Origin: Enterovibrio baiacu | GTDB lineage: Bacteria; Pseudomonadota; Gammaproteobacteria; Enterobacterales; Vibrionaceae | DNA length: 64,000 nucleotides | Reading direction: 5' to 3' | Assembly: GCF_004120195.1 (NCBI RefSeq) | Contig: NZ_SCHN01000022.1 | Coordinates: forward strand, 1-64,000 | In this document: positions 1 to 64,000 of the stretch, piece by piece | Layout of the letters: every line of letters starts with the position of its first letter | Numbering within the stretch: the first letter of the stretch is position 1 | Position numbers and translations under genes: made by a program | The notes under the pieces: model-generated | What the model was told of the DNA's origin: nothing | The model's input: only the letters and a program-made list of their open reading frames with translations | The model's database searches: none

Positions 1-88
1 CCCAAGGGGTTTTAGCGGACTCAAGAAGAACATTGAATGTGTGTTGAGACACAAAGCTAGTCAGAATTTTCCCAGATTTTAACAAATT

Positions 89-208
89 TGCTTGGCGACC
101 ATAGCGTTATGGACCCACCTGACTCCATGCCGAACTCAGTAGTGAAACGTAACAGCGCCGATGGTAGTGTGGGGTTTCCCCATGTGAGAGTAGGACATCG
201 CCAGGCTT
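89..208 (+). rRNA. rrf: 5S ribosomal RNA
   Basis: A roughly 120-nt 5S rRNA of Vibrio type: it starts TGCTTGGCGACC, contains the conserved CCGAACTCAG and GTGTGGGGTTTCCCC segments, and ends with ATCGCCAGGCTT, which pairs with the 5' end. The 88 bases before it look like the spacer that follows 23S rRNA, so this is the promoter-distal end of an rRNA operon whose 16S and 23S genes lie outside the window. A rho-independent terminator follows 11 bases later. Confidence 0.97.
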
Positions 209-219
209 GAATTTAAGAA

Positions 220-247
220 AGCCCTGACCTTATGGTCAGGGCTTTTT
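220..247 (+). terminator. Terminator of the rRNA operon
   Basis: Strong hairpin AGCCCTGACC / GGTCAGGGCT with a TTAT loop followed by a run of seven T, 11 bases after the 5S gene. It ends the rRNA transcript. Confidence 0.93.
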
Positions 248-300
248 TGCGTCTGCGGGAAAAGCAGAAACGAGACTTGAGAAGGCGAGGGACGAGAAAG

Positions 301-386
301 AGCAGGAAGAGCAGAAAGAGCAGAAAGAGCAGAAAGAGCAGAAAGAGCAGAAAGAGCAGAAAGAGCAGAAGGAGCAGAAGGAGCGG
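301..386. repeat. Tandem repeat, 9-bp unit AGCAGAAAG, about nine copies
   Basis: Nine consecutive 9-bp units between 301 and 381; the first is AGCAGGAAG, six are AGCAGAAAG and the last two AGCAGAAGG, followed by a partial AGCGGG. Because the unit is divisible by three, all frames stay open through it (Lys-Ser-Arg on one strand, Phe-Cys-Ser on the other), but no plausible gene spans it. The interrupted edge copies suggest an older array than the 8-bp array at 464. Confidence 0.9.
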
Positions 387-463
387 GTCCTGTAACCTGG
401 GAAAAGCGAAGAAAAACGTGCACATATATCTTGATCTGAATGCGCCCAAAGACACACTGGATC

Positions 464-549
464 GCACTCTCGCACTCTCGCACTCTCGCACTCTCGCACT
501 CTCGCACTCTCGCACTCTCGCACTCTCGCACTCTCGCACTCTCGCACTC
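464..549. repeat. Tandem repeat, 8-bp unit GCACTCTC, about eleven perfect copies
   Basis: An uninterrupted array of the octamer GCACTCTC with no mismatch. Perfect octamer arrays of this length are prone to slipped-strand copy-number change. The array ends 80 bases upstream of the lipoprotein start at 630. The reading frames that run through it in several frames on both strands are products of the repetition and not genes. Between the array and the gene lie a possible -10 (TATACT, 597-602) and a ribosome-binding site. Confidence 0.92.
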
Positions 550-629
550 ATTTTATGAAAGATGAAATTGTACGGCGTTTGTTCAGGTTTACTCTATATA
601 CTGCATATTAGAAGAAGTAGGAGATCGAT

Positions 630-992
630 ATGAGATATCTATTGGTAAGTCTATTGCTAATCATAGGGTTAACCGGGTGTGCGAGTCACCGTATCGCAGA
701 ATTATCAGCTGCTCAGGATTGGACTGGGCTAGCGAATTACGATGTGGAAGCGGGAATAAAAGCGCGCTCAGAGCAAGATTTAATGTCGTTAGGTGCTTCA
801 GAAAAAGCGCAGCTAAGTGAATACCAGTCAGCATATGATGCACATGTGAAAGAGTACTGTAAGCCAGACAATGGTTATCATGCTGGCATCTCTGGTAAGC
901 CGAGAAACAGCGTTTGTATCGATGACACACCAAAAGGTTGGCTGTACGAAGATAACTGGGAAACAGGTTTAGAAGCGGGAAAGATTTTCTAG
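630..992 (+). CDS. Small DUF2799-like lipoprotein
   Basis: A 120-residue protein with a lipoprotein signal: a hydrophobic stretch (residues 3-14) followed by the lipobox LTGC, lipidated Cys at 17. After processing it would be a small periplasm-facing lipoprotein of about 100 residues with two further cysteines (CKPDNGYHAG and VCIDD) that could form a disulfide. The DUF2799 assignment rests on overall look (WTGLANYDVEAG... near the N-terminus) and is moderate. Function is unknown. The start is supported by AGAAGTAGGAG 7 bases upstream. It stands alone, between the octamer repeat array and a terminator shared with the convergent dapD. Confidence 0.8.
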   Translation: MRYLLVSLLLIIGLTGCASHRIAELSAAQDWTGLANYDVEAGIKARSEQDLMSLGASEKAQLSEYQSAYDAHVKEYCKPDNGYHAGISGKPRNSVCIDDTPKGWLYEDNWETGLEAGKIF

Positions 993-1013
993 TTGTTGTT
1001 AAAAATACATAAA

Positions 1014-1039
1014 AAAAGACCAGCTTAGGCTGGTCTTTC
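1014..1039. terminator. Bidirectional terminator between the lipoprotein gene and dapD
   Basis: Hairpin AGACCAGC / GCTGGTCT with a TTAG loop, preceded by seven A and followed by T-rich sequence. It lies between the convergent genes ending at 992 and 1066, so it can serve both. Confidence 0.85.
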
Positions 1040-1065
1040 TCTTATCACTATTAGTTCACGAAAAC

Positions 1066-2097
1066 TTAGTTGTTTGCGTGAAGCTCTGCGTTTAGTTCAA
1101 CGGCAGATTTGTTCGTCAGACACTCGATCTTGCCGGTCACTGAATTGCGACGGAACAGTAGGTCTGGTTTACCAGCCAGATCACGCGCTTTAACGGTTTC
1201 TACTTCAGCGCCGCTTGAATCCAGCATCGTTACTTTGGTGCCCGCTGTAACGTATAGGCCTGACTCGATGGTGCAGCGATCACCCAGAGGGAAACCAAGG
1301 CCTGCGTTTGCGCCCAATAAGCTGTTCTCACCAATAGAGATAACAAGCTGACCACCGCCGCTAAGTGTACCCATGATAGACGCACCGCCACCAATGTCGC
1401 TGCCATTACCGACCATGACACCTGCAGAAATGCGGCCTTCAACCATGCTAACGCCTTCAGTGCCTGCGTTGAAGTTAATGAAACCTTCGTGCATAACCGT
1501 AGTGCCTTCGCCTACATGTGCACCCAAACGAACACGTGATGTATCGGCGATGCGGACACCTGCAGGCACTACGTAATCAACCATTTTAGGGAACTTGTCG
1601 ACACAATCTACCGTCAGTGTTTCGCCAGCCAAACGCGCTTCGATTTGACGATCAGCAAGCTCAGGAAGATCGATTGGGCCTTTGTTGGTCCATGCGATGT
1701 TGTGCAGCAGACCAAAAATGCCATCAAGTACAATGCTGTGCGGCTTAGCAAGACGCTGAGAAATCAGCTGAAGCTTCAAGAAGCCTTCTGATACGCTGCT
1801 TGGTTTCTGGTCTGATGCCAAAATCACGAGTACTAAAGGTTGGCTTGAAGACGCAGCTTTTGCTGCGAAAGCGGCAGCAGCTTGTTCGTCAGCGGATGCG
1901 AATGCAGAAGCAATGGCTTCGCATTGATTAGCTTGAACGTCGAAAGCGCCATTGCCTTCTTGGTAAGAAACGATATCAGCCAGCGCGGCAACTAAAGATT
2001 CTGATGGATTTAGTACTGGAGTCGGAAAGAATGCTTCGATGATTTTTCCGTCTTTGTTCTTAGTGGCGGTGCCAAACGCTAGTGCAAAACTGGCCAT
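1066..2097 (-). CDS. dapD: 2,3,4,5-tetrahydropyridine-2,6-dicarboxylate N-succinyltransferase
   Basis: Cytoplasmic enzyme of the succinylase branch of lysine and meso-diaminopimelate synthesis; it transfers succinyl from succinyl-CoA to tetrahydrodipicolinate. The 343-residue length matches the long DapD form. The C-terminal half shows the left-handed beta-helix of hexapeptide transferases (runs such as VRLGAHVGEGTTVMHEGF and ISAGVMVGNGSDIGGG) and the family block GENSLLGANAGLGFPLGDRC. In E. coli dapD sits beside glnD and map; here those genes are almost 50 kb away, so the cluster is split. An AAGGAG stands 12 bases before the ATG. Confidence 0.96.
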   Translation of the reverse strand: MASFALAFGTATKNKDGKIIEAFFPTPVLNPSESLVAALADIVSYQEGNGAFDVQANQCEAIASAFASADEQAAAAFAAKAASSSQPLVLVILASDQKPSSVSEGFLKLQLISQRLAKPHSIVLDGIFGLLHNIAWTNKGPIDLPELADRQIEARLAGETLTVDCVDKFPKMVDYVVPAGVRIADTSRVRLGAHVGEGTTVMHEGFINFNAGTEGVSMVEGRISAGVMVGNGSDIGGGASIMGTLSGGGQLVISIGENSLLGANAGLGFPLGDRCTIESGLYVTAGTKVTMLDSSGAEVETVKARDLAGKPDLLFRRNSVTGKIECLTNKSAVELNAELHANN

Positions 2098-2286
2098 GAT
2101 GAGGAGGTCTCCTTGTCTCTTTTCCGTGTCTACTGGTCGTAGATGTTGGCGTATAAAATGATTGCTTACGGGTATCTTAAAGTGAAGGGCGACAAGATTG
2201 AAGTGCGAAGGAAGAGAATCGCTCAGATAAGCGGTGGAAAGATTGAATTAGGAAACTTTATTCGACGAGATGTCATTGCGTGGTAG

Positions 2287-2314
2287 AAAAAACGCCCCGA
2301 ACTTGGGGCGTTTT
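2287..2314 (-). terminator. Terminator of yebG
   Basis: Hairpin AACGCCCC / GGGGCGTT with loop GAACTT; read on the minus strand it is followed by a T run. It lies directly after the yebG stop. Confidence 0.88.
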
Positions 2315-2320
2315 AACATC

Positions 2321-2614
2321 TTATGCAGCTTCAGCGTCGTCTTGACTCGCTTCAGCCTTTTTCTTGGCTGGCTTTGGTGCTGGCTTGCGTTTAGCACCCA
2401 GTGCACAAAGTACATCTTCACGGTTTTGCGCTAAGAACATGGAAAGCTCTTCGCGTTGTGCTTCATCAGCAACAACGTCGCTTTTACCCAGTAGTTCAAA
2501 CAGTTCATCTGCCATGTCGAGCATTTTGTCGTAGGCATCAGCTTCCGCTTTAGAGGTAAAAGTCATTTTCTCTTCTCCGTTGCGCTCCACCACATATTTG
2601 ACGATAACGGCCAT
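2321..2614 (-). CDS. yebG: YebG family DNA-damage-inducible protein
   Basis: A 97-residue protein matching E. coli YebG at its N-terminus (MAVIVKYVVERNGEEKMTF, then ADAYDKMLD). The tail is Lys/Ala-rich (KRKPAPKPAKKKAEAS) and probably disordered. YebG is an SOS-regulated protein of unclear biochemical role; induction by DNA damage is known for E. coli. Here a perfect LexA box lies 24 bases upstream of the start, which fits. It diverges from a DNA glycosylase gene that shares the operator. Confidence 0.93.
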   Translation of the reverse strand: MAVIVKYVVERNGEEKMTFTSKAEADAYDKMLDMADELFELLGKSDVVADEAQREELSMFLAQNREDVLCALGAKRKPAPKPAKKKAEASQDDAEAA

Positions 2615-2637
2615 GGTTAGTCTCTCTTTAATTTGTT

Positions 2638-2657
2638 CACTGTCTGTTTATACAGTA
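2638..2657. promoter_or_regulatory. LexA (SOS) operator shared by yebG and the glycosylase gene
   Basis: CACTGTCTGTTTATACAGTA contains CTGT-N8-ACAG exactly (2640-2655), the gammaproteobacterial LexA consensus. It is centred about 34 bases from the yebG start and about 49 bases from the ATG of the divergent glycosylase gene. One site in the middle of a short divergent promoter region can repress both genes. Confidence 0.9.
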
Positions 2658-2696
2658 GAGTGTTAATTAGTGTCTAGTTTAACCTCGATTAGTGTG

Positions 2697-3383
2697 ATGG
2701 CATTAGAAAAGTTCTCAGATATCTATTACAGAGCAGCAAACCGTAAAGGGTCGAACAGCGATCTTGAGCAATTGTTGGCTCACCCTCTCTCTTCGCAAGA
2801 TCTGCAAGCGATCCCTGATGATCGCTGGTTAGCCATGTTTACGATGAAGATCTTTCAATCTGGCATGAACTGGCAAGTCGTCAGAAACAAGTGGCCGGGC
2901 TTTGAGGAGGTGTTCTGGGAGTTTGATATTGAGAAGATGTGTTTAACGCCGCCAGAAATGTGGGAAAAGAAAGCCACAAACCCCGCGATTATTCGCCACC
3001 TCGGCAAGGTCATGACCATCCCAGCAAATGCACAAATGATTCAGCGCGCCGCGCGAGAACATGGCAGTTTTTCTAATTTCGTGGCTCAGTGGCCAGCAGA
3101 CGACATTACGGGTCTTTGGGCGTACTTAAAGAAGCATGGAGCACGACTCGGTGGCAATACGGGCGCTTATACGTTGCGTTTAATGGGGAAAGACACCTTT
3201 ATCCTTTCAGGTGATGTAGAAGGTTACCTACGTGCACAAAAAGTCATTGAAGGTGGTCGTGATACACGAAAATCGTTCAATGCTACGCAAGCGGCGTTTA
3301 ATCAATGGCAGCAAGAAAGTGGAAGACCGCTTTGCCAGATTAGCCAGATCATTGCCTTTAGCGTTGGAGATAACCGCATCTAG
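2697..3383 (+). CDS. DNA-3-methyladenine glycosylase I (Tag) family protein
   Basis: A helix-hairpin-helix DNA glycosylase of the Tag family (COG2818), about 228 residues; it would excise alkylated adenine in base-excision repair. Family blocks seen: MFTMKIFQSGMNW near residue 52, WEFDIEKM, NPAIIRHLGK and the late RLMGKDTFILSGDV. The Tag zinc-binding Cys/His set is not clear, so this is a Tag-like paralogue and not necessarily Tag itself. The ATG at 2697 is chosen because homologues begin MALEKF; a GTG at 2670 in frame would add nine residues and has no better ribosome-binding site. Its promoter region carries the LexA operator shared with yebG, so SOS induction is likely. Confidence 0.85.
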   Translation: MALEKFSDIYYRAANRKGSNSDLEQLLAHPLSSQDLQAIPDDRWLAMFTMKIFQSGMNWQVVRNKWPGFEEVFWEFDIEKMCLTPPEMWEKKATNPAIIRHLGKVMTIPANAQMIQRAAREHGSFSNFVAQWPADDITGLWAYLKKHGARLGGNTGAYTLRLMGKDTFILSGDVEGYLRAQKVIEGGRDTRKSFNATQAAFNQWQQESGRPLCQISQIIAFSVGDNRI

Positions 3384-3385
3384 GT

Positions 3386-4294
3386 TTAGTCGGATACTTG
3401 CCAGCGCTGACTAAAAGAGACGAAGCGCGTCAGCAGTGGCGAGAAGTGTTTGTCTTTGTGGTGAACGAGCCAGTATTGTCTGCGCAAATCCAGTGGTAAT
3501 TCCAATAAACTGAGTCGGTTGTCAGCAACGGCGTGTCGTGCTGCGTGCCTTGATAGGTACGCGAGCCCTAACCCGGCAGATGCACAGTTAATGATGGCTT
3601 CTGTGTTTCGCAGTTCAAACGCCATTGTCCATTCTTCAAGCCGAGGGGCAATCCTAGAAAGAAAATGCTCCCTCGTTCCTGAACCTGGTTCGCGCAGCAC
3701 CCATGTGTGATTTTCTAACGCAAACAGCGTCAGTTGTTCGTGCTTAGTGAGCGGATCATCGACCGCACAGGCAATGCACATTTCATCTGATAGCCAAGGT
3801 GTCATGACCAAATCGGTTTTATTGAGCAGGTGCTTGCTTTCACCTTGTCCCTCAATCAATCCTACATCGAGCTCAAACGCTGCCAATTGGTCGATGATAG
3901 CTTGGCTGTTCGAAATCACTAATTCCTGATCGGTGTGATGTGTTTCCGCTCTGAAATCTCGCAACAAAAAAGGCACCATTTGATTGCCTATGGTGTCACT
4001 CGCCCCAATGCGTAAGTGCCCCGTCAACGTGTCATCGTGATCAAGAACCGTTGAAATCTCATGGCTACGCGTCAGTAACTCATCCGCCAAAGGCAGCAAG
4101 CGGCGGCCATGTTCATTGATAATTAATCGATTGTTCACTCGTTCAAAAAGCTTGTGACCTAAGTGTTTCTCGAGCTCCGTCAGCGCCATGCTCACGGCTG
4201 GCTTTGAAAGGTACAAAAGCGCAGACGCCGCCGTGATGGTTTTTTCTTGGGCAACGGTAACAAATACGTGTAGCTGGCGGAGTGATACAGACAT
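3386..4294 (-). CDS. LysR-family transcriptional regulator
   Basis: A 302-residue LysR regulator: N-terminal winged helix-turn-helix (residues 3-62, MSVSLRQLHVFVTVAQEKTI, then AASALLYLSKPAVSMALTEL) and a type 2 periplasmic-binding-like effector domain from about residue 90. GSGTREHF (ligand-loop region) and ASAGLGLAYLSRHAA are typical of the CysB/CbbR/YeiE-like branch. It diverges from a TDT-family transporter gene, its most likely target; the effector is unknown. The inverted repeat at 4298-4312, next to its own start codon, may be its autoregulatory site. Confidence 0.9.
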   Translation of the reverse strand: MSVSLRQLHVFVTVAQEKTITAASALLYLSKPAVSMALTELEKHLGHKLFERVNNRLIINEHGRRLLPLADELLTRSHEISTVLDHDDTLTGHLRIGASDTIGNQMVPFLLRDFRAETHHTDQELVISNSQAIIDQLAAFELDVGLIEGQGESKHLLNKTDLVMTPWLSDEMCIACAVDDPLTKHEQLTLFALENHTWVLREPGSGTREHFLSRIAPRLEEWTMAFELRNTEAIINCASAGLGLAYLSRHAARHAVADNRLSLLELPLDLRRQYWLVHHKDKHFSPLLTRFVSFSQRWQVSD

Positions 4295-4297
4295 GCG

Positions 4298-4312
4298 TTA
4301 AGTCAAACTTAA
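4298..4312. promoter_or_regulatory. Candidate LysR-type operator (T-N11-A like inverted repeat)
   Basis: TTAAGTCAAACTTAA is a perfect 6-bp inverted repeat with a 3-bp centre, lying 3 bases upstream of the LysR start and about 95 bases before the divergent transporter start. Its symmetry and place fit a LysR-type recognition site. This is inference from symmetry and position only. Confidence 0.4.
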
Positions 4313-4399
4313 AGTGGGTTTAAAAAGATTCAGATATCCTAAATTATAGTGTCGGCCTATCATATTTATGTGTACCACTTCTCAATACGTGAAAATACG

Positions 4400-5359
4400 A
4401 TGCGTAGACGACTGACTCTTCTTCCAACCCCAATGGCAGGTTTAGCACTTGCCATCGCAAGCCTTGGCTGGTGCTGGGAAAATGCTGCGAATTTTAATGG
4501 CTCTGCTCAAGCGGCAGGTGCTCTTATTGGTGGTGTTATGCTGCTATTGATTGCGGCTAAATTTACCTTATCGCCTAAAGGCCTTTGGCAAGACCTTCAA
4601 CACCCTGTCGTGGGCAGTGTGGTGCCAACCTTTGCAATGGGCTTGATGATCGTATCAAACTCATTGGGCGATTTTTCTTCTGTGATGGGGGATGCGTTGT
4701 GGCTTGCTGCAGTGGCTGCACATGTTCTGTTCCTTGTGTCTTTCGTCTTTCATCGGGCAAAGTCATTTTCTCTAGATCACATGGTGCCGAGTTGGTTTGT
4801 GCCACCTGTTGGCCTCGTGGTGGCAGACGTCGCTTTTTCGGGCAACCCTGCACTTCGCCCGATTGCTGATGCGATTTTGTTTTTTGGCTTGATTGCCTAT
4901 GCCGTGTTACTTCCCTTGATGGTTTATCGCCTCATTTTTTGTGGTGAAGTGCCCGACGGTGCGAAACCGACCATTGCGATCATGGCTGCGCCTGCGAGCC
5001 TCTCGCTGGCGGGTTACCTCACGGTGAGCCAGTCACCATCCCCGCTCATCGTTTCAGTATTGCTAGGCATTGCATTGTTGATGACCGCGGTGATTTACGT
5101 GTCTTTCCTACGCTTAATGCGTCTGCCTTTTTCACCAGGCTATGCTGCCTTTACTTTCCCAATGGTTATCGGTGCGACCGCGCTATATAAAACAGCGGCG
5201 TGGATGCAATCCATTGGTGTGGCGGCTGAATACGTCAATCAAGTCTCTGTTTTGGCATTCATTGAGTTGATCGTGGCGACAGTGGTGGTGGGCTATGTGG
5301 CGATGCACTATCGCCGTTTTATTTCTCTTCAATGGAAAGCGCCATTGCCGAACGCTTAA
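4400..5359 (+). CDS. TDT family transporter (TehA / SLAC1-like)
   Basis: An integral inner-membrane protein of about 319 residues with roughly ten hydrophobic segments from end to end, in the pattern of the tellurite-resistance/dicarboxylate transporter family: early PTPMAGLALAIASLG, then HPVVGSVVPTFAMGLM, later FSPGYAAFTFPMVIGATAL. Members are anion channels or carriers; the substrate here cannot be read from sequence. The start at 4400 (MRRRLTLLP) is chosen over an upstream GTG at 4349 because it begins just before the first conserved segment; no strong ribosome-binding site supports either. Transcribed away from the LysR gene, which probably controls it. A terminator follows. Confidence 0.85.
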   Translation: MRRRLTLLPTPMAGLALAIASLGWCWENAANFNGSAQAAGALIGGVMLLLIAAKFTLSPKGLWQDLQHPVVGSVVPTFAMGLMIVSNSLGDFSSVMGDALWLAAVAAHVLFLVSFVFHRAKSFSLDHMVPSWFVPPVGLVVADVAFSGNPALRPIADAILFFGLIAYAVLLPLMVYRLIFCGEVPDGAKPTIAIMAAPASLSLAGYLTVSQSPSPLIVSVLLGIALLMTAVIYVSFLRLMRLPFSPGYAAFTFPMVIGATALYKTAAWMQSIGVAAEYVNQVSVLAFIELIVATVVVGYVAMHYRRFISLQWKAPLPNA

Positions 5360-5392
5360 TCGATTGTTTAACGACCACTGTTTCGGGAAAAG

Positions 5393-5415
5393 GCCTGCAT
5401 CACGCAGGCTTTTTT
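5393..5415 (+). terminator. Terminator after the TDT transporter gene
   Basis: Hairpin GCCTGC / GCAGGC (loop ATCAC) followed by six T, 34 bases after the transporter stop and before recC. Confidence 0.85.
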
Positions 5416-5517
5416 GTTTCTGTTATCACGGCAATGACACTTGCTTGAACGCATCAAATTGCACTCTTAAGACCATTCCGCCACAATCTCATCATTATCG
5501 CCTTTGAGAGTTTCCCT

Positions 5518-8500
5518 GTGTTTACTGTTTATCACTCAAATCAGTTGGATCTGCTGAAAAGCCTGTTGGTTGCTTTAGTGCAGCAAAAGCCCCTAGAGAA
5601 TCCATTACAGAAAGAACTGATCTTGGTTCAAAGCCCTGGTATGGCGCAGTGGCTAAAGCTTGAGATGGCGAAGGAGCAAGGCATTGTTGCGAATGTTGAA
5701 TTCCCACTTCCCGCTACCTTTATTTGGCAGATGTTTACGCAAGTATTGGCGGATGTACCACAACGAAGCTTCTTCAACAAAGAAGCCATGACGTGGAAAT
5801 TGATGAAGGTGTTGCCTGAGCAGCTGAATGATCCTGATTTTGCTGAATTGAAACGCTACCTTGAAGGTGATGACGACAAACAAAAGAGCTATCAGCTTGC
5901 AGGGAAAATCGCGGATATCTATGACCAATACTTGGTGTATCGCCCTGAGTGGATCAAAGCGTGGGAAAACGAACAAGCGGTACCTGAGCTTGAGGAAGAA
6001 AAGCGCTGGCAACCGAAATTGTGGCGCGCACTTTATGACTACACCTTGGAACAGGGACAATCGCCTTTTCACCGCGCCAATCTGTATGAAGAATTTATTG
6101 ATGCATTGACCGCTCAAGCGAGCAAACCTGAAGGGTTCTCCGGGGTCGAGCGAGTGTTTGTGTTTGGCATTTCAGCCTTGCCGCCGCGCTATCTTGATGC
6201 GTTGAAAGCCATTGGTGAGCATGTCGATGTTCATTACATGTTCACCAACCCATGCCGTTATTATTGGGGCGATATTCGCGATAAGCGCTATTTGGCAAGG
6301 CGCGCAGCAATGCTGGAAAACCGCATCAGTCGAGCAACCAATGACGACGCTGAGCCGGCGCAGTTTGCATTACCGCTTGCAGGGGAAGATGACAGTGCTG
6401 AGGTTGGCAACAGCTTACTGGCGTCAATGGGCAAGCTTGGGCGTGACAACTTGCTGCTGATTTCAGAGCTTCAATGTCAGGAAGTGGATCAGGGCTTTGT
6501 GGATGTTGCTCGTGATTCGCTGCTTCATCACATCCAAGCGGATATTCTCGATCTGCTGGAGCCGGGCAACATACTAGAAACGGCGACCAGTGAGAGTAAA
6601 CGCGAGATCTCTCCAGAAGACAGTTCCCTCATGATTGAGGTTTGCCATAGCCCGATGCGTGAAGTGGAAGTGCTGCATGATCGACTGCTCGAAATGTTGG
6701 AGAGCAATCCATCACTGACGCCACGAGATATCATTGTCATGGTGGCAGACATCAATGCATACAGTCCTGCGATTCAAGCTGTTTTCGGTAATGCACCTGG
6801 CGAGCGTTATATTCCCTTTTCGATTTCGGACAGAACGGCGGATCAAGAAAGCCCAATCCTGACGACCTTCTTGCGTCTCTTAAGCTTACCTGACAGCCGA
6901 TGCAGTGCAGCAGAGCTCTTAGAGTTGCTCGAAGTGCCCGCCGTATTGCGTCGATTTGGTTTCGATAATCGTCAATTTGAAAAAGTGAAATTCTGGGTTG
7001 AAGAAGCGGGGATTCGATGGGGGTTGGATGACACCACCGCGGCGCAGTTCTCCCTGCCTGATCAGCACCAAAACACCTGGTTGTTTGGCTTGAATCGCAT
7101 GCTTCTCGGCTATGCAATGCCAAGCCAAAGTGGTTTGTTCAATGACGTTTTGGCCTACGATGAGGTTCAAGGTCTTGAAGCGGATGTCGCCGGTAAGCTG
7201 GGCGAGTTTTTCCAAATGCTGCTCAATGCCCAAGCACTCTTGACCAAAGACAAAACCGGGGACGAGTGGGTCAGTGCGCTAACCGCGTTGTTTGACGATA
7301 TTTTCGCCCTTGATGTCGACGAAGAGCTTGCAGGGAAACTCATTCGAGACCAGCTCGATAGCTGGCTGACTCAACTAACAGATGCAGGTTTTACTGACAC
7401 GCTTTCTCTCGCCATTGTTCGTGATTACTTGAAAGAAAAGTTGGGTGGTGAGCGCATCAGTCAGCGCTTCCTTGCTGGGCAAGTTAACTTTTGTACCTTG
7501 ATGCCAATGCGTTCCATTCCTTTTGGCGTGGTGTGTTTACTCGGCATGAACGACGGCGATTACCCAAGAACAATTGCCCCCGTCGGATTTGATCTGATGG
7601 CGGGGCGTGCTCGCGCGGGCGACCGCTCACGACGCGATGACGACCGCTACCTGTTCCTAGAAGCACTTCAGTCAGCGCAGCAGCAACTCTATATCAGCTA
7701 TGTTGGCCGCTCCGTGCAAGACAATTCTCTCAAAGTGCCTTCTGTGTTAGTTACGGAACTGCTTGATTATTGCCGACAAGGGTATTGTGTTGAAGGCGAT
7801 CAGGGTTTGCCTGAAGTCTCGTCTGGCGAGCAATTGTTGGCGCACCTGATTCATCACAATCCTTTGGTGCCATTCAGTAAAGGCTCATTCCATTCTTCGC
7901 GAGCGAGTTATGCGAGTGAATGGTTGCCTGCAGCAAAGGGAGATGGCGAGCAAGCCTCTCCATTCTTTGACGCCCAAACCGCAGTGGATGGCCTGCAAGA
8001 GAGGGAAGGGGAGCTGAATACGTCCGTGATTGAATTGGCAGAACTGCAGCGCTTTTGGCGTTTGCCGATACAGTATTTCTTTAATCGTCGATTGAAAGTG
8101 TTCTTTGAAGCGCCAGAAGGGGCGATGGAAGATGTCGAGCCTTTCGCGCTTGATAACCTGAACCGTTACCAACTTCGTGATGCCTTGCTCTCACATGTGA
8201 TTGAGCACGGGCGGGATGAAGACGCATTAGCGCGCTTTTATCAATACCAAAAAGCATCAGGCACCTTGCCACTGAGTCACTTTGGCGAACTCGCGTTAGA
8301 AAGCGAACAAGCGGCAACATTGGCGCAATTCGATACATTGAAACCTTTCCTTGCTGATCGCCGACAAGCCCTTGAGGTGAATGTCAGTATTCCTACCTCG
8401 CGGGGTACCGTTCAGCTTCAAGGTTGGCTGGATGAGCGATATCGTGCAGGGCGTATTTTGTACCGAAGTGGCAAAGTCAGAGCGACGGACCGATTAGCCA

Positions 8501-8934
8501 CGTGGATTGATCACTTGTGCCAATGTGCCTCGGGTGAGCAAGTCGATACGCGCTTTTTCGGTGTTGATGACGAAGTTGTCTTTGCGCCCATGTCAGCGGA
8601 TGAGGCGATCAATCACTTGACGTTTTACGTCGAACGTTACTTTGAAGGTGCAGATAGGCCTTACCCGTACTTACCGAAAACTGCGATGGCCGGTTTGCAG
8701 GCATGCATCGATAAGAAGGGACAATGGGTAGATGACGAGGCGGCTCGCGAAAAAGCAACGCAGAAAATGCGCAATGCTTTTCAAAGTGGGTATCTGACCA
8801 TTGGAGAAGGGGAAAATACCTACATCGCCCGAGTATGGCCTGAAGCCTCTGATGCATTGCTAGATGATGTCTTTGCGCTGGGAATGCAGGTTTTGTTGCC
8901 GGTGTTAATGGCTGAGAAAAAAGACGAAGAATAA
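5518..8934 (+). CDS. recC: Exodeoxyribonuclease V subunit gamma
   Basis: The 1138-residue RecC subunit of the RecBCD helicase-nuclease, which processes double-strand ends and recognises Chi. Family start MFTVYHSNQLDLLKSLL, then LVQSPGMAQWLKLEMA and NVEFPLPATFIWQMF; middle block FSISDRTADQESPIL; later GQVNFCTLMPMRSIPFG and LLGMNDGDYPR, and RSRRDDDRYLFLEAL. RecC has a degenerate helicase fold, so no Walker A is expected. It starts with GTG. The length is close to E. coli RecC. Unlike E. coli, where ptrA lies between recC and recB, a chemoreceptor gene on the opposite strand lies there here. Confidence 0.97.
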   Translation: MFTVYHSNQLDLLKSLLVALVQQKPLENPLQKELILVQSPGMAQWLKLEMAKEQGIVANVEFPLPATFIWQMFTQVLADVPQRSFFNKEAMTWKLMKVLPEQLNDPDFAELKRYLEGDDDKQKSYQLAGKIADIYDQYLVYRPEWIKAWENEQAVPELEEEKRWQPKLWRALYDYTLEQGQSPFHRANLYEEFIDALTAQASKPEGFSGVERVFVFGISALPPRYLDALKAIGEHVDVHYMFTNPCRYYWGDIRDKRYLARRAAMLENRISRATNDDAEPAQFALPLAGEDDSAEVGNSLLASMGKLGRDNLLLISELQCQEVDQGFVDVARDSLLHHIQADILDLLEPGNILETATSESKREISPEDSSLMIEVCHSPMREVEVLHDRLLEMLESNPSLTPRDIIVMVADINAYSPAIQAVFGNAPGERYIPFSISDRTADQESPILTTFLRLLSLPDSRCSAAELLELLEVPAVLRRFGFDNRQFEKVKFWVEEAGIRWGLDDTTAAQFSLPDQHQNTWLFGLNRMLLGYAMPSQSGLFNDVLAYDEVQGLEADVAGKLGEFFQMLLNAQALLTKDKTGDEWVSALTALFDDIFALDVDEELAGKLIRDQLDSWLTQLTDAGFTDTLSLAIVRDYLKEKLGGERISQRFLAGQVNFCTLMPMRSIPFGVVCLLGMNDGDYPRTIAPVGFDLMAGRARAGDRSRRDDDRYLFLEALQSAQQQLYISYVGRSVQDNSLKVPSVLVTELLDYCRQGYCVEGDQGLPEVSSGEQLLAHLIHHNPLVPFSKGSFHSSRASYASEWLPAAKGDGEQASPFFDAQTAVDGLQEREGELNTSVIELAELQRFWRLPIQYFFNRRLKVFFEAPEGAMEDVEPFALDNLNRYQLRDALLSHVIEHGRDEDALARFYQYQKASGTLPLSHFGELALESEQAATLAQFDTLKPFLADRRQALEVNVSIPTSRGTVQLQGWLDERYRAGRILYRSGKVRATDRLATWIDHLCQCASGEQVDTRFFGVDDEVVFAPMSADEAINHLTFYVERYFEGADRPYPYLPKTAMAGLQACIDKKGQWVDDEAAREKATQKMRNAFQSGYLTIGEGENTYIARVWPEASDALLDDVFALGMQVLLPVLMAEKKDEE

Positions 8935-8962
8935 TTCGCAAGAACGGCCTTCGTTGAATGGA

Positions 8963-8989
8963 ACAGGGGCGCTTTGCACCCCTGTTTTT
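8963..8989. terminator. Terminator after recC
   Basis: Hairpin ACAGGGG / CCCCTGT followed by a T run, between the convergent recC and chemoreceptor genes. Confidence 0.82.
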
Positions 8990-9029
8990 CGGTTCAAATA
9001 CGGGTTAAAAGAACATTATAGGCCAAATG

Positions 9030-10637
9030 CTAAATACTGAACTTAGCCAGTTGATGCCTTCCTGTATCACTCAGCGTTTTCACTTTGTCGCTCAAGTTCA
9101 ATGTATCCTCACTGGCATCACGGTTGTGGTGAGAAATGTCACTGACGTTGACCACACTGCGCGCAACCTCTTGCGACGCAGAAGCTTGCTGCGATGTAGA
9201 TGCTGCGACTGCCGTGTTCATTTGCTCGAGTTCTGTAATCAAGGCAGACAGCGCAACCAATTGAGTTTGCGTCTGTTTGGCTTGATCGAGGCTTTCTGCG
9301 GTTTTATCCGTGCCTCTGCTCATGATTCTTGCCGCGACTTGAGCGCGTTCTTGCAGGGTTTCGATAATCGCGTTGATTTGCGTCGTGGACTCTTTTGTCG
9401 AATGCGCAAGCTTGCGCACTTCATCGGCAACAACTGCAAACCCCCGACCCGCACTGCCTGCACGCGCCGCTTCGATGGCAGCGTTCAACGCAAGCAAGTT
9501 AGTTTGCTCGGAAATGTCATTAATCACGGTCACAACATCGCTGATTTGATCGCTAGACGCCGCAAGCTCCCGAATGTTTTTCTCCGCATCAATCACATCA
9601 AGGTTCACTTGCTCAAACTTGTTCAGCGAGGCCGATAAGGCAACTTCCGCCTCTCTTACCAAGCCCTTTGAATGGCGTGTGCCATCTTGCGCTTGTAGCG
9701 TGCTGGCTTCTACGTCCTTGATCGCTGAAGACATCTCTTCCATGGCACTGGCGACGGAATCGAGTTCTTGGCTTTGGTTGCGAATACCATCGGTTGAACG
9801 GTTGGCAAGATCGGCCATGGTACGACTATCAGCATCAAGCTGGTGGAGTGTCTGATCCACGTTCGTCAGCAGTGATTGAAGTTGGGAACAGGCTTCGTTG
9901 AGGTGCTGTGCCATTTGACCCAATTCATCGTTGCTGTTTACGTTAGCGCGCGCCGTCAACTTACCCTGTGCAACATCATTGAGTGCACTCTGAATATCTT
10001 TGACGGATTTTACCAACATACGAGACAGCAACGTTGATACCAGAATCAGCAATGCTGTGATGCACAGGGCAAGCAGGGCTGACTTGCTGGCTTCTTGCCA
10101 AACCAGAGCTTCCAAGTCGTCAATGTATATCCCTGTGCCGATTAAAAGTTGCCAAGGTGCATGCCGTTTAACCGCACTGACTTTTTCGAGCGCTTCTTTA
10201 CCGCCGGGTTTTGCAAACCAATAGCTGCTGAAACCACCATTCATTGAGGTGGCAGCGTTGCGCATATCATTCAACACCGCGGAGCCGTGGCTATCACGAA
10301 ACGTCGAGAAATCTCGGCCAATCCAGCTCTTCGCGCCCGCAAGCATCGTGCCGCTGTCATCGACGACAAAGAAATAGCCATCTTTGCCAAACACCAAGGG
10401 TTGTATGGCTGCCATTGCCTTTTTTCGGCCTGTATCAGAGGCATCAGATTGATAGTGCGTGTCGATGACTTTCCACGCAATATCGACGGTTTGTTTGAGG
10501 TTGGCTTTTCTTTCTTGGAGTAAGTCTTTGTGAAGACTAGAAATTTGAAAGGCGGTTAACCCAACGATGCTAATCACCGAGACTGCTGCAATGAGCAGTA
10601 ATTTATATCGAACCGAGAGATCTGCAATAAATTTCAT
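9030..10637 (-). CDS. Methyl-accepting chemotaxis protein with a Cache sensor
   Basis: A 535-residue chemoreceptor. Order: N-terminal membrane segment (about residues 11-30), periplasmic single-Cache domain ([20 protein letters not shown], then [13 protein letters not shown] and [16 protein letters not shown]), second membrane segment (about 185-205), HAMP ([12 protein letters not shown]), and the methyl-accepting signalling domain with the hairpin tip [18 protein letters not shown] then [15 protein letters not shown]. It would pass ligand signals to CheA/CheW. The sCache family binds small organic acids and similar ligands; the ligand is unknown. No CheR-docking pentapeptide is seen at the C-terminus. 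It stands alone between recC and recB, convergent with recC and divergent from recB. Confidence 0.95.
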
Positions 10638-10905
10638 TCTGTGTATTCGCTATCTGGCCGTGGGAAGTAAAAAACGTGACATGCCAGTTTGCGGTTTTTG
10701 TGTGTTCTATCAATATAGGAACTGTAGGGGTATAGCTGTTTTTGAGTGATATGAATCGCAGTGCTTTTTGACAGTGTCCATATCGCCAATCACGCGCCTA
10801 GGTTTCATAACGTGCGCTGTAGAACTTTTCAGTCTGCCGATTTTCATTACAAACCGTCGCAGCATTGATAAAATAATGCTTATCAACTCTAAAGAGCTCG
10901 CGTGC

Positions 10906-13900
10906 ATGCCAACTCAAACTCTTCACCCCATGTCTTTTCCTCTTCACGGACAGCGCTTAATCGAAGCGTCTGCGGGTACAGGGAAAACCTTTACCATTGC
11001 TGGCCTCTATTTGCGGTTATTGCTCGGACATGGGTCGAATGAGACCGCGCATCAGACGCCACTCAGCGTCGAAAAAATACTGGTCGTTACTTTTACCGAG
11101 GCCGCAACGCAGGAATTGCGAGACCGTATTCGCGCGCGAATTCATGATGCGCGTTTAGCATTTAGTCGCGGCACGAGTGATGCTCCTGTGATCGCCCCTT
11201 TGCTTGAAGAAGTGTCAGATCATCACTATGCCGAGCGGGTATTGTTACAGGCTGAGCGACAAATGGATGAAGCCGCCATTTATACCATTCATGGTTTTTG
11301 CCAGCGTATGTTGACGCAAAATGCGTTTGAATCGGGCAGCTTGTTTACCAATGAATTCATCACGGATGAAACGGCATTGCGAGAGCGCGCTGTGGCGGAC
11401 TTCTGGCGTCGTCAGTTTTATCCGCTCGCGAAGTCTTTGGCGGGTGTGGTGAAAAGCTATTGGGCCGCACCTGCTGTGCTTCTCAAAGACATCGGCACGT
11501 ACCTCTCAGGGCCTTTGGTCAACATTATGGCGCCGCCGATGCCTCAAGATTTGGCAGATTTACATAACGAAAATATCCAACGCATAGATGAGGTCAAAGC
11601 GTGTTGGCGTGAGGCTGCGCCGGATTTAGAAGCGCTAATCTCAGGTTCTGGCGTTGATAAGCGCAGCTACAGCAAACGTTCGTTGCCGAATTGGTTAGCG
11701 GAAGTGGGGGAGTGGGCAGCTCAGACCACGTCGAATTACGATTTACCGACGAACCTAGAGCGATTTTCCGCAAACACACTGGCAGAGAAAACCAAGAAAG
11801 GCGAGGTGCCACAACACGCCGTTTTTGATCATATTGATCGTTTAATCGCTTCCCCGCCAACATTGAAAGATGCACTCACGGCGCATGCTATTCGTGAAGT
11901 GAGATTACTGCTGGCGCAAGAAAAGCGTCGATTTGGCTGGTTATCGTTTGATGATTTGCTATCACAACTCGCAGAAGCGTTACGCCAAGACAGCGACGGC
12001 ATACTCGCCGCGCGGATCCGCAGTTTGTACCCCGTTGCGATGATTGATGAGTTTCAAGATACCGACCCGCAGCAATACCAAATCTTTAACGATATTTATG
12101 ATGCATCGCCGGATTGCGGCCTGTTTATGATCGGGGATCCGAAGCAGGCAATTTATGCGTTTCGTGGTGCCGATATTTTTACCTACATTCATGCTCGCCG
12201 TCAGGTGTCGGAACATTACAACCTTTCCACTAACTGGCGTTCAACGGCGGACATGGTGGCAGCGGTCAACCGGGTCTTTGAGCATGCCAATGCCCCGTTT
12301 ATTTATGAGAACGACATTCCCTTCCTTGAAGTCAGCCATGCACCAAAGGCAGATACCAAACAATGGGTAATGAATGGCGACAAACAAGCGGCGATGACGT
12401 TTTGGTTAGGCGAAGAGACTGAGCTTCAAACTAAAAGTGATTATGAAGCGTCAATGGCGCAAGCGACTGCGGTGAGTATTCACGCCGTTCTTCATGCCGC
12501 CATGGACGACCGCGCGCACTTCCAACGTGGTGAGCACAAAACGCCGATTCAAGCCGGTGACATTGCTGTGCTTGTGAGAACAGGAACAGAGGCCGCAAGA
12601 GTCAAGCATGCGCTGGCAAGGTTAGGCATCGCATCCGTTTATCTTTCTAATCGCGACAGCGTATTCGTGAGCCCGTTAGCGACAGACTTACAACGACTTC
12701 TTGCTGCCGTGCTGACGCCGGACAATGAACGTGCGCTGCGCGCTGCGCTGGCCAGTGGGCTATTTGCCTTAACGGCGACAGACATTGATGCGCTCAATCA
12801 CGATGAAAAGGCATGGGAACGTGCCGTGATTGAATTCTCGACGTACCAAGATGTTTGGTTCAGTCGCGGTGTGTTGCCTATGCTGCGTCAGGTAATGCAA
12901 CGCCGTGGGATTGCTGAACGTCTTTTAAAAGAAGATGGCGGTGAGCGATTACTTACCGACTTGTTGCACCTTGGCGAATTGCTGCAGCAAGCGAGCCAAA
13001 CGTTAGACAGTCACCATGCGTTGCTTCGTTGGTTGGCTGATCATATTGATAACCCCAATGGCAATGCTGAAACACAGCAGGTGCGCTTGGAGTCAGAGCG
13101 CGATTTGGTGCAGATAGTCACGATCCACAAATCGAAAGGTTTGGAATATGATCTGGTTTATCTGCCGTTTGCCTGCAACTTCCGTCCGTCTGATCGTCCT
13201 TTCTTTCATGGTGATGACCATGAACCTGTGTTAGCACTTACTAACCCCGAACCCGCCATTGAATTGTCAGATAAAGAGCGTCTCGCGGAAGACTTACGAC
13301 TGATTTACGTGGCGCTGACCCGCGCGGTATACGGGTGTTTTATCGGTCTTTCTCCGCTGAAAGATGGCCGTAAATCGACAGGTGACACCGGATTACACAA
13401 ATCGGCCTTGGGCTATTTATTACAACGCGGTGAGCCTACAGATATTGATGGGTTGCACGCATCGGTGGATGCACTCATTAAGAATCAGCCATTCATGGAC
13501 GTGGTGTTACCGCCGAGTGAAGACGTTGAGAAGCTGGTCTTTGACGATGGAGATACGCAGGCGCTAGCCGCCCGCACCTTCACTGGCAATATTCGTCGAA
13601 ACTGGCGACTCACTAGTTACTCGGGATTGGTAAAACAAGGACACACCTCTTCATTGCCAGAACTACCCGCTTTCGACCTTGATGCCGTGGATGAGAACGT
13701 TGAGGATAGCGAAGAGGTGCTCGAATCGTTCGCGTCTATTTTCCAATTTCCGCGAGGCGCGAGACCCGGTACTTTCCTTCATACCTTGTTTGAAAACGTC
13801 GAGTTTGGACAAGACATGTATGGCGATGATGTCGCCGGCATGATCCGCCATGCCTTGGCGCTGGAAAACTACGATGAAGCTTGGATCCCAGTGTTGCAAA

Positions 13901-14460
13901 AACTGCTCACTGATGTGGTGTCACAACCGCTTGATGATGGCTTAACCTTATCTCAAGTGGGCGAGCCTGCAAGGCTGACGGAAATGGAATTTGTGATGCC
14001 AGTCGATAGCTTGCAGTGTTACGCGGTGAACCGACATATTCAGCAACATGACCCATTGTCTGCGCGTGCAGGTGAACTGGGTTTCGAGACCGCCAGCGGC
14101 ATGCTCAAAGGTTTCATCGATTTGGTGTTTTGCTGGAACGGGCGCTATTACGTGCTCGACTGGAAATCGAATTATCTTGGCGATACGCCCGCGGATTACA
14201 CCGAAGAAGCGCTATCGGAAGCGATGGCGGATCACCGTTATGATTTCCAATATCAAATCTATTCGTTGGCTCTGCACCGTTTCTTGCGTCAGCGGTTGCC
14301 TGACTACGATATGGAAAAGCACTTTGGTGGGGTTTACTACTTGTTTGTTCGTGGTATCGAGGCGGGCACGCGGCATGGCATTTTCTATACCCAGCCTTCA
14401 AAAGCACTGATTGAAGGGTTGGATGCATTGTTTATGGGAGAAAGCCATGTTGACGAATAA
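10906..14460 (+). CDS. recB: Exodeoxyribonuclease V subunit beta
   Basis: The RecB helicase-nuclease subunit, about 1184 residues. UvrD-type motor motifs: Walker A EASAGTGKTFTIAG near the N-terminus, VTFTEAATQELRDRIR (Ia), IDEFQDTDPQQYQIF (II), GDPKQAIYAFRGAD (III), TNWRS (IV), TIHKSKGLEYDLVYLP (V) and LIYVALTRA (VI). The C-terminal nuclease has the catalytic block YYVLDWKSNYLG. The frame is open from 10768, but the ATG at 10906 is preferred because RecB homologues begin shortly before the FPLHGQRLIEASAGTGKT segment, and AAAGAG lies upstream. The recD start overlaps its last 14 bases, so recB-recD are translationally coupled. Confidence 0.95.
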   Translation: MPTQTLHPMSFPLHGQRLIEASAGTGKTFTIAGLYLRLLLGHGSNETAHQTPLSVEKILVVTFTEAATQELRDRIRARIHDARLAFSRGTSDAPVIAPLLEEVSDHHYAERVLLQAERQMDEAAIYTIHGFCQRMLTQNAFESGSLFTNEFITDETALRERAVADFWRRQFYPLAKSLAGVVKSYWAAPAVLLKDIGTYLSGPLVNIMAPPMPQDLADLHNENIQRIDEVKACWREAAPDLEALISGSGVDKRSYSKRSLPNWLAEVGEWAAQTTSNYDLPTNLERFSANTLAEKTKKGEVPQHAVFDHIDRLIASPPTLKDALTAHAIREVRLLLAQEKRRFGWLSFDDLLSQLAEALRQDSDGILAARIRSLYPVAMIDEFQDTDPQQYQIFNDIYDASPDCGLFMIGDPKQAIYAFRGADIFTYIHARRQVSEHYNLSTNWRSTADMVAAVNRVFEHANAPFIYENDIPFLEVSHAPKADTKQWVMNGDKQAAMTFWLGEETELQTKSDYEASMAQATAVSIHAVLHAAMDDRAHFQRGEHKTPIQAGDIAVLVRTGTEAARVKHALARLGIASVYLSNRDSVFVSPLATDLQRLLAAVLTPDNERALRAALASGLFALTATDIDALNHDEKAWERAVIEFSTYQDVWFSRGVLPMLRQVMQRRGIAERLLKEDGGERLLTDLLHLGELLQQASQTLDSHHALLRWLADHIDNPNGNAETQQVRLESERDLVQIVTIHKSKGLEYDLVYLPFACNFRPSDRPFFHGDDHEPVLALTNPEPAIELSDKERLAEDLRLIYVALTRAVYGCFIGLSPLKDGRKSTGDTGLHKSALGYLLQRGEPTDIDGLHASVDALIKNQPFMDVVLPPSEDVEKLVFDDGDTQALAARTFTGNIRRNWRLTSYSGLVKQGHTSSLPELPAFDLDAVDENVEDSEEVLESFASIFQFPRGARPGTFLHTLFENVEFGQDMYGDDVAGMIRHALALENYDEAWIPVLQKLLTDVVSQPLDDGLTLSQVGEPARLTEMEFVMPVDSLQCYAVNRHIQQHDPLSARAGELGFETASGMLKGFIDLVFCWNGRYYVLDWKSNYLGDTPADYTEEALSEAMADHRYDFQYQIYSLALHRFLRQRLPDYDMEKHFGGVYYLFVRGIEAGTRHGIFYTQPSKALIEGLDALFMGESHVDE

Positions 14461-16462
14461 TGCGCTGCTTCAATCGCTGTATCAGCGTGGAACACTTCGC
14501 GCCATTGATCGCCAGTTCGCGCAGTTTATCGCTCAGCAAATGGGGGATGAAGGTTCTCCCGTGGTCGGTTGGGCGGCTTTGGTGAGCTTCGAGCTTGGAA
14601 AGGGTAACGTGTGTGTTGACTTGTCGGCACTTGATCCCAGTAAATTGTTCGATTTACCTGCTGCCGAATCGGCGAAAGCCGCCGCGTTACTGGAACCAGA
14701 AAATGCCTTGTCACTGCTTAAAGGCACGCCTGTGGTTGGCGACGGTACGTCACCAACGCCTCTGGTGCTTGAAGGAGCAAGGTTGTATCTACACCGATAT
14801 TGGCAAGCAGAGCGACGCGTGGCGGATGAGATAAAAAAACGCGCAGTGAGCATCGACTTATCTGGGAACACCAAGGCGTTTCTCGATGAACTCTTCGCAC
14901 CTGACATGTCAGATTTGACGGCACGGTATGCCGATTGGGTTGGTGCGTCACTCACGCCGGATGTGTTGCAACAAAAGCTCGTGGACACGCTAGATATCGT
15001 CTCTCCTGATGCCATTGACTTTGCAGAGCTGCAGCAGCAACTCGCGACAAAAGCAAAAGCCAATACGCTGTTTTCTCTCGTGCCAGAAAGTGCACGATTG
15101 AACTGGCAAAAGGTTGCGGCTGCTGCGGCGCTAAGTTATCGCTTCTCGGTGATCTCCGGTGGACCTGGCACGGGGAAAACAACCACGGTTGCCAAACTGC
15201 TCGCCGCATTGATTTTTAGCAGCGACAAACCCAATGGCCCTGACATTAAGTTGGTGGCACCCACAGGAAAAGCGGCTAACCGCCTGACGGAATCGATCGG
15301 TAAAGCCGTGGCGGCTTTGCCTGTCGACAAATCAGTGCGAGAAAAAATTCCTGTTCAAGCGTCAACGATTCACCGCTTACTCGGGGCGATCCCAAGCCGC
15401 GTTGAGTTTCGTCATCATGAAGGAAACCGCCTTCACCTTGATATTTTGGTGGTGGATGAAGCCTCAATGGTGGATTTACCGCTGATGGCGCGTTTGCTAT
15501 CGGCGCTGCCCGATCATGCGCGTGTGATTTTACTGGGCGATCGCGATCAGCTTTCCTCGGTGGAAGCCGGCGCGGTGCTGGGGGATATCTGCGCGCAAGC
15601 AGATAACCATTACAGCAAAGAGCGAGCGGCATTTTTGTCGGCGCTGACGGGGTTTGAGCTATTAACGGCCGATGCCAATCAGTCGGTGGCAGACGGCGTG
15701 TGTTTGCTGCGTAAGAGCTACCGTTTTCATGCTAAATCCGGTGTCGGTCAGTTGGCCTTTGCGATTAATGACGGCGATGCAAAGCGACTGCATCACGTGT
15801 TGGCGCAAGGCTATGGCGATATTGCACTGCACGATTTGGACGGTGATGTGTATGCCTCGGCCATTCAATTGGCTGTGGATGGCTATCGAGGGTATCTCAC
15901 GGCATTGTCAGCAGGTGAGTCGCACCTTGCGGTGATCCAACTGTTTACTCAGGTACGTTTGCTGTGTGCGTTGGCGGAAGGGCCTTTTGGTGTAGCGGGG
16001 TTGAACCGTGCCATCGAAAAAGCGCTGGTGGCACATCGCTTAATTGCGCCAGGTGAGGAGCTTTTCTATTCGGGAAGACCAATCATGGTAACGCAAAATG
16101 ATCACGGCTTAGGGCTGTATAACGGTGACATCGGGATTGTGGTTAAACAAGAAGATGGTCTGCGTGTGGTGTTTGAAATGTCAGATGGCAGCTTGAAAGC
16201 GTTTTTGCCGAGTCGGCTGCCTGAGCACCAAACCGCGTATGCCATGACAATCCATAAATCCCAAGGATCGGAGTTTTTACATACCATTTTGGTGTTGCCG
16301 CCGACACCAACCCCTGTGATGACGCGTGAGCTGGTATACACAGGTGTGACACGAGCGAAAGACAGATTGGACATCTATGCCACCCGCGCCAGTTTGGAGC
16401 GGGCGGTAAGACGTAAAACACAACGATTTAGCGGGCTGGCAAACGCGCTGCTTGACCATTAA
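14447..16462 (+). CDS. recD: Exodeoxyribonuclease V subunit alpha
   Basis: The RecD 5'-3' helicase subunit (superfamily 1B), about 671 residues. Motifs: Walker [31 protein letters not shown] (Ia), [17 protein letters not shown] (II), [19 protein letters not shown] (III), and the C-terminal [12 protein letters not shown] and [14 protein letters not shown]. The ATG at 14447 is chosen because GGAGAAAG stands right before it and it overlaps the recB stop, a usual arrangement. Its last 35 bases overlap the 3' end of the convergent argA gene, so both proteins' C-termini are encoded by the same DNA on opposite strands. Confidence 0.96.
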
Positions 16463-17786
16463 GGTCGAGTGTCAGCACCTTTGAACGGCGTTGCAGGTTG
16501 TAAAGCTGCTGTTTTGCATCCGGCAATGCCGATACATCCGCTTCTTCAAAGCCATGCTCGCGGAACCAGTGAATGCTTCGTGTCGTCAGGACAAAGATGG
16601 TTTTTAACCCTCGCTGAGAAGCGCGTTGCTGAATGTGGTGGAGTAAACGTGTACCACGTTCACTGTCACGATATTCAGGGTCGACGGCCACGCAGGCCAT
16701 TTCTGCACTCAAAGATTCAGGGTAAGGGTAGAGCGCGGCGCACCCAATAATGCGATCGTCCCGTTCGATGACAGTAAACAACGGAATTTCTTGTTCCAAC
16801 TGTTCCCGAGAACGACGCACTAGGATGCCTTGTTGTTCCAACGGGCGAATTAAATCAAGGATACCGCCAATATCATCAATCGTCGCTTGGCGCACTTTCT
16901 CTGCGCTTTCTGTGACGATTTGCGTGCCGATCCCTTCAATTGAGAACAGCTCTTGAATCAAGGAGCCATCAACTTTGTAGCTGAGCAAGTGACTTCGAGT
17001 TACGCCTGAACGACATGCAGCCACAGCACCACGCAGAAAACGTACAGTGCCAGAATTAATGTCACCCGCTTGTTCGCGCTGCTGCAAGATAGATTCTGCT
17101 TGGTGAGGGAAAAGCTCAGAGATGACATTTCCGTTCGGGCCAATAACCCCTTGCAACGAACAAAAGCCGATCAGCTTGTCGGCTTTTAATCGAATGGCCA
17201 GCTGTGTAGCCAGCTCTTCTGACGTTAAATTGAAGCAATCGCCTGTTACTGAACTGGCAACAGGGCCGAGTAACACAATCGCGTGTTGATCTAATTGGCG
17301 ATGAATACCGTCAATGTCGATACGACGTACTCTTCCACTGTGGCAGTAATCCACACCTTCATCGACGCCAAGGGGCTGCGCAATCACAAAGTTACCGCTT
17401 ACCACGTTGATTTGCGCACCCGCCATGGGCGTGTTGTTCAAACTCATGGACAGGCGCGCTGTGATATCAAGCTGAAGTTGCCCTGCCGCTTGCTTGACGG
17501 CCTCGAGTGCAGCTGAGTCAGTGACACGAATACCGTTGTGGTATGGCGTTTCCATACCCATGCGTTCGAGCTGGTGGCTAATCTGAGGGCGAGCGCCATA
17601 CACCAGCACCAATCGAATCCCCAAACTATTAAGAAGGGCAATGTCATTGACGATGTTGGCGAAGTTTTCATCCGCGATAGCTTCGCCGCCTAGCATGATC
17701 ACAATGGTTTTGTTGTGATGCGCATTCACATAAGGGGCTGATTGCCTAAATCCTTTTACAAGTGCTGTACTGCGAAGTTTCAACAC
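16428..17786 (-). CDS. argA: Amino-acid N-acetyltransferase (N-acetylglutamate synthase)
   Basis: First step of arginine synthesis: acetyl-CoA plus glutamate to N-acetylglutamate, usually feedback-inhibited by arginine. Two domains are visible in 452 residues: an amino-acid-kinase-like domain ([10 protein letters not shown], then [11 protein letters not shown]) and a C-terminal GNAT domain ([21 protein letters not shown], split by family positions, then [17 protein letters not shown]). Start: GTG at 17786 with GGAG 4 bases away, or TTG three bases later with better spacing; ATG is not available. No convincing ARG box was found in the upstream region. Overlaps recD by 35 bases at its 3' end. 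Confidence 0.95.
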
Positions 17787-17955
17787 CTTACTCCATTTTT
17801 ATGACTGTTTATGTCCTCATATTGACTAACTATTCCCTGTTTGGCAATAGGCGTGATTCGGGTTCAAACTCTGGATATATGACTTTGAAGGCAATACCAG
17901 ACTTTTTATAATAGTATTGTTAATAACGCATTTTCTTCTTTTTGAGAGTTGAGCC

Positions 17956-18303
17956 GTGGGCATCGTTGGACAATCTATCGCGCTATTTGTTGCCCTCGTC
18001 GTAAGCGCAATCATTTTTCTTACTTCAAACGGCGTGCATATTTTTACCGAAGTGGACGAATCCGCAATCTATGGAGAGTGGGTGGAACAGGGGGTTGCCC
18101 CTTATGCTGCAGATCGTTTCGAAGTGCGAAAAGATGGTATTTATATGAAGGGAGCCCGCACCACGAGTTATTTCGAGTTTACGGGCAGCAAGCTGATTTA
18201 TACCGTGGGTAACAATACTTACCTTTACACGGTTGAGAACGAAAAAACACTACAAAGAGAAAAGCCATATCATTACAGTACGCCCTTCGAAAAAGTGCGC
18301 TGA
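17956..18303 (+). CDS. DUF2850 family membrane-anchored protein
   Basis: A 115-residue protein with one N-terminal hydrophobic segment (about residues 5-23, SIALFVALVVSAIIFL) and a small domain outside the membrane (YGEWVEQGVAPYAADRFEVR, then SYFEFTGSKLIYTVGNNTYLY). It matches my recollection of the Vibrionaceae DUF2850 family; function unknown. GTG start with GAGAGTTGAG just upstream. It lies between argA and a small opposite-strand gene, in the gap before mltA. Confidence 0.75.
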   Translation: MGIVGQSIALFVALVVSAIIFLTSNGVHIFTEVDESAIYGEWVEQGVAPYAADRFEVRKDGIYMKGARTTSYFEFTGSKLIYTVGNNTYLYTVENEKTLQREKPYHYSTPFEKVR

Positions 18304-18317
18304 TACTGAAAAAGAGG

Positions 18318-18539
18318 TTAGTAGTGTGTCGGTAACGAACGGAGAAGCTCAGTCATCGGTGCTATCCCTAGCGCAACACGTCTAATTTTATCTGCAGTGT
18401 CTTCATTTCCCCCTAAGCAACGACGAATGCTGTGGTTGATCATTTCATCGGTACTGCCATCGCTGGCCAGTGTTCGTATCCATTGGTATTCAACAGCATC
18501 TGGGTCTAATAAGGTTTTCCTACCCACTTTCAAATCCAT
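18318..18539 (-). CDS. Small uncharacterised protein
   Basis: A 73-residue soluble frame beginning MDLKVGRKTLLDPDAVEYQW and ending ELLRSLPTHY. I do not recognise the family. It is believed real because AAGGGAG lies at a good distance (TTTCAA) before its ATG, it fills the gap exactly between DUF2850 and mltA, and its composition is ordinary. No membrane segment, signal or known motif is visible; one cysteine (RRCLGGNED). Confidence 0.6.
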   Translation of the reverse strand: MDLKVGRKTLLDPDAVEYQWIRTLASDGSTDEMINHSIRRCLGGNEDTADKIRRVALGIAPMTELLRSLPTHY

Positions 18540-18779
18540 TTGAAACTCCCTTCTTGTTTTACTTTTGTTTAGTTTTTAAGACATTTTTATGTCGCTCATT
18601 TAAACGGAAGAAGGTTACGTTTTTGTGACAACTTGTTTCAGTGCTGAGTCATTCAGCTTTATGGTCGTGTTTGATCGCATTTTTTATCCTCGATATAAGA
18701 GGGTGAAACTCGGTTTCCATTGCAGAAGACTCGGGCATCTGTCACCCTTTTATTTCAGTTTTTACGATCAGGATTTAAC

Positions 18780-19880
18780 GTGAATCGCACTCTTTGTGTT
18801 GTCGGCTTTTCTCTACTTCTCGCCGCTTGTGCTCGCCCAACAGACCGTGGGCAACAGTATATCGATGGTAATTTTGACGATGTGCTTAACCCTGTTGCTT
18901 CGGTAGCCTCAGATAAACCCAAGGATTATTCGCTTTTCCCCGCGCAGTTGGAAAAAGTAGAAACTTTGTCGCCTTCTTTGTCTAAACCGAATCAGCCTCT
19001 TTACGAGAGTGTTAAGGCGTGGCTGGCGGAGAGCGGTGAGCCGACGGCATTGACCGATTACGGCATTCAACTGGAGCAAATGGGTGGCGGTGATGGGAAT
19101 GGCAATGTGTTGTTCACAGGCTACTTCTCTCCTGTGATTGAAATGCGCCATCAACCCGATGCGCTGTTTCGTTATCCGGTATATGGCAAGCCAACGTGCG
19201 GCGAGCGATGTCCGACACGCGAAGAAATCTACAACGGTGCGTTGGATAGTTTAGGGCTCGAGTTGGGTTACAGCGCTTCTTTGATTGATAACTTCATCAT
19301 GGAAGTGCAAGGCAGCGGCTTCATCCATTTTGGTGACGATGACCAACTTGAGTATTTCGCCTACGGTGGGAAAAATGGCCACCCTTATGTCAGTATTGGC
19401 AAAGTACTGATTGAGCGTGACGAAGTGCCTCGCGCGAAGATGTCGTTAAAAGCCATCAAAGATTGGGTTGCGGCGCAACAAGACGAAGCCACCGTGGTTG
19501 AACTGCTAAACCAAAACCCGTCTTATGTATTCTTCGCGCCGAGAGCTGCTGCACCAGTGACGGGAACAGCCGGCATACCGCTGCTGTCAGGTGCATCTGT
19601 GGCAGCAGATCGTGCTTACTTACCCATGGGTACTGTTTTGCTGGCAGAGATTCCCCAGCTTGATGAACAAGGTAACTGGAATGGGCAGCATATCCTCAAG
19701 TTGCTGATGGCATTAGACACGGGTGGGGCTGTGAAGAAGAACCATCTCGATTTGTACCATGGCATGGGCGAAAAGGCTGGGATCAAGGCGGGTCATCACA
19801 AACACTTTGGTCGTGTGTGGAAGCTAACGAAGCCTGCTGAAGTTGCAGAACCTGAAACGTCAGGCGTAGTGACCAAATAG
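18780..19880 (+). CDS. mltA: Membrane-bound lytic murein transglycosylase A
   Basis: Outer-membrane lipoprotein that cleaves peptidoglycan glycan strands to 1,6-anhydromuropeptides. From the GTG at 18780 (AGGA seven bases upstream) it is 366 residues; the longer frame from 18720 would put 20 residues before the signal sequence. Lipobox LLAAC lies at residues 14-18. MltA blocks: VLFTGYFSPVIEMRHQPD, IDNFIMEVQGSGFIHFGD, YAYGGKN-type FAYGGKNGHPYVSIGKVLI, the 3D-domain region with MALDTGGAVKKNHLDLYHG. In E. coli mltA also neighbours argA and tcdA, so the position is conserved. A strong terminator follows. Confidence 0.95.
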   Translation: MNRTLCVVGFSLLLAACARPTDRGQQYIDGNFDDVLNPVASVASDKPKDYSLFPAQLEKVETLSPSLSKPNQPLYESVKAWLAESGEPTALTDYGIQLEQMGGGDGNGNVLFTGYFSPVIEMRHQPDALFRYPVYGKPTCGERCPTREEIYNGALDSLGLELGYSASLIDNFIMEVQGSGFIHFGDDDQLEYFAYGGKNGHPYVSIGKVLIERDEVPRAKMSLKAIKDWVAAQQDEATVVELLNQNPSYVFFAPRAAAPVTGTAGIPLLSGASVAADRAYLPMGTVLLAEIPQLDEQGNWNGQHILKLLMALDTGGAVKKNHLDLYHGMGEKAGIKAGHHKHFGRVWKLTKPAEVAEPETSGVVTK

Positions 19881-19935
19881 GCACGGCTGTAAACCAAACA
19901 GCGACGCCGCCGTGAGCGATGTTTCAATAGACAAG

Positions 19936-19965
19936 AAAAAGGCGGGGTTTCGACCCCGCCTTTTT
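19936..19965. terminator. Bidirectional terminator between mltA and the TAXI gene
   Basis: Hairpin GGCGGGG / CCCCGCC with flanking A and T runs, between convergent genes. Confidence 0.9.
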
Positions 19966-19994
19966 GCGTTTAGCGTTTAAAGCTAGAAAATCAA

Positions 19995-20966
19995 TTACTT
20001 GATTAGGCCAGCTTCTTTGTAGTACTTAGCTGCGCCTGGGTGAAGTGGAGCAGACAGGCCGTCAGCAACCATTTCTTCTTTCTTCAGGTTTGCGAAAGCT
20101 GGGTGTAGGCGACGGAAATCGTCGAAGTTTTCGAACACAGCTTTAACCACGTTGTAGATCACTTCGTCTGGTACTTCCGTTGAAGAGACGAACGTTGCGC
20201 CCACACCGAAGGTGTTTACATCGCCGTCGTTACCACGGTACATGCCACCAGGGATAGTTGCTGAACGGTAGTAATCGTTGTCAGCAACCAGTTTTTGAGC
20301 TGCTGCATTGTTTACTTCTACAACGACGCTGTCACACGCAGTGGTCGCTTCTTGAATCGCACCACTTGGGTGACCAACGGTGTATACCATTGCGTCGATT
20401 TTGTTATCACACAGTGCTTTAGACTGTTCTGCTGCTTTAAGCTCAGACACTTGCTTAAAGTCATCCATTGTCCAGCCCATGCCGTCCATCAGTACTTCAA
20501 TCGTACCGCGCTGGCCTGAACCTGGGTTACCAATGTTTACACGCTTGCCTTTTAGATCATCAAACGTTTTGATGCCCGCGTCTGCACGTGCAACAACGGT
20601 GAACGGTTCTGGGTGAACAGAGAATACAGCGCGAAGGTTTTTGTATGGGCCTTGTTCAGTGAACTTGCTGCTACCGTTGTATGCATGGAATTGCCAGTCA
20701 GACTGAGCAATACCCATGTCTAGCTCGCCTGCACGAATGGTGTTGATGTTGTAGATAGAGCCGCCCGTACTTTCTACAGAACAACGGATACCGTGGTCTT
20801 TCTTAGATTTGTTAACCAGACGGCAGATTGCACCACCCGTTGGGTAGTACACACCAGTGACACCGCCAGTACCGATAGTGACAAACTGGTTAGCTTGTGC
20901 TGGCACGGCAGTACCTAAAGCAGCTGCAAAGCTCATTGCGACGATCGTAGGTTTTAACGCTTTCAT
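19995..20966 (-). CDS. TAXI family TRAP transporter solute-binding protein
   Basis: A periplasmic binding protein of 323 residues with a signal peptide (cleavage near AQA, residue 25) and the TAXI hallmark [25 protein letters not shown]. Further blocks: [37 protein letters not shown] and [14 protein letters not shown] proteins deliver carboxylates or amino acids such as glutamate to a TRAP membrane permease; no permease gene is in this window, so the partner must lie elsewhere. It is downstream of and co-directional with the aminotransferase/BKACE pair, 127 bases away and with no clear terminator between. A good GGAA ribosome-binding site precedes the ATG. Confidence 0.93.
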
Positions 20967-21093
20967 GCTTTATGTTCCTTGTCGATGATGTGATTGCTTT
21001 CGCGGTGCGAGTCCGCTATTTGTAAATAAAATGTGAATCCAAGTTGCAACAGGATTATCTAATAGTTGTTTTTCCGATCGCAAGAGATAGGCT

Positions 21094-21927
21094 TCACGCT
21101 TCAAAGCTACGAGAGATATTTTTTCTTAAATCTTCCGCAGTATTGATATTTAAACCCATCTTTTGAGACAAGTTTGTGATTTGATGAACGAGCTCTGCGT
21201 TATTTTCCGCATGCTGTCCCTTTAAATTTATTAGGTTATTTTCAAATCCTACTCGGACATCACCACCTAGCGACATCGCTGCGCTTAGACATTGATGTTC
21301 ATATTGCCCAAAAGCACATGTTGCCCAAGAAATTCCCTCATTCGTTAACCGTTTAATATCGAATTCGAGTAAATCTGTTGGGGTCGACAACATGTCTTTT
21401 TTGTATTTCCCCAGTACCAATAGTAGGTGATGACCGTTATAAGGCAATGTCTTGTCATTAACCATCTGAAAATAAAGCGACAAATCTGCTGCATCATACA
21501 AAATGTATTGTACATAGATGCGACGCTCAGACAGTTCGTAGAAAAAACGGCTCGCGGCTTTTTCGTAACTGGCGTTGGGGCGAAGTTCTCGCAAAGCGAG
21601 GGATACGGCTTCAGGCTCGGTACCTTGAACAAGCGCAATTTGTTCTTCGGGTTGATACATACCAACGGCTTCGGTCGTTAATTGAATCACCAAGTCATTA
21701 TCGAAGCGAGCACGCATCTCCGTCAGCCACTCTCGGTTAAGCCCAACATCCAATGTGTGCTTTCCTTGAGCGTTTCTTACGTGCATATGCGCCATGGCGG
21801 CGCCTGCGTTGGCGACGTCCCGCAAACAGGCACTCATGTCATCCAGCGTCATGGGTAATTGAGCGTGGTCTTCCTTGGTTCGTCGCGCCCCATTGGGCGC
21901 GACGATGATGTTTCTTCCTTTTTGCAC
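21094..21927 (-). CDS. BKACE family beta-keto acid cleavage enzyme (DUF849)
   Basis: About 277 residues of the beta-keto acid cleavage enzyme family, zinc-dependent TIM barrels that split a beta-keto acid with acetyl-CoA into acetoacetate and a CoA ester. Visible: IIVAPNGARR at the N-terminus, the metal-binding HMHVRN near residue 47, and the late block GGDVRVGFENNL. Substrate differs between subfamilies (3-keto-5-aminohexanoate, dehydrocarnitine and others) and cannot be assigned here. The GTG at 21927 is preferred to a TTG at 21933 because AAGGA, overlapping the aminotransferase stop, is then six bases away. It follows the aminotransferase with almost no gap, which implies co-translation and a linked pathway. 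Confidence 0.88.
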   Translation of the reverse strand: MQKGRNIIVAPNGARRTKEDHAQLPMTLDDMSACLRDVANAGAAMAHMHVRNAQGKHTLDVGLNREWLTEMRARFDNDLVIQLTTEAVGMYQPEEQIALVQGTEPEAVSLALRELRPNASYEKAASRFFYELSERRIYVQYILYDAADLSLYFQMVNDKTLPYNGHHLLLVLGKYKKDMLSTPTDLLEFDIKRLTNEGISWATCAFGQYEHQCLSAAMSLGGDVRVGFENNLINLKGQHAENNAELVHQITNLSQKMGLNINTAEDLRKNISRSFEA

Positions 21928-21936
21928 GGTCAATCC

Positions 21937-23256
21937 TTAAGCAAATACGTTGTCCATGGTGCGAGAAAGTCGGCGAACCAGTTCATCCATTTCGTTTTCA
22001 GAAATGATGAAAGGTGGAGCAAGCAAGATATGATGTCCTTGTTGACCATCAATCGTGCCACCCATTGGGTAGCACATTAGCCCTTGTGACATCGCTGTTT
22101 TCTTAATTTCAGTGTGCAACGGGCGTGATGACGCGAACGGGGTTTTCGTGGCTTTGTCTTGCACCATTTCAATTCCAATGAAGAGTCCGCGTCCGCGAAT
22201 ATCACCGACATAGTCATGCGTGTTGAATGTCTCGTTTAAACGTTTGACGAGGTATTGGCCTTTTTCTGTCACTTCGCTCAATGGCCCTGCATCAATAGCA
22301 TTCAACGTGGCACAAGCTGCCGCGCACGCCAAGGGGTGAGCCATAAAAGTGTGACCGTGCTGAAAGTAGCCCGTACCACCAGAGATCGCGTTGTAGATTT
22401 TCTCATGCACCATGACTGCGCCAATAGGCTGATAGCCGGCGGCTAAGCCTTTGGCGAGTGTGACAAGATCAGGCACGATGTCTTCTTGCTCATAAGCAAA
22501 ATAGGTGCCTGTTCTTCCTGCACCACACATCACCTCATCAAGAATAAGGAGCACCCCATATTTGTCGCAGATTTCGCGGATGCGTTTGAAATAACCTTTC
22601 TCGGCAACCAGCGCACCAGCGGTCGCACCCACGACGGGTTCAGCAACAAAGGCAATGACGGTTTCCGGCCCAACGTTCAGTAGGCGCTCTTCAAGTTCAT
22701 TCGCCACGCGCTGACCGTAATCAAAGTCCGTCTCATCAGCACGTTTATCTCGGTAGGCATAACAAGGGGCAATGAGCTCCCCATTTTGAAGCAAAGGGGC
22801 GAACGGTTCTTTGCGCCACATGTTTCCACCGACGCCTAATGCGCCCAGCGTATTGCCGTGGTAGCTCTGTCGTCTGGCGATAAAGCGGGTACGTGACGTT
22901 TCGCCTTTTTCTAGGAAATACTGGCGTGCCATTTTTAGCGCAGATTCCACCGCTTCCGAGCCGCCGCTAACGAGGTAAACATGATTCAGAGGGCCTGGCG
23001 CTCTGTCGCAAAGGCGCTCTGCCAACTCTTCGGCAGCGGGGGAGGTGAAAAATCCAGTATGAGCATACGGAATAGTATTCAGCTGTGTCTGAATGGCGCT
23101 TAACACACCTTGGTGGCTATGGCCTAAACAAGAAACGGCTGCACCACCGCAACCGTCTAAGTATTGACGCCCTTCAGTGTCGAGAAGAAAAACGCCTTCA
23201 CCGCCTGTCACTGTTGGAAGTTTAGAATGACAATGTCTTTGTAAAATGTGGGTCAT
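21937..23256 (-). CDS. Class III pyridoxal-phosphate aminotransferase
   Basis: A 439-residue fold-type I PLP enzyme of class III (omega-aminotransferases). Motifs: FLLDTEGRQYLDGCGGAAV near the N-terminus, SGGSEAVESALKMAR (phosphate cup), the PLP Asp in LLILDEVMCGAGRTG, the Schiff-base Lys in DLVTLAKGLAAGYQPIGAV, and RGRGLFIGIEMV. It would convert an omega- or beta-amino group to a keto (or aldehyde) group. Its tight coupling to a BKACE enzyme suggests that it makes the beta-keto acid which BKACE then cleaves; the substrate is unknown. It diverges from a LysR gene. Confidence 0.93.
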   Translation of the reverse strand: MTHILQRHCHSKLPTVTGGEGVFLLDTEGRQYLDGCGGAAVSCLGHSHQGVLSAIQTQLNTIPYAHTGFFTSPAAEELAERLCDRAPGPLNHVYLVSGGSEAVESALKMARQYFLEKGETSRTRFIARRQSYHGNTLGALGVGGNMWRKEPFAPLLQNGELIAPCYAYRDKRADETDFDYGQRVANELEERLLNVGPETVIAFVAEPVVGATAGALVAEKGYFKRIREICDKYGVLLILDEVMCGAGRTGTYFAYEQEDIVPDLVTLAKGLAAGYQPIGAVMVHEKIYNAISGGTGYFQHGHTFMAHPLACAAACATLNAIDAGPLSEVTEKGQYLVKRLNETFNTHDYVGDIRGRGLFIGIEMVQDKATKTPFASSRPLHTEIKKTAMSQGLMCYPMGGTIDGQQGHHILLAPPFIISENEMDELVRRLSRTMDNVFA

Positions 23257-23384
23257 GATTTCCCTACGCCGCCCTAAAAATTGAAGTAATCAACAGTTAG
23301 TATTAGCGGGTTGGAAAATGAACAGCAAACGATATAAATTCGGAGGGTATGCCAAAAATTCATAGTGTAGTGAGGCTGTAAAGA

Positions 23385-24272
23385 ATGGCGATGCCTATCC
23401 CCCCAATGAAAACATTGCGCACCTTTACGATCGTGGCGCAAACGCTCAGTTTTTCGAAGGCGGCAAAGATTCTGAATTTGACCCAAAGTGCTATCAGCAA
23501 ACAAATTCTCCATTTGGAGGAATTGATGGGGTGCTCATTGTTCGAAAGAAATGGTGGGAAAGTCGAATTGACGGACGCAGGTCGACGTTATTTGCCATCG
23601 GTGGTGGAGGCGCTCGAAAACTTACAGCACGCCACATCCACGGTAATGCAAACCTCTGAGACACAAAGTCGAATAGACATTTCCGTGCCGCCATCGTTAG
23701 CAAGTATGTGGCTTATTCCTAAATTGAATAGGTTTAAGCAATTGCACCCGAATATCGATCTCGCGATCCGTGCCAGTGTGACGTCAGATACGCAAAACCA
23801 CTATCAAGGTGACATCGCGATTCATTGCCTGCCGCTTTCCACCCACGAAGAAGATGCGGAGCTGCTTATTCGTGAGCGCTTGATGCTGGTGGCAAGCCCT
23901 GAGCAATTTTCACAGCCTGTGCGTGATATCTCCGAGTTGGTCTCTTTGACGTCGATAAGTCACATTACTCGGCCTCAAATCTGGAATCAGTTTTGGCATG
24001 AGCAAGGTGTGTCGCCGGATAGCCCAACCTATGGTGGTGGCTTTGAACATTTCTACATGGCGTTCGAAGCACTTCGACGTCGTCAGGGCATTGCCCTTAT
24101 CCCACAATTTATGATTCAGGAATCCATCACGCAAGGTGTGGTCATAAACCCTTTGTCATTGCGCTTTGATAGTGCGTATGGGTATTTCTTGTTTTGTCAT
24201 GGCCATAAGCGACGGTTGGCAGCGGTAAAGCAAGTGATCGATTGGCTGAAATGTGAAATCATCAAGCCCTAA
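23385..24272 (+). CDS. LysR-family regulator (GcvA-like) of the adjacent catabolic genes
   Basis: A 295-residue LysR protein. Helix-turn-helix: MKTLRTFTIVAQTLSFSKAA then LNLTQSAISKQILHLEELMG; effector domain from about residue 90 (IDISVPPSLASMWLIPKLNRF, resembling GcvA/AmpR-type regulators). It diverges from the aminotransferase gene by 128 bases and is most likely its activator; the effector is probably the substrate or an intermediate of that pathway. GAGG lies nine bases before the chosen ATG; a second ATG seven codons in (MKTLRTF) is a possible alternative. Confidence 0.9.
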   Translation: MAMPIPPMKTLRTFTIVAQTLSFSKAAKILNLTQSAISKQILHLEELMGCSLFERNGGKVELTDAGRRYLPSVVEALENLQHATSTVMQTSETQSRIDISVPPSLASMWLIPKLNRFKQLHPNIDLAIRASVTSDTQNHYQGDIAIHCLPLSTHEEDAELLIRERLMLVASPEQFSQPVRDISELVSLTSISHITRPQIWNQFWHEQGVSPDSPTYGGGFEHFYMAFEALRRRQGIALIPQFMIQESITQGVVINPLSLRFDSAYGYFLFCHGHKRRLAAVKQVIDWLKCEIIKP

Positions 24273-24368
24273 CAGCGTCGAGAGTGCACTTTATGAGCAT
24301 GGACATTTTCACGGCAAACGCGTATAAACCGCAGTCCATCAATGCAAACTGAAACAGAGCCATTAACT

Positions 24369-25172
24369 ATGTCTACATCACCTTCACCAGCATCAGAAAG
24401 CTACCAACAACGCTTTGGCGGAACACGCCGTTTGTACGGTATGTCTGAGCTGGAGATCCTTCGTCAATCACATGTATGTGTTATCGGCATTGGCGGTGTA
24501 GGGTCATGGGCGGCGGAAGCATTAGCGCGAAGCGGTGTGGGTACGTTGACCTTGATTGATATGGACGACATCTGTGTCACCAACATCAATCGTCAGATTC
24601 ATGCCATGTCGGGCACCATTGGTCAGAGCAAAATTGAAGTGATGGCCGATCGTGTTCGAGCCATTAACCCGGACTGCCAAATCAATTTGATTGATGATTT
24701 TATCTCAGAAGACAATATTCCTGAGTACATCACGAAAGAGTTTGATTACGTGTTGGATGCCATTGATAGCATCAAACCGAAAACGGCGTTACTTGCTTAC
24801 TGTAAGCGCAATAAGATCAAAATCATCACAGTGGGCGGTGCGGGTGGTCAAATCGACCCTACGCAAATTCAAGTCGCTGATCTCACGAAAACCATTCAAG
24901 ACCCTTTGGCGGCGAAATTGCGTAATAACCTGCGTCGTTTCCATGACTTCACCAAAACTCAAGGGCGTAAGTTTGGTATTGATTGTGTGTTCTCAACGGA
25001 GCAATTGAAGTACCCGCAACCTGATGGCAGCGTGTGCGAAACCAAAGCGAGTGCAGAAGGGCCTAAACGCATGGATTGTGCCAGCGGGTTTGGCGCAGCG
25101 ACCATGGTGACAGCGACGTTTGGTTTTGTCGCAGTATCACGCATTATTGCCAAATTGACGGCGAAAAAATAA
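24369..25172 (+). CDS. tcdA: tRNA threonylcarbamoyladenosine dehydratase
   Basis: An E1-like (ThiF/MoeB) ATP-dependent enzyme of about 267 residues that cyclises t6A37 of ANN-decoding tRNAs to ct6A; also known as CsdL/YgdL. Visible: RFGGTRRLYG, the nucleotide-binding VCVIGIGGVGSWAAEALARSG, LIDMDDICVTNINRQ, DAIDSIKPKTAL, and the C-terminal hydrophobic segment ATMVTATFGFVAVSRII. The start at 24369 is an inner ATG, nine codons into the open frame. In E. coli this gene is adjacent to csdE-csdA, which supply sulfur relay for it; here about 5 kb of pha genes separate them. Confidence 0.94.
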   Translation: MSTSPSPASESYQQRFGGTRRLYGMSELEILRQSHVCVIGIGGVGSWAAEALARSGVGTLTLIDMDDICVTNINRQIHAMSGTIGQSKIEVMADRVRAINPDCQINLIDDFISEDNIPEYITKEFDYVLDAIDSIKPKTALLAYCKRNKIKIITVGGAGGQIDPTQIQVADLTKTIQDPLAAKLRNNLRRFHDFTKTQGRKFGIDCVFSTEQLKYPQPDGSVCETKASAEGPKRMDCASGFGAATMVTATFGFVAVSRIIAKLTAKK

Positions 25173-25200
25173 AAAGCAAAACGCTGTAAAAGCTGAACAT

Positions 25201-25234
25201 AAAAAAGGCCGCTTCACGATGAAGCGGCCTTTTG
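25201..25234. terminator. Bidirectional terminator between tcdA and phaC
   Basis: Perfect hairpin AAGGCCGCTTC / GAAGCGGCCTT with loop ACGAT, flanked by A and T runs, between convergent genes. Confidence 0.93.
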
Positions 25235-25265
25235 CGTTTTGCGTTAAAGCACACCTAATTCAACA

Positions 25266-27086
25266 TTATGCGTCAGCTTTCGCTGGTGCTTTTTTTGGTG
25301 CAGGCTTTTCTGTTTTTGGTTCGATAGGCAGTACCTGTTTCACGTAGTTGCCAGGCGCAACGGCGAGTACAGGGAAGTTCTCTGAGCCTTGTGCATATGG
25401 TTCGATTTTCTCTTTCGGGCTATATGCTTCAAGCCATTTGTCCCAGTGAAGCCACCATGACCCTGTGTTGTGATCTGCGGATTCAAACCATTCGTCTGCT
25501 GATTCACTCAACTCAGAGTTCACCCAGTAACCGTACTTGTTACGGCTTGGGTGGTTAACGATACCGGCGATGTGTCCTGATTCACCCAACACAAAGGTTT
25601 TGTTACCACCCACATTTAGCGCGCCACGGTATGTGCCTTGCCAAAGTGCGATATGGTCTTCTTTGGTTGAAATAAAGTAGGTTGGGATTTTGATTTTGTT
25701 CAAATCAATCCATACACCACCAATCTTCACGCCTTTATCTTTCACTAGGTTGTTGTTCAGGTAAAGCTCACGCAACATGAAGTTATGGGTTGCACCCGCA
25801 ACGTTAGTACTGTCACTGTTCCAGTAAAGGAGGTCGAAATCGACAGGGCTGTTCCCCTTGAGGTAGTTGTCGACATAGTAGTTCCAGTACAAGCTGTTTT
25901 CACGAAGCAAGCTGAACGTTACGCTCAGTGAGCGGCCATCCATATAACCTTTTGCGGTGTTTTGCGCTTCAATGGCACTGACAACGCTGTCGTTAATGTA
26001 TGCACCCACTTCGCCTGGCTGAGCAAAATCGAGAATCGTTGTGAAGAACGATGCTGATTTGATACGCGCTTTCATGCGTTTTGCTGCATAGTAAGCAATG
26101 GTGCTTGCTAAGACAGTACCACCGATGCAGTAACCTGCAGCATTGATTTGCGATTGACCGGTAATGTCTTCAATCGCAGAAACTGCTTTAACAACGCCCT
26201 CGGTGACGTAATCACCAAACTCAACGTTTCGTTGTTGCTCACCAGGGTTGCGCCACGACATCATGAATACGGTGTGGCCTTGCTCGACCAGCCAGCGCAT
26301 CATCGAGTTCTTCTCGCGAAGATCAAGAATGTAGTATTTGTTGACGAAAGGTGGCACGACCAATAGTGGTGTTGCATTAACCTTTTCTGTCATTGGGCGG
26401 TATTGGATCAGTTCAAACAACTCATTTTGATACACCACATCACCAGGGGTGTTCGCAATGTCTTCACCAATGCGGAAAGCATTGTTGTTTGTCATTCTGA
26501 CCTTCAGGATATCTGAGCTAGATTCAAGGTCTTCTTGAAGTTGCTCTAATCCTTTCACCAAGTTCTCACCATTTTGCTCAAGCGTTAAGCGAAACAACTC
26601 AGGGTTTGTCCCAATGAAGTTGCTAGGAGACATCGCATTGATGGCTTGGCGTGAGAAGAAAGTGAGGCGTTCTTTCGCTTTTTCATCTAAGCCTTCGACG
26701 GCATTGATGGTGTCAAGGAAAGTACGTCCAAATAGTAGGTAAGATTGCTTGATGAAGCTGTAAAACGCTTCGTCTTGCCAACTCTTATCTTGGAATCGTT
26801 TGTCGTCTTTTTCTGGGCTAACAATGTCTTCGCGGTTTGAAGCGAGCGCCACGTTTTGCCAGATTTCGAGTTGCTTTTCCCACCACTGCATCTGAACTTG
26901 CAACATTGCAGCAGGTTGATTTGCGGCATTTTCAAGAAGTTGAGTCGTATCGTTGAGACTCATTTCTTGCATTGCTTTGTTCAGGGGGGTGTTTACGGCT
27001 GCCTTGCCTTGCTCAAGATCCTTAAACCATTGCTGGTTACTCTCTTGGAGTTTTTCAAGGTAGTCCGAGAAGAAGCTCTGAAACAT
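25266..27086 (-). CDS. phaC: Class I poly(3-hydroxyalkanoate) synthase
   Basis: Polymerises 3-hydroxyacyl-CoA into storage polyester on the granule surface. 606 residues, the usual class I size. The PhaC lipase-like box AGYCIGGT contains the nucleophile Cys near residue 320; also PLLVVPPFVNKYYILDL, VFMMSWRNP, LYWNSD, the catalytic His in LGESGHIAGIVN, and YWVNSELSESADEW. The C-terminal tail is Lys/Pro/Ala-rich (PKTEKPAPKKAPAKADA). AGAGGG precedes the ATG by seven bases. It is the last gene of phaBAPC, separated from phaP by a perfect hairpin. Confidence 0.96.
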   Translation of the reverse strand: MFQSFFSDYLEKLQESNQQWFKDLEQGKAAVNTPLNKAMQEMSLNDTTQLLENAANQPAAMLQVQMQWWEKQLEIWQNVALASNREDIVSPEKDDKRFQDKSWQDEAFYSFIKQSYLLFGRTFLDTINAVEGLDEKAKERLTFFSRQAINAMSPSNFIGTNPELFRLTLEQNGENLVKGLEQLQEDLESSSDILKVRMTNNNAFRIGEDIANTPGDVVYQNELFELIQYRPMTEKVNATPLLVVPPFVNKYYILDLREKNSMMRWLVEQGHTVFMMSWRNPGEQQRNVEFGDYVTEGVVKAVSAIEDITGQSQINAAGYCIGGTVLASTIAYYAAKRMKARIKSASFFTTILDFAQPGEVGAYINDSVVSAIEAQNTAKGYMDGRSLSVTFSLLRENSLYWNYYVDNYLKGNSPVDFDLLYWNSDSTNVAGATHNFMLRELYLNNNLVKDKGVKIGGVWIDLNKIKIPTYFISTKEDHIALWQGTYRGALNVGGNKTFVLGESGHIAGIVNHPSRNKYGYWVNSELSESADEWFESADHNTGSWWLHWDKWLEAYSPKEKIEPYAQGSENFPVLAVAPGNYVKQVLPIEPKTEKPAPKKAPAKADA

Positions 27087-27112
27087 GTGTAAACCCTCTT
27101 GATCGGATACAA

Positions 27113-27139
27113 CACCGCCCTCTAAGGAAGAGGGCGGTG
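27113..27139 (-). promoter_or_regulatory. Hairpin between phaP and phaC
   Basis: CACCGCCCTCT / AGAGGGCGGTG, an 11-bp perfect stem with a 5-base loop, 8 bases after the phaP stop and about 27 bases before the phaC start. Read on the transcribed strand it is not followed by a T run, so it is less likely a full terminator than an RNA-stabilising or partial attenuating element, which would let phasin be made in excess over the synthase. Confidence 0.7.
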
Positions 27140-27146
27140 ACCTTGA

Positions 27147-27494
27147 TTAAGCTGGAGTTGCCGCTTTAAGGTTTTCTGAAGTCAGTTGATCCAAATCTTC
27201 TTTGAATTCTTTCGCAACTGATTGAAGCTTCGCGCTGTCATCCATCATTTGTTGAGAAAGCTTAGTCATTGCAGCAAGCTGTTGGCTGCTGAATGACGTC
27301 AAAGAAGTCACGTCAGTTACGCTGCTTGCCGCTTTAACTTGTGCTAGACCCATTTCGCTGTAAGTGCGAACTGCGTTTAGTTGAAGTTCAGTCAACGTTT
27401 CAACGTTTTTAGCAACAAGCTTGTTGAATTTAACGTAAGGGGCAAGCGTTTTTTCAGTTTGCTCTGAGAATGCTTTAAACATATCTGTGTACAT
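27147..27494 (-). CDS. phaP: Phasin family protein
   Basis: A 115-residue granule-coating protein: amphipathic and largely helical, no cysteine, with MFKAFSEQTEKTLAPYVKFNKLVAKNVETL as segments of the phasin_2 type (the run given is broken by family variation) and a C-terminal Ala/Pro tail. The frame extends to 27557, but the ATG at 27494 has AGGAGA six bases upstream and gives the normal phasin start. Phasins control granule size and surface. Placed between phaA and phaC, the same order as known from Vibrio cholerae phaBAPC. Confidence 0.92.
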   Translation of the reverse strand: MYTDMFKAFSEQTEKTLAPYVKFNKLVAKNVETLTELQLNAVRTYSEMGLAQVKAASSVTDVTSLTSFSSQQLAAMTKLSQQMMDDSAKLQSVAKEFKEDLDQLTSENLKAATPA

Positions 27495-27543
27495 GGTGTA
27501 TCTCCTAAGTGTATGAATTAGTTCCAAAGGGGTTTTACGTTCG

Positions 27544-28755
27544 TTAGTTGCTAGCACGTTTTACGACAACAGCCGTACCCATGCCGCCACCGATACATAG
27601 TGAAGCCACACCATAAGTGCCTTCACGCTTTTCCAACTCGTGGATCAGGGAAACCAAAACGCGGTTACCTGATGCACCTAGAGGGTGGCCCAACGCAATT
27701 GCGCCACCGTTCACATTCGCCTTTTCTAAGATGGCTTCAGGGCTGACGCTATGTGTGTCAGCAAGCTGGTGAACAACACCAAGCGCCTGTGCCGCAAAGG
27801 CTTCATTGAGCTCAAACAGATCCACGTCGGAAATCGAAAGCTCTGCTTTTTTCAGCGCTTCGGTTACTGCACCCACAGGGCCTAAGCCCATAATTTTTGG
27901 ATCTAACCCAACTTGTGCGTAGCTGGTGATTTCAGCTAACGGCTTCAAGCCAAGGCGTTGCACTGCTGCTTCAGACGCAACGATGATTGCGCTTGCACCA
28001 TCGTTCAAACCAGAAGCATTACCTGCTGTCACGGTACCTTCACGGTCAAATGCCGGACGTAGTTTGCTCAGGCCTTCTTGTGTGGTGTCCGCTTTCGGGT
28101 ATTCATCGGTGTCGAATGAAACGGTTTGGCGACGTTGCTTCACTTCCACTGGGACGATTTCATCTTTGAATCGACCAGCTTCAACGGCTGCAACGGCTTT
28201 TTGTTGGCTTTGAGCTGCATAGGTGTCTTGCTGCTCGCGGCTTAGGCCAACGAGTTCAGCGACATTTTCTGCAGTAACGCCCATGTGATATTGGTTGTAG
28301 ACATCAGTGAGACCATCTGTGATCAGAAGGTCTTTCATGCTGATATCCCCCATTTTTTGGCCGCCACGCAGTGAACCTGACGCGGCGAATGGGATTTGAG
28401 ACATGTTTTCTACACCGGCTGCGACGACAACGTCAGCATCACCACAGCGGATGTGTGTAACTGCATCCATGACAGCTTTCATGCCGCTTCCGCAAACCAT
28501 GTTGATTGCGTAAGCTGGAACGGTTTGTGGCAAGCCTGCAAAAATCGCAGCCTGACGACCGATCCCCATGCCTTGTCCTGCACTAACGACGTTACCAAGG
28601 ATAACTTCGTTAACCGCTTCTGGAGCAACATTACCGGCTTCAAGTGCGCCTTTGATGGCAACAGCAGCAAGTTGACCTGCTGGTGTGTCTTTTAGTGAGC
28701 CTGTGAATGCGCCAATTGCAGTACGTTTAGCTGCAACGATATACACTTTTTCCAT
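27544..28755 (-). CDS. phaA: Acetyl-CoA C-acetyltransferase (beta-ketothiolase)
   Basis: Condenses two acetyl-CoA to acetoacetyl-CoA, the first step of polyhydroxybutyrate synthesis. 403 residues; biosynthetic thiolase signatures: the acyl-enzyme Cys in [27 protein letters not shown], the His in [19 protein letters not shown], and the second active Cys in [11 protein letters not shown]. Second gene of the pha operon, 17 bases after phaB, with GTAGGGAAG before its ATG. Confidence 0.95.
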
Positions 28756-28772
28756 GTGAACTTCTTCCCTAC

Positions 28773-29513
28773 TTAATTCATGTATAGGCCGCCGTTGACC
28801 GACAGCGTTTCCCCAGTGATATAAGCACCTGCATCACTTGCAAGATACGCGACTGCTTCTGCGATTTCCTCAGGACGCGCAAGGCGCTTCATTGGAATCT
28901 CATTTTTGATAGATTCAAGCACTTCTTCGCGCATCGCTTCTACCATTGGCGTACCTGTGTAACCAGGGGCAACCACATTTGCTGTCACGCCTGAGCGAGC
29001 ACCTTCAAAAGCCAGTGCTTTAGTGAAACCAATCATGCCCGCTTTCGCTGCTGCATAGTTGGTTTGACCAAATTGACCTTTCAAGCCATTGACTGAAGAA
29101 ATGTTGATCACTCGGCAGTTGCCTTTTTCACACATGGCGGCAAACAGAGGTTGGGTAACATTGAATAAGCTATTGAGGTTGGTATCGATAACGGCATGCC
29201 AGTTATCAGCCACCATTTTCTTGAATTGACCATCACGGGTAATACCGGCGTTGTTAACTAAAACGTCGATAGTGCCTTCTTCGGCAAGAAGTTGAGGTAG
29301 ACGTTCTGCACACTCTTGTGTGTTGGTTACGTCTAATTCGAAAAGGCGTACTTGATCAGCGTTGAATCCTTTCTCCTCGAACCATTCCTCGGCACAACTT
29401 AGGTTCCCGGTGAAATACGTTGCAATCACGCGATAGCCTTGGCTGACCAGCTTTTCTGTGATCGCCGAGCCGATACCACCTTTCGATCCGGTGATGAGCG
29501 CGAGTTTTTTCAT
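28773..29513 (-). CDS. phaB: Acetoacetyl-CoA reductase
   Basis: NADPH-dependent short-chain dehydrogenase, 246 residues, reducing acetoacetyl-CoA to (R)-3-hydroxybutyryl-CoA. SDR motifs: TGSKGGIGSAI (cofactor loop), LVNNAGITRD, the Ser of NISSVNGLKGQFGQTNYAAAKAG with Tyr-x-x-x-Lys, and the C-terminal ITGETLSVNGGLYMN. The ATG at 29513 is preferred over the longer frame to 29543: GGAG lies six bases before it and the protein starts MKKLALITG as family members do. First gene of the pha operon. Confidence 0.95.
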   Translation of the reverse strand: MKKLALITGSKGGIGSAITEKLVSQGYRVIATYFTGNLSCAEEWFEEKGFNADQVRLFELDVTNTQECAERLPQLLAEEGTIDVLVNNAGITRDGQFKKMVADNWHAVIDTNLNSLFNVTQPLFAAMCEKGNCRVINISSVNGLKGQFGQTNYAAAKAGMIGFTKALAFEGARSGVTANVVAPGYTGTPMVEAMREEVLESIKNEIPMKRLARPEEIAEAVAYLASDAGAYITGETLSVNGGLYMN

Positions 29514-30065
29514 TGATGACTCCATTCTTTTAACAACAAGCAATTAAAATTGACCCCTGTAACTGCATTTGGTTATCCAAAAATACAGGCACCGATAATT
29601 ATTTAGTTTTTAGCGCGATAAGGGTTAAGGCTTAGAAACTTGATTAGCCTTCAAATAAATTAAATTATTATTGTGATGGTTTTATGACCACCGCAATCAA
29701 AGATATACAATCTGGTGAATAAGGCAAAAAGATAGAGGCGAGAATTGTGGAAACAAGATCTGGCTCGACAAAAAATAACCCAAAGTTAACAGGGTGTTAA
29801 AGTAAGGTTTAATTGGTGTTTTTACGGGGTTTGTTTTGTGTTTTCCGTATTTGCTTTTTATGGAAACATGTCTTTTTACGCTGTTTAAGGAAGAAACGAG
29901 CCTGCATAAAAATAAAGCAATACTATTTAAGGATTAGGCAGTCATTACTGCAAAAAAAAGAGTGAAATAATTGACTGGCGTCGCATCATAAAAATGAGGG
30001 TTGTACGGTAAAATGGTGTCTATATGCGGTGAAATGCGTGTCAAATCACCGCAACAGTCGCAAGA
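29514..30065. other. Long AT-rich gap between csdE and the pha operon
   Basis: 552 bases without a credible gene. It must carry the promoter of phaBAPC (transcribed leftward), but I could not identify convincing -35/-10 boxes or an operator. No clear terminator for csdE was seen, and no tandem or inverted repeat of note. Confidence 0.6.
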
Positions 30066-30488
30066 TTATATTTTCTTTATTTGGTCGATGATCGCGCGAA
30101 TCCCATTGCTGCGAGATTGGCTTAAATGGTTAAGCAGATCCATGGCATCAAAGTAAGCATCAAAGTCTAGCTTTCGAAGATCTTCGTGTGTTTTTCCTTC
30201 AATTTTCGCCATGATTAACGCAAGTAGCCCTTTCACAATGCGGGCGTCTGAGTCTGCTGAAAAATGATAAATCCCATCAATTTCTTGCCAGACTAACCAA
30301 ACGTCACTTTCACAACCTGGTATGTCGACACTTTGATTTTTAACTGACTGTTCTAGCGCGGGAAGCTTTTTACCTAGCTGAATAACGAGCCGATATTTAT
30401 CTTCCCAGCTTCGGCACTTTGCCATATCACTGAGGATGGAGGTGTCGGTGATGTCAGTACCGAATGGATGTGTGGGAAAGTTATTCAT
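30066..30488 (-). CDS. csdE: Sulfur acceptor protein CsdE (SufE family)
   Basis: A 140-residue SufE-fold protein. It accepts persulfide sulfur from the desulfurase CsdA; the conserved acceptor Cys is in VDIPGCESDVWL. Other family points: RLVIQLGKKLP and DARIVKGLLALIMAKIEGKT. Together with CsdA it supplies sulfur for, or assists, TcdA in tRNA ct6A formation (E. coli). It lies 16 bases after csdA and is transcribed with it. Confidence 0.93.
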   Translation of the reverse strand: MNNFPTHPFGTDITDTSILSDMAKCRSWEDKYRLVIQLGKKLPALEQSVKNQSVDIPGCESDVWLVWQEIDGIYHFSADSDARIVKGLLALIMAKIEGKTHEDLRKLDFDAYFDAMDLLNHLSQSRSNGIRAIIDQIKKI

Positions 30489-30504
30489 GTGTGCTCAATA
30501 ATGG

Positions 30505-31728
30505 TTAAAGAATGTCACAGGCTTTTTGTATTGCCGCGATGCAGCGTTCAATGTCTTCTTGGGTATTATACAAAGCGATGGATACGCGCACACAGCCTTT
30601 GATACGTAATGCATCCATAAGGGGATGAGCGCAATGATGCCCAGAGCGCACCGCGATGCCCTGCTGATCCAGTAAGGTTGCAATATCAGAATGATGAACG
30701 CCCTCAAGCGTAAACGCGACCACGCTTGCTCCAGCTTGTAAACCGACAAGAGAAAGATCATCAATGTCCTTGATGCCTTCAACCAATTGTTTCTGTAAGG
30801 CTGCAATATGTGCTTCAGCGGCTTTTTTATCGAGCGTGTTGAGCCAATCAATGGCTGTTGCTAATGCTAGCGCCCCTGCGACATTGGGTGTGCCTGCTTC
30901 AAACTTGGCAGGAGACTCTGCAAAATGCGTCCTTTCAAACGTCACTTTTTCGACCATTTTCCCGCCGCCATGCCAAGGTGGCATGGATGCTAACAATTCT
31001 GCTTTTCCATAAAGTGCGCCGATTCCCGCAGGCGCAAATAGCTTGTGGCCGGAGAACACATAGAAATCAGCATCAAGTGCTGTGACGTTGACGTCCTCGT
31101 GCACCACGGCTTGTGCGCCATCGGCCACCACAATTGCGCCATTTTCATGGGCTTTTTGGATAATGGTTTCGATAGGATTACGCGTGCCTGTCACGTTGCT
31201 TATGTGGCCGATGGCGACAATACGTGTTTTTTCATTAAGCAGTGAATCAAAGGCGCTCATGTCGAGTGTGCAAGTCTCTGTGTTAATTGGGGACTTCACG
31301 ACTTTGGCGCCTGTTTGTTCGGCGACCAATTGCCATGGAACAATGTTCGCATGGTGTTCCATCTCACTCACTAGGATTTCGTCGCCCGGTTTTAACGTTT
31401 GTCGCCCGTAACTTTGCGCGATGAGGTTTAACGCTTCAGTCGCGCCACGCGTCCAAACAATGCATTCTTCGCTTGCACCTATAAACGTCGCGACGGTTTT
31501 TCTGGCCGCTTCGAAGCGATTGGTGGCATTTGCCGTTAGTGAGTGGCTGCCTCTATGCACATTTGCTGTCGCTCCTGAGTAGTAATCACTGATGCAGTCG
31601 ATGACTGGCAACGGCTTTTGTGCCGTGGCTGCGCTGTCGAGATACACCAATGGCTGTCCATTGATGGAATGATTCAACGACGGAAAGACGCTTCGAATGC
31701 TATCGAGATGAAAGGTACGGCTGCTCAT
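30505..31728 (-). CDS. csdA: Cysteine desulfurase CsdA (class II, SufS-like)
   Basis: PLP enzyme converting cysteine to alanine plus enzyme-bound persulfide. 407 residues: VYLDSAATAQKP near the N-terminus, RGATEALNLIAQSYG, EMEHHANIVPWQ, VADGAQAVVHE (PLP Asp), the Schiff-base Lys in FSGHKLFAPAGIG, and the catalytic Cys in VRSGHHCAHPLMD near residue 360. Cotranscribed with csdE. The 5' side faces the gcvB sRNA, which runs in the same direction and ends about 140 bases upstream. Confidence 0.95.
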   Translation of the reverse strand: MSSRTFHLDSIRSVFPSLNHSINGQPLVYLDSAATAQKPLPVIDCISDYYSGATANVHRGSHSLTANATNRFEAARKTVATFIGASEECIVWTRGATEALNLIAQSYGRQTLKPGDEILVSEMEHHANIVPWQLVAEQTGAKVVKSPINTETCTLDMSAFDSLLNEKTRIVAIGHISNVTGTRNPIETIIQKAHENGAIVVADGAQAVVHEDVNVTALDADFYVFSGHKLFAPAGIGALYGKAELLASMPPWHGGGKMVEKVTFERTHFAESPAKFEAGTPNVAGALALATAIDWLNTLDKKAAEAHIAALQKQLVEGIKDIDDLSLVGLQAGASVVAFTLEGVHHSDIATLLDQQGIAVRSGHHCAHPLMDALRIKGCVRVSIALYNTQEDIERCIAAIQKACDIL

Positions 31729-31869
31729 AGTTGGGTTAGTCGCTCGACATGGGCTATTGATGAAGCGAATGATCGCTTTTCTCTGAGGTTAACTCAAGTG
31801 TTGGCGCATCGCGTTAGGAAAACACGGTCTAAACGGCGGGTTTGAGGAAGGTAGATGGGAAAAAAAAGC

Positions 31870-32050
31870 AAAAAAAAGCACCGAGCCATAAGCTCAGTGC
31901 GCGATAAATCTTTGTGTAGATAGTATGAAATATACGCAGCGTATATAAAAATGTAGCTAATGCTACCGAGGCTCGGTAAAGCCGAAAAAATGCAAACACA
32001 ACATCGCAACCAAGAAAAACCGTGCGTAGGGTACGCTTGTTCATTGGTGC
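31870..32050 (-). ncRNA. gcvB: GcvB small regulatory RNA
   Basis: About 180 nt on the minus strand, divergent from gcvA as in E. coli. The G/U-rich target-binding R1 is present: GTTGCGATGTTGTGTTTGCA (approximately 32010-31991), close to the E. coli R1. Further agreement: a 5' hairpin (GCGTA CCC TACGC), a stem-loop GTAGC ATTA GCTAC followed by a T run like the E. coli GGTAGCAAAGCTACC element, an AU-rich palindrome ATATACGC/GCGTATAT, and a terminator GCACTGAGC / GCTCGGTGC (31878-31900) followed by eight T. GcvB with Hfq represses many amino-acid and peptide transporter mRNAs by pairing through R1; GcvA usually activates it. The exact 5' end is inferred from the promoter. Confidence 0.88.
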
Positions 32051-32056
32051 CCGCGA

Positions 32057-32085
32057 ACTATAGGTTTTCTCTGGTGACAGAACAA
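32057..32085 (-). promoter_or_regulatory. Promoter of gcvB
   Basis: On the minus strand TTGTTC (32085-32080), a 17-base spacer, and TATAGT (32062-32057); transcription would begin near 32050. This is the optimal sigma-70 spacing. The GcvA start at 32137 is about 50 bases upstream, leaving room for GcvA binding and for the opposing gcvA promoter. Confidence 0.75.
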
Positions 32086-32136
32086 TGGACATTTTATAAT
32101 GTCCTATATTAGAAAATCTTATGAATAGGAAGCAGG

Positions 32137-33042
32137 ATGGCTCGTCGATTACCTCCATTAAATGCGTTGCGTGTGTTTGAAGCGGCTGCACGGCATTTAA
32201 GTTTCACTCGCGCGGCGGAAGAGTTGTTCGTGACGCAGGCTGCGGTGAGTCATCAAATTAAAGCCCTCGAAGAGTTTCTTGGCTTGAAGCTGTTTCGTCG
32301 TCGCAATCGCTCGTTACTTCTAACTGAAGAAGGGCAGAGCTATTTTCTTGATATTAAAGACATATTCACGTCAGTCGCGGATGCGACAGATCGCGTATTA
32401 GAGCGTGGCGCGAAGGGGGCTCTCACCATTAGCTTGCCGCCAAGTTTTGCCATTCAGTGGCTTGTCCCTCGTCTGTCAGATTTTAATCAACAGCATCCCG
32501 AAGTGGATGTGCGAATCAAAGCGGTTGATCTAGAAGATGGCTCATTGACCGATGACGTTGATGTCGCCATCTACTATGGGCGTGGCAACTGGCCTGGTCT
32601 GAGGTGTGATGAACTTTACCCGGAATTTTTATTGCCTGTGTGCAGCCCTTCTATTTTGAGTGCAGATAAGCCACTGACATCGTTTGACGATTTGAAGCAC
32701 CACACCTTATTACATGACCGTTCTCGTCGAGACTGGACGGCATATGCAAAGCACTATCAGATTAGTAACATTAATCTAAACTATGGTCCTATTTTTAGTC
32801 ACTCGGCCATGGTGTTGCAGGCTGCAGCGCTTGGACAAGGGATTGCGCTGAGCAATAACGTGTTGGCACAACCCGAACTTGAGTCGGGACGCTTGGTGTG
32901 CCCGTTTGACCATTTCTTGATGAGTAAGAATGCATTTTATTTAGTAAGCCAACAAAAGGACGCAGATTCGGGGCGTATTGCAGCGTTTCGGGATTGGGTG
33001 TTGGCGAAAGCCGCCGCAGAACAGGAGAGTATTTCTGCATGA
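32137..33042 (+). CDS. gcvA: Glycine cleavage system transcriptional regulator GcvA
   Basis: A 301-residue LysR regulator nearly identical at the N-terminus to E. coli GcvA (RLPPLNALRVFEAAARHLSF, then ELFVTQAAVSHQIKALE), with DDVDVAIYYGRGNWPGLR and IFSHSAMVLQAAALGQGIAL in the effector domain and the conserved end FRDWVLAKAAAEQE. It activates the gcvTHP operon when glycine is high (with GcvR) and activates gcvB. The gene is divergent from gcvB. Its stop overlaps the start of the next gene (ATGA), so it also heads a short operon. Confidence 0.96.
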   Translation: MARRLPPLNALRVFEAAARHLSFTRAAEELFVTQAAVSHQIKALEEFLGLKLFRRRNRSLLLTEEGQSYFLDIKDIFTSVADATDRVLERGAKGALTISLPPSFAIQWLVPRLSDFNQQHPEVDVRIKAVDLEDGSLTDDVDVAIYYGRGNWPGLRCDELYPEFLLPVCSPSILSADKPLTSFDDLKHHTLLHDRSRRDWTAYAKHYQISNINLNYGPIFSHSAMVLQAAALGQGIALSNNVLAQPELESGRLVCPFDHFLMSKNAFYLVSQQKDADSGRIAAFRDWVLAKAAAEQESISA

Positions 33043-33659
33043 ATCAGGTTCTAATCGATGGCCCTTCTGAGGCCGAAACAACGTTTATTTTTGCCCACGG
33101 CGCGGGGGCGGGTATGGAGCACGAGTTCATGGAAGTGGTTGCAAAGAAAATCGCTGCCCATGGTATTCGCGTGGTTCGCTTCAATTTTCCCTATATGGTG
33201 AAACGATCGGAAGATGGGAAAAAACGGCCACCTGATCGTGCGCCAAAATTGCTAGAACACTACCAAGAGATTATCGCGAACTATGGCAGTAAACACACTG
33301 TGATTGGCGGAAAGTCGATGGGGGGAAGGATGGCGAGCCATTTGAGCGAAGAGAAGAGTGTTGCGGGCATCGCGTGTTTGGGTTTTCCCTTCCATCCACC
33401 GGGTAAGCCTGAAAAAGACAAAGGGGAGCACCTCGCCCACATCGAAAAGCCGACACTGATTTTGCAAGGTGAGCGCGATACATTCGGAAACCGTGCAGAA
33501 CTGGCGCAATACCCGTTTTCATCGTCTGTTTCTTTGGTGTTTGTGCCAGATGGCGACCATAGCCTAAAACCGCGCAAAGCATCGGGCCACACTGAAGAAG
33601 AAAACCGCCAATTTGCCGCTGATAACATTGCCGCTTTTATCGCTGAGGTATGCCAATGA
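33039..33659 (+). CDS. Alpha/beta hydrolase (COG3571, dienelactone-hydrolase-like)
   Basis: About 206 residues of an alpha/beta hydrolase fold: oxyanion/first strand FIFAHGAGAGMEHEFM, nucleophile elbow GGKSMGGRMAS (Ser), acid near LQGERDTFG, and catalytic His in PDGDHSLKPRK. This pattern is that of the KANL3/Tex30-like small hydrolases, whose substrate is unknown. It starts at 33039, overlapping the gcvA stop, with AGGAGAG upstream; the next gene in turn overlaps its stop, so gcvA, this gene and the DUF423 gene are coupled. Confidence 0.88.
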   Translation: MNQVLIDGPSEAETTFIFAHGAGAGMEHEFMEVVAKKIAAHGIRVVRFNFPYMVKRSEDGKKRPPDRAPKLLEHYQEIIANYGSKHTVIGGKSMGGRMASHLSEEKSVAGIACLGFPFHPPGKPEKDKGEHLAHIEKPTLILQGERDTFGNRAELAQYPFSSSVSLVFVPDGDHSLKPRKASGHTEEENRQFAADNIAAFIAEVCQ

Positions 33660-34030
33660 AAAGTAATCGACTGGCGGCACTAGGGTGTGTGTTTGCAGGT
33701 GTTGCGGTGGCTATTGGTGCTTTTGCCGCTCATGGGTTAAAGGCGCATCTTTCGGAATATGAATTGTCGATCATCGAGAAAGGCGTCCACTATCAATTCT
33801 GGCATGCACTGGCCCTTATTGCCTTAGCCATGTGGCAGAAACAAACTGATAGCAGATGTATTGCGCTGTCTGGCGTGTTTCTTTCTCTCGGGATTGTGTG
33901 CTTTAGCGGCAGTCTTTATGGCCTCGCACTGACGGATTGGACATGGTTGTGGCCAATCACGCCACTCGGGGGATTAAGCTTCCTTGTGGGCTGGTCATTG
34001 GCGGCGTGGGGGCTATGGCGCAGCGCTTGA
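33656..34030 (+). CDS. ygdD: DUF423 inner-membrane protein (YgdD-like)
   Basis: A 124-residue membrane protein with four hydrophobic segments. Family features: GAFAAHGLKAHL after the first segment, VHYQFWHALALIALAM, and WLWPITPLGGLSFLVGW near the end. Function unknown. The start at 33656 overlaps the previous stop (ATGA) with GAGG eight bases upstream. In E. coli ygdD lies between gcvA and rlmM, the same place as here. Confidence 0.92.
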   Translation: MKSNRLAALGCVFAGVAVAIGAFAAHGLKAHLSEYELSIIEKGVHYQFWHALALIALAMWQKQTDSRCIALSGVFLSLGIVCFSGSLYGLALTDWTWLWPITPLGGLSFLVGWSLAAWGLWRSA

Positions 34031-34121
34031 TTGTGCTGCATCGGTCACGTAAACCTGCAACTTTGGGCAATTTGGGTATAATGGCGCGTTATTTTTACCA
34101 CGGCATAGTTAAAGGCATCGT

Positions 34122-35189
34122 GTGAATCAGATTTTATTGTATTGCCGCCAAGGCTTTGAGAAAGAGTGTGCGGGTGAAATTCAGGACAAAGCGACACAGG
34201 TAGAAGTGTATGGCTTCCCACGAGTGATCAAAAACTCTGGGTTTGTAGTGTTTGAGTGTTACCAGCAAGGCGATGCAGAAAAGTTGATTCAGAAGCTTCC
34301 ATTTAGTTCGCTGATCTTTGCGCGTCAAATGATTGCTGTGGTGGGTCAACTGAGCGATTTGGACCCTGGTGACCGTATTTCTCCTATCCTTGCGATGGGT
34401 GGTGAATTGCCAAAGTGTGGTGACGTTCGCGTAGAAACGCCAGACACAAACCAAGCGAAAGAACTGCTGAAGTTCTGCCGGAAGTTTACCGTGCCATTGC
34501 GTCAGTCTCTGCGTAAACGCGGTGTATTGCTAGCCAAAGAAAACGCGAAAAAGCCAGTGCTGCATGTGTGCTTTACAGAGCCTGGGTGCTGTTTCGTGGG
34601 GTACTCTGCGTCTAACAACAACTCGCCACACTACATGGGTATTCATCGCCTTAAATTCCCTTCAGAGGCGCCAAGCCGCTCAACACTGAAGCTGGAAGAA
34701 GCGTTCCACGCCTTTATTCCAAAGGAAGAGTGGGATGAACGTTTGGCACCCGGCATGAAAGCGGTGGATCTAGGTGCTTGTCCGGGCGGTTGGACGTACC
34801 AATTGGTGAAACGTTCTATGTTTATCCACGCGGTGGATAACGGCCAGATGGCGGAAAGCTTGATGGAAACGGGGCAGGTTAAATACCACGCTGCGGACGG
34901 TTTTAAGTTTGAACCACCAAGAAAGAACATCACTTGGTTGGTGTGTGACATGATTGAAAAGCCTTACCGTGTCGCGCCTTTGATGGGCAAGTGGTTAGTA
35001 GAGCGTTGGGCTGTAGAAACCATTTTCAACTTGAAGCTGCCAATGAGCCGCCGTTATGAGCAAGTGACGGAAGACATCGGTAATTTGAAAAAACTACTGA
35101 TAGAAAACGGCGTGAAATTCGATATTCAGGTTAAGCATCTCTTCCACGATCGTGATGAAGTGACCGTGCATATTCGTCGCACAAATTGA
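34122..35189 (+). CDS. rlmM: 23S rRNA (cytidine2498-2'-O)-methyltransferase
   Basis: SAM-dependent ribose methyltransferase, 355 residues, modifying C2498 of 23S rRNA. N-terminal THUMP-like part ([16 protein letters not shown]), then a Rossmann methyltransferase with [18 protein letters not shown] (SAM site, near residue 210) and [10 protein letters not shown]; the RlmM-specific ending [20 protein letters not shown] start with AAAGG upstream. A terminator follows. Confidence 0.96.
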
Positions 35190-35212
35190 TTCCGTTCTGT
35201 CGAACAAATAGC

Positions 35213-35243
35213 AAAAGGGCAAGTATGATACTTGCCCTTTTTC
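35213..35243. terminator. Terminator between rlmM and xni
   Basis: Hairpin AAAAGGGCAAGT / ACTTGCCCTTTT with a small loop, between convergent genes; A and T runs on both sides make it work in both directions. Confidence 0.9.
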
Positions 35244-35264
35244 GTGCGGGTTTGATAAGAAAAA

Positions 35265-36035
35265 CTATTTTGCGGTAAAGCGAATATCTTGCAGGTTAAA
35301 CCCGAGCGTGATGTCTGTTTTCAAGGTGGCGACTTGCTTACAACGGATCGCCAGTTCTTGATTGCCGTCGAGTTTCTTTTGCCATTTCGGCTCTATGTCG
35401 TCTGCCGCAAACAGATTATCAAGGGTGCCGAATTGGTTGAGCAAGCTGGAGGCTGATTTAGGGCCGATGCCCGGTACGCCCGTGACACCGCTAGAGCTGA
35501 TGCCGACCAAGCCCCAGTAATCAGTTAACTGTTGGGGCGCAACTGAAAATTCTTTCTCGATAAACGGGCTGTCTAGCCAACGCTGCTGAAAGTAATCACG
35601 AATGCGCAGTGTTGGCTGCAGAAGCTGACAGTAACCTTTGTCAGTCGAGACAATCGTGACTTGGCCGTTATGATTGGCGACTTTTAGCGCGAGCGTTGCA
35701 ATCATGTCGTCAGCTTCATCGCCCGACGACAACAATGAATCAATGCCCATCTCCCAAAACGCATCTTGGATCTTATCTAACCCTTGTTGCAATGCTTCAG
35801 GCATCGGTTTACGGCCTTGTTTGTATTCTGGGACGAGCTCGGCACGCCAACCACGATCTTGTTCTGCATGATCGAACACTGCGACCATATGTGTGGGTTC
35901 GGATGAACGAATGATCTTGGTTAATGCACGGCAACAGACTTGAGCGGTAGAGGCAATATCATCAGGGTTGGGCTGAGCGGCGTGAACGCGGCGGATAAGG
36001 TTCATTGCATCAATGATGACAAGGTGGATAGACAT
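35265..36035 (-). CDS. xni: Flap endonuclease Xni (ExoIX, YgdG)
   Basis: About 256 residues of the 5'-3' exonuclease/flap endonuclease family without a polymerase part. Seen: HLVIIDAMNLIRRVHAAQ at the start, MVAVFDHAEQDRGWRAELVPEYK, metal-site SSGDEADDMIATLA and IVSTDKGYCQLL, and the helix-hairpin-helix GVTGVPGIGPKSASSLLNQFG. It would process DNA flaps; the E. coli enzyme lacks some metal ligands found in PolI. The open frame reaches 36110, but the ATG at 36035 (MSIHLVIIDA) is the family start. Confidence 0.92.
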   Translation of the reverse strand: MSIHLVIIDAMNLIRRVHAAQPNPDDIASTAQVCCRALTKIIRSSEPTHMVAVFDHAEQDRGWRAELVPEYKQGRKPMPEALQQGLDKIQDAFWEMGIDSLLSSGDEADDMIATLALKVANHNGQVTIVSTDKGYCQLLQPTLRIRDYFQQRWLDSPFIEKEFSVAPQQLTDYWGLVGISSSGVTGVPGIGPKSASSLLNQFGTLDNLFAADDIEPKWQKKLDGNQELAIRCKQVATLKTDITLGFNLQDIRFTAK

Positions 36036-36052
36036 GATGTGTCCGCTAAATG

Positions 36053-36076
36053 AAAAAATGGCCCGATAGGGCCATT
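36053..36076 (-). terminator. Terminator of ppnN
   Basis: AATGGCCC / GGGCCATT with loop GATA; read leftward it is followed by a T run. It lies between the ppnN stop and the xni start. Confidence 0.85.
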
Positions 36077-36116
36077 CTAATTGCTTGAGAGATAAATGAA
36101 AGGTCAACAACTGCGA

Positions 36117-37484
36117 TTAGTTGCCATTCCCTTGGACAATCTCATAGCAAGGAACATACGCCGTCCCCGGAAGTTTCATGCGTTGTTGTTCAACGAAACC
36201 ACGCAGTAGCTTGTCCATCTTTTTCATGAGCACCGCATCGCCATTAATCTTGAATGGGCCGTGGCGCTCTATTTCTCGAATGCCTTCTTCTTTCACATTA
36301 CCGGCAACAATGCCAGAAAACGCTTGGCGTAGCGCCGATGCGAGAAGCTCAGGACGCTGGTCCATGTGCAAATCGAGGTTCGCCATGTTTTCGTGTGTTG
36401 GGGCAAAAGGTAGCTGGAATTCAGGTGCGATTTTTAGCGACCAGTTAAACGAGTAAGCATCGCCGGTTGATTGGCGGTGCGCCTTCACTGCAGGCATCGC
36501 TTGCTTGATGATACGCGCAGCTTTCGCTGGGTCACCAATGACGATCTCATAGTACTTGGTGGCATGCTCACCAATCACATCACGAATGAAATCATCAATC
36601 ACGCGGAAGTAATCAGCGCTTTCTTTCGGCCCTGTGAGTACTACAGGCATCGGCTGATCGGCATTGTCTGGGTGCATCAAAATACCCAGCAGATACAGCA
36701 ACTCTTCTGCCGTCCCTGCGCCGCCTGGGAAGATGATGATCCCATGGCCACAACGGACAAAAGCTTCCAAACGTTTCTCGATGTCCGGCATGATCACCAG
36801 CTCATTGACGATAGGGTTGGGTGGCTCTGCCGCAATAATTGATGGCTCGGTCATACCGAGGAAGCGACTGTTAGGCACACGCTGTTTTGCGTGACCAATG
36901 GCCGCCCCTTTCATCGGGCCTTCCATCGCGCCAGGCCCACAGCCCGTACAGACATTCAGCTCACGCAGCCCCAGTTCGTTGCCCACTTCTCGCGTGTATT
37001 GGTACTCGATGGCATTGATTGAGTGGCCACCCCAACAAACGACCAAATTCGGATCGCGCCCCGGCACCAGGGCTTTCGCATTACGCAGAATGTCGAAAAT
37101 CAAATTGGTGATGTGGCTGGAATTGGTCAGGTTGAACACTTTGGCGTGCTCTAACTGCATGTTTAAGTGAATGATGTCTCGAAGCACCGAGAACATGTGT
37201 TCTTGAATACCACGAATGATTTTGCCATCAACAAACGCATGTTCTGGTGGGTTGATGAGTTCGAGTTTTACACCGCGTTCGCGGCGCATGACACGAATAT
37301 CAAAGCTTTTGTATTGTTCCAGTAGCTCTTTGGAGCTGTCGGTGTGGCTGCCAGAGTTGAGCACCGCTAACGAACAGTTACGGTACAGACGGTATAAATC
37401 GCTTTTCGCGGTGTCCTTGAGTCTATCGACTTCAAGTTGGGAGAGTAGATCCATTGCCCCGACTGGGCTGATATGCGTGATCAT
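36117..37484 (-). CDS. ppnN: Pyrimidine/purine nucleotide 5'-monophosphate nucleosidase
   Basis: PpnN (YgdH) hydrolyses nucleoside monophosphates to base and ribose 5-phosphate; the E. coli enzyme is regulated by (p)ppGpp. 455 residues: [20 protein letters not shown] at the start, the LOG-type catalytic motif [60 protein letters not shown], and a C-terminus [13 protein letters not shown]. The ATG at 37484 has AGGAGGTGA, a near-complete Shine-Dalgarno, five bases away; the frame opens six bases earlier with GTG inside that sequence, which rules out the longer start. Confidence 0.96.
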
Positions 37485-37715
37485 AGTCACCTCCTGTGCA
37501 GAGAAAACACACTTTGTATTAGAGGGGGACCCTAAGAACTTTATTTCAATGAAGATTACAGGTGGTTAATAAATCAACACTTTCATTGTTATAAAAATCA
37601 GTGTGTTAATTAACCATACACACAGACTTTTAGTTTATCCAGTTATCAATAGAAAAAAGCGAGAATAGGAAGTGGGCTTGAGGGGAAGTGATGAGCGCCG
37701 TGATGAGTGGCGCGA

Positions 37716-39272
37716 TCATGCCCAAATCAGCTTGTTGCGGCCGTTATTCTTTGCATTGTAGAGCGCGGCATCTGCGCGTTCCAGCACCGTTACTGTGCTG
37801 TCACCGTCTTGGAACATGCTTGCGCCAATGGAGACGGTGACGGTGAGGCGACTGTCCTTAAACTTGAAGGGCAGTTTGGACACCGTTTCTCTCACGCTAT
37901 TGAGCATGTCTTCACGTTCGTCGGGCTTTGCATCGGGCAGCAATACCACGAATTCTTCGCCACCAAATCGCGCAATAAAGTCGGTATCGCGAAGGCATTG
38001 GTGAATGGTGCGAGCAACAACCTTGAGTACTTTATCGCCCACCAAATGCCCGTACGTATCATTCACGCTCTTAAAGTGGTCGATATCAATCATGGCCAAG
38101 CAAAACGGCGTTTGATATCGCAACCAGCATCGGTATTCGTGCTCTAAGCGATCATCGAGGGCGGCGCGGTTATAGACCTTAGTCAGCGGATCGAGCAGCA
38201 ATTTCCGCTCTTGGTCACCCAAGCGGCGGCGGTAGTCCATGGTTTGCTGGTAAAGCGCATCAAGTTTTTGGTCGTTGTGTTTGAGCTGTTCAAGCAATTG
38301 TTGTTCACGCTCTTCCAGTTCTTTGTTTCTTGCCACGAGTGACGATAGATTTACGGCAACTTGAGAAAGGTGAGGACGAACTTGCTCTAAAGATTCAGCT
38401 TCTTGGAGGTGTGTTTCAATGGCATTCACAGAAGACGCGAGCTCTTCGTTAAAGGTGCTGCGCTGTGTGGAAATCGTTTGAGAGCTATCTATTGAGCGGC
38501 CATTGTGACGCTGAAGAATCGACAGGTCTTCATTCAGTTGCGACAAAAATGCTTGCGAGGCTTTTCGCTCGTTACGTGTGCCATCCAGAATGAGCTGAAC
38601 GGATTCTAGTGTTAGCTCAAGCAAGGTTTGCGCATCAGGTGACAGCAAAAGCCGGTTGCGGATGTCGAGCAGGCGATCACCCACTTCGTCATCGAAATCT
38701 AGCTCTGTGATCAGGTGTTGAAGTTCACTTGAAAGCTGCGAGATGCGGTCAATGTTCAGGAGCTCTTTGGCGGATAACCCGTTCGATGGCAGCGAGAGTA
38801 ATTTGAGTGCCCGTTCATAGAGCTGAAGCAGTGCCACAATTTTTTCTGTGCTGCCTTTGCTTTCTGAACCGGAACTTTGCAGTAAGTTTCGAAGGTCACG
38901 CTTTAGCTGTGCAGGTAGGCCTGTTAAGCATTTGAGGGTCTCACCGCTTTGCTGAAATTGACACTCTAGGGCATCGTTGGCTTTTTGCTGAGTATGGGTA
39001 TGTCGGTTGACCATTCGCTCCACCAATGCGAGCTGAGGAATTAATCGACTGACATCATCTTGCCCTTCGAGATCTTGGCGAATCTGAGACAGTCGTTCAT
39101 GGAGCAATGGGTCGTCTTGGGCCTGTGAAGCAGCAATCAGTCGAGAGATTAACCTTTTCAGGATCGTCGCCTCACGCCGAGATTTAAGGGCTAAATCTCG
39201 GAACACCAGCTGAGAATGCTGCAACTTTTCTTTAAGTGTGATGACTTCTTCATCTGATGAGAAGTTGGACAT
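37716..39272 (-). CDS. Diguanylate cyclase with an N-terminal coiled-coil region
   Basis: About 518 residues. The last 160 or so form a GGDEF domain: DPLTKVYNRAALDDRL, FCLAMIDIDHFKSVNDTYGH, and the active-site signature RFGGEEF, so it should make cyclic-di-GMP. The inhibitory site RxxD is present (RDTD, five residues before the signature). The first 330 residues have no transmembrane segment or known sensor; they are rich in Gln, Leu, Glu and Arg and look like long coiled coils (for example LEEREQQLLEQLKHNDQKLD). It is a cytoplasmic enzyme. GTG at 39302 is an alternative start; the ATG at 39272 is preferred. Confidence 0.9.
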   Translation of the reverse strand: MSNFSSDEEVITLKEKLQHSQLVFRDLALKSRREATILKRLISRLIAASQAQDDPLLHERLSQIRQDLEGQDDVSRLIPQLALVERMVNRHTHTQQKANDALECQFQQSGETLKCLTGLPAQLKRDLRNLLQSSGSESKGSTEKIVALLQLYERALKLLSLPSNGLSAKELLNIDRISQLSSELQHLITELDFDDEVGDRLLDIRNRLLLSPDAQTLLELTLESVQLILDGTRNERKASQAFLSQLNEDLSILQRHNGRSIDSSQTISTQRSTFNEELASSVNAIETHLQEAESLEQVRPHLSQVAVNLSSLVARNKELEEREQQLLEQLKHNDQKLDALYQQTMDYRRRLGDQERKLLLDPLTKVYNRAALDDRLEHEYRCWLRYQTPFCLAMIDIDHFKSVNDTYGHLVGDKVLKVVARTIHQCLRDTDFIARFGGEEFVVLLPDAKPDEREDMLNSVRETVSKLPFKFKDSRLTVTVSIGASMFQDGDSTVTVLERADAALYNAKNNGRNKLIWA

Positions 39273-39402
39273 AAAACTCGACGACAGCTCCAAACGACGC
39301 ACAGTGAAAAGCTCACTGAATACAGGGTGCTATGCCTGACAAAGTTGCAGGCACAGTCTCTAGCTATAACGGTTTATTACTATGATTATCAATAAGCTGG
39401 CG

Positions 39403-41673
39403 TTAGTTTTTGTCAGATTCGTGAAGCGTCTGCCAGTTAATGCCTTCGCTTGCTGAAGTTTTAACCTTAATTAACCCAGAGCTAATGGCATCGAAACAGG
39501 CCTGTCGTACATTGGTGTTGGCGAAACAGGCAGCGGGTGTAGATTCAATTGCGCTTAAATGCACCCATTGGCTAGTGTGTTCTGCTTTACTGGCTTGGCG
39601 CGCGGCGCTGGTGGCCATCAAGAGGATATCGATGAGCTCTTTGTCATTGATCGACGTAAATGCGCGTGGCAAAAACGGATAATCCGCCATGCCGATGCGA
39701 AGGCGATCATCCACGTCATCCAACTTCGCATGAGAGACAAAGTCATCCACCATGGATTGAATTCGGTTTGCCATTTTATCTGGGTCATTGAGTGTGACGG
39801 AATCTGGCTCGATGTAGATAAACATGGCATCGGAGAAGTGATAAACACGGGCAGGATCTGAGATCTGAGAGGCGAGGTAATCCCCGAGCTCGCGTTCAAG
39901 CTCCAAGCCCTGATGATAACCGTGCTGGAGGTACACCACTTTGAGGAAAGGCACTTCAAACATGGCAAAGCTTAATTTGTCGCTGAGAGGCTCATGGATC
40001 ATTTCTCCCAAATACCACTGTTCGAAGTTGGCACTGGTTTTTGCCAGTGAGTTCGACAATCTGTCATTGAGCATACGCAGATTTCTAAGCCCGCTCCGTG
40101 GATGGGTGTAAAGCGCTTTGCGTAAGTCTTGCAGTTCGCCAAGCCGCTGGTTTGCCGCGCGGTGGCGTAGAATCAGAACCAGTAAGATGACACTTAAACT
40201 CCCCAGCAAGAAGAGGTTAATCTTCTTCTGTTCAACCAAGGAACTCACGTTTTCACCTTGTCGGCGTTCAATGTCATCAATTTGCAGTTGGCGTTCGATC
40301 ACGCGTTGGCGTTCTTTGAACGATTCGGCTTCAAGGATTTGTCGGCGATTTTCACTTCGACGACTGATTTGGTCATAGCGACGCTGAATTTCCAGCGCTT
40401 TCTGGTATTCCCCTTTTTGCTCGTAAGCGCGGGAAAGGCGAGAGAGGCATTCAAGCATGAGGTTACGGTCACGCAAGATTTCCGCACCGCCGAACGCTTT
40501 TTTCAATGCATCAATGGCCACATCTGGCATTTGGGTAACAACAGCCAGTTCACCTTGAAGAATGTAGGCTTTAGTTAGCGGACGAGTCAGTGCTGCCTGT
40601 TCCGCGATTTCAATGGCATTCGCAACATACTCTTCTGCTTGTTTGTATCTGAGCAATTTGAGGTAAGTACTGGCAATAGACACATTGATGTTGGCAATGT
40701 TTTTGGTGCGTGCTAGCAGCTGTTCTATGTCGAGGGCATTGAAGTAATGCACCAGTGCGAAGTTATATCGGCCCTGTTGGCTGTAAATATCGGCAAGTAG
40801 GGTTTGTGCTTCTGATAAACCTCTGACCAAATCAAAGCTTTCGTAGAATTCCGCAGCTTGGTTGGCGTGTTGCAATGCTTTGTCGAGCACACCTTGTTGT
40901 TGGTAAAGCTTAGTCAGAGAAACGTTGGCGCTGGCAATTTGAATCGCGAAGTCATTTTCGCTGGCGAGCCAGTAGGCGCTGAGTAACTCTGACAGGGCGC
41001 GTTCGTAGGATTTTTCTTTTAGAAAGTAGTTACCAAGCGCGATTTGGTAACGTGTTTTTTGCTTTAGTTCGGGCAAATCGCCCAACTCATTTTTCACCGC
41101 ATCAAACTGCATGACCGTCTCAGCACTGTTGCTGATTTCAGACGTGATGATGGCGTTGAGTAGCAAGGCTTCAAATTTCAGGTTCGCAATGGTGTTTACG
41201 CGTTTTGGGTCGCGTTTTCCAATTTCGCTGATAACGGTTTCAAGCGCCTTCTTTGCCGCTGGTTTGTCTTCATCGAGGTAATACAATACCGAGGCTTCGG
41301 TGAAGAGAAGCTCAAGCTCAGCAAGCTTCAAATTGTTTTTTTCTACCATGCTTCTCGCAGTGGCGAGGGCGTCCCAAGCTGCATCATGATTACCCAGTGC
41401 ACTTTGTGCCTTACCAATAATCAGGTAGGCATGAACGGTGTTTAATGGTGTGCGAATAGAACGGTCTGTTTCGTTATTGCTGTGCGGGCGATTCGTGGAT
41501 TTCGCTAAACGTCGCTGCTCGAGATATCGCTCGGTGATTTCTAACGCTTGTTCAGGCGCTGTCACCACCATCTCTTCTGCTTCAGAAAGAATAGGGGTGG
41601 AATACATCCTTGCCTGTCCATTAAGGCTGAACAGCATTGAAAAAAAGAGCAGTGCGGTTGGCAATAATCGCAT
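39403..41673 (-). CDS. Membrane TPR protein with a degenerate GGDEF-like C-terminus
   Basis: 756 residues: signal peptide (cleaved near GQA, residue 21), then about 400 residues of tetratricopeptide repeats in the periplasm (for example LYQQQGVLDKALQHANQAAEF and LADIYSQQGRYNFALVHYFNA), a coiled-coil stretch (RQRVIERQLQIDDIERRQGE), a membrane segment near residue 500 (INLFLLGSLSVILLVLIL) and a cytoplasmic domain shaped like GGDEF. The start of that domain reads HPRSGLRNLRMLNDRL where active ones have DxLTGLxNRR, and the position of the GGDEF signature reads FSDAMF, so it should be inactive. It directly precedes the active cyclase gene above in the same direction; a signalling partnership is inference. 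Confidence 0.8.
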   Translation of the reverse strand: MRLLPTALLFFSMLFSLNGQARMYSTPILSEAEEMVVTAPEQALEITERYLEQRRLAKSTNRPHSNNETDRSIRTPLNTVHAYLIIGKAQSALGNHDAAWDALATARSMVEKNNLKLAELELLFTEASVLYYLDEDKPAAKKALETVISEIGKRDPKRVNTIANLKFEALLLNAIITSEISNSAETVMQFDAVKNELGDLPELKQKTRYQIALGNYFLKEKSYERALSELLSAYWLASENDFAIQIASANVSLTKLYQQQGVLDKALQHANQAAEFYESFDLVRGLSEAQTLLADIYSQQGRYNFALVHYFNALDIEQLLARTKNIANINVSIASTYLKLLRYKQAEEYVANAIEIAEQAALTRPLTKAYILQGELAVVTQMPDVAIDALKKAFGGAEILRDRNLMLECLSRLSRAYEQKGEYQKALEIQRRYDQISRRSENRRQILEAESFKERQRVIERQLQIDDIERRQGENVSSLVEQKKINLFLLGSLSVILLVLILRHRAANQRLGELQDLRKALYTHPRSGLRNLRMLNDRLSNSLAKTSANFEQWYLGEMIHEPLSDKLSFAMFEVPFLKVVYLQHGYHQGLELERELGDYLASQISDPARVYHFSDAMFIYIEPDSVTLNDPDKMANRIQSMVDDFVSHAKLDDVDDRLRIGMADYPFLPRAFTSINDKELIDILLMATSAARQASKAEHTSQWVHLSAIESTPAACFANTNVRQACFDAISSGLIKVKTSASEGINWQTLHESDKN

Positions 41674-41777
41674 GTTGGTTTCTTGTCGTTAAAAGTGAAT
41701 CTGACCTGTCTTTCCCGCAATCTCAAGATACGCATTCGCGAACATTGGATTGCGGAGCAAACAGGCCAGTTGTTCAG

Positions 41778-42623
41778 TTACTGTCGAGCGAGTCGGTTAT
41801 TTTCGCTTGGCGTTTTACCCATGTTAGTACGGTATGGGTTAATGTCTAAGCCGCCGCGACGGGTGTAGCGGGCGTAAACCGTGAGTAACTCTGGTTGGCA
41901 GTATTTCATGATGTCCGTGAAAATACGCTCGACGCATTGCTCGTGAAATTCGTTGTGACGACGGAAAGACACGATATAGCGAAGCAACTTCTCGCGGTTA
42001 ATACGTTTGCCTTTATAGGCAATGCGCACAGAGCCCCAATCAGGCTGGCTGGTGATAAGGCAGTTAGATTTTAACAGGTTGCTGTTCAAGGTTTCGCTCA
42101 CCATTGGGCCATCAGCGGCTCCGTCTAGCAGGCGAGCGTCGAACTCGTAGTCATCGATTGTGATGTCTTGCTCATCAATGTTTTCACCGCCAAATGCAAC
42201 CACTGGTGTGTTGGTGAATTCTTCTAGCGGAAGAATGGTCACATCAACATCTTGGCCAGCACATGCCGACAGATCTTTCGCTAAGGTGTCGACAACTTCT
42301 TGCCAGTTTTCAAATTTTGTCTGGTTAAAGCTGTTGAGGTAAAGCTTGAATGACTTGGATTCAATTAAGTTTGGGCTGGTTGCAGGCAGGCGCACTTCGC
42401 CGATTGCCACTTGAGGCAAGCCTTTTGCGTTAAGCCAAGACAGTTCGTAAAGTGTCCAAACATCGTAACCGGTAAAAGGCAGCGTCTCTCCCATATCGAG
42501 ATCGTCGCGGTTAAGGCTTCGTGGAACAGGTTGTAAAAGCTCAGGGGCATAATGCTCCTGATAGTCCGTTTTCTGACCTAGCGTCAGGCCAGCAAGTTCT
42601 TTTGCATCTTGATATTTGCTCAT
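41778..42623 (-). CDS. queF: NADPH-dependent 7-cyano-7-deazaguanine reductase
   Basis: Reduces preQ0 to preQ1 in queuosine synthesis. About 281 residues, the long bimodular (YqcD-type) form: [20 protein letters not shown] at the start, the QueF motif [20 protein letters not shown], and the catalytic Cys in [17 protein letters not shown]; ends [19 protein letters not shown]. The frame is open to 42656, but the ATG at 42623 ([12 protein letters not shown]) matches the family. Only 62 bases separate it from the divergent syd start. Confidence 0.96.
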
Positions 42624-42685
42624 ACGGTTTTGCCACGGATCGATTAGAATGCGCAAAGTTTACTGAATCTTGAGGAATCTTGCTA

Positions 42686-43231
42686 ATGAATCACTCTGTC
42701 ACTCACGCGCTTTGGTCATTCAGCGAGCGCTTTGTCTCTGCGTGGAACGATCAACATGGCTCAAAGCCACAAAGCGATGCGTATCTCGGCCTTGAATCGC
42801 CGTGCATTGTGCAAGAGACGGATGATGTAGTGATTTGGCAGCCCATTCAGCGTGTTGAGTTCGCCGATTTTAGCAATGTTGAAGCTGGCATTGGGATTTC
42901 GCTTCATGAAGACGTGACTTCTTTTTACGCAGGCCTGTACTGCGGCGACATGACGGCACAATTTGAAGGTTTGAGCCTTGAGCTGATTCAGGTGTGGAGT
43001 GATGAAGACTTACCGCGCTTGCAAGAAAACATGTTGGGGCATTTGCTCATGCAAAAGCGCTTGAAGCAAAATCCAACCGTGTTTATTGCTGCGACGAATG
43101 ATGAGTTGGATGTGATTTCCATTTGTAATATCACGGGCGAAGTCATCAAAGAGCGCATTGGCACCAAGATCCGTGATGTGCTTGCGCCAAACGTAGAAAC
43201 CTTCCTTCAACGCCTCTCTCCAGAGGTGTAA
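42686..43231 (+). CDS. syd: SecY-interacting protein Syd
   Basis: A small cytoplasmic protein (181 residues) that binds SecY and may check translocon integrity. Family motifs: VTHALWSFSERFVSAWN, YLGLESPC, VEAGIGISLHEDVTSFYAGLYCGDM and IQVWSDEDLPRLQENMLGHL. The ATG at 42686 has GAGGAA upstream. It runs divergently from queF and four bases ahead of a zinc-ribbon protein gene. In E. coli syd is also beside queF and near csrB. Confidence 0.95.
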   Translation: MNHSVTHALWSFSERFVSAWNDQHGSKPQSDAYLGLESPCIVQETDDVVIWQPIQRVEFADFSNVEAGIGISLHEDVTSFYAGLYCGDMTAQFEGLSLELIQVWSDEDLPRLQENMLGHLLMQKRLKQNPTVFIAATNDELDVISICNITGEVIKERIGTKIRDVLAPNVETFLQRLSPEV

Positions 43232-43235
43232 TGCC

Positions 43236-44009
43236 ATGTACGTTGTAGAACTGACATTCGAATGTTTTGATGACACGACGGTTTCAGCTATCGACTTGGC
43301 TGTAAATGGCCTGATGGACGCGTTGAGATATAACGGCCAGGTGTTGGGGCGCGAGTTCCCCATGGTCATGGGGGAAGGCCAATTTCATGTACGCGCCGTG
43401 TGCCCCGAAAAAGACAGTCTGAATCCGAAATTTCATAGCCCACAAGTTGCGTTAAAAATTCGCCAATTGTCGGAAGCATCTTTGCTTTCACCTAAATTGA
43501 AGGTACTTGGTCGCGACATCAATTCAGAGGCCAGCGCAGACGATGCGCCGCGCAGTTGGCAGGTGCTTTATACCACATATGTGCATACTTGTTCGCCGCT
43601 TCGTTGTGGTGAAACCCTGTTACCCATTCCTTTGCACAGACTTCCTGCAACCTTTAATGGTGATCATAAAGCGGTAGTGAAATGGCAAACGGAATGGCAG
43701 GCCTGTGATGAAATTCAAATGGCTGGTTCGTTCAACGCTGAGTATGCTGCTTTGGCTGAAATCCAAGATGTAGAGAGCCGACTGTTCCGAAAAGGGTGGG
43801 ACATTCGAGGCCGTATTGAGTACCTCACGAAAGTACCGACCTATTACTACCAATATCGCGTTGGGGGTGAAAGTACAGAATCTGAGTTGGAACGAAAATG
43901 CCCCAAATGCGGTGGTGATTGGCGACTCGACGCACCGCTTCATGATGTTTTCCACTTCAAATGCGACGATTGCCGTATCGTGTCAAACCTGTCTTGGGAC
44001 TTCCAGTAA
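43236..44009 (+). CDS. DUF2310 family zinc-ribbon protein
   Basis: 257 residues. The N-terminal two thirds are soluble with no known catalytic motif (MYVVELTFECFDDTTVSAID); the C-terminus carries a zinc ribbon CPKCGG ... CDDC near residues 223-245. Matches the DUF2310 description; function unknown. Starts four bases after syd with AGAGGTG upstream, so the two are cotranscribed. Confidence 0.85.
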   Translation: MYVVELTFECFDDTTVSAIDLAVNGLMDALRYNGQVLGREFPMVMGEGQFHVRAVCPEKDSLNPKFHSPQVALKIRQLSEASLLSPKLKVLGRDINSEASADDAPRSWQVLYTTYVHTCSPLRCGETLLPIPLHRLPATFNGDHKAVVKWQTEWQACDEIQMAGSFNAEYAALAEIQDVESRLFRKGWDIRGRIEYLTKVPTYYYQYRVGGESTESELERKCPKCGGDWRLDAPLHDVFHFKCDDCRIVSNLSWDFQ

Positions 44010-44020
44010 CGAGGGGCTGT

Positions 44021-44299
44021 TTACCTTTGGCGATTTTCTAGCGCCTCAATGCGCTCTGTGAGTGTGCGAACTTGCAGCTCTAATTCCGCAATGCGCTCCT
44101 CTGCGCTTTTACTGACTGACACTATTTCAATTTTTGGCACCACGCCATTTTTCTTCCAGCGTTGCAGTGCACTGATGATCAATGGCATGGGAACAGAGCC
44201 AGAAAGACGAGATTTTATCAATGCAACGCTAGGCTCTTTGCCATCGGCCACTAAAGATTGAATGGCTTGCTCGAGCATCGCGGTATAGTCCGTTTGCAT
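44021..44299 (-). CDS. Small protein with a C-terminal coiled coil
   Basis: 92 residues. The N-terminal half (MLEQAIQSLVADGKEPSVAL, then IKSRLSGSVPMPLIISALQRWKKNG, read as separate segments) resembles the KfrA-type N-terminal winged helix that binds DNA; the C-terminal third (AEERIAELELQVRTLTERIEALENRQR, as heptads) is a coiled coil. A small DNA-binding dimer is a fair guess, not an assignment. AGGAAACC before the ATG supports the start. Convergent with the DUF2310 gene, 11 bases apart. Confidence 0.7.
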   Translation of the reverse strand: MQTDYTAMLEQAIQSLVADGKEPSVALIKSRLSGSVPMPLIISALQRWKKNGVVPKIEIVSVSKSAEERIAELELQVRTLTERIEALENRQR

Positions 44300-44395
44300 C
44301 TTTGGTTTCCTACGTGAGCGATTTTTTGCTCACGTTACCTTAAGCGATAAACATTGAAAAGGTTGCCTATGATGAAGCCGACAGGGTTCGCTCAG

Positions 44396-44629
44396 TCAGG
44401 ACTTTCTGAGCAGGGTATCAAGTGTGTCTATTTGTTCGGTCCAATCCGCATCTTGGAGTTGTGCTTCTTCGAGAAACTGACGTTGACTGACTGACCAAAA
44501 CTCTGCAGAAGTTAGCGCTTGTCCTTCGGTGAGAGGGTGGTTTGCTATAAAGGAAGAAATAGCCTCTCCGTCAGAAGGTAAACCGAGTTGTTGAAAAAGA
44601 CTCTCGAGATTATGTGTAAACACTTCCAT
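44396..44629 (-). CDS. DUF2789 family protein
   Basis: 77 residues with the DUF2789 pattern: LESLFQQLGLPSDGEAISSF, then FIANHPL, FWSVSQRQFLEEA and DADWTEQIDTLDTLLR. A small acidic soluble protein of unknown function. GGGAGATAACC precedes the ATG. Its promoter region abuts the csrB locus. Confidence 0.85.
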   Translation of the reverse strand: MEVFTHNLESLFQQLGLPSDGEAISSFIANHPLTEGQALTSAEFWSVSQRQFLEEAQLQDADWTEQIDTLDTLLRKS

Positions 44630-44802
44630 GGTTATCTCCCCGCAACAATATTTCCAAATAACATCCTTATCTACATTAGTTCAGCATGCGCAGTTGTGGC
44701 GGAAAAAGCGTGGTTCGATTCTGCGAGCGACAACAATTCGTTCAAAAGATAAACGAGATGAATGAGCCTCAGAGGAGTGATTGGGATAAATGGCAGGTGG
44801 CG

Positions 44803-44820
44803 TGTGAGATATCTCTTACA
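44803..44820. promoter_or_regulatory. UvrY/VarA (GacA-family) binding site upstream of the first csrB copy
   Basis: TGTGAGATATCTCTTACA differs by one base from the E. coli UvrY site upstream of csrB (TGTGAGAGATCTCTTACA) as I recall it. It lies 149 bases upstream of the conserved csrB start. The same 18 bases, inside a 23-base identical stretch, recur at 45644. Confidence 0.88.
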
Positions 44821-44934
44821 AGATCGTGCGCATTTCATGCTTTTGATTGTGGTTATTACACGTGACTCGCAATTAAATCTTTTAAATACATAAGCTTAAA
44901 AATATCTCTTCAGAGTTAAATTGAAAGTGTGACT

Positions 44935-44964
44935 TTGATCGCTAATCAGTGTCTTGTTTAGAAT
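44935..44964 (+). promoter_or_regulatory. Candidate promoter of the first csrB copy
   Basis: TTGATC (44935-44940), an 18-base spacer and TAGAAT (44959-44964). Transcription would begin near 44971, at the point where similarity to the second copy starts. Confidence 0.5.
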
Positions 44965-44969
44965 TCGCG

Positions 44970-45408
44970 TTAGCGTAATCTTCTCGGTGTCGGAAGGATA
45001 CTGACACACGGAACAGGAACTAACACCACGGACTTGGTCGCTCAGGATGAGCAAGTAATGCAAGGATTGTGTTACTAGCAAGGAAAGCGGAATTAGGGAC
45101 ACGGATGGAACCGTAGCAGCGAATAGGATATTTGCTGGTCAGGAAGACACTTAGGACAACCCAGGATGGGGGCTTAAGGAATCACTTCAGGACGAAGTTA
45201 AGGACACCCTCAGGATGAGGACGAGAATCGAGACAGGAAAGCTCGATGGGTCATGGTAAGACCGAAGGACACCTCCAGGACGGAGAGATAAGGAAAACGC
45301 TGAAGGATTCAGCCACTGATCAAGGATTGATGCAGGGAGCACTTTCGTAGCAGGACAGCTGCAAGTAAGACCTCTAGGGCGCGACTATATGTCGCGCCCG
45401 TTCTTTTT
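44970..45408 (+). ncRNA. csrB: CsrB-type small RNA, first copy
   Basis: About 440 nt with around 21 AGGA motifs, many presented in small hairpins (for example CAGGATG, CTCAGGATGAG, CAGGACG), the binding sites of CsrA/RsmA. It ends in a perfect terminator GGGCGCGAC / GTCGCGCCC (45377-45399) and TTCTTTTT. CsrB titrates CsrA and thereby changes motility, biofilm, virulence and carbon storage. No open frame of note runs in it. The gene lies between syd and yqcC/truC, the E. coli csrB neighbourhood. A UvrY site lies 149 bases upstream, and a candidate promoter is at the 5' end. Confidence 0.94.
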
Positions 45409-45643
45409 CTGGGGTTGGAAAACTCATTCTTCCCCTCTGTCTGATTAACGCTGCTTACTTTCTTTTTCTCTTTTTCTTTCTTTTGAATCGAAATGCCCAT
45501 CTTTCGTTTATTTGTCGTTGGCGTTTAATCGGAAAACACTCTATTAATCCCTCGTTCTTGATGGAAAATTGGCTTTTTTAACTGCCCAAAGTTTTTACGC
45601 GCTATAAAAAATGGCTCGCGTTGAATGAAATGGCTGATGAGCG

Positions 45644-45661
45644 TGTGAGATATCTCTTACA
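45644..45661. promoter_or_regulatory. UvrY/VarA (GacA-family) binding site upstream of the second csrB copy
   Basis: The identical TGTGAGATATCTCTTACA, 150 bases upstream of the second csrB copy. Only the box and a few bases around it are conserved with the first promoter region, so the site and its spacing appear to be kept by selection. Confidence 0.88.
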
Positions 45662-45811
45662 AGTGTGTGGGATAATCGGTTTGTTATCTTTAGCTATCTT
45701 TGTTTTATGGTCTTTTAAGTGTCATAAAAACAAGGGGTTATGATTTCCTGGTGTTTTATGGTGTGATTGTGTGATGAAAATCACTCTGAGGTGAGTTGTT
45801 TCGTCACGAAG

Positions 45812-46250
45812 TTAGCGTAATCTTCTCGGTGTCGGAAGGATACTGACACACGGAACAGGAACTAACACCACGGACTTGGTCGCTCAGGATGAGCAAGTAA
45901 CGCACGGATTGTGTTACTAGCAAGGAAAGCGGAATTAGGGACACGGACGGAACCGTAGCAGCGAATAGGATATTTGCTGGTCAGGAAGACACTTAGGACA
46001 ACCCAGGATGGGGGCTTAAGGAATCACTTCAGGACGAAGTTAAGGACACCCTCAGGATGAGGACGAGAATCGAGACAGGAAAGCTCGATGGGTCATGGTA
46101 AGACCGAAGGACACCTCCAGGACGGAGAGAATAAGGAAAACGCTGAAGGATTCAGCCACTGATCAAGGATTGATGCAGGGAGCACTTTCGTAGCAGGACA
46201 GCTGCAAGTAAGACCTCAGGGCGCGACTATATGTCGCGCCCGTTCTTTTT
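45812..46250 (+). ncRNA. csrB: CsrB-type small RNA, second copy
   Basis: Near-identical to the first copy, with the same terminator stem GGGCGCGAC / GTCGCGCCC (46219-46241). One change (AAGGATTG to ACGGATTG) weakens one AGGA motif, the rest remain. The sequence just before its start (TTGTTTCGTCACGAA) lacks the TAGAAT seen in copy one, so the two promoters may differ in strength. Either name, csrB2 or csrC, would suit; I keep csrB. Confidence 0.93.
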
Positions 46251-46297
46251 CTGGCATTCCCAAACGGTGCAAATCGCCTTGTTTGCAATGCGCTGGT

Positions 46298-46603
46298 TTA
46301 CTCTTCAGGCATCGGATAAGCGGGCATAAACACTTCTTGTAGCCTCATGCCTTTCATCACGGCATACCCTTGATAACAATCCAATCCATTCACTGAAAAT
46401 TCGAAAAAATACCGCGTTTGGATATTCAATGGGCCTTTTGGCCAACCAAACGTGTGGTTTCCTCGTGCAATAGAAACCAGCTGAACCCCCACTTGCTGAC
46501 AGCGGCGATTAATGTATTGCTTTGCGAGCTCACTTTGACGGCGCTGTTGCCAAAAGAGGCTCGCAACAACGGCGATTGCGATGATCCAAAATAAATCACT
46601 CAT
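46298..46603 (-). CDS. DUF3301 family membrane protein
   Basis: 101 residues: one N-terminal membrane segment (MSDLFWIIAIAVVASLFW), then a small domain with QLVSIARGNHTFGW and TRYFFEFSVNGLDCYQGYA. Matches DUF3301, function unknown. It starts in overlap (ATGA) with the stop of the DUF3549 gene and so is translationally coupled to it. Its stop is about 45 bases from the end of the second csrB copy, to which it is convergent. Confidence 0.82.
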   Translation of the reverse strand: MSDLFWIIAIAVVASLFWQQRRQSELAKQYINRRCQQVGVQLVSIARGNHTFGWPKGPLNIQTRYFFEFSVNGLDCYQGYAVMKGMRLQEVFMPAYPMPEE

Positions 46604-47640
46604 GACGATTTCACCGATGCTTGCAGCTGCTGAACGGCATCCATCAATGCTTCAGAGGCGTGGCCATTGAGCAGGGATAGCATTTGAGGGCGCAATGTCG
46701 GGATCATGACGAGATCCGCCACCATCTGTTGGAAGAAGGTAGGATCTTTTTGATCCGCAACCGCAATCAAGAAGGTGTCGAGCAGTGCGTGATCACTCAA
46801 GGCATGCCAGCATCGGCCGGCAATCGCGATCAGCATTTCTCTGTGTTGCAGCGCCGGGTAACTCAGTACCAGCGAGATGGTTTGCTGTAACTGTGTAGAC
46901 TCAGCCCCCGACAAGGCACGAACATAGGCAGAAAGTAAGAACAGGTCTGCGTCGTTCTGAGCCAGAATAGCCTTGATTTGCTCATCTATCCTGTCGGACA
47001 AAGAGGCGGGCAACACACAGTGTTCCAAGCACCCTAGCAGGGCGTAGCGCGGCGTGTCGGGAAGATTGGAAAGCGCCTTGCGAATGCGGGTTACATTATT
47101 GTGGCGGTCCATACGGGCGCACAAATCGGCTAACCCTTGCAGTCCGACACCTTGCCAGTCCTCCCAGCCGAGTTCGCCCGAGGTGTAGTGTTGAGCGTGA
47201 TCGTAATATTGGCTGGCGGGCTGATTAAGTCGCGCGGTTAAAAAGGCATGGAACATCGCCTTCTTGTCATCTTGCGGCGTAAAGGTATATGGGTTTGCCG
47301 CGAGCTTTTCTTGCTCTTCTTCGGTGGGGGTTTTGTTGAGCGTAGACCCCATAGCCTGGGCAACGAACTGAATAAAATCGCCCAAGGCTGCTTGTTGGAG
47401 CAAGCCTCGTTCGTCCAACGGCATTTTCAAAAACCAAATCCAAGGCGATTGATTGGGTTGCCAAAAGGCGATGCCCATTTGCGCGTGTTGTTGCGCAGGA
47501 AAAGAGTAGGCGACACGGTTTTCTTCAATGGCGATAAAATCTTTGTTGCTGATTTCCGTGACGCGACGGCTCAGATCAAAAACCACAAAGTCGCAGTTGG
47601 CTTGGCTAAAAATGGCGTTAAGAGAAAGAGTATTTTCCAT
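46600..47640 (-). CDS. DUF3549 family protein
   Basis: About 346 residues, soluble, beginning MENTLSLNAIFSQANCDFVV; later DFIQFVAQAMGSTLNKTPTE and a C-terminal half of helical repeats (LPDTPRYALLGCLEHCVLP, HEAT-like look). I recognise the Vibrio DUF3549 family but no function is known. The inner ATG at 47640 is preferred to the frame opening at 47700. Coupled to DUF3301 downstream. Confidence 0.8.
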   Translation of the reverse strand: MENTLSLNAIFSQANCDFVVFDLSRRVTEISNKDFIAIEENRVAYSFPAQQHAQMGIAFWQPNQSPWIWFLKMPLDERGLLQQAALGDFIQFVAQAMGSTLNKTPTEEEQEKLAANPYTFTPQDDKKAMFHAFLTARLNQPASQYYDHAQHYTSGELGWEDWQGVGLQGLADLCARMDRHNNVTRIRKALSNLPDTPRYALLGCLEHCVLPASLSDRIDEQIKAILAQNDADLFLLSAYVRALSGAESTQLQQTISLVLSYPALQHREMLIAIAGRCWHALSDHALLDTFLIAVADQKDPTFFQQMVADLVMIPTLRPQMLSLLNGHASEALMDAVQQLQASVKSS

Positions 47641-47820
47641 GATCACTTCTAATTGGTCGTGCCGTCGTTGGCGTAATGCGAAGAATGGCCAGTGTATCAA
47701 TCCCGCATGTTGAAAGCGGGGGAGAACGGTAACAAGGCTTTTCGCTGAGCGTTATGAATAGTGATATGCTTGCGCCAAGTAAGAAATTCAACCCATACGA
47801 CCAGATAAGAGACAAAATCT

Positions 47821-48147
47821 ATGAGCCAACACCAAGATGTAAAGGTGCTGCTGGTCAGTCTGCAGCAAGTACTCGAGCAACATGGGCACTGGCAATCAAT
47901 CCCTCCTTCTGATGAAGCCTTGTCGAGTGTTGAACCTTTTTCTGTTGATACCTTAACGTGTACCGAATGGCTGCAGTGGGTATTCATTTCGAAAATGCGC
48001 CAGTTGGTCGATCATGAATTGCCGCTTCCTTCGGCTTTCTCAATTTCGCCGTATGTTGAAGAAGCGCTTAATGGCGCGCATGGACGCGATGCGATTGCCC
48101 GCGTAACTCAAGATATTGACGCACTTTTCCAAACCTCCTCTCAGTGA
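47821..48147 (+). CDS. yqcC: YqcC family protein (DUF446)
   Basis: 108 residues with the DUF446 pattern: VLLVSLQQVLEQHGHWQ, FSVDTLTCTEWLQWVFISKM and LPLPSAFSISPYVEEAL. Small helical protein of unknown function, upstream of truC by 12 bases as in E. coli, and close to csrB as there. Confidence 0.92.
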   Translation: MSQHQDVKVLLVSLQQVLEQHGHWQSIPPSDEALSSVEPFSVDTLTCTEWLQWVFISKMRQLVDHELPLPSAFSISPYVEEALNGAHGRDAIARVTQDIDALFQTSSQ

Positions 48148-48159
48148 TAACGACGTAAG

Positions 48160-48891
48160 ATGCAAATCGAATTAGAAATACTCTATCGCGATGAATGGCT
48201 CATCGCTGTAAATAAACCTTCCGGCATGCTGGTGCATCGCTCTTGGCTCGATAAAGGTGAAACGCGCTTTGTTATGCAAACACTTCGTGACCAAATCGGC
48301 CAGCATGTTTTCCCTTTGCATCGATTAGACCGCCCTACGTCCGGGGTGCTGCTTTTTGCGTTGTCCTCTGAAATGGCCGCGGAAATGATGCCAAAGTTTG
48401 CGGGTCGCGATATTCATAAAACCTATCATGCGATTGTTCGCGGCTGGATTCAGAAAGGGGCGACGCTTGATTACGCATTAAAAGAAGAGCTGGATAAGAT
48501 TGCAGATAAGAAAGCGACCAAAGAGCCAGAAGCTAAAGAAGCGATCACCGAGTACCGTCCAATTGCTCATGCTGAGTTACCGATCCCAATGGGGCGCTAT
48601 CAAAGCTGTCGATACACGCTGGTGGAAATGAAACCGCACACGGGGCGTAAACACCAATTACGTCGCCATATGCACCATTTAAGCCATCACATCGTTGGTG
48701 ATGTGAACCATGGTGACGGTAGGCACAATCGATTGTTTCGCGATGAATTCGACTGCCATCAACTCTTGCTGCATGCATCAAGCACGCAGTTTATTCACCC
48801 AGTGACGGGGGAAGATGTACACATTGAAGCGAAGGTTGATTCTGTGTGGCGTCGCGTGCTGGATGGATTAGCGCTGCACGATGAGCTGTAG
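48160..48891 (+). CDS. truC: tRNA pseudouridine(65) synthase
   Basis: RluA-family pseudouridine synthase, 243 residues, for U65 of tRNA. Motifs: LYRDEWLIAVNKPSGMLVHR, the catalytic Asp in HVFPLHRLDRPTSGVLLFAL (HRLDRPTSG), HKTYHAIVRG, and TGRKHQLRRHMHHLSHHIVGD. Cotranscribed with yqcC; a strong terminator follows. Confidence 0.95.
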   Translation: MQIELEILYRDEWLIAVNKPSGMLVHRSWLDKGETRFVMQTLRDQIGQHVFPLHRLDRPTSGVLLFALSSEMAAEMMPKFAGRDIHKTYHAIVRGWIQKGATLDYALKEELDKIADKKATKEPEAKEAITEYRPIAHAELPIPMGRYQSCRYTLVEMKPHTGRKHQLRRHMHHLSHHIVGDVNHGDGRHNRLFRDEFDCHQLLLHASSTQFIHPVTGEDVHIEAKVDSVWRRVLDGLALHDEL

Positions 48892-48914
48892 AAAGACGCG
48901 CTTGATGCTGTAAA

Positions 48915-48946
48915 ACAAAAAAACCGCCGATATCAGGCGGTTTTTT
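48915..48946. terminator. Bidirectional terminator between truC and yaeH
   Basis: AAACCGCC / GGCGG TTT hairpin with loop GATATCA region and A/T runs on each side, between convergent genes. Confidence 0.9.
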
Positions 48947-48964
48947 CATTCTCGCTATGTGTGA

Positions 48965-49342
48965 TTATAGCTTTTCGAGATCGGCTTCGATCTCGGCGAT
49001 CTTGCTGGCGACCACTTTTTCTAAGTGGCGGAGATCGTGAAGAATCTTCTTCTTGGTATCCTGTTCGCCTTGCTCTTTTCTCACGATCTTATCGAGCTCA
49101 TCGACCACCAAAGACAGACTACGGTTGATCTCAGTCACTTCGCGGAAAAGGCCACTGCCACTGTCTACGACGACATTCTTACGTTGGCGTGGGTATTTAA
49201 ACTTCACACTCTTCGCGAATAGCTCGCCCTTAGACTTATGAAAATAAATTTTCAGTGTGTCGGAGTTTGCTTCTTGGCGCAGGGTGTAACGTTCGATGTT
49301 TTCAGGATTTTCGATGCCGATGTTCACAAGATTCTGATACAT
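48965..49342 (-). CDS. yaeH: UPF0325 protein YaeH (DUF3461)
   Basis: 125 residues, close to E. coli Yae[35 protein letters not shown] and the C-terminal coiled-coil [25 protein letters not shown] (in heptads). Function unknown. GAGGTAG precedes the ATG. In E. coli it lies near dapD-glnD-map; here it remains beside glnD. Confidence 0.93.
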
Positions 49343-49493
49343 AACTACCTCTATACGAGCACACTGAATGAATTGTGAAAATAGATTGCTTCACTGTAGC
49401 AGTTGCGTGCATCGACCCCCAATAGCCGAAATGATCAAAGACTGAGACTTGTGGTCAAGATCGCCTCACGCCGTTCGTTGGGGATCTTTCCCG

Positions 49494-52115
49494 TTAAGAT
49501 GCATCATTTATTGCATCGAACAGCGCTTCTTTCAGTGATGTCTGTTGTTCTTCTGAAAGGCTTTGGCGCTCGTTATCCGTCACGATGAAAAAGTCTTCTG
49601 CACGTTCACCAATGGTAGTGATTTTCGCCGCTTGCAATGACACTTTTTCTCTCGCCAATATCGCGCCCACGCGAGCCAGCAACCCTGGTGTATCTAAGGC
49701 TACAAGCTCAATAAGTGTTCGTCGACCTGTGCGGGTAGGGATGAAATTGACCTGAGTTTTTACGTTAAACGCCATCAATTTACGTGATGCACGGCGGCAA
49801 GGTAGCGTGATGGCACCCTCTTGCATCAGTGCATGGGTCACCCCTTCTTTAATTTTGGTGTGACGGTCTGATGAGATGGCTTCGTTGTTTGCATCCAGCA
49901 CCATAAAGGTATCCAGTGCGAAGCCATCTTTACTGGTCATGATCTGTGCATCATGCACGCTGAGGTTTTTCTTATCGAGCGAAGCAACAACGCGTGCGAA
50001 AAGACTTGGCCTGTCTTGGCTATAAACAAAAAGCTCTGTACCGCCACGGGTGGCATTTTTGCTGACGAGCACGAGTGGTTCATCACTGTCGTGTGCGAGG
50101 ATATTTTCGCTATGCCAGGCAATTTGCTTGTGTGTATGACGTAAGAAATAATCGGCCTTGAATCGCTGCCACAACAGCTCTATTTCTCTTGGCGGGTGGC
50201 CATTCATTCTCAACAGCGCGGAAGCGAGTTGCTGGTTGTGCCTGATGCGCTCTCGGATATCAGGCGGGTTCTCAAGGCCTCGACGCAGCGCTTTCTGCGT
50301 GGAGTAATACAATTCAGCCAGTAGGGTGCGCTTCCAACTGTTCCAAAGTTCAGGGTTGGTGGCATTGATATCGGCAACGGTCAGACAAATGAGGTAATCG
50401 AGTCGTTCCTCATCACGGACGGATTTCGCGAACTCAGTAATTACATCAGGATCATAGATATCGCGGCGCTGTGCCGTGACGGACATCAGCAAGTGATTTT
50501 TAACTAACCAACTGACTAGGTTGGCTTCTGGACGTGAAAATCCGTGCTCAATACAGAAAGTATGTGCTTCTTCTGCCCCTATTTCTGAGTGGTCACCGCC
50601 ACGGCCTTTTCCTATGTCGTGGAAAATGGCTGCGAGTAACAGCAATTCGGGTTTTGCTAAACGCGGGTAGATATCACAGCAAATCGGGTGTTTTTCGCGA
50701 TTTTCATCATTGTTGTAGCCGTTGATGTGCTTGAGCAGACGAATGGTATGTTCATCGACGGTGTACGCGTGGAATAGGTCAAACTGCATTTGCCCTACAA
50801 TTTGGCTCCATTGCGGCAAATACGCGGATAACACGCCGTGCTTGTGCATCAATAAAAACGCTTTATGCAGGGCATTTGGGTGGCGAGTGAGCGCGATAAA
50901 TTTCTCTTTTGCTTCAGGAATGTCGCAAAGAAATCGGTTTAAACGGCGTCTGGCTGTGCGCAGCTGACGCAGTGTCGGCGCAGAGATGGATTCGATCGAC
51001 TTGTCATTCGCGATATGCAGAAACATATCAATGATGGTATCGGGACGCGCTTGGAATAGGGCGGGTTTTCTCGCTTCAATTTGACGTCCACGACGCTGGA
51101 AGTCATCGCTAAGCACTTCAATTTTCTTATGATCTGGCTCGTCCTCAATGGCTTGTGCAAACAAGCGGATCAACATTTTGTTCAGTTCCGACACGCGGCC
51201 TAATGTGCGATAGAAATCCTTCATCATCAGTTCAATGCCACGGTTGCCTTCCCCTTTGTATTCGAGGGTCTCGGCCACGGATGGTTGGTGAGAGAAGGTG
51301 AGGCGGTTGTCGTAGCGTCGCAATTCGAGGTGAAGGGCGAAACGAATGCGCCACAGCATGGTTTGGCATTCATCCAGTTCACGGAATTCGGCGTCTGTCA
51401 GGAAACCGTATTTGCTCATTTCACGCAGGCTTGTCGCGCCAAAGTGACGTCGAGCAATCCAACTTAGTGTATGAATATCGCGAAGACCACCTGGGCTGGA
51501 TTTGATATCCGGCTCGAGGTTGTAAGCGGTGTCATGGTACCGCGCGTGACGATCCCGCTGTTCTTGTACTTTGGCTTGGAAGAATTTGTCGCTCGGCCAG
51601 AATTGTTCAGAATGAATGCGGTTTTTTAATTGATGGAAAATACGTTCGCTGCCGCAGAGCAATCTTGCTTCTTGCAAGTTGGTCGCGACGGTAAGGTCAT
51701 CTAACCCGACATCCAAGCACTCAGAAAGGGTTCTGACGCTATGACCGACCTCGAGCTTTAAATCCCAAAGCAAGGTAACAAATTCACTCAGACGCGCTTC
51801 ATACTGCTTTTCAATGCCGCTCTCGCTGAGGATCAGAAGGTCGATGTCTGACAATGGGTGAAGTTCGCTGCGGCCATAACCACCCACCGCAATCAATGCG
51901 AGGTTGGGGTTGTGGTTAAACGCGTAATGTTGCCAGAGCCGTTGAAGAAGTGCGTCGATGAACTCTGCACGCTGGTAAACCAAGTCGTTCACAGGTGCAT
52001 GAGCAAGAAATGCCGCTTTTTGAGCGTCACCAAACAAGGTTAATTGGTGTTTTAGCTCGGGCACATTGAGTTGTTCTTCTGTTAGATCTTGAGGCTGGAG
52101 CAGAACGTCGTTCAT
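49494..52115 (-). CDS. glnD: Bifunctional uridylyltransferase/uridylyl-removing enzyme
   Basis: The nitrogen sensor that adds UMP to PII proteins when glutamine is low and removes it when high. 873 residues: nucleotidyltransferase GGYGRSELHPLSDIDLLIL near residue 77, HD domain LLAAIFHDIGKGRGGDHSEI near residue 500 (uridylyl removal), and two C-terminal ACT domains (ELFVYSQDRPSLFARVVASL and LIELVALDTPGLLARVGAIL) that sense glutamine. AAGGAAG precedes the ATG. Downstream of map in the same direction, with a terminator between. Confidence 0.96.
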   Translation of the reverse strand: MNDVLLQPQDLTEEQLNVPELKHQLTLFGDAQKAAFLAHAPVNDLVYQRAEFIDALLQRLWQHYAFNHNPNLALIAVGGYGRSELHPLSDIDLLILSESGIEKQYEARLSEFVTLLWDLKLEVGHSVRTLSECLDVGLDDLTVATNLQEARLLCGSERIFHQLKNRIHSEQFWPSDKFFQAKVQEQRDRHARYHDTAYNLEPDIKSSPGGLRDIHTLSWIARRHFGATSLREMSKYGFLTDAEFRELDECQTMLWRIRFALHLELRRYDNRLTFSHQPSVAETLEYKGEGNRGIELMMKDFYRTLGRVSELNKMLIRLFAQAIEDEPDHKKIEVLSDDFQRRGRQIEARKPALFQARPDTIIDMFLHIANDKSIESISAPTLRQLRTARRRLNRFLCDIPEAKEKFIALTRHPNALHKAFLLMHKHGVLSAYLPQWSQIVGQMQFDLFHAYTVDEHTIRLLKHINGYNNDENREKHPICCDIYPRLAKPELLLLAAIFHDIGKGRGGDHSEIGAEEAHTFCIEHGFSRPEANLVSWLVKNHLLMSVTAQRRDIYDPDVITEFAKSVRDEERLDYLICLTVADINATNPELWNSWKRTLLAELYYSTQKALRRGLENPPDIRERIRHNQQLASALLRMNGHPPREIELLWQRFKADYFLRHTHKQIAWHSENILAHDSDEPLVLVSKNATRGGTELFVYSQDRPSLFARVVASLDKKNLSVHDAQIMTSKDGFALDTFMVLDANNEAISSDRHTKIKEGVTHALMQEGAITLPCRRASRKLMAFNVKTQVNFIPTRTGRRTLIELVALDTPGLLARVGAILAREKVSLQAAKITTIGERAEDFFIVTDNERQSLSEEQQTSLKEALFDAINDAS

Positions 52116-52221
52116 TGTCTTCCTTGATATTTCTTTTGAGTAAAACCCAAATCAATCAGCGCAAAAAAGATTGCCTACTCACCCTATGTTTTTTATTGCG
52201 TTCTGTCGGTGAGGTAGAAAC

Positions 52222-52245
52222 AAAAAAGCCGGCACTAAGGCCGAC
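52222..52245 (-). terminator. Terminator after map
   Basis: Hairpin GTCGGC / GCCGGC with loop CTTAGT, followed by six T when read leftward; one G-T pair. Lies just after the map stop. Confidence 0.8.
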
Positions 52246-52259
52246 TTCACTGTAGATGA

Positions 52260-53057
52260 TTAAGCGTTGTTCAGAATACGTGGAAGCGATTCATCACTGC
52301 GCAGGGTGAGAATTTCACACCCATTATCGGTAACCAAAATGGTGTGTTCCCACTGCGCTGATTTTTTACCATCAACGGTGTAAACCGTCCAACCGTCGTC
52401 TTCGTCCAATACGGTGCCGAATTTGCCTGCATTGATCATCGGCTCGATGGTGAAACACATGCCTTTTTGGATCAGGGTGCGGTCACTGTTCTTGTAGTGA
52501 ACAACTTGCGGTTCTTCATGGAACTGCGCGCCGATACCGTGGCCGCAGTAGTCTTTCACGATAGAGTAACGCTTAGGGCGGTTCTTGATGAATTTTTGAA
52601 TTTCAGTGCCTAAATCGCCAATGCGCGCACCTGGCTTAACCTTTTTCAGTGCTTGATAAAGGCTTTCCTGCGCAACGTGGCACAAGGCTTTATCTTCAGC
52701 AGAAACGTCACCGATCAAGAACATCTTAGAGGTGTCGCCGTGGTAGCCATCTTTTATAACGGTGATATCAATATTGAGAATGTCACCATCTTTTAGCACA
52801 TCGCTTTGATTAGGAATGCCGTGGCAAACAATGTGGTTGATAGAGGTACAAATCGATTTTGGGAACCCGTGATAATTGAGCGGTGCCGGAATCGCGTTTT
52901 GCGTCTCAGTGATGAACGTGTGGCAAATGTCGTCCAACTCTTGGGTGGTGACACCCACTTTGACGTGCTCTTCGATCATCTCTAGTACTTGTGCCGCAAG
53001 GCGACCTGCCTCGCGCATTTTTTCGATTTCTTCAGCCGATTTAATAGTCGCGCTCAT
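52260..53057 (-). CDS. map: Type I methionine aminopeptidase
   Basis: Removes N-terminal methionine from nascent proteins. 265 residues; pita-bread metal ligands: Asp in DGDILNIDITVIKDGYHGDTSKMF, His in YCGHGIGAQFHEEPQVVHY, Glu in FTIEPMINAGK and in QWEHTILVT. It is divergent from rpsB, as in E. coli; the 317 bases between hold the rpsB promoter and leader. Confidence 0.97.
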   Translation of the reverse strand: MSATIKSAEEIEKMREAGRLAAQVLEMIEEHVKVGVTTQELDDICHTFITETQNAIPAPLNYHGFPKSICTSINHIVCHGIPNQSDVLKDGDILNIDITVIKDGYHGDTSKMFLIGDVSAEDKALCHVAQESLYQALKKVKPGARIGDLGTEIQKFIKNRPKRYSIVKDYCGHGIGAQFHEEPQVVHYKNSDRTLIQKGMCFTIEPMINAGKFGTVLDEDDGWTVYTVDGKKSAQWEHTILVTDNGCEILTLRSDESLPRILNNA

Positions 53058-53200
53058 TGCTATCTCTCAGTTGGTTCCCTTATTTGGTAAGGGATGAATT
53101 GATTGCTATGGGCACATATTATCAATCGCATCGCCATGTGGGAACCTCAAGCCGACAAGCAATGACTTTTTTATGCTGGATTTACGGTCGCTTTTTATGG

Positions 53201-53213
53201 TATAAAGCGCGCC
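53201..53213 (+). promoter_or_regulatory. Candidate -10 and GC-rich discriminator of the rpsB-tsf promoter
   Basis: TATAAA (53201-53206) followed at once by GCGCGCC. A GC-rich discriminator just after the -10 is the hallmark of promoters shut off by ppGpp and DksA, as expected for ribosomal protein operons. The -35 is unclear (TTTACG or ATTTAC upstream with short spacing). Confidence 0.6.
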
Positions 53214-53374
53214 GAAATACGCCTTCTTAGTAAATCTGCAAAACAGGTTCTAAGCAGGGGTGTTTCATTATTGATTAATATAACTCACACACATATCGAC
53301 ACATGCTCCGGGGTGCCCGTTTAGGGTCGGATGTATGGGATATGTGGAGGCCTAACCCCCTAGAGGAATTTAAA
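53214..53374 (+). promoter_or_regulatory. 5' leader of rpsB (S2 autoregulation region, t44-like)
   Basis: About 160 nt of untranslated leader between the promoter and rpsB. The GC-rich, structured second half (CATGCTCCGGGGTGCCCG ... GTGGAGGCCTAACCCCCTAG) occupies the place of the t44 / S2 leader known from gammaproteobacteria, where S2 represses translation of its own operon. The Shine-Dalgarno AGAGGAATTT lies nearest the ATG. The family match is from position and general look, not alignment. Confidence 0.55.
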
Positions 53375-54103
53375 ATGGCTACTGTTTCAATGCGCGACAT
53401 GCTTAAAGCTGGTGTTCACTTCGGTCACCAAACTCGTTACTGGAACCCTAAGATGAAGCCATTCATCTTTGGTGCACGTAACAAGGTTCATATCATTAAC
53501 CTAGAAAAAACTGTACCAATGTTCAACGAAGTACTTGGCGAACTGACTAAAGTTGGTGAGCGTAAAGGTAAAGTACTTTTCGTTGGTACTAAGCGTGCCG
53601 CGAGCGATTCTGTAAAAGCAGCTGCAGAAAGCTGTGACCAGTTCTACGTGAACAACCGCTGGTTGGGCGGTATGTTGACTAACTGGAAAACAGTTCGCAT
53701 GTCAATCAAGCGTCTTAAAGAGCTAGAAGTTCAAGCAACTGACGGTACTTTCGAGAAGCTGACTAAGAAAGAAGCCCTAATGCGTACTCGCGAAATGGAG
53801 AAACTAGAAAAATCTCTTGGCGGTATCAAAAACATGGGTGGTCTTCCTGACGCACTATTCGTTATCGATGCAGATCACGAGCACATCGCGATTAAAGAAG
53901 CGAACAACCTGGGTATCCCAGTATACGCAGTAGTTGATACCAACTCTGATCCAGATGGCGTTGATTTCGTTATCCCAGGTAACGACGACGCAATCCGCGC
54001 TGTTCAACTGTACCTGAACGCTGCAGCACAGTCTTACAAAGAAGGCCGTAGCCAGGACATCGTAGCTCAAGCTGAAGACGAGCTAGTTGAAGTCGCTGAG
54101 TAA
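53375..54103 (+). CDS. rpsB: 30S ribosomal protein S2
   Basis: 242 residues, S2 signatures [20 protein letters not shown] and [25 protein letters not shown]. The correct ATG is 53375 (MATVSM..., after AGAGGAATTTAAA); the frame extends upstream into the leader but that part is not coding. Codon use is strongly biased to the optimal set, as expected for a highly expressed gene. Followed by tsf, with a terminator-like attenuator between. Confidence 0.98.
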
Positions 54104-54172
54104 TATTTGCTCTTTGTGAGCATTCTTAGCAATCACGCTGTCATGAACGGCGCTGTAAGCTAAGTAGGTTAG

Positions 54173-54201
54173 CAGGGGCCCATTTATGGCCCCTGATTTT
54201 T
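54173..54201 (+). terminator. Terminator/attenuator between rpsB and tsf
   Basis: CAGGGGCC / GGCCCCTG with loop CATTTAT followed by A-T5. It may lower tsf expression relative to rpsB, as reported for E. coli. Confidence 0.75.
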
Positions 54202-54231
54202 ACCCAAAAGTTTCGAATCGAGGAATGAACA

Positions 54232-55074
54232 ATGGCTGTTACCGCTGCCCTGGTAAAAGAACTGCGCGACCGCACTGGCGCAGGCATGATGGAATGTAAG
54301 AAAGCGCTTGTTGAAACTAACGGCGACATCGAACTAGCAATCGAAAACATGCGCAAGAGTGGCGCTGCGAAAGCTGCTAAGAAAGCAGGCAACATCGCTG
54401 CTGAAGGCGCGATCATCATCAAAGATGCTGATGGTGTAGCTGCTCTAGTAGAAGTTAACTGCCAAACTGACTTCGTAGCAAAAGATGGTAACTTCACTGC
54501 ATTTGCAAACGAAGTTGCTGACGCTGCTCTAGCGTCTAAAGCGACTGTTGAAGAACTGCAAGCGCAATTCGAAGAAGCACGTATCGCTCTAGTTACTAAG
54601 ATCGGTGAGAACATCTCAATCCGTCGCGTTCAGTACGTAGAAGGCGCTTCAATTGCTTCTTACCGTCACGGTGAGCGCATTGGTGTTGTTGTTGCTGGTG
54701 AAGGCGACGCAGAAGTTCTTAAGCACGTTGCAATGCACGTTGCAGCTTCTAAGCCAGAATACGTTAACCCAGAAGACGTACCTGCTGACGTAGTAGCAAA
54801 AGAACAACAAATCCAAGTTGAAATCGCGATGAACGAAGGCAAGCCTCAAGACATCGCTGAGAAAATGGTTATCGGTCGTATGAAGAAATTCACCGGTGAA
54901 GTTTCTCTGACTGGCCAACCTTTCATCATGGAGCCTAAGAAAACTGTAGGCGAAATCCTGAAAGAAAAAGGCGCTACTGTTTCTAACTTCGTTCGCCTAG
55001 AAGTAGGTGAAGGTATCGAGAAAGCTCAAGAAATGAGCTTCGCAGAAGAAGTTGCTGCAGCTCAGAAAGGTTAA
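54232..55074 (+). CDS. tsf: Elongation factor Ts
   Basis: GDP/GTP exchange factor of EF-Tu. 280 residues with the signatures [16 protein letters not shown] near the start and [20 protein letters not shown] (TDFV contact motif). Strong codon bias, good upstream GAGGAATG. Second gene of the rpsB operon. Confidence 0.97.
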
Positions 55075-55092
55075 TCCCTTTTTTGAGAACCC

Positions 55093-55121
55093 AAAAGACC
55101 GCAGAATCCTGCGGTCTTTTT
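55093..55121 (+). terminator. Terminator after tsf
   Basis: AAAAGACCGCAG / CTGCGGTCTTTT hairpin with a short AAT-type loop and T run, between tsf and pyrH. Confidence 0.9.
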
Positions 55122-55163
55122 ACAATCCCATCCGTATAAGTTAAGTGCCTAAAGGTCGTGAGC

Positions 55164-55892
55164 ATGACTACAAACCCAAAACCAGCTTATCAACGAATTT
55201 TGCTTAAATTGAGCGGCGAAGCGCTGCAAGGAAAAGAAGGGTTCGGTATCGACCCAGCAATTCTTGACCGTATGGCTCAAGAAATTAAAGAACTTGTTGA
55301 ACTTGGTGTACAAGTTGGCTTGGTTATCGGCGGTGGTAACCTATTCCGTGGCGCAGGTCTTGCCGAAGCGGGTATGAACAGGGTTGTGGGCGACCACATG
55401 GGTATGCTGGCTACCGTGATGAACGGCCTGGCGATGCGCGATGCGCTACACCGTGCCTATGTGAACGCGCGGGTTATGTCTGCAATTCCTCTTAATGGTG
55501 TGTGTGACAGCTACAACTGGGCAGAAGCAATCAGTCAGCTTCGTAATGGCCGTGTAGTGATTTTCTCTGCGGGTACAGGTAACCCATTCTTCACCACTGA
55601 CTCAGCTGCATGTTTGCGCGGTATTGAAATCGAGTCAGACATCGTGATTAAAGCCACTAAAGTTGATGGTGTGTTCACTGACGACCCAGCGAAGAACCCT
55701 GACGCGGTGCTCTACAGCCACCTGACTTACCAAGACGTGCTAGAAAAAGAATTGAAAGTGATGGACTTAGCTGCATTCACTTTGGCACGTGATCACAAGA
55801 TGCCTATGCGTGTATTTAACATGAATAAGCCGGGCGCGTTGCGCCGAGTTGTGATGGGTGAGCAAGAAGGCACACTAATTAATAACGGTTAA
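55164..55892 (+). CDS. pyrH: UMP kinase
   Basis: Hexameric bacterial UMP kinase, about 242 residues, 80 percent or so like E. coli PyrH by eye: [41 protein letters not shown] and [20 protein letters not shown]. The frame opens at 55158 (GTG) but the ATG at 55164 matches family length. Followed by frr 56 bases later. Confidence 0.96.
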
Positions 55893-55948
55893 TCAAAATT
55901 AGTGGCATAATCCGCTAATTAGAAAAAAGAATCTTCAAGGATACTCTC

Positions 55949-56506
55949 GTGATCAATGAAATTAACGCAGATGCGAAAGAACGCATGCAGAAAAGCGTTG
56001 AAGCGCTGAAGAATAATCTGTCTAAAATCCGTACTGGCCGTGCGCATCCTGCACTGCTTGATGGTCTAACTGTCGAATATTACGGTGCGCCAACGCCACT
56101 TAAGCAATTGGCATCTATTGTTGCTGAAGACTCTCGTACACTTGCGATCACTGTATTCGATCGTTCAGTGACACAAGCTGTTGAAAAAGCAATCATGAGC
56201 TCTAGCTTGGGTCTCAACCCAATGTCTGCGGGTACGGTTATCCGTGTTCCATTGCCTCCGCTAACAGAAGAGCGTCGTCGTGACCTCGTTAAAATTGTTC
56301 GCGCTGAAGCTGAGCAAGGCCGTGTTGCTGTGCGTAACATCCGTCGTGATGCAAACGGTGACCTGAAAGGTCTTCTGAAAGAAAAAGAAATTTCTGAAGA
56401 TGATGACCGTCGTGGTCAAGACGACATCCAAAAGCTGACTGACGCGGCAGTAAAAGAGATTGACGCGATTCTTGAAGCGAAAGAAAAAGAGTTGATGGAA
56501 GTCTAA
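55949..56506 (+). CDS. frr: Ribosome recycling factor
   Basis: 185 residues, splits post-termination ribosomes with EF-G. RRF signatures: [22 protein letters not shown] and [24 protein letters not shown] start with AAGGATACTCTC upstream. A terminator hairpin follows before uppS. Confidence 0.97.
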
Positions 56507-56535
56507 TTCCGGCTACACTCTGATTCCGTTGCCGA

Positions 56536-56568
56536 AGCGCTGTGCTAGCAGTACAGCGCTTTTTATTT
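56536..56568 (+). terminator. Terminator between frr and uppS
   Basis: AGCGCTGT / ACAGCGCT hairpin followed by TTTTATTT, just before the uppS ribosome-binding site. Confidence 0.82.
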
Positions 56569-56581
56569 GCGAAGGATAATC

Positions 56582-57352
56582 ATGAGCTCCCTATCATCCA
56601 ATCTAGAGATGGATTCAAGCCTGCTCCCTAAACACATTGCCGTTATCATGGATGGCAATGGCCGTTGGGCTAAAGCGCGTGGCAAAGCCCGAATGTTTGG
56701 GCATAAAGCCGGCGTTGATGCCGTCAGAAAAACCGTCTCAACTGCTAATCGTCTCGGGATTAAAGTACTCACGCTTTTTGCTTTTAGCAGTGAAAATTGG
56801 CGTCGCCCTGAAGACGAAGTTAGCTTGCTGATGGAGTTGTTTGTCACTGTTTTAGGACGCGAGGCAAAGCGCCTACACAAGAATGGTGTCAAATTAAGAG
56901 TAATCGGCGATACCTCCCGATTTAGCAAGTCACTTCAAGATAAGATTGCATCGGCAGAAGCGCTGACGGCGAATAATCCAGGTCTAGTACTAAACATTGC
57001 TGCTAACTACGGCGGTCAGTGGGATATCCTGCAGGCAGTGCAAAAGCTAGCAAGTCAGGTTGCAGATGGCGGTATTCCAGCCGACCAATTGACCGAAGCG
57101 GATATTTCTGTGCATTTGACGACAGCACAGCTTCCTGATGTAGACTTGATGATTCGCACCAGTGGCGAATGCCGCATAAGTAATTTTATGCTGTGGCAGG
57201 CTGCCTATGCTGAACTGTATTTCACCGAGCAATTTTGGCCAGATTTTGACGAAGTCAGCCTTACCGATGCCATCGCTTGGTACATTAACCGTGAACGCCG
57301 ATTCGGCTGCACGGGCGAGCAAATTCAGGCGATGTTAAAAGTAGAAAAATAA
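56582..57352 (+). CDS. uppS: Undecaprenyl diphosphate synthase (cis-prenyltransferase)
   Basis: Makes C55 undecaprenyl diphosphate, the lipid carrier of peptidoglycan and other polymers. 256 residues: [26 protein letters not shown] (in segments; catalytic Asp in MDGNGRWA), [14 protein letters not shown] and the late [22 protein letters not shown]. The ATG at 56582 follows GAAGGATAATC; the frame opening at 56567 lies within the terminator/RBS area and is not used. Confidence 0.96.
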
Positions 57353-57364
57353 AGAGGGTTTCGT

Positions 57365-58213
57365 TTGCTGAAACAACGTGTTTTAACGGCCGCTGTGCTA
57401 GCCCCTATGGTTATTGCAGGCATTTTTTTATTGCCGTTTCATATTTTTGTTATTGCTGTTGCTGGCGTAACACTGCTAGGTCATTGGGAGTGGACAAAGT
57501 TTGTTGATGTGTCTTCTCGTCCTCGCGGTTTCATTGTGCCAGCGTTACTTCTCATCGGGTCTCTCTTTACTTTTCCTGTCAACGAAACAGGTTTAGAACT
57601 CTCCGGCTTGCACGGTGGTGTTATTGCATTGAGTGGTGCTATTTGGTGGCTATTGGCGACCGTAATGGTGCTGAAATACCCTAAAGGTACAAACTGGTGG
57701 TCTAACAGCGCTGTTTTGCAGCAATTGTTTGGCGTATTAACACTGATCCCGTTCCTTTGGAGCGTATTGCTGCTTCGTGCTAATGGCTACGACACACAAC
57801 CTTATCTAGGTGCGAAGCTCGTGCTGATGGTGTGTTTGTTGGTGTGGGCTGCTGATACGGGCGCGTATTTTGCGGGCAAACGTTTTGGAAAGCGCAAAAT
57901 GGCACCGTCAGTCAGTCCGAATAAAACCATTGAAGGTTTAATTGGCGGCTTGGTGGCATCTGTGTTGGTGACCACGGGCGTTGCACATCTTTTCTCTATC
58001 CCATTTTCTTCCATCTACACGCTGGGTGCGATCGCGCTCGTAACCTCGTTTGCATCGGTGCTCGGTGATTTGGCCGAGAGCATGTTTAAACGCGTGGCCG
58101 GCGTGAAAGACAGTGGTCGTATCTTACCGGGGCATGGTGGGATCCTTGATCGTATTGACAGCCTAACCGCTGCTTTTCCTGTTTTTACCGTTTTATATTT
58201 TTGGTTGGCATAA
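57365..58213 (+). CDS. cdsA: Phosphatidate cytidylyltransferase
   Basis: CDP-diacylglycerol synthase, a polytopic inner-membrane protein (282 residues, about eight segments). Signature near the C-terminus: SVLGDLAESMFKRVAGVKDS, then GRILPGHGGILDRIDS. Start codon is TTG at 57365, set by GAGGG five bases upstream; no ATG is near. Follows uppS by 12 bases. Confidence 0.94.
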   Translation: MLKQRVLTAAVLAPMVIAGIFLLPFHIFVIAVAGVTLLGHWEWTKFVDVSSRPRGFIVPALLLIGSLFTFPVNETGLELSGLHGGVIALSGAIWWLLATVMVLKYPKGTNWWSNSAVLQQLFGVLTLIPFLWSVLLLRANGYDTQPYLGAKLVLMVCLLVWAADTGAYFAGKRFGKRKMAPSVSPNKTIEGLIGGLVASVLVTTGVAHLFSIPFSSIYTLGAIALVTSFASVLGDLAESMFKRVAGVKDSGRILPGHGGILDRIDSLTAAFPVFTVLYFWLA

Positions 58214-58217
58214 AGAC

Positions 58218-58240
58218 ATCACCGGCGACAGGCCGGTGAT
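58218..58240 (+). terminator. Hairpin between cdsA and dxr
   Basis: ATCACCGGC / GCCGGTGAT stem with loop GACAG, followed by TTGTCCTTT. The T tract is broken, so it is at best a weak terminator or attenuator. Confidence 0.5.
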
Positions 58241-58283
58241 TTGTCCTTTGTACAACACTATGTAATGAATAATTGAGTGCTCT

Positions 58284-59480
58284 ATGCGTAAGTTAACGAT
58301 TCTTGGTGCGACTGGCTCGATTGGTAGCAGCACACTGGCGGTGGTTGAGAAGAATCCTCACGCGTTTGAGGTGTTTGCGCTAGCTGCAAATGCAAATGTC
58401 GAAAAAATGATCGCGCTGTGTGTGAAGTGGGAACCCCGCTTTGCTGCAATGGCCGATGCAACTGCTGCAAAGAACCTGCAAGATGCGTTGCGAAAAGAAG
58501 GTATCAAGACAGATGTTCTGAGCGGTGTTGATGGCCTCTCTGCACTCGCATCCCACTCTGATGTTGACACGGTTATGGCGGCAGTTGTTGGGGCGGCAGG
58601 CTTGATCCCTACGATGGCAGCAGTGCAGGCGGGTAAGCGCGTATTGCTCGCGAATAAAGAAGCATTGGTGATGTCTGGACAGCTCTTTATTGATGCTGTT
58701 CATCGCTATGGGGCGGAATTACTGCCGGTAGATAGTGAACACAATGCGATTTTCCAATGCCTACCAATGTCTATCCAATCCCAGCTTGGTGTGTGTGATC
58801 TCGCCGCTGAAGGCGTGAGTAAGATTTTGCTCACAGGTTCGGGCGGTCCATTCCGTTATACGGACATTGATGCGTTAGCATCGGTAACGCCAGCCCAAGC
58901 CATCGCGCACCCTAACTGGTCTATGGGGCCTAAAATCTCAGTGGATTCAGCCACTATGATGAACAAGGGCCTTGAGTATATTGAAGCGCGTTGGTTGTTT
59001 AATGCCCAGCGCGAACAATTAGATGTGATCATCCATCCTCAATCTGTTATTCACTCGATGGTGCAATATCGCGATGGCTCTGTCATGGCGCAAATGGGTC
59101 GTCCTGACATGAACACGCCTATTGCGTATTCAATGGCTTACCCTGAACGTATTGATGCGGGGGTGAAACCGCTGGATTTTACCGAGGTGGCCGAGTTTAG
59201 CTTTTTGAAGCCTGATTTTGCTCGCTACCCGTGCTTGAAACTGGCGATTGACGCTTGTTATGTCGGACAGTCAGCAACAACAACGTTAAACGCGGCCAAC
59301 GAAATTGCCGTTGAAGCCTTTTTGAATGGCGTTATAGGCTTTACACAGATTGCTGAAATTAACGATGCTGTGTTACAAAATGCCGTATTTAGCGAGCCAA
59401 CGTGCATTGAAGGCTTGCTCGACATCGACGCAAAAGCGCGCGCGATGGCAATGGATTGCGTGAATAAGGTGAAACGATGA
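58284..59480 (+). CDS. dxr: 1-deoxy-D-xylulose 5-phosphate reductoisomerase
   Basis: Second step of the MEP isoprenoid pathway (makes 2-C-methylerythritol 4-phosphate). 398 residues: [18 protein letters not shown] (NADPH site), [33 protein letters not shown] and [21 protein letters not shown] (metal/substrate residues). Its stop overlaps the rseP start (ATGA), a translational coupling. Confidence 0.97.
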
Positions 59481-60832
59481 GTGCGATTTTGTGGAATCTG
59501 TGTTTTTTCTTGATTGCACTGGGCATGTTGGTTGCTGTACATGAGTTCGGTCATTTTTGGGTTGCCCGTCGATGTGGTGTCAAAGTTGAGCGTTTCTCTA
59601 TTGGGTTTGGTAAAGCCATCTGGCAACGTGTAGGCAAAGACGGCACCGAATACACACTGGCTATGATCCCGCTGGGTGGCTACGTCAAGATGCTTGATGA
59701 GCGTGTTGATGATGTGCCCGAAGCAATGAAGCCGCACGCTTTTAACAACCGTCCACTTTGGCAGCGCAGCGCTATTGTCGCCGCTGGCCCTATCGCAAAT
59801 TTCCTGTTTGCTATCTTCGCATACTGGCTTGTTATGCTCATTGGCGTACAGGCCGTAAAGCCCGTTATTGGTGACGTAGCTCCGCAATCTATTGCTGCGC
59901 AGGCGGGAATTGAGCCTGGAATGGAACTAACCCAGGTATCAGGTATCAAAACGCGTGATTGGGAATCCGTAAATTTGCAGTTCATTTCCCACATCGGCGA
60001 TGAGTCGATGACTTTGACGGCACAGCCTCAGAGTAATGCGGGATATGAAGTGACGAAGACACTCGATTTGTCATCTTGGTCCTTTAATCCAGAGAAAGAG
60101 TCAGCATTACGCACTCTGGGTATTACACCGTATTCCCCGGAAGTGACGAATGTCATTTCACAAGTGGTCGAAGGAAGTGCGGCAGAGCGTGTAGGCTTAC
60201 TCGCGGACGATGAATTGTTGACGATCGATGGTCAGCCGATCACTGATTGGATGGAGGTTGTAACCCTCATCCGTAATCACCCGAATATGCCTGTTCCTCT
60301 TACTCTACTTCGTGACGGTCAGGAAAAAACAATTGAACTGATTCCTGATGCGAGAGAGCAAGGCGATAAGCAAATCGGTTATGCGGGCTTTGCACCAAAA
60401 ACGGAACCGTGGCCTGAGTCGTATCAAATTACAATTCAATACGGTCCCTTAGAGGCAATACCCCAAGCCATGGACAAAACATGGCAGATAGTGGTGTTGA
60501 CCGCGAACATGATCAAGAAATTATTCACTGGCGATGTCGCCGTGGAAAATTTGAGTGGGCCTATCTCAATCGCGAAAGGTGCAGGGATGACCGCAGACTT
60601 TGGTCTGGTATACTTTCTCGGTTTTCTCGCACTGATCAGTGTGAATTTAGGCATCATTAACTTATTACCGTTACCGGTTTTAGATGGAGGGCATTTATTG
60701 TTCTTCGGTATTGAAGCCGTAACACGCCGCCCAGTCTCTGAGCGTATTCAAGATATGGGATACAGGGTTGGCTCCGCCATTATTGTGGTATTGATGGCCG
60801 TGGCGTTATTTAACGATTTTGCCCGACTGTAG
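59477..60832 (+). CDS. rseP: Intramembrane zinc metalloprotease RseP
   Basis: Site-2 protease that cleaves RseA to release sigma-E under envelope stress. 451 residues: HEFGH at residues 22-26 in the first membrane segment, [10 protein letters not shown], two PDZ domains ([20 protein letters not shown] and [20 protein letters not shown]), and the second zinc motif in [16 protein letters not shown] (LDGGH). It lies directly upstream of bamA, as is usual. Confidence 0.97.
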
Positions 60833-60867
60833 GATTCAGCGTTTAGCAAGGAAAAGTCAGAGCAGCA

Positions 60868-63264
60868 ATGGCGATGAAAAAACTTTTAATAGCCTCTCTT
60901 CTTTTTTCAAGTTCTGTCACAGCGAATGAGTTTGTGGTGGAAGACATTCGATTTGAGGGGCTTCAGCGAGTCAGTCTCGGTGCAGCATTGTTATCGATGC
61001 CAGTCCGAGTCGGTGACAACATAGGCGAAGGCGATGTGTCAGGGATCATCAAATCCTTGTTTGCTACAGGTAACTTCGAAAACGTACGTGTATTCCGTGA
61101 TGGCGAAGACCTTCTGGTAAAGGTTATCGAACGTCCTACGATCGCGAGCATTTCTTTCTCTGGCAACAAAGCCATTGAAGACGAGCAATTGAGTGAAAAC
61201 CTTGCCGCTTCAGGTTTGCGCATCGGTGAGTCGTTAGATCGCACTACCTTGTCAAACATCGAAAAAGGCTTGGAAGATTTCTACTATAGCGTGGGTAAAT
61301 ACAACGCCCTCGTAAGTGCTGTTATCACGCCACTTCCTCGTAACCGTGCTGACGTGAAGTTTGTGTTCACTGAAGGCGTGTCGGCAAAAATTCAACAAAT
61401 TAACTTCATCGGGAACACGGTGTTCACTGACGAGGAGTTGAAATCCAGCTTCAAGCTTCGTTCTGATGTGCCTTGGTGGAATTTCCTCGCCGATGAGAAA
61501 TACCAGAAACAAGCACTTGCAGGTGACTTGGAGAACCTTCGTTCTTTCTATTTGAACCGTGGTTACCTGAAATTCCGTGTTGAGTCCGCACAAGTGTCGA
61601 TTTCGCCTGATAAAAAAGGCGTTTACATCACGATGAACCTTGATGAAGGTTTGCCTTACAGTGTGTCAGACATCAATTTCCGTGGTGGAAAGTCGAGCGA
61701 TGATTTTGCCGCGCTTTCAACCATTAAAGATGGTGAAGTGTATAACGGAGAGAAGGTTACTGCGTTAGAAGATGCCATCAAGCGTCAGTTGGGTGAACAA
61801 GGTTATGCTTACCCGCAAGTCGCCACTATTCCAGAATTTAACGATGACAACCAAACCGTTGCGTTGAATGTCAGTATTGAGCCAGGTAAACGTGTATACG
61901 TGCGCAATATTCGCTTCTCTGGTAACCAGATCACCCGCGATGAAGTGTTGCGCCGTGAAATGCGTCAGATGGAAGGTTCGTGGTTGAATGCCAAATCGGT
62001 TGAGACCAGTAAAGAGCGTTTGAATCGCCTTGGTTATTTCGAAACCGTCGATGTGCGCACAACGCGCGTCCCGGGTACGGAAGATCAAGTGGATGTTGAG
62101 TACAACGTAAAAGAAGCAAACTCCGGTAACGTTAACTTCGGTGTTGGCTACGGTACGGAGTCAGGCATCAGTTTCCAAGCCGGTCTTCAACAAGATAACT
62201 TTGCAGGCTCAGGTAACCGTTTTGGCGCTAATGCGATGATTAACGATTACCAAAAAAACCTGACGCTCGAATACCGTGACCCATACTGGACCTTGGATGG
62301 TATTAGTTTGGGTGGCAAGGTGTTCTTCAACGAATTTGAAGCATCTGATGCGAACATCGTTGACTACACCGATAAAAGTTATGGTACCAGTCTGACATGG
62401 GGCTTCCCATTTGATGAATTGAATTACTTCGATTTCTCACTTGGCTATACGCACCGTCAAATTGAAAACCTAGGCGGTTACTACCAGATCGAGAAGTTCC
62501 TTGATTCACAGGAAGGCAACACGACTGAAAATGGCTTGGAAGTGGATGACTTCGATTGGTCTATCAGTTGGAGCCGAAACAACCTAAACCGTGGTTTCTT
62601 CCCAACAGCAGGTAACTACCAACGTGCATCATTCCGAATGACGGTGCCAGGGTCGGACGTACAGTTTTATAAAGCGCAGTATGATGTTCGAAATTACATG
62701 CCGCTAACTGAATCGCACAGCTTCTCGCTCTTGCTGCGTGGCCGATTGGGTTACGGTAACGGCTATGGAAGCAACGGCGAAAATGATTACTTGATGCCGT
62801 TTTATGAGAACTTCTACGCAGGTGGTTTCTCTACGCTACGTGGTTTCCGTTCTAACACGGCAGGTCCGAAAGCAGTGTATGACCAAGGTGCGGGTAACAA
62901 CCCAGCGCTAGTCGGCAGTAATGATTCTGTTGGTGGTAATGCCACGGCATTGGCCAGTGCTGAGCTGATTTTCCCAACGCCATTCGTGTCCGCGGAAGTG
63001 CGTAACTCAATTCGAACCAGTGTGTTTGTTGATGCTGCGTCGGTTTGGGATACGGAATATGACCTTAACGACGCGCGTGTGATCAGCGGACAAGAGTACA
63101 TCTACGACTACAGCGACCCAACAAATTATCGTGCATCTTATGGTGCTGCGCTTCAATGGCGCTCACCGATGGGTCCACTTGTTTTCTCGTTGTCTAAGCC
63201 TATCAAGAAATACGAAGGTGATGACGAAGAATTCTTTACCTTTACGATTGGCCGTACGTTCTGA
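60868..63264 (+). CDS. bamA: Outer membrane protein assembly factor BamA
   Basis: Omp85 translocon that inserts beta-barrel proteins. 798 residues: signal peptide (to about residue 20), five POTRA domains (start [20 protein letters not shown]; fifth around [20 protein letters not shown]), then the barrel with [18 protein letters not shown] and the L6 loop [12 protein letters not shown] (family VRGF, here LRGF), and the terminal aromatic [10 protein letters not shown] second ATG two codons in is possible. Cotranscribed with rseP upstream and skp downstream, 24 bases away. Confidence 0.96.
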
Positions 63265-63287
63265 TTTTCAAATTTTAGGAGAATATT

Positions 63288-63797
63288 TTGAAACCATTTA
63301 TCAAAGCGGCAGGCCTAAGCCTAGCCATTCTTAGTGCTTCAATGTATGCATCTGCAGCGGAAGCAGCGCAAAAAATCGGTTATGTATCAACCGGTCCTGT
63401 GATTGCGCAAATGGCAAAGCAAAGCAATGTAAGTGAAAAACTGCGTCGTGAATTTAAAGACCGCATTGCAGAAGTTGAACGTCTTGAAGGCAAGCTGAAA
63501 AAAGGCGTGGATAAGCTGAAGCGTAACGGCGAGCTAATGAGCGAAAAAGAGCGCACCAAGCTGCAGCGTGAATTGCAATCGCTAGATGCTGATTACAAGC
63601 TGAAAGTGAACAACTTAAAAGAAGATGAACGCAAGCGCAGTGCTGAAGAACAACGTAAACTGATTGAAAAACTACAGAAAGCGATCGCTTCACTGGCGAA
63701 AAAAGAAGGCTATGACATGATTTTGGATCGTCAGGCTGTTCTTTTTGCTAGCCCGAAAGACGATCTTTCTGAGAAAGTGCTGAAAGCAGTAAAATAA
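63288..63797 (+). CDS. skp: Periplasmic chaperone Skp (OmpH)
   Basis: 169 residues: signal peptide (to about SAAEAA), then the core QKIGYVSTGPVIAQMAKQSN and long basic helices (RLEGKLKKGVDKLKRNGELM, KLQRELQSLDADYKLKVNNL) that form the tentacles which hold unfolded outer-membrane proteins, ending VLFASPKDDLSEKVLKAV. TAGGAG precedes the TTG start. Fits the bamA-skp-lpxD order. Confidence 0.93.
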   Translation: MKPFIKAAGLSLAILSASMYASAAEAAQKIGYVSTGPVIAQMAKQSNVSEKLRREFKDRIAEVERLEGKLKKGVDKLKRNGELMSEKERTKLQRELQSLDADYKLKVNNLKEDERKRSAEEQRKLIEKLQKAIASLAKKEGYDMILDRQAVLFASPKDDLSEKVLKAVK

Positions 63798-63809
63798 GTA
63801 AGGTAAAAA

Positions 63810-64000
63810 ATGGCTTCTATTACTCTCGCTGAATTAGCGGAAAAACTGAGTGCTGAACTTCATGGTGATGGTTCTATTGTCATTCACTCAATTGCGGGTA
63901 TGGATAAAGCGGGCGAAGGGCATATTACTTTTCTCTCGAGCAGTAAATATCGTAAACATCTCGCTGAATGCCAGGCCAGTGCGGTGATGGTCAAGGAAGC
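63810..64000 (+). CDS. lpxD: UDP-3-O-(3-hydroxyacyl)glucosamine N-acyltransferase, 5' part
   Basis: First 63 codons of LpxD, cut by the window end. N-terminus [20 protein letters not shown] then [20 protein letters not shown], as in the family's N-terminal uridine-binding domain. LpxD performs the second acylation of lipid A. AGTAAGG lies before the ATG, 12 bases after the skp stop. Confidence 0.92.

Follow-up and report, generated by a model that had tools for sequence, protein, structure and literature searches.

Sibling sponge RNAs raise the question of why several near-identical copies should be kept. Here we analyzed a stretch of 64,000 nucleotides (the window), in which two csrB genes stand in tandem between syd and yqcC, with one VarA/UvrY box ahead of each copy. 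The locus splits the answer in two: the RNA bodies are held uniform, whereas the promoters are free to diverge. Our preferred reading, to which we assign a probability of roughly 0.87, is that the tandem csrB pair is old, and that gene conversion keeps the bodies alike while the promoters diverge separately. That CsrB RNAs titrate CsrA and that VarA/UvrY drives most of them is established in relatives, according to the parts of PMC6262261 and PMC6550530 consulted. By analogy, we infer that the two window copies titrate CsrA and are controlled by VarA/UvrY as well.

The csrB pair and its genomic context

Both copies scored above the gathering score of 71 for the Rfam CsrB family (RF00018), with covariance-model scores of 104.9 bits for copy A and 106.8 bits for copy B, which bears out their first identification as CsrB. 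Fold z values were -4.58 (copy A) and -5.39 (copy B), and none of 100 shuffles of either copy was equally stable. The count of only five differing events between the two 444-bp copies was also exact: three substitutions and two one-base indels separate the blocks (Table 1).

On the Syd/DUF2310 side the pair is bounded by a DUF2789 gene, and on the other by a DUF3301-DUF3549-YqcC-TruC block. DUF3549 of the window and of Enterovibrio norvegicus DSM 15893 shared 95% identity, and thus the window is from an Enterovibrio close to E. norvegicus, not from a Vibrio. E. coli csrB lies between syd and yqcC too, as one unit; compared with that single unit, the window has two csrB units, whose CRP-like sites stand at matching register. 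Elsewhere in the window, matches to GcvB (31870-32059, minus strand), t44 (53268-53356, plus strand; presumably the rpsB leader) and 5S rRNA (91-206, plus strand) were ordinary.

Table 1. Positions of the csrB units, their predicted elements and the neighboring genes in the window
Feature	Position	Strand	Remark
Syd, flank gene	42680..43231	+	Pfam PF07348
DUF2789 gene, left neighbor of csrB pair	44396..44629	-	Pfam PF10982
VarA/UvrY box, copy A	44803-44820	.	18-mer palindrome TGTGAGATATCTCTTACA
IHF-like site, copy A	44886-44898	.	ATACATAAGCTTA; putative, weaker, same register as copy B
CRP-like palindrome, copy A	44928..44943	.	8/10 positions, TGTGACTTTGATCGCT; putative function
Predicted -35, copy A (TTGTTT)	44954..44959	+	From aligned promoters
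Predicted -10, copy A (TAATCT)	44976..44981	+	From aligned promoters
csrB copy A, homology block	44969-45412		444 bp
csrB copy A, predicted transcript	44987..45408	+	~422 nt, 30 GGA motifs; predicted 5' end
Intrinsic terminator, copy A	45377..45408	+	Hairpin plus T run
VarA/UvrY box, copy B	45644-45661	.	Identical 18-mer TGTGAGATATCTCTTACA
IHF-like site, copy B	45728..45740	.	8/9 positions, AAACAAGGGGTTA; putative
CRP-like palindrome, copy B	45770..45785	.	9/10 positions, TGTGATGAAAATCACT; putative function
Predicted -35, copy B (TTGTTT)	45796..45801	+	Putative
Predicted -10, copy B (TAATCT)	45818..45823	+	Putative
csrB copy B, homology block	45811-46254		444 bp
csrB copy B, predicted transcript	45829..46250	+	~422 nt, 30 GGA motifs; predicted 5' end
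Intrinsic terminator, copy B	46219..46250	+	Hairpin plus T run
DUF3301 gene, right neighbor of csrB pair	46298..46603	-	Pfam PF11743
YqcC (DUF446), flank gene	47821..48147	+	Pfam PF04287

VarA/UvrY boxes and core promoters

The original prediction placed an identical 18-base UvrY-type site at 149 and 150 bases upstream of the two copies, and the coordinates agree: the box precedes the homology block by 149 bp in copy A and 150 bp in copy B, and box plus flanks comprise 23 nt identical between them. The assignment of a UvrY/VarA box to each copy is supported by its likeness to the UvrY inverted repeat of E. coli csrB, TGTGAGAGATCTCTTACA, from which the window 18-mer is one base off (PMC4682653, in the part consulted). 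The E. coli palindrome is centred at -183/-182 in that account; the window boxes lie similarly, with their centres some 175 bp ahead of transcription starts predicted near 44987 and 45829. Both copies carry the 18-bp inverted repeat far upstream that marks sRNA promoters of the BarA-UvrY and VarS-VarA systems. Allowing at most three mismatches, the 18-mer had one further match in the window (three mismatches, at 2713) and none in 100 shuffles; in the 5,371,326-base genome, a degenerate VarA-box pattern matched these two boxes only, and its backwards control matched nothing. The spacing from box to modelled body start was 169-171 in all 25 units compared (24 of the genus and one of Veronia pacifica). 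Having a box does not establish control by VarA: csrB1 of V. tasmaniensis carries one and yet is VarS/VarA-independent, as reported in the part of PMC6262261 consulted.

The promoters had been described as diverged except for this box, one of them without a -10 element. The divergence was confirmed, but the exception was too narrow, since TTGTTT, TAATCT (inside the block) and a CRP-like palindrome are common to both copies. TTGTTT and TAATCT are separated by 16 bases in each, and the supposed lack of a -10 in one copy was thus not supported. In the alignment of the same 25 promoters, the -35 place read TTG in all and TTGTTT in 20, and the -10 place read TAATCT in 23; GTAATCT or GTAATAT was frequent at the corresponding place in further genera. 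TAGAAT (44959-44964) was considered as a -10 and set aside: it occurred in only 2 of the 25 promoters (window A and E. norvegicus A) versus 23 for TAATCT, which makes it a poor candidate, and TAATCT was taken as the -10.

Measured from the predicted starts, the CRP-like palindrome (box +125/126) would have its centre at about -51 in each copy, which is not where CRP usually activates. A score of 9/10 was reached in 11 of the 25 promoters, all of them B-type (window B included), and A-type promoters scored at most 8; these 11 promoters are related and hence not independent. As a general csrB element the site was rejected, with a 9/10 score in none of the 107 promoters fetched from other genera. 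An IHF-like site at box +83/84, between box and promoter, is suggestive only. Its best match averaged 7.72 of 9 versus 6.94 in shuffled promoters, and at least 8 was reached in 16 of 25 promoters versus 15.8% of shuffles, the match being weak in window A; the shuffles used for IHF and CRP deal out 2-base blocks and keep dinucleotides only roughly. In E. coli, the consulted part of PMC4682653 describes a putative IHF site downstream of the UvrY palindrome of csrB, and csrC as being without one.

Distribution of the pair in the genus

Among 18 same-genus genomes, including that of the window, 11 had both csrB copies, three had a single copy and four had none at the locus. Both copies were on one contig in 10 of the 18, the pair of E. 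norvegicus DSM 15893 being split at contig ends. The single-copy genomes were E. calviensis and G. indica, with an A-type promoter followed by the DUF3301 side, and G. hollisae, with a B-type promoter. No copy was found at the locus in G001, G005, G016 and G017 (the last with a weak 28.5-bit match elsewhere); these genomes of 2.1-3.7 Mb, which we assume may be reduced symbionts, had a csrA match without inner stops. All 18 genomes had a csrA match. In G014, an 87%-complete assembly, it came in two pieces (G014:C17:64612-64766), one with an internal stop, perhaps due to a sequencing error. Outside these genomes, the V. pacifica locus (L103) showed, immediately upstream of its only full copy, a weak csrB fragment (9203-9350, minus strand; 20 bits, E 2e-5), which may be what is left of another csrB copy upstream.

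Discordant histories of RNA bodies and promoters

Identity between the A and B bodies within a genome was 97.4-99.5% in seven pairs, those other than the three with a divergent copy A described below. The original prediction had proposed comparing identity within and between species, and for the window this comparison favored the former: its bodies were 98.8% identical to each other, and their best match among the other genomes compared was 94.0%. One copy each in ZSDZ42 and G009 ran contrary, being closer to another genome's copy (98.6% and 99.1%, respectively) than to its own partner (97.4% and 97.9%). Promoters A and B of the window were only 44.5% identical.

Tree and column tests gave opposite groupings for the two parts of the unit. 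For the bodies of seven genomes, the best tree paired the copies by genome, and a tree with monophyletic A and B copies was worse by 332.8 lnL (AU p 4.7e-6). Among 100 variable body columns, none was position-diagnostic and 63 had A equal to B in all seven genomes; columns private to a genome and common to both copies numbered nine in the window, 14 in G014 and 1-3 in the other five genomes. For the promoters (about 240 bp upstream), on the other hand, the by-position tree equaled the best one, and grouping by genome was worse by 313 (six genomes), 404 (nine) and 306 lnL (seven, window included), with AU p values of 8.5e-4, 1.5e-5 and 3.9e-50, respectively. Strictly position-diagnostic promoter columns were few (three among 193 variable). 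The AU tests of both parts omitted single-copy genomes and E. norvegicus. FastTree placed promoter A of the window, together with that of E. norvegicus, next to the B promoters, and positional orthology of the window pair therefore rests on the long-branched IQ-TREE result. The FastTree support of the ZSDZ42 body pair was only 0.30, and the IQ-TREE trees carry no support values; the FastTree trees omitted the truncated copy B of E. norvegicus DSM 15893 (L042) and the weak Veronia fragment (L103).

Copy A of E. coralii, E. nigricans and E. sp. ZSDZ35 formed a clade of its own. It was 72.1%, 70.7% and 70.3% identical to copy B, respectively, and its box differed from the window 18-mer by two, three and three bases. 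When these three species were added to the body test, strict by-genome grouping was rejected too, by 258. The locus provides replicate natural experiments, among them these three species with an escaped copy A, which act as natural controls where homogenisation has stopped.

The fact that bodies group by genome and promoters by position points to an old pair under concerted evolution, most simply with gene conversion as the presumed process. Paralogues were closer than orthologues in a duplication older than the species, as concerted evolution is defined, copy A of the three species being the exception. Like the RNA family, the boxes and the tandem layout, the age of the pair is a matter of observation, since it follows from the discordance between bodies and promoters.

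Between a recent duplication with replaced promoters and gene conversion, the two readings first offered for the locus, the tree tests favored the latter. The contrast of 98.8% body identity with 44.5% promoter identity would be expected if the window's lineage had recently duplicated the gene and then replaced one promoter, and promoter A of the window is indeed unlike the A type of most relatives; however, the presence of the pair in 11 of 18 genus genomes and the positional orthology of promoters in the other genomes tested render such an event improbable. If each lineage had instead re-duplicated the gene independently, by birth and death and not by conversion of one old pair, the bodies would also group by genome, and the three single-copy genomes, of which E. 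calviensis and G. indica have a layout fitting an inter-repeat deletion or a collapsed assembly, are in line with this. Re-duplication would copy the promoter with the body, whereas the promoters are old and position-specific, and we regard this history as quite improbable.

Strong purifying selection on the RNA alone, with no conversion, might keep the copies alike, because CsrB function constrains hairpins and GGA sites, and five of the seven genomes have only 1-3 private columns common to both copies. Constraint creates no private shared changes, however, such as the nine columns of the window and the 14 of G014, nor does it agree with a copy A only 70-72% identical to copy B in three species; the body tree test and the column counts disfavor it as well, leaving it very little probability. 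Finally, an assembly artefact, which had been named as a possible refutation, is hardly credible: the two copies and a unique spacer lie with distinct flanks within one 83,670-base contig, and further assemblies, among them the 3-contig genome G009, show the pair again, even if the E. norvegicus DSM 15893 assembly does break inside the repeats.

Under concerted evolution of an old pair, the locus may work as follows. Each unit consists of a VarA/UvrY box, a spacer of about 150 bp, a predicted sigma-70-type core promoter, a predicted CsrB RNA of about 422 nt that contains 30 GGA motifs, and a terminator. Transcription of both copies would be switched on by the binding of phosphorylated VarA, and both RNAs would sequester CsrA. 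The pair is older than the divergence of the Enterovibrio and Grimontia species carrying both copies; gene conversion between the copies would keep the bodies alike in each genome and stop short of the upstream DNA, so that the promoters could diverge, keeping mainly functional elements in fixed register. The benefit might be dosage plus separate inputs.

A third CsrB-type RNA

A divergent third CsrB-type copy was found outside the pair (G000:C11:43830-44138, L046), with 55.6 bits, below the cut-off of 71. Judged by eye from translations, the genes beside it resemble cytochrome c and engB(yihA) on one side and a methyltransferase and yihI on the other, which corresponds to the neighborhood of E. 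coli csrC. No VarA box with at most four mismatches was found near it, and among 15 csrC-like loci searched for the box, the only match was at L055, 1.8 kb away. Thus, if VarA acts via the box, the pair would be the only such CsrB-type target found.

Comparison with known systems

Multiple CsrB RNAs are known from Vibrio (csrB1-4) and V. cholerae (CsrB, CsrC and CsrD); they have comparable 18-mer boxes and are mostly controlled by VarS/VarA, and their genes are in general nearer to orthologues than to paralogues, according to the consulted parts of PMC6262261 and PMC6550530; in contrast, the window bodies are nearer to the paralogue. Duplication of csrB in Vibrionaceae is itself described in PMC6262261, where, in the part consulted, csrB3 of Aliivibrio salmonicida lies beside csrB2 and is interpreted as recently duplicated (one sentence on these copies prints 'Aeromonas'), and csrB2 of V. 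nigripulchritudo clusters with csrB1 of its own genome. The A. salmonicida genes resemble the window pair in being adjoining csrB copies in Vibrionaceae, and the view that a tandem pair at syd/yqcC is the point worth recording therefore stands only in part, neighboring copies being already in print. The words tandem, gene conversion and syd do not occur in the main text of PMC6262261. Our results suggest caution: in trees of csrB bodies, a pair of long standing can pass for a recent duplication, and the published interpretation of the A. salmonicida copies may be affected by this.

A duplicated sponge RNA gene is likewise found in the Gac/Rsm system of Pseudomonas brassicacearum (rsmX-1 and rsmX-2), although the rsmX RNA is about 110 nt long in the consulted part of PMC7911923, unlike the much longer CsrB of the window. 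Within open-licence literature, a scope that makes absence weak evidence, we found no paper naming both Enterovibrio and csrB and none on csrB and concerted evolution; a single paper mentioned csrB and gene conversion, once each, in connection with REP sequences.

csrB arrays in other Vibrionaceae genera

We also analyzed 40 loci of other genera of the family, which were picked mostly for having at least two csrB matches on one contig among the matches listed and thus give no frequency. Arrays of 2-4 promoter-plus-csrB units were found, and 102 of 107 boxes lay 169-174 bases before the body start (exceptions: L105, one; L123, two; L132, one; L141, one). Genera g7, g10 and g12 are taken here to be Photobacterium, Aliivibrio and Vibrio, respectively. 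In genus g5, none of the window's flank genes accompanied the arrays within the sequence fetched, and one locus (L104) had four copies.

In g10, a neighboring csrB pair was present in nine of 14 genomes; unlike the window pair at syd/yqcC, these pairs had no flank gene of the window beside them as far as the sequence was fetched. For eight of the nine pairs (G073, whose first copy is without its middle, and the Vibrio pair were omitted), promoters grouped by position, the by-genome tree being worse by 302, and an older pair is thus likely in g10 too. Both simple groupings were rejected for the g10 bodies (worse by 55 by position and by 40 by genome). Among the matches listed for 41 g12 genomes, from which weak matches were lost by the filters, only G248 had two copies within about 2.5 kb, with bodies 99.2% and promoters 60.3% identical.

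The 36 g7 loci comprised 24 with three copies and 12 with two (one of the latter, L132, with a further box and a partial match), and in 34 of them the array was bracketed by flank genes of the window, which stood on one side only in L108 and L132. In 24 of the 36, the closest body pair was 90-100% alike while the promoters of the same pair were 35-52% alike; the closest body pair was 86-87% alike in L109 and L139, and 60-66% in L116, L117, L127-L131, L136, L141 and L142. L112 had a second pair whose promoters were 79% alike. In nine of the 36 loci (L108, L110, L112, L114, L118, L122, L125, L137 and L138), the two copies of the closest pair were, by identity, more alike than either was to any copy of another genome, and in others some near relative matched as well or better.

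It is plausible, at about even odds, that csrB arrays of Vibrionaceae serve as a dosage device with separable inputs, in which 2-4 units per locus have a homogenised sponge and promoters that evolve alone, and that some g7 units also vary CsrA-binding capacity by means of an internal repeat. Some g7 copies contained an internal tandem repeat of about 50 nt of CsrA-site motifs (L121, L142, L117, L133, L120 and L138), which reached 7.5 units at 96% in L121. The csrB of L142 was up to 938 nt long, with 68 GGA, and the middle copies of four related loci measured 443 (L140), 543 (L120), 593 (L133) and 743 nt (L121).
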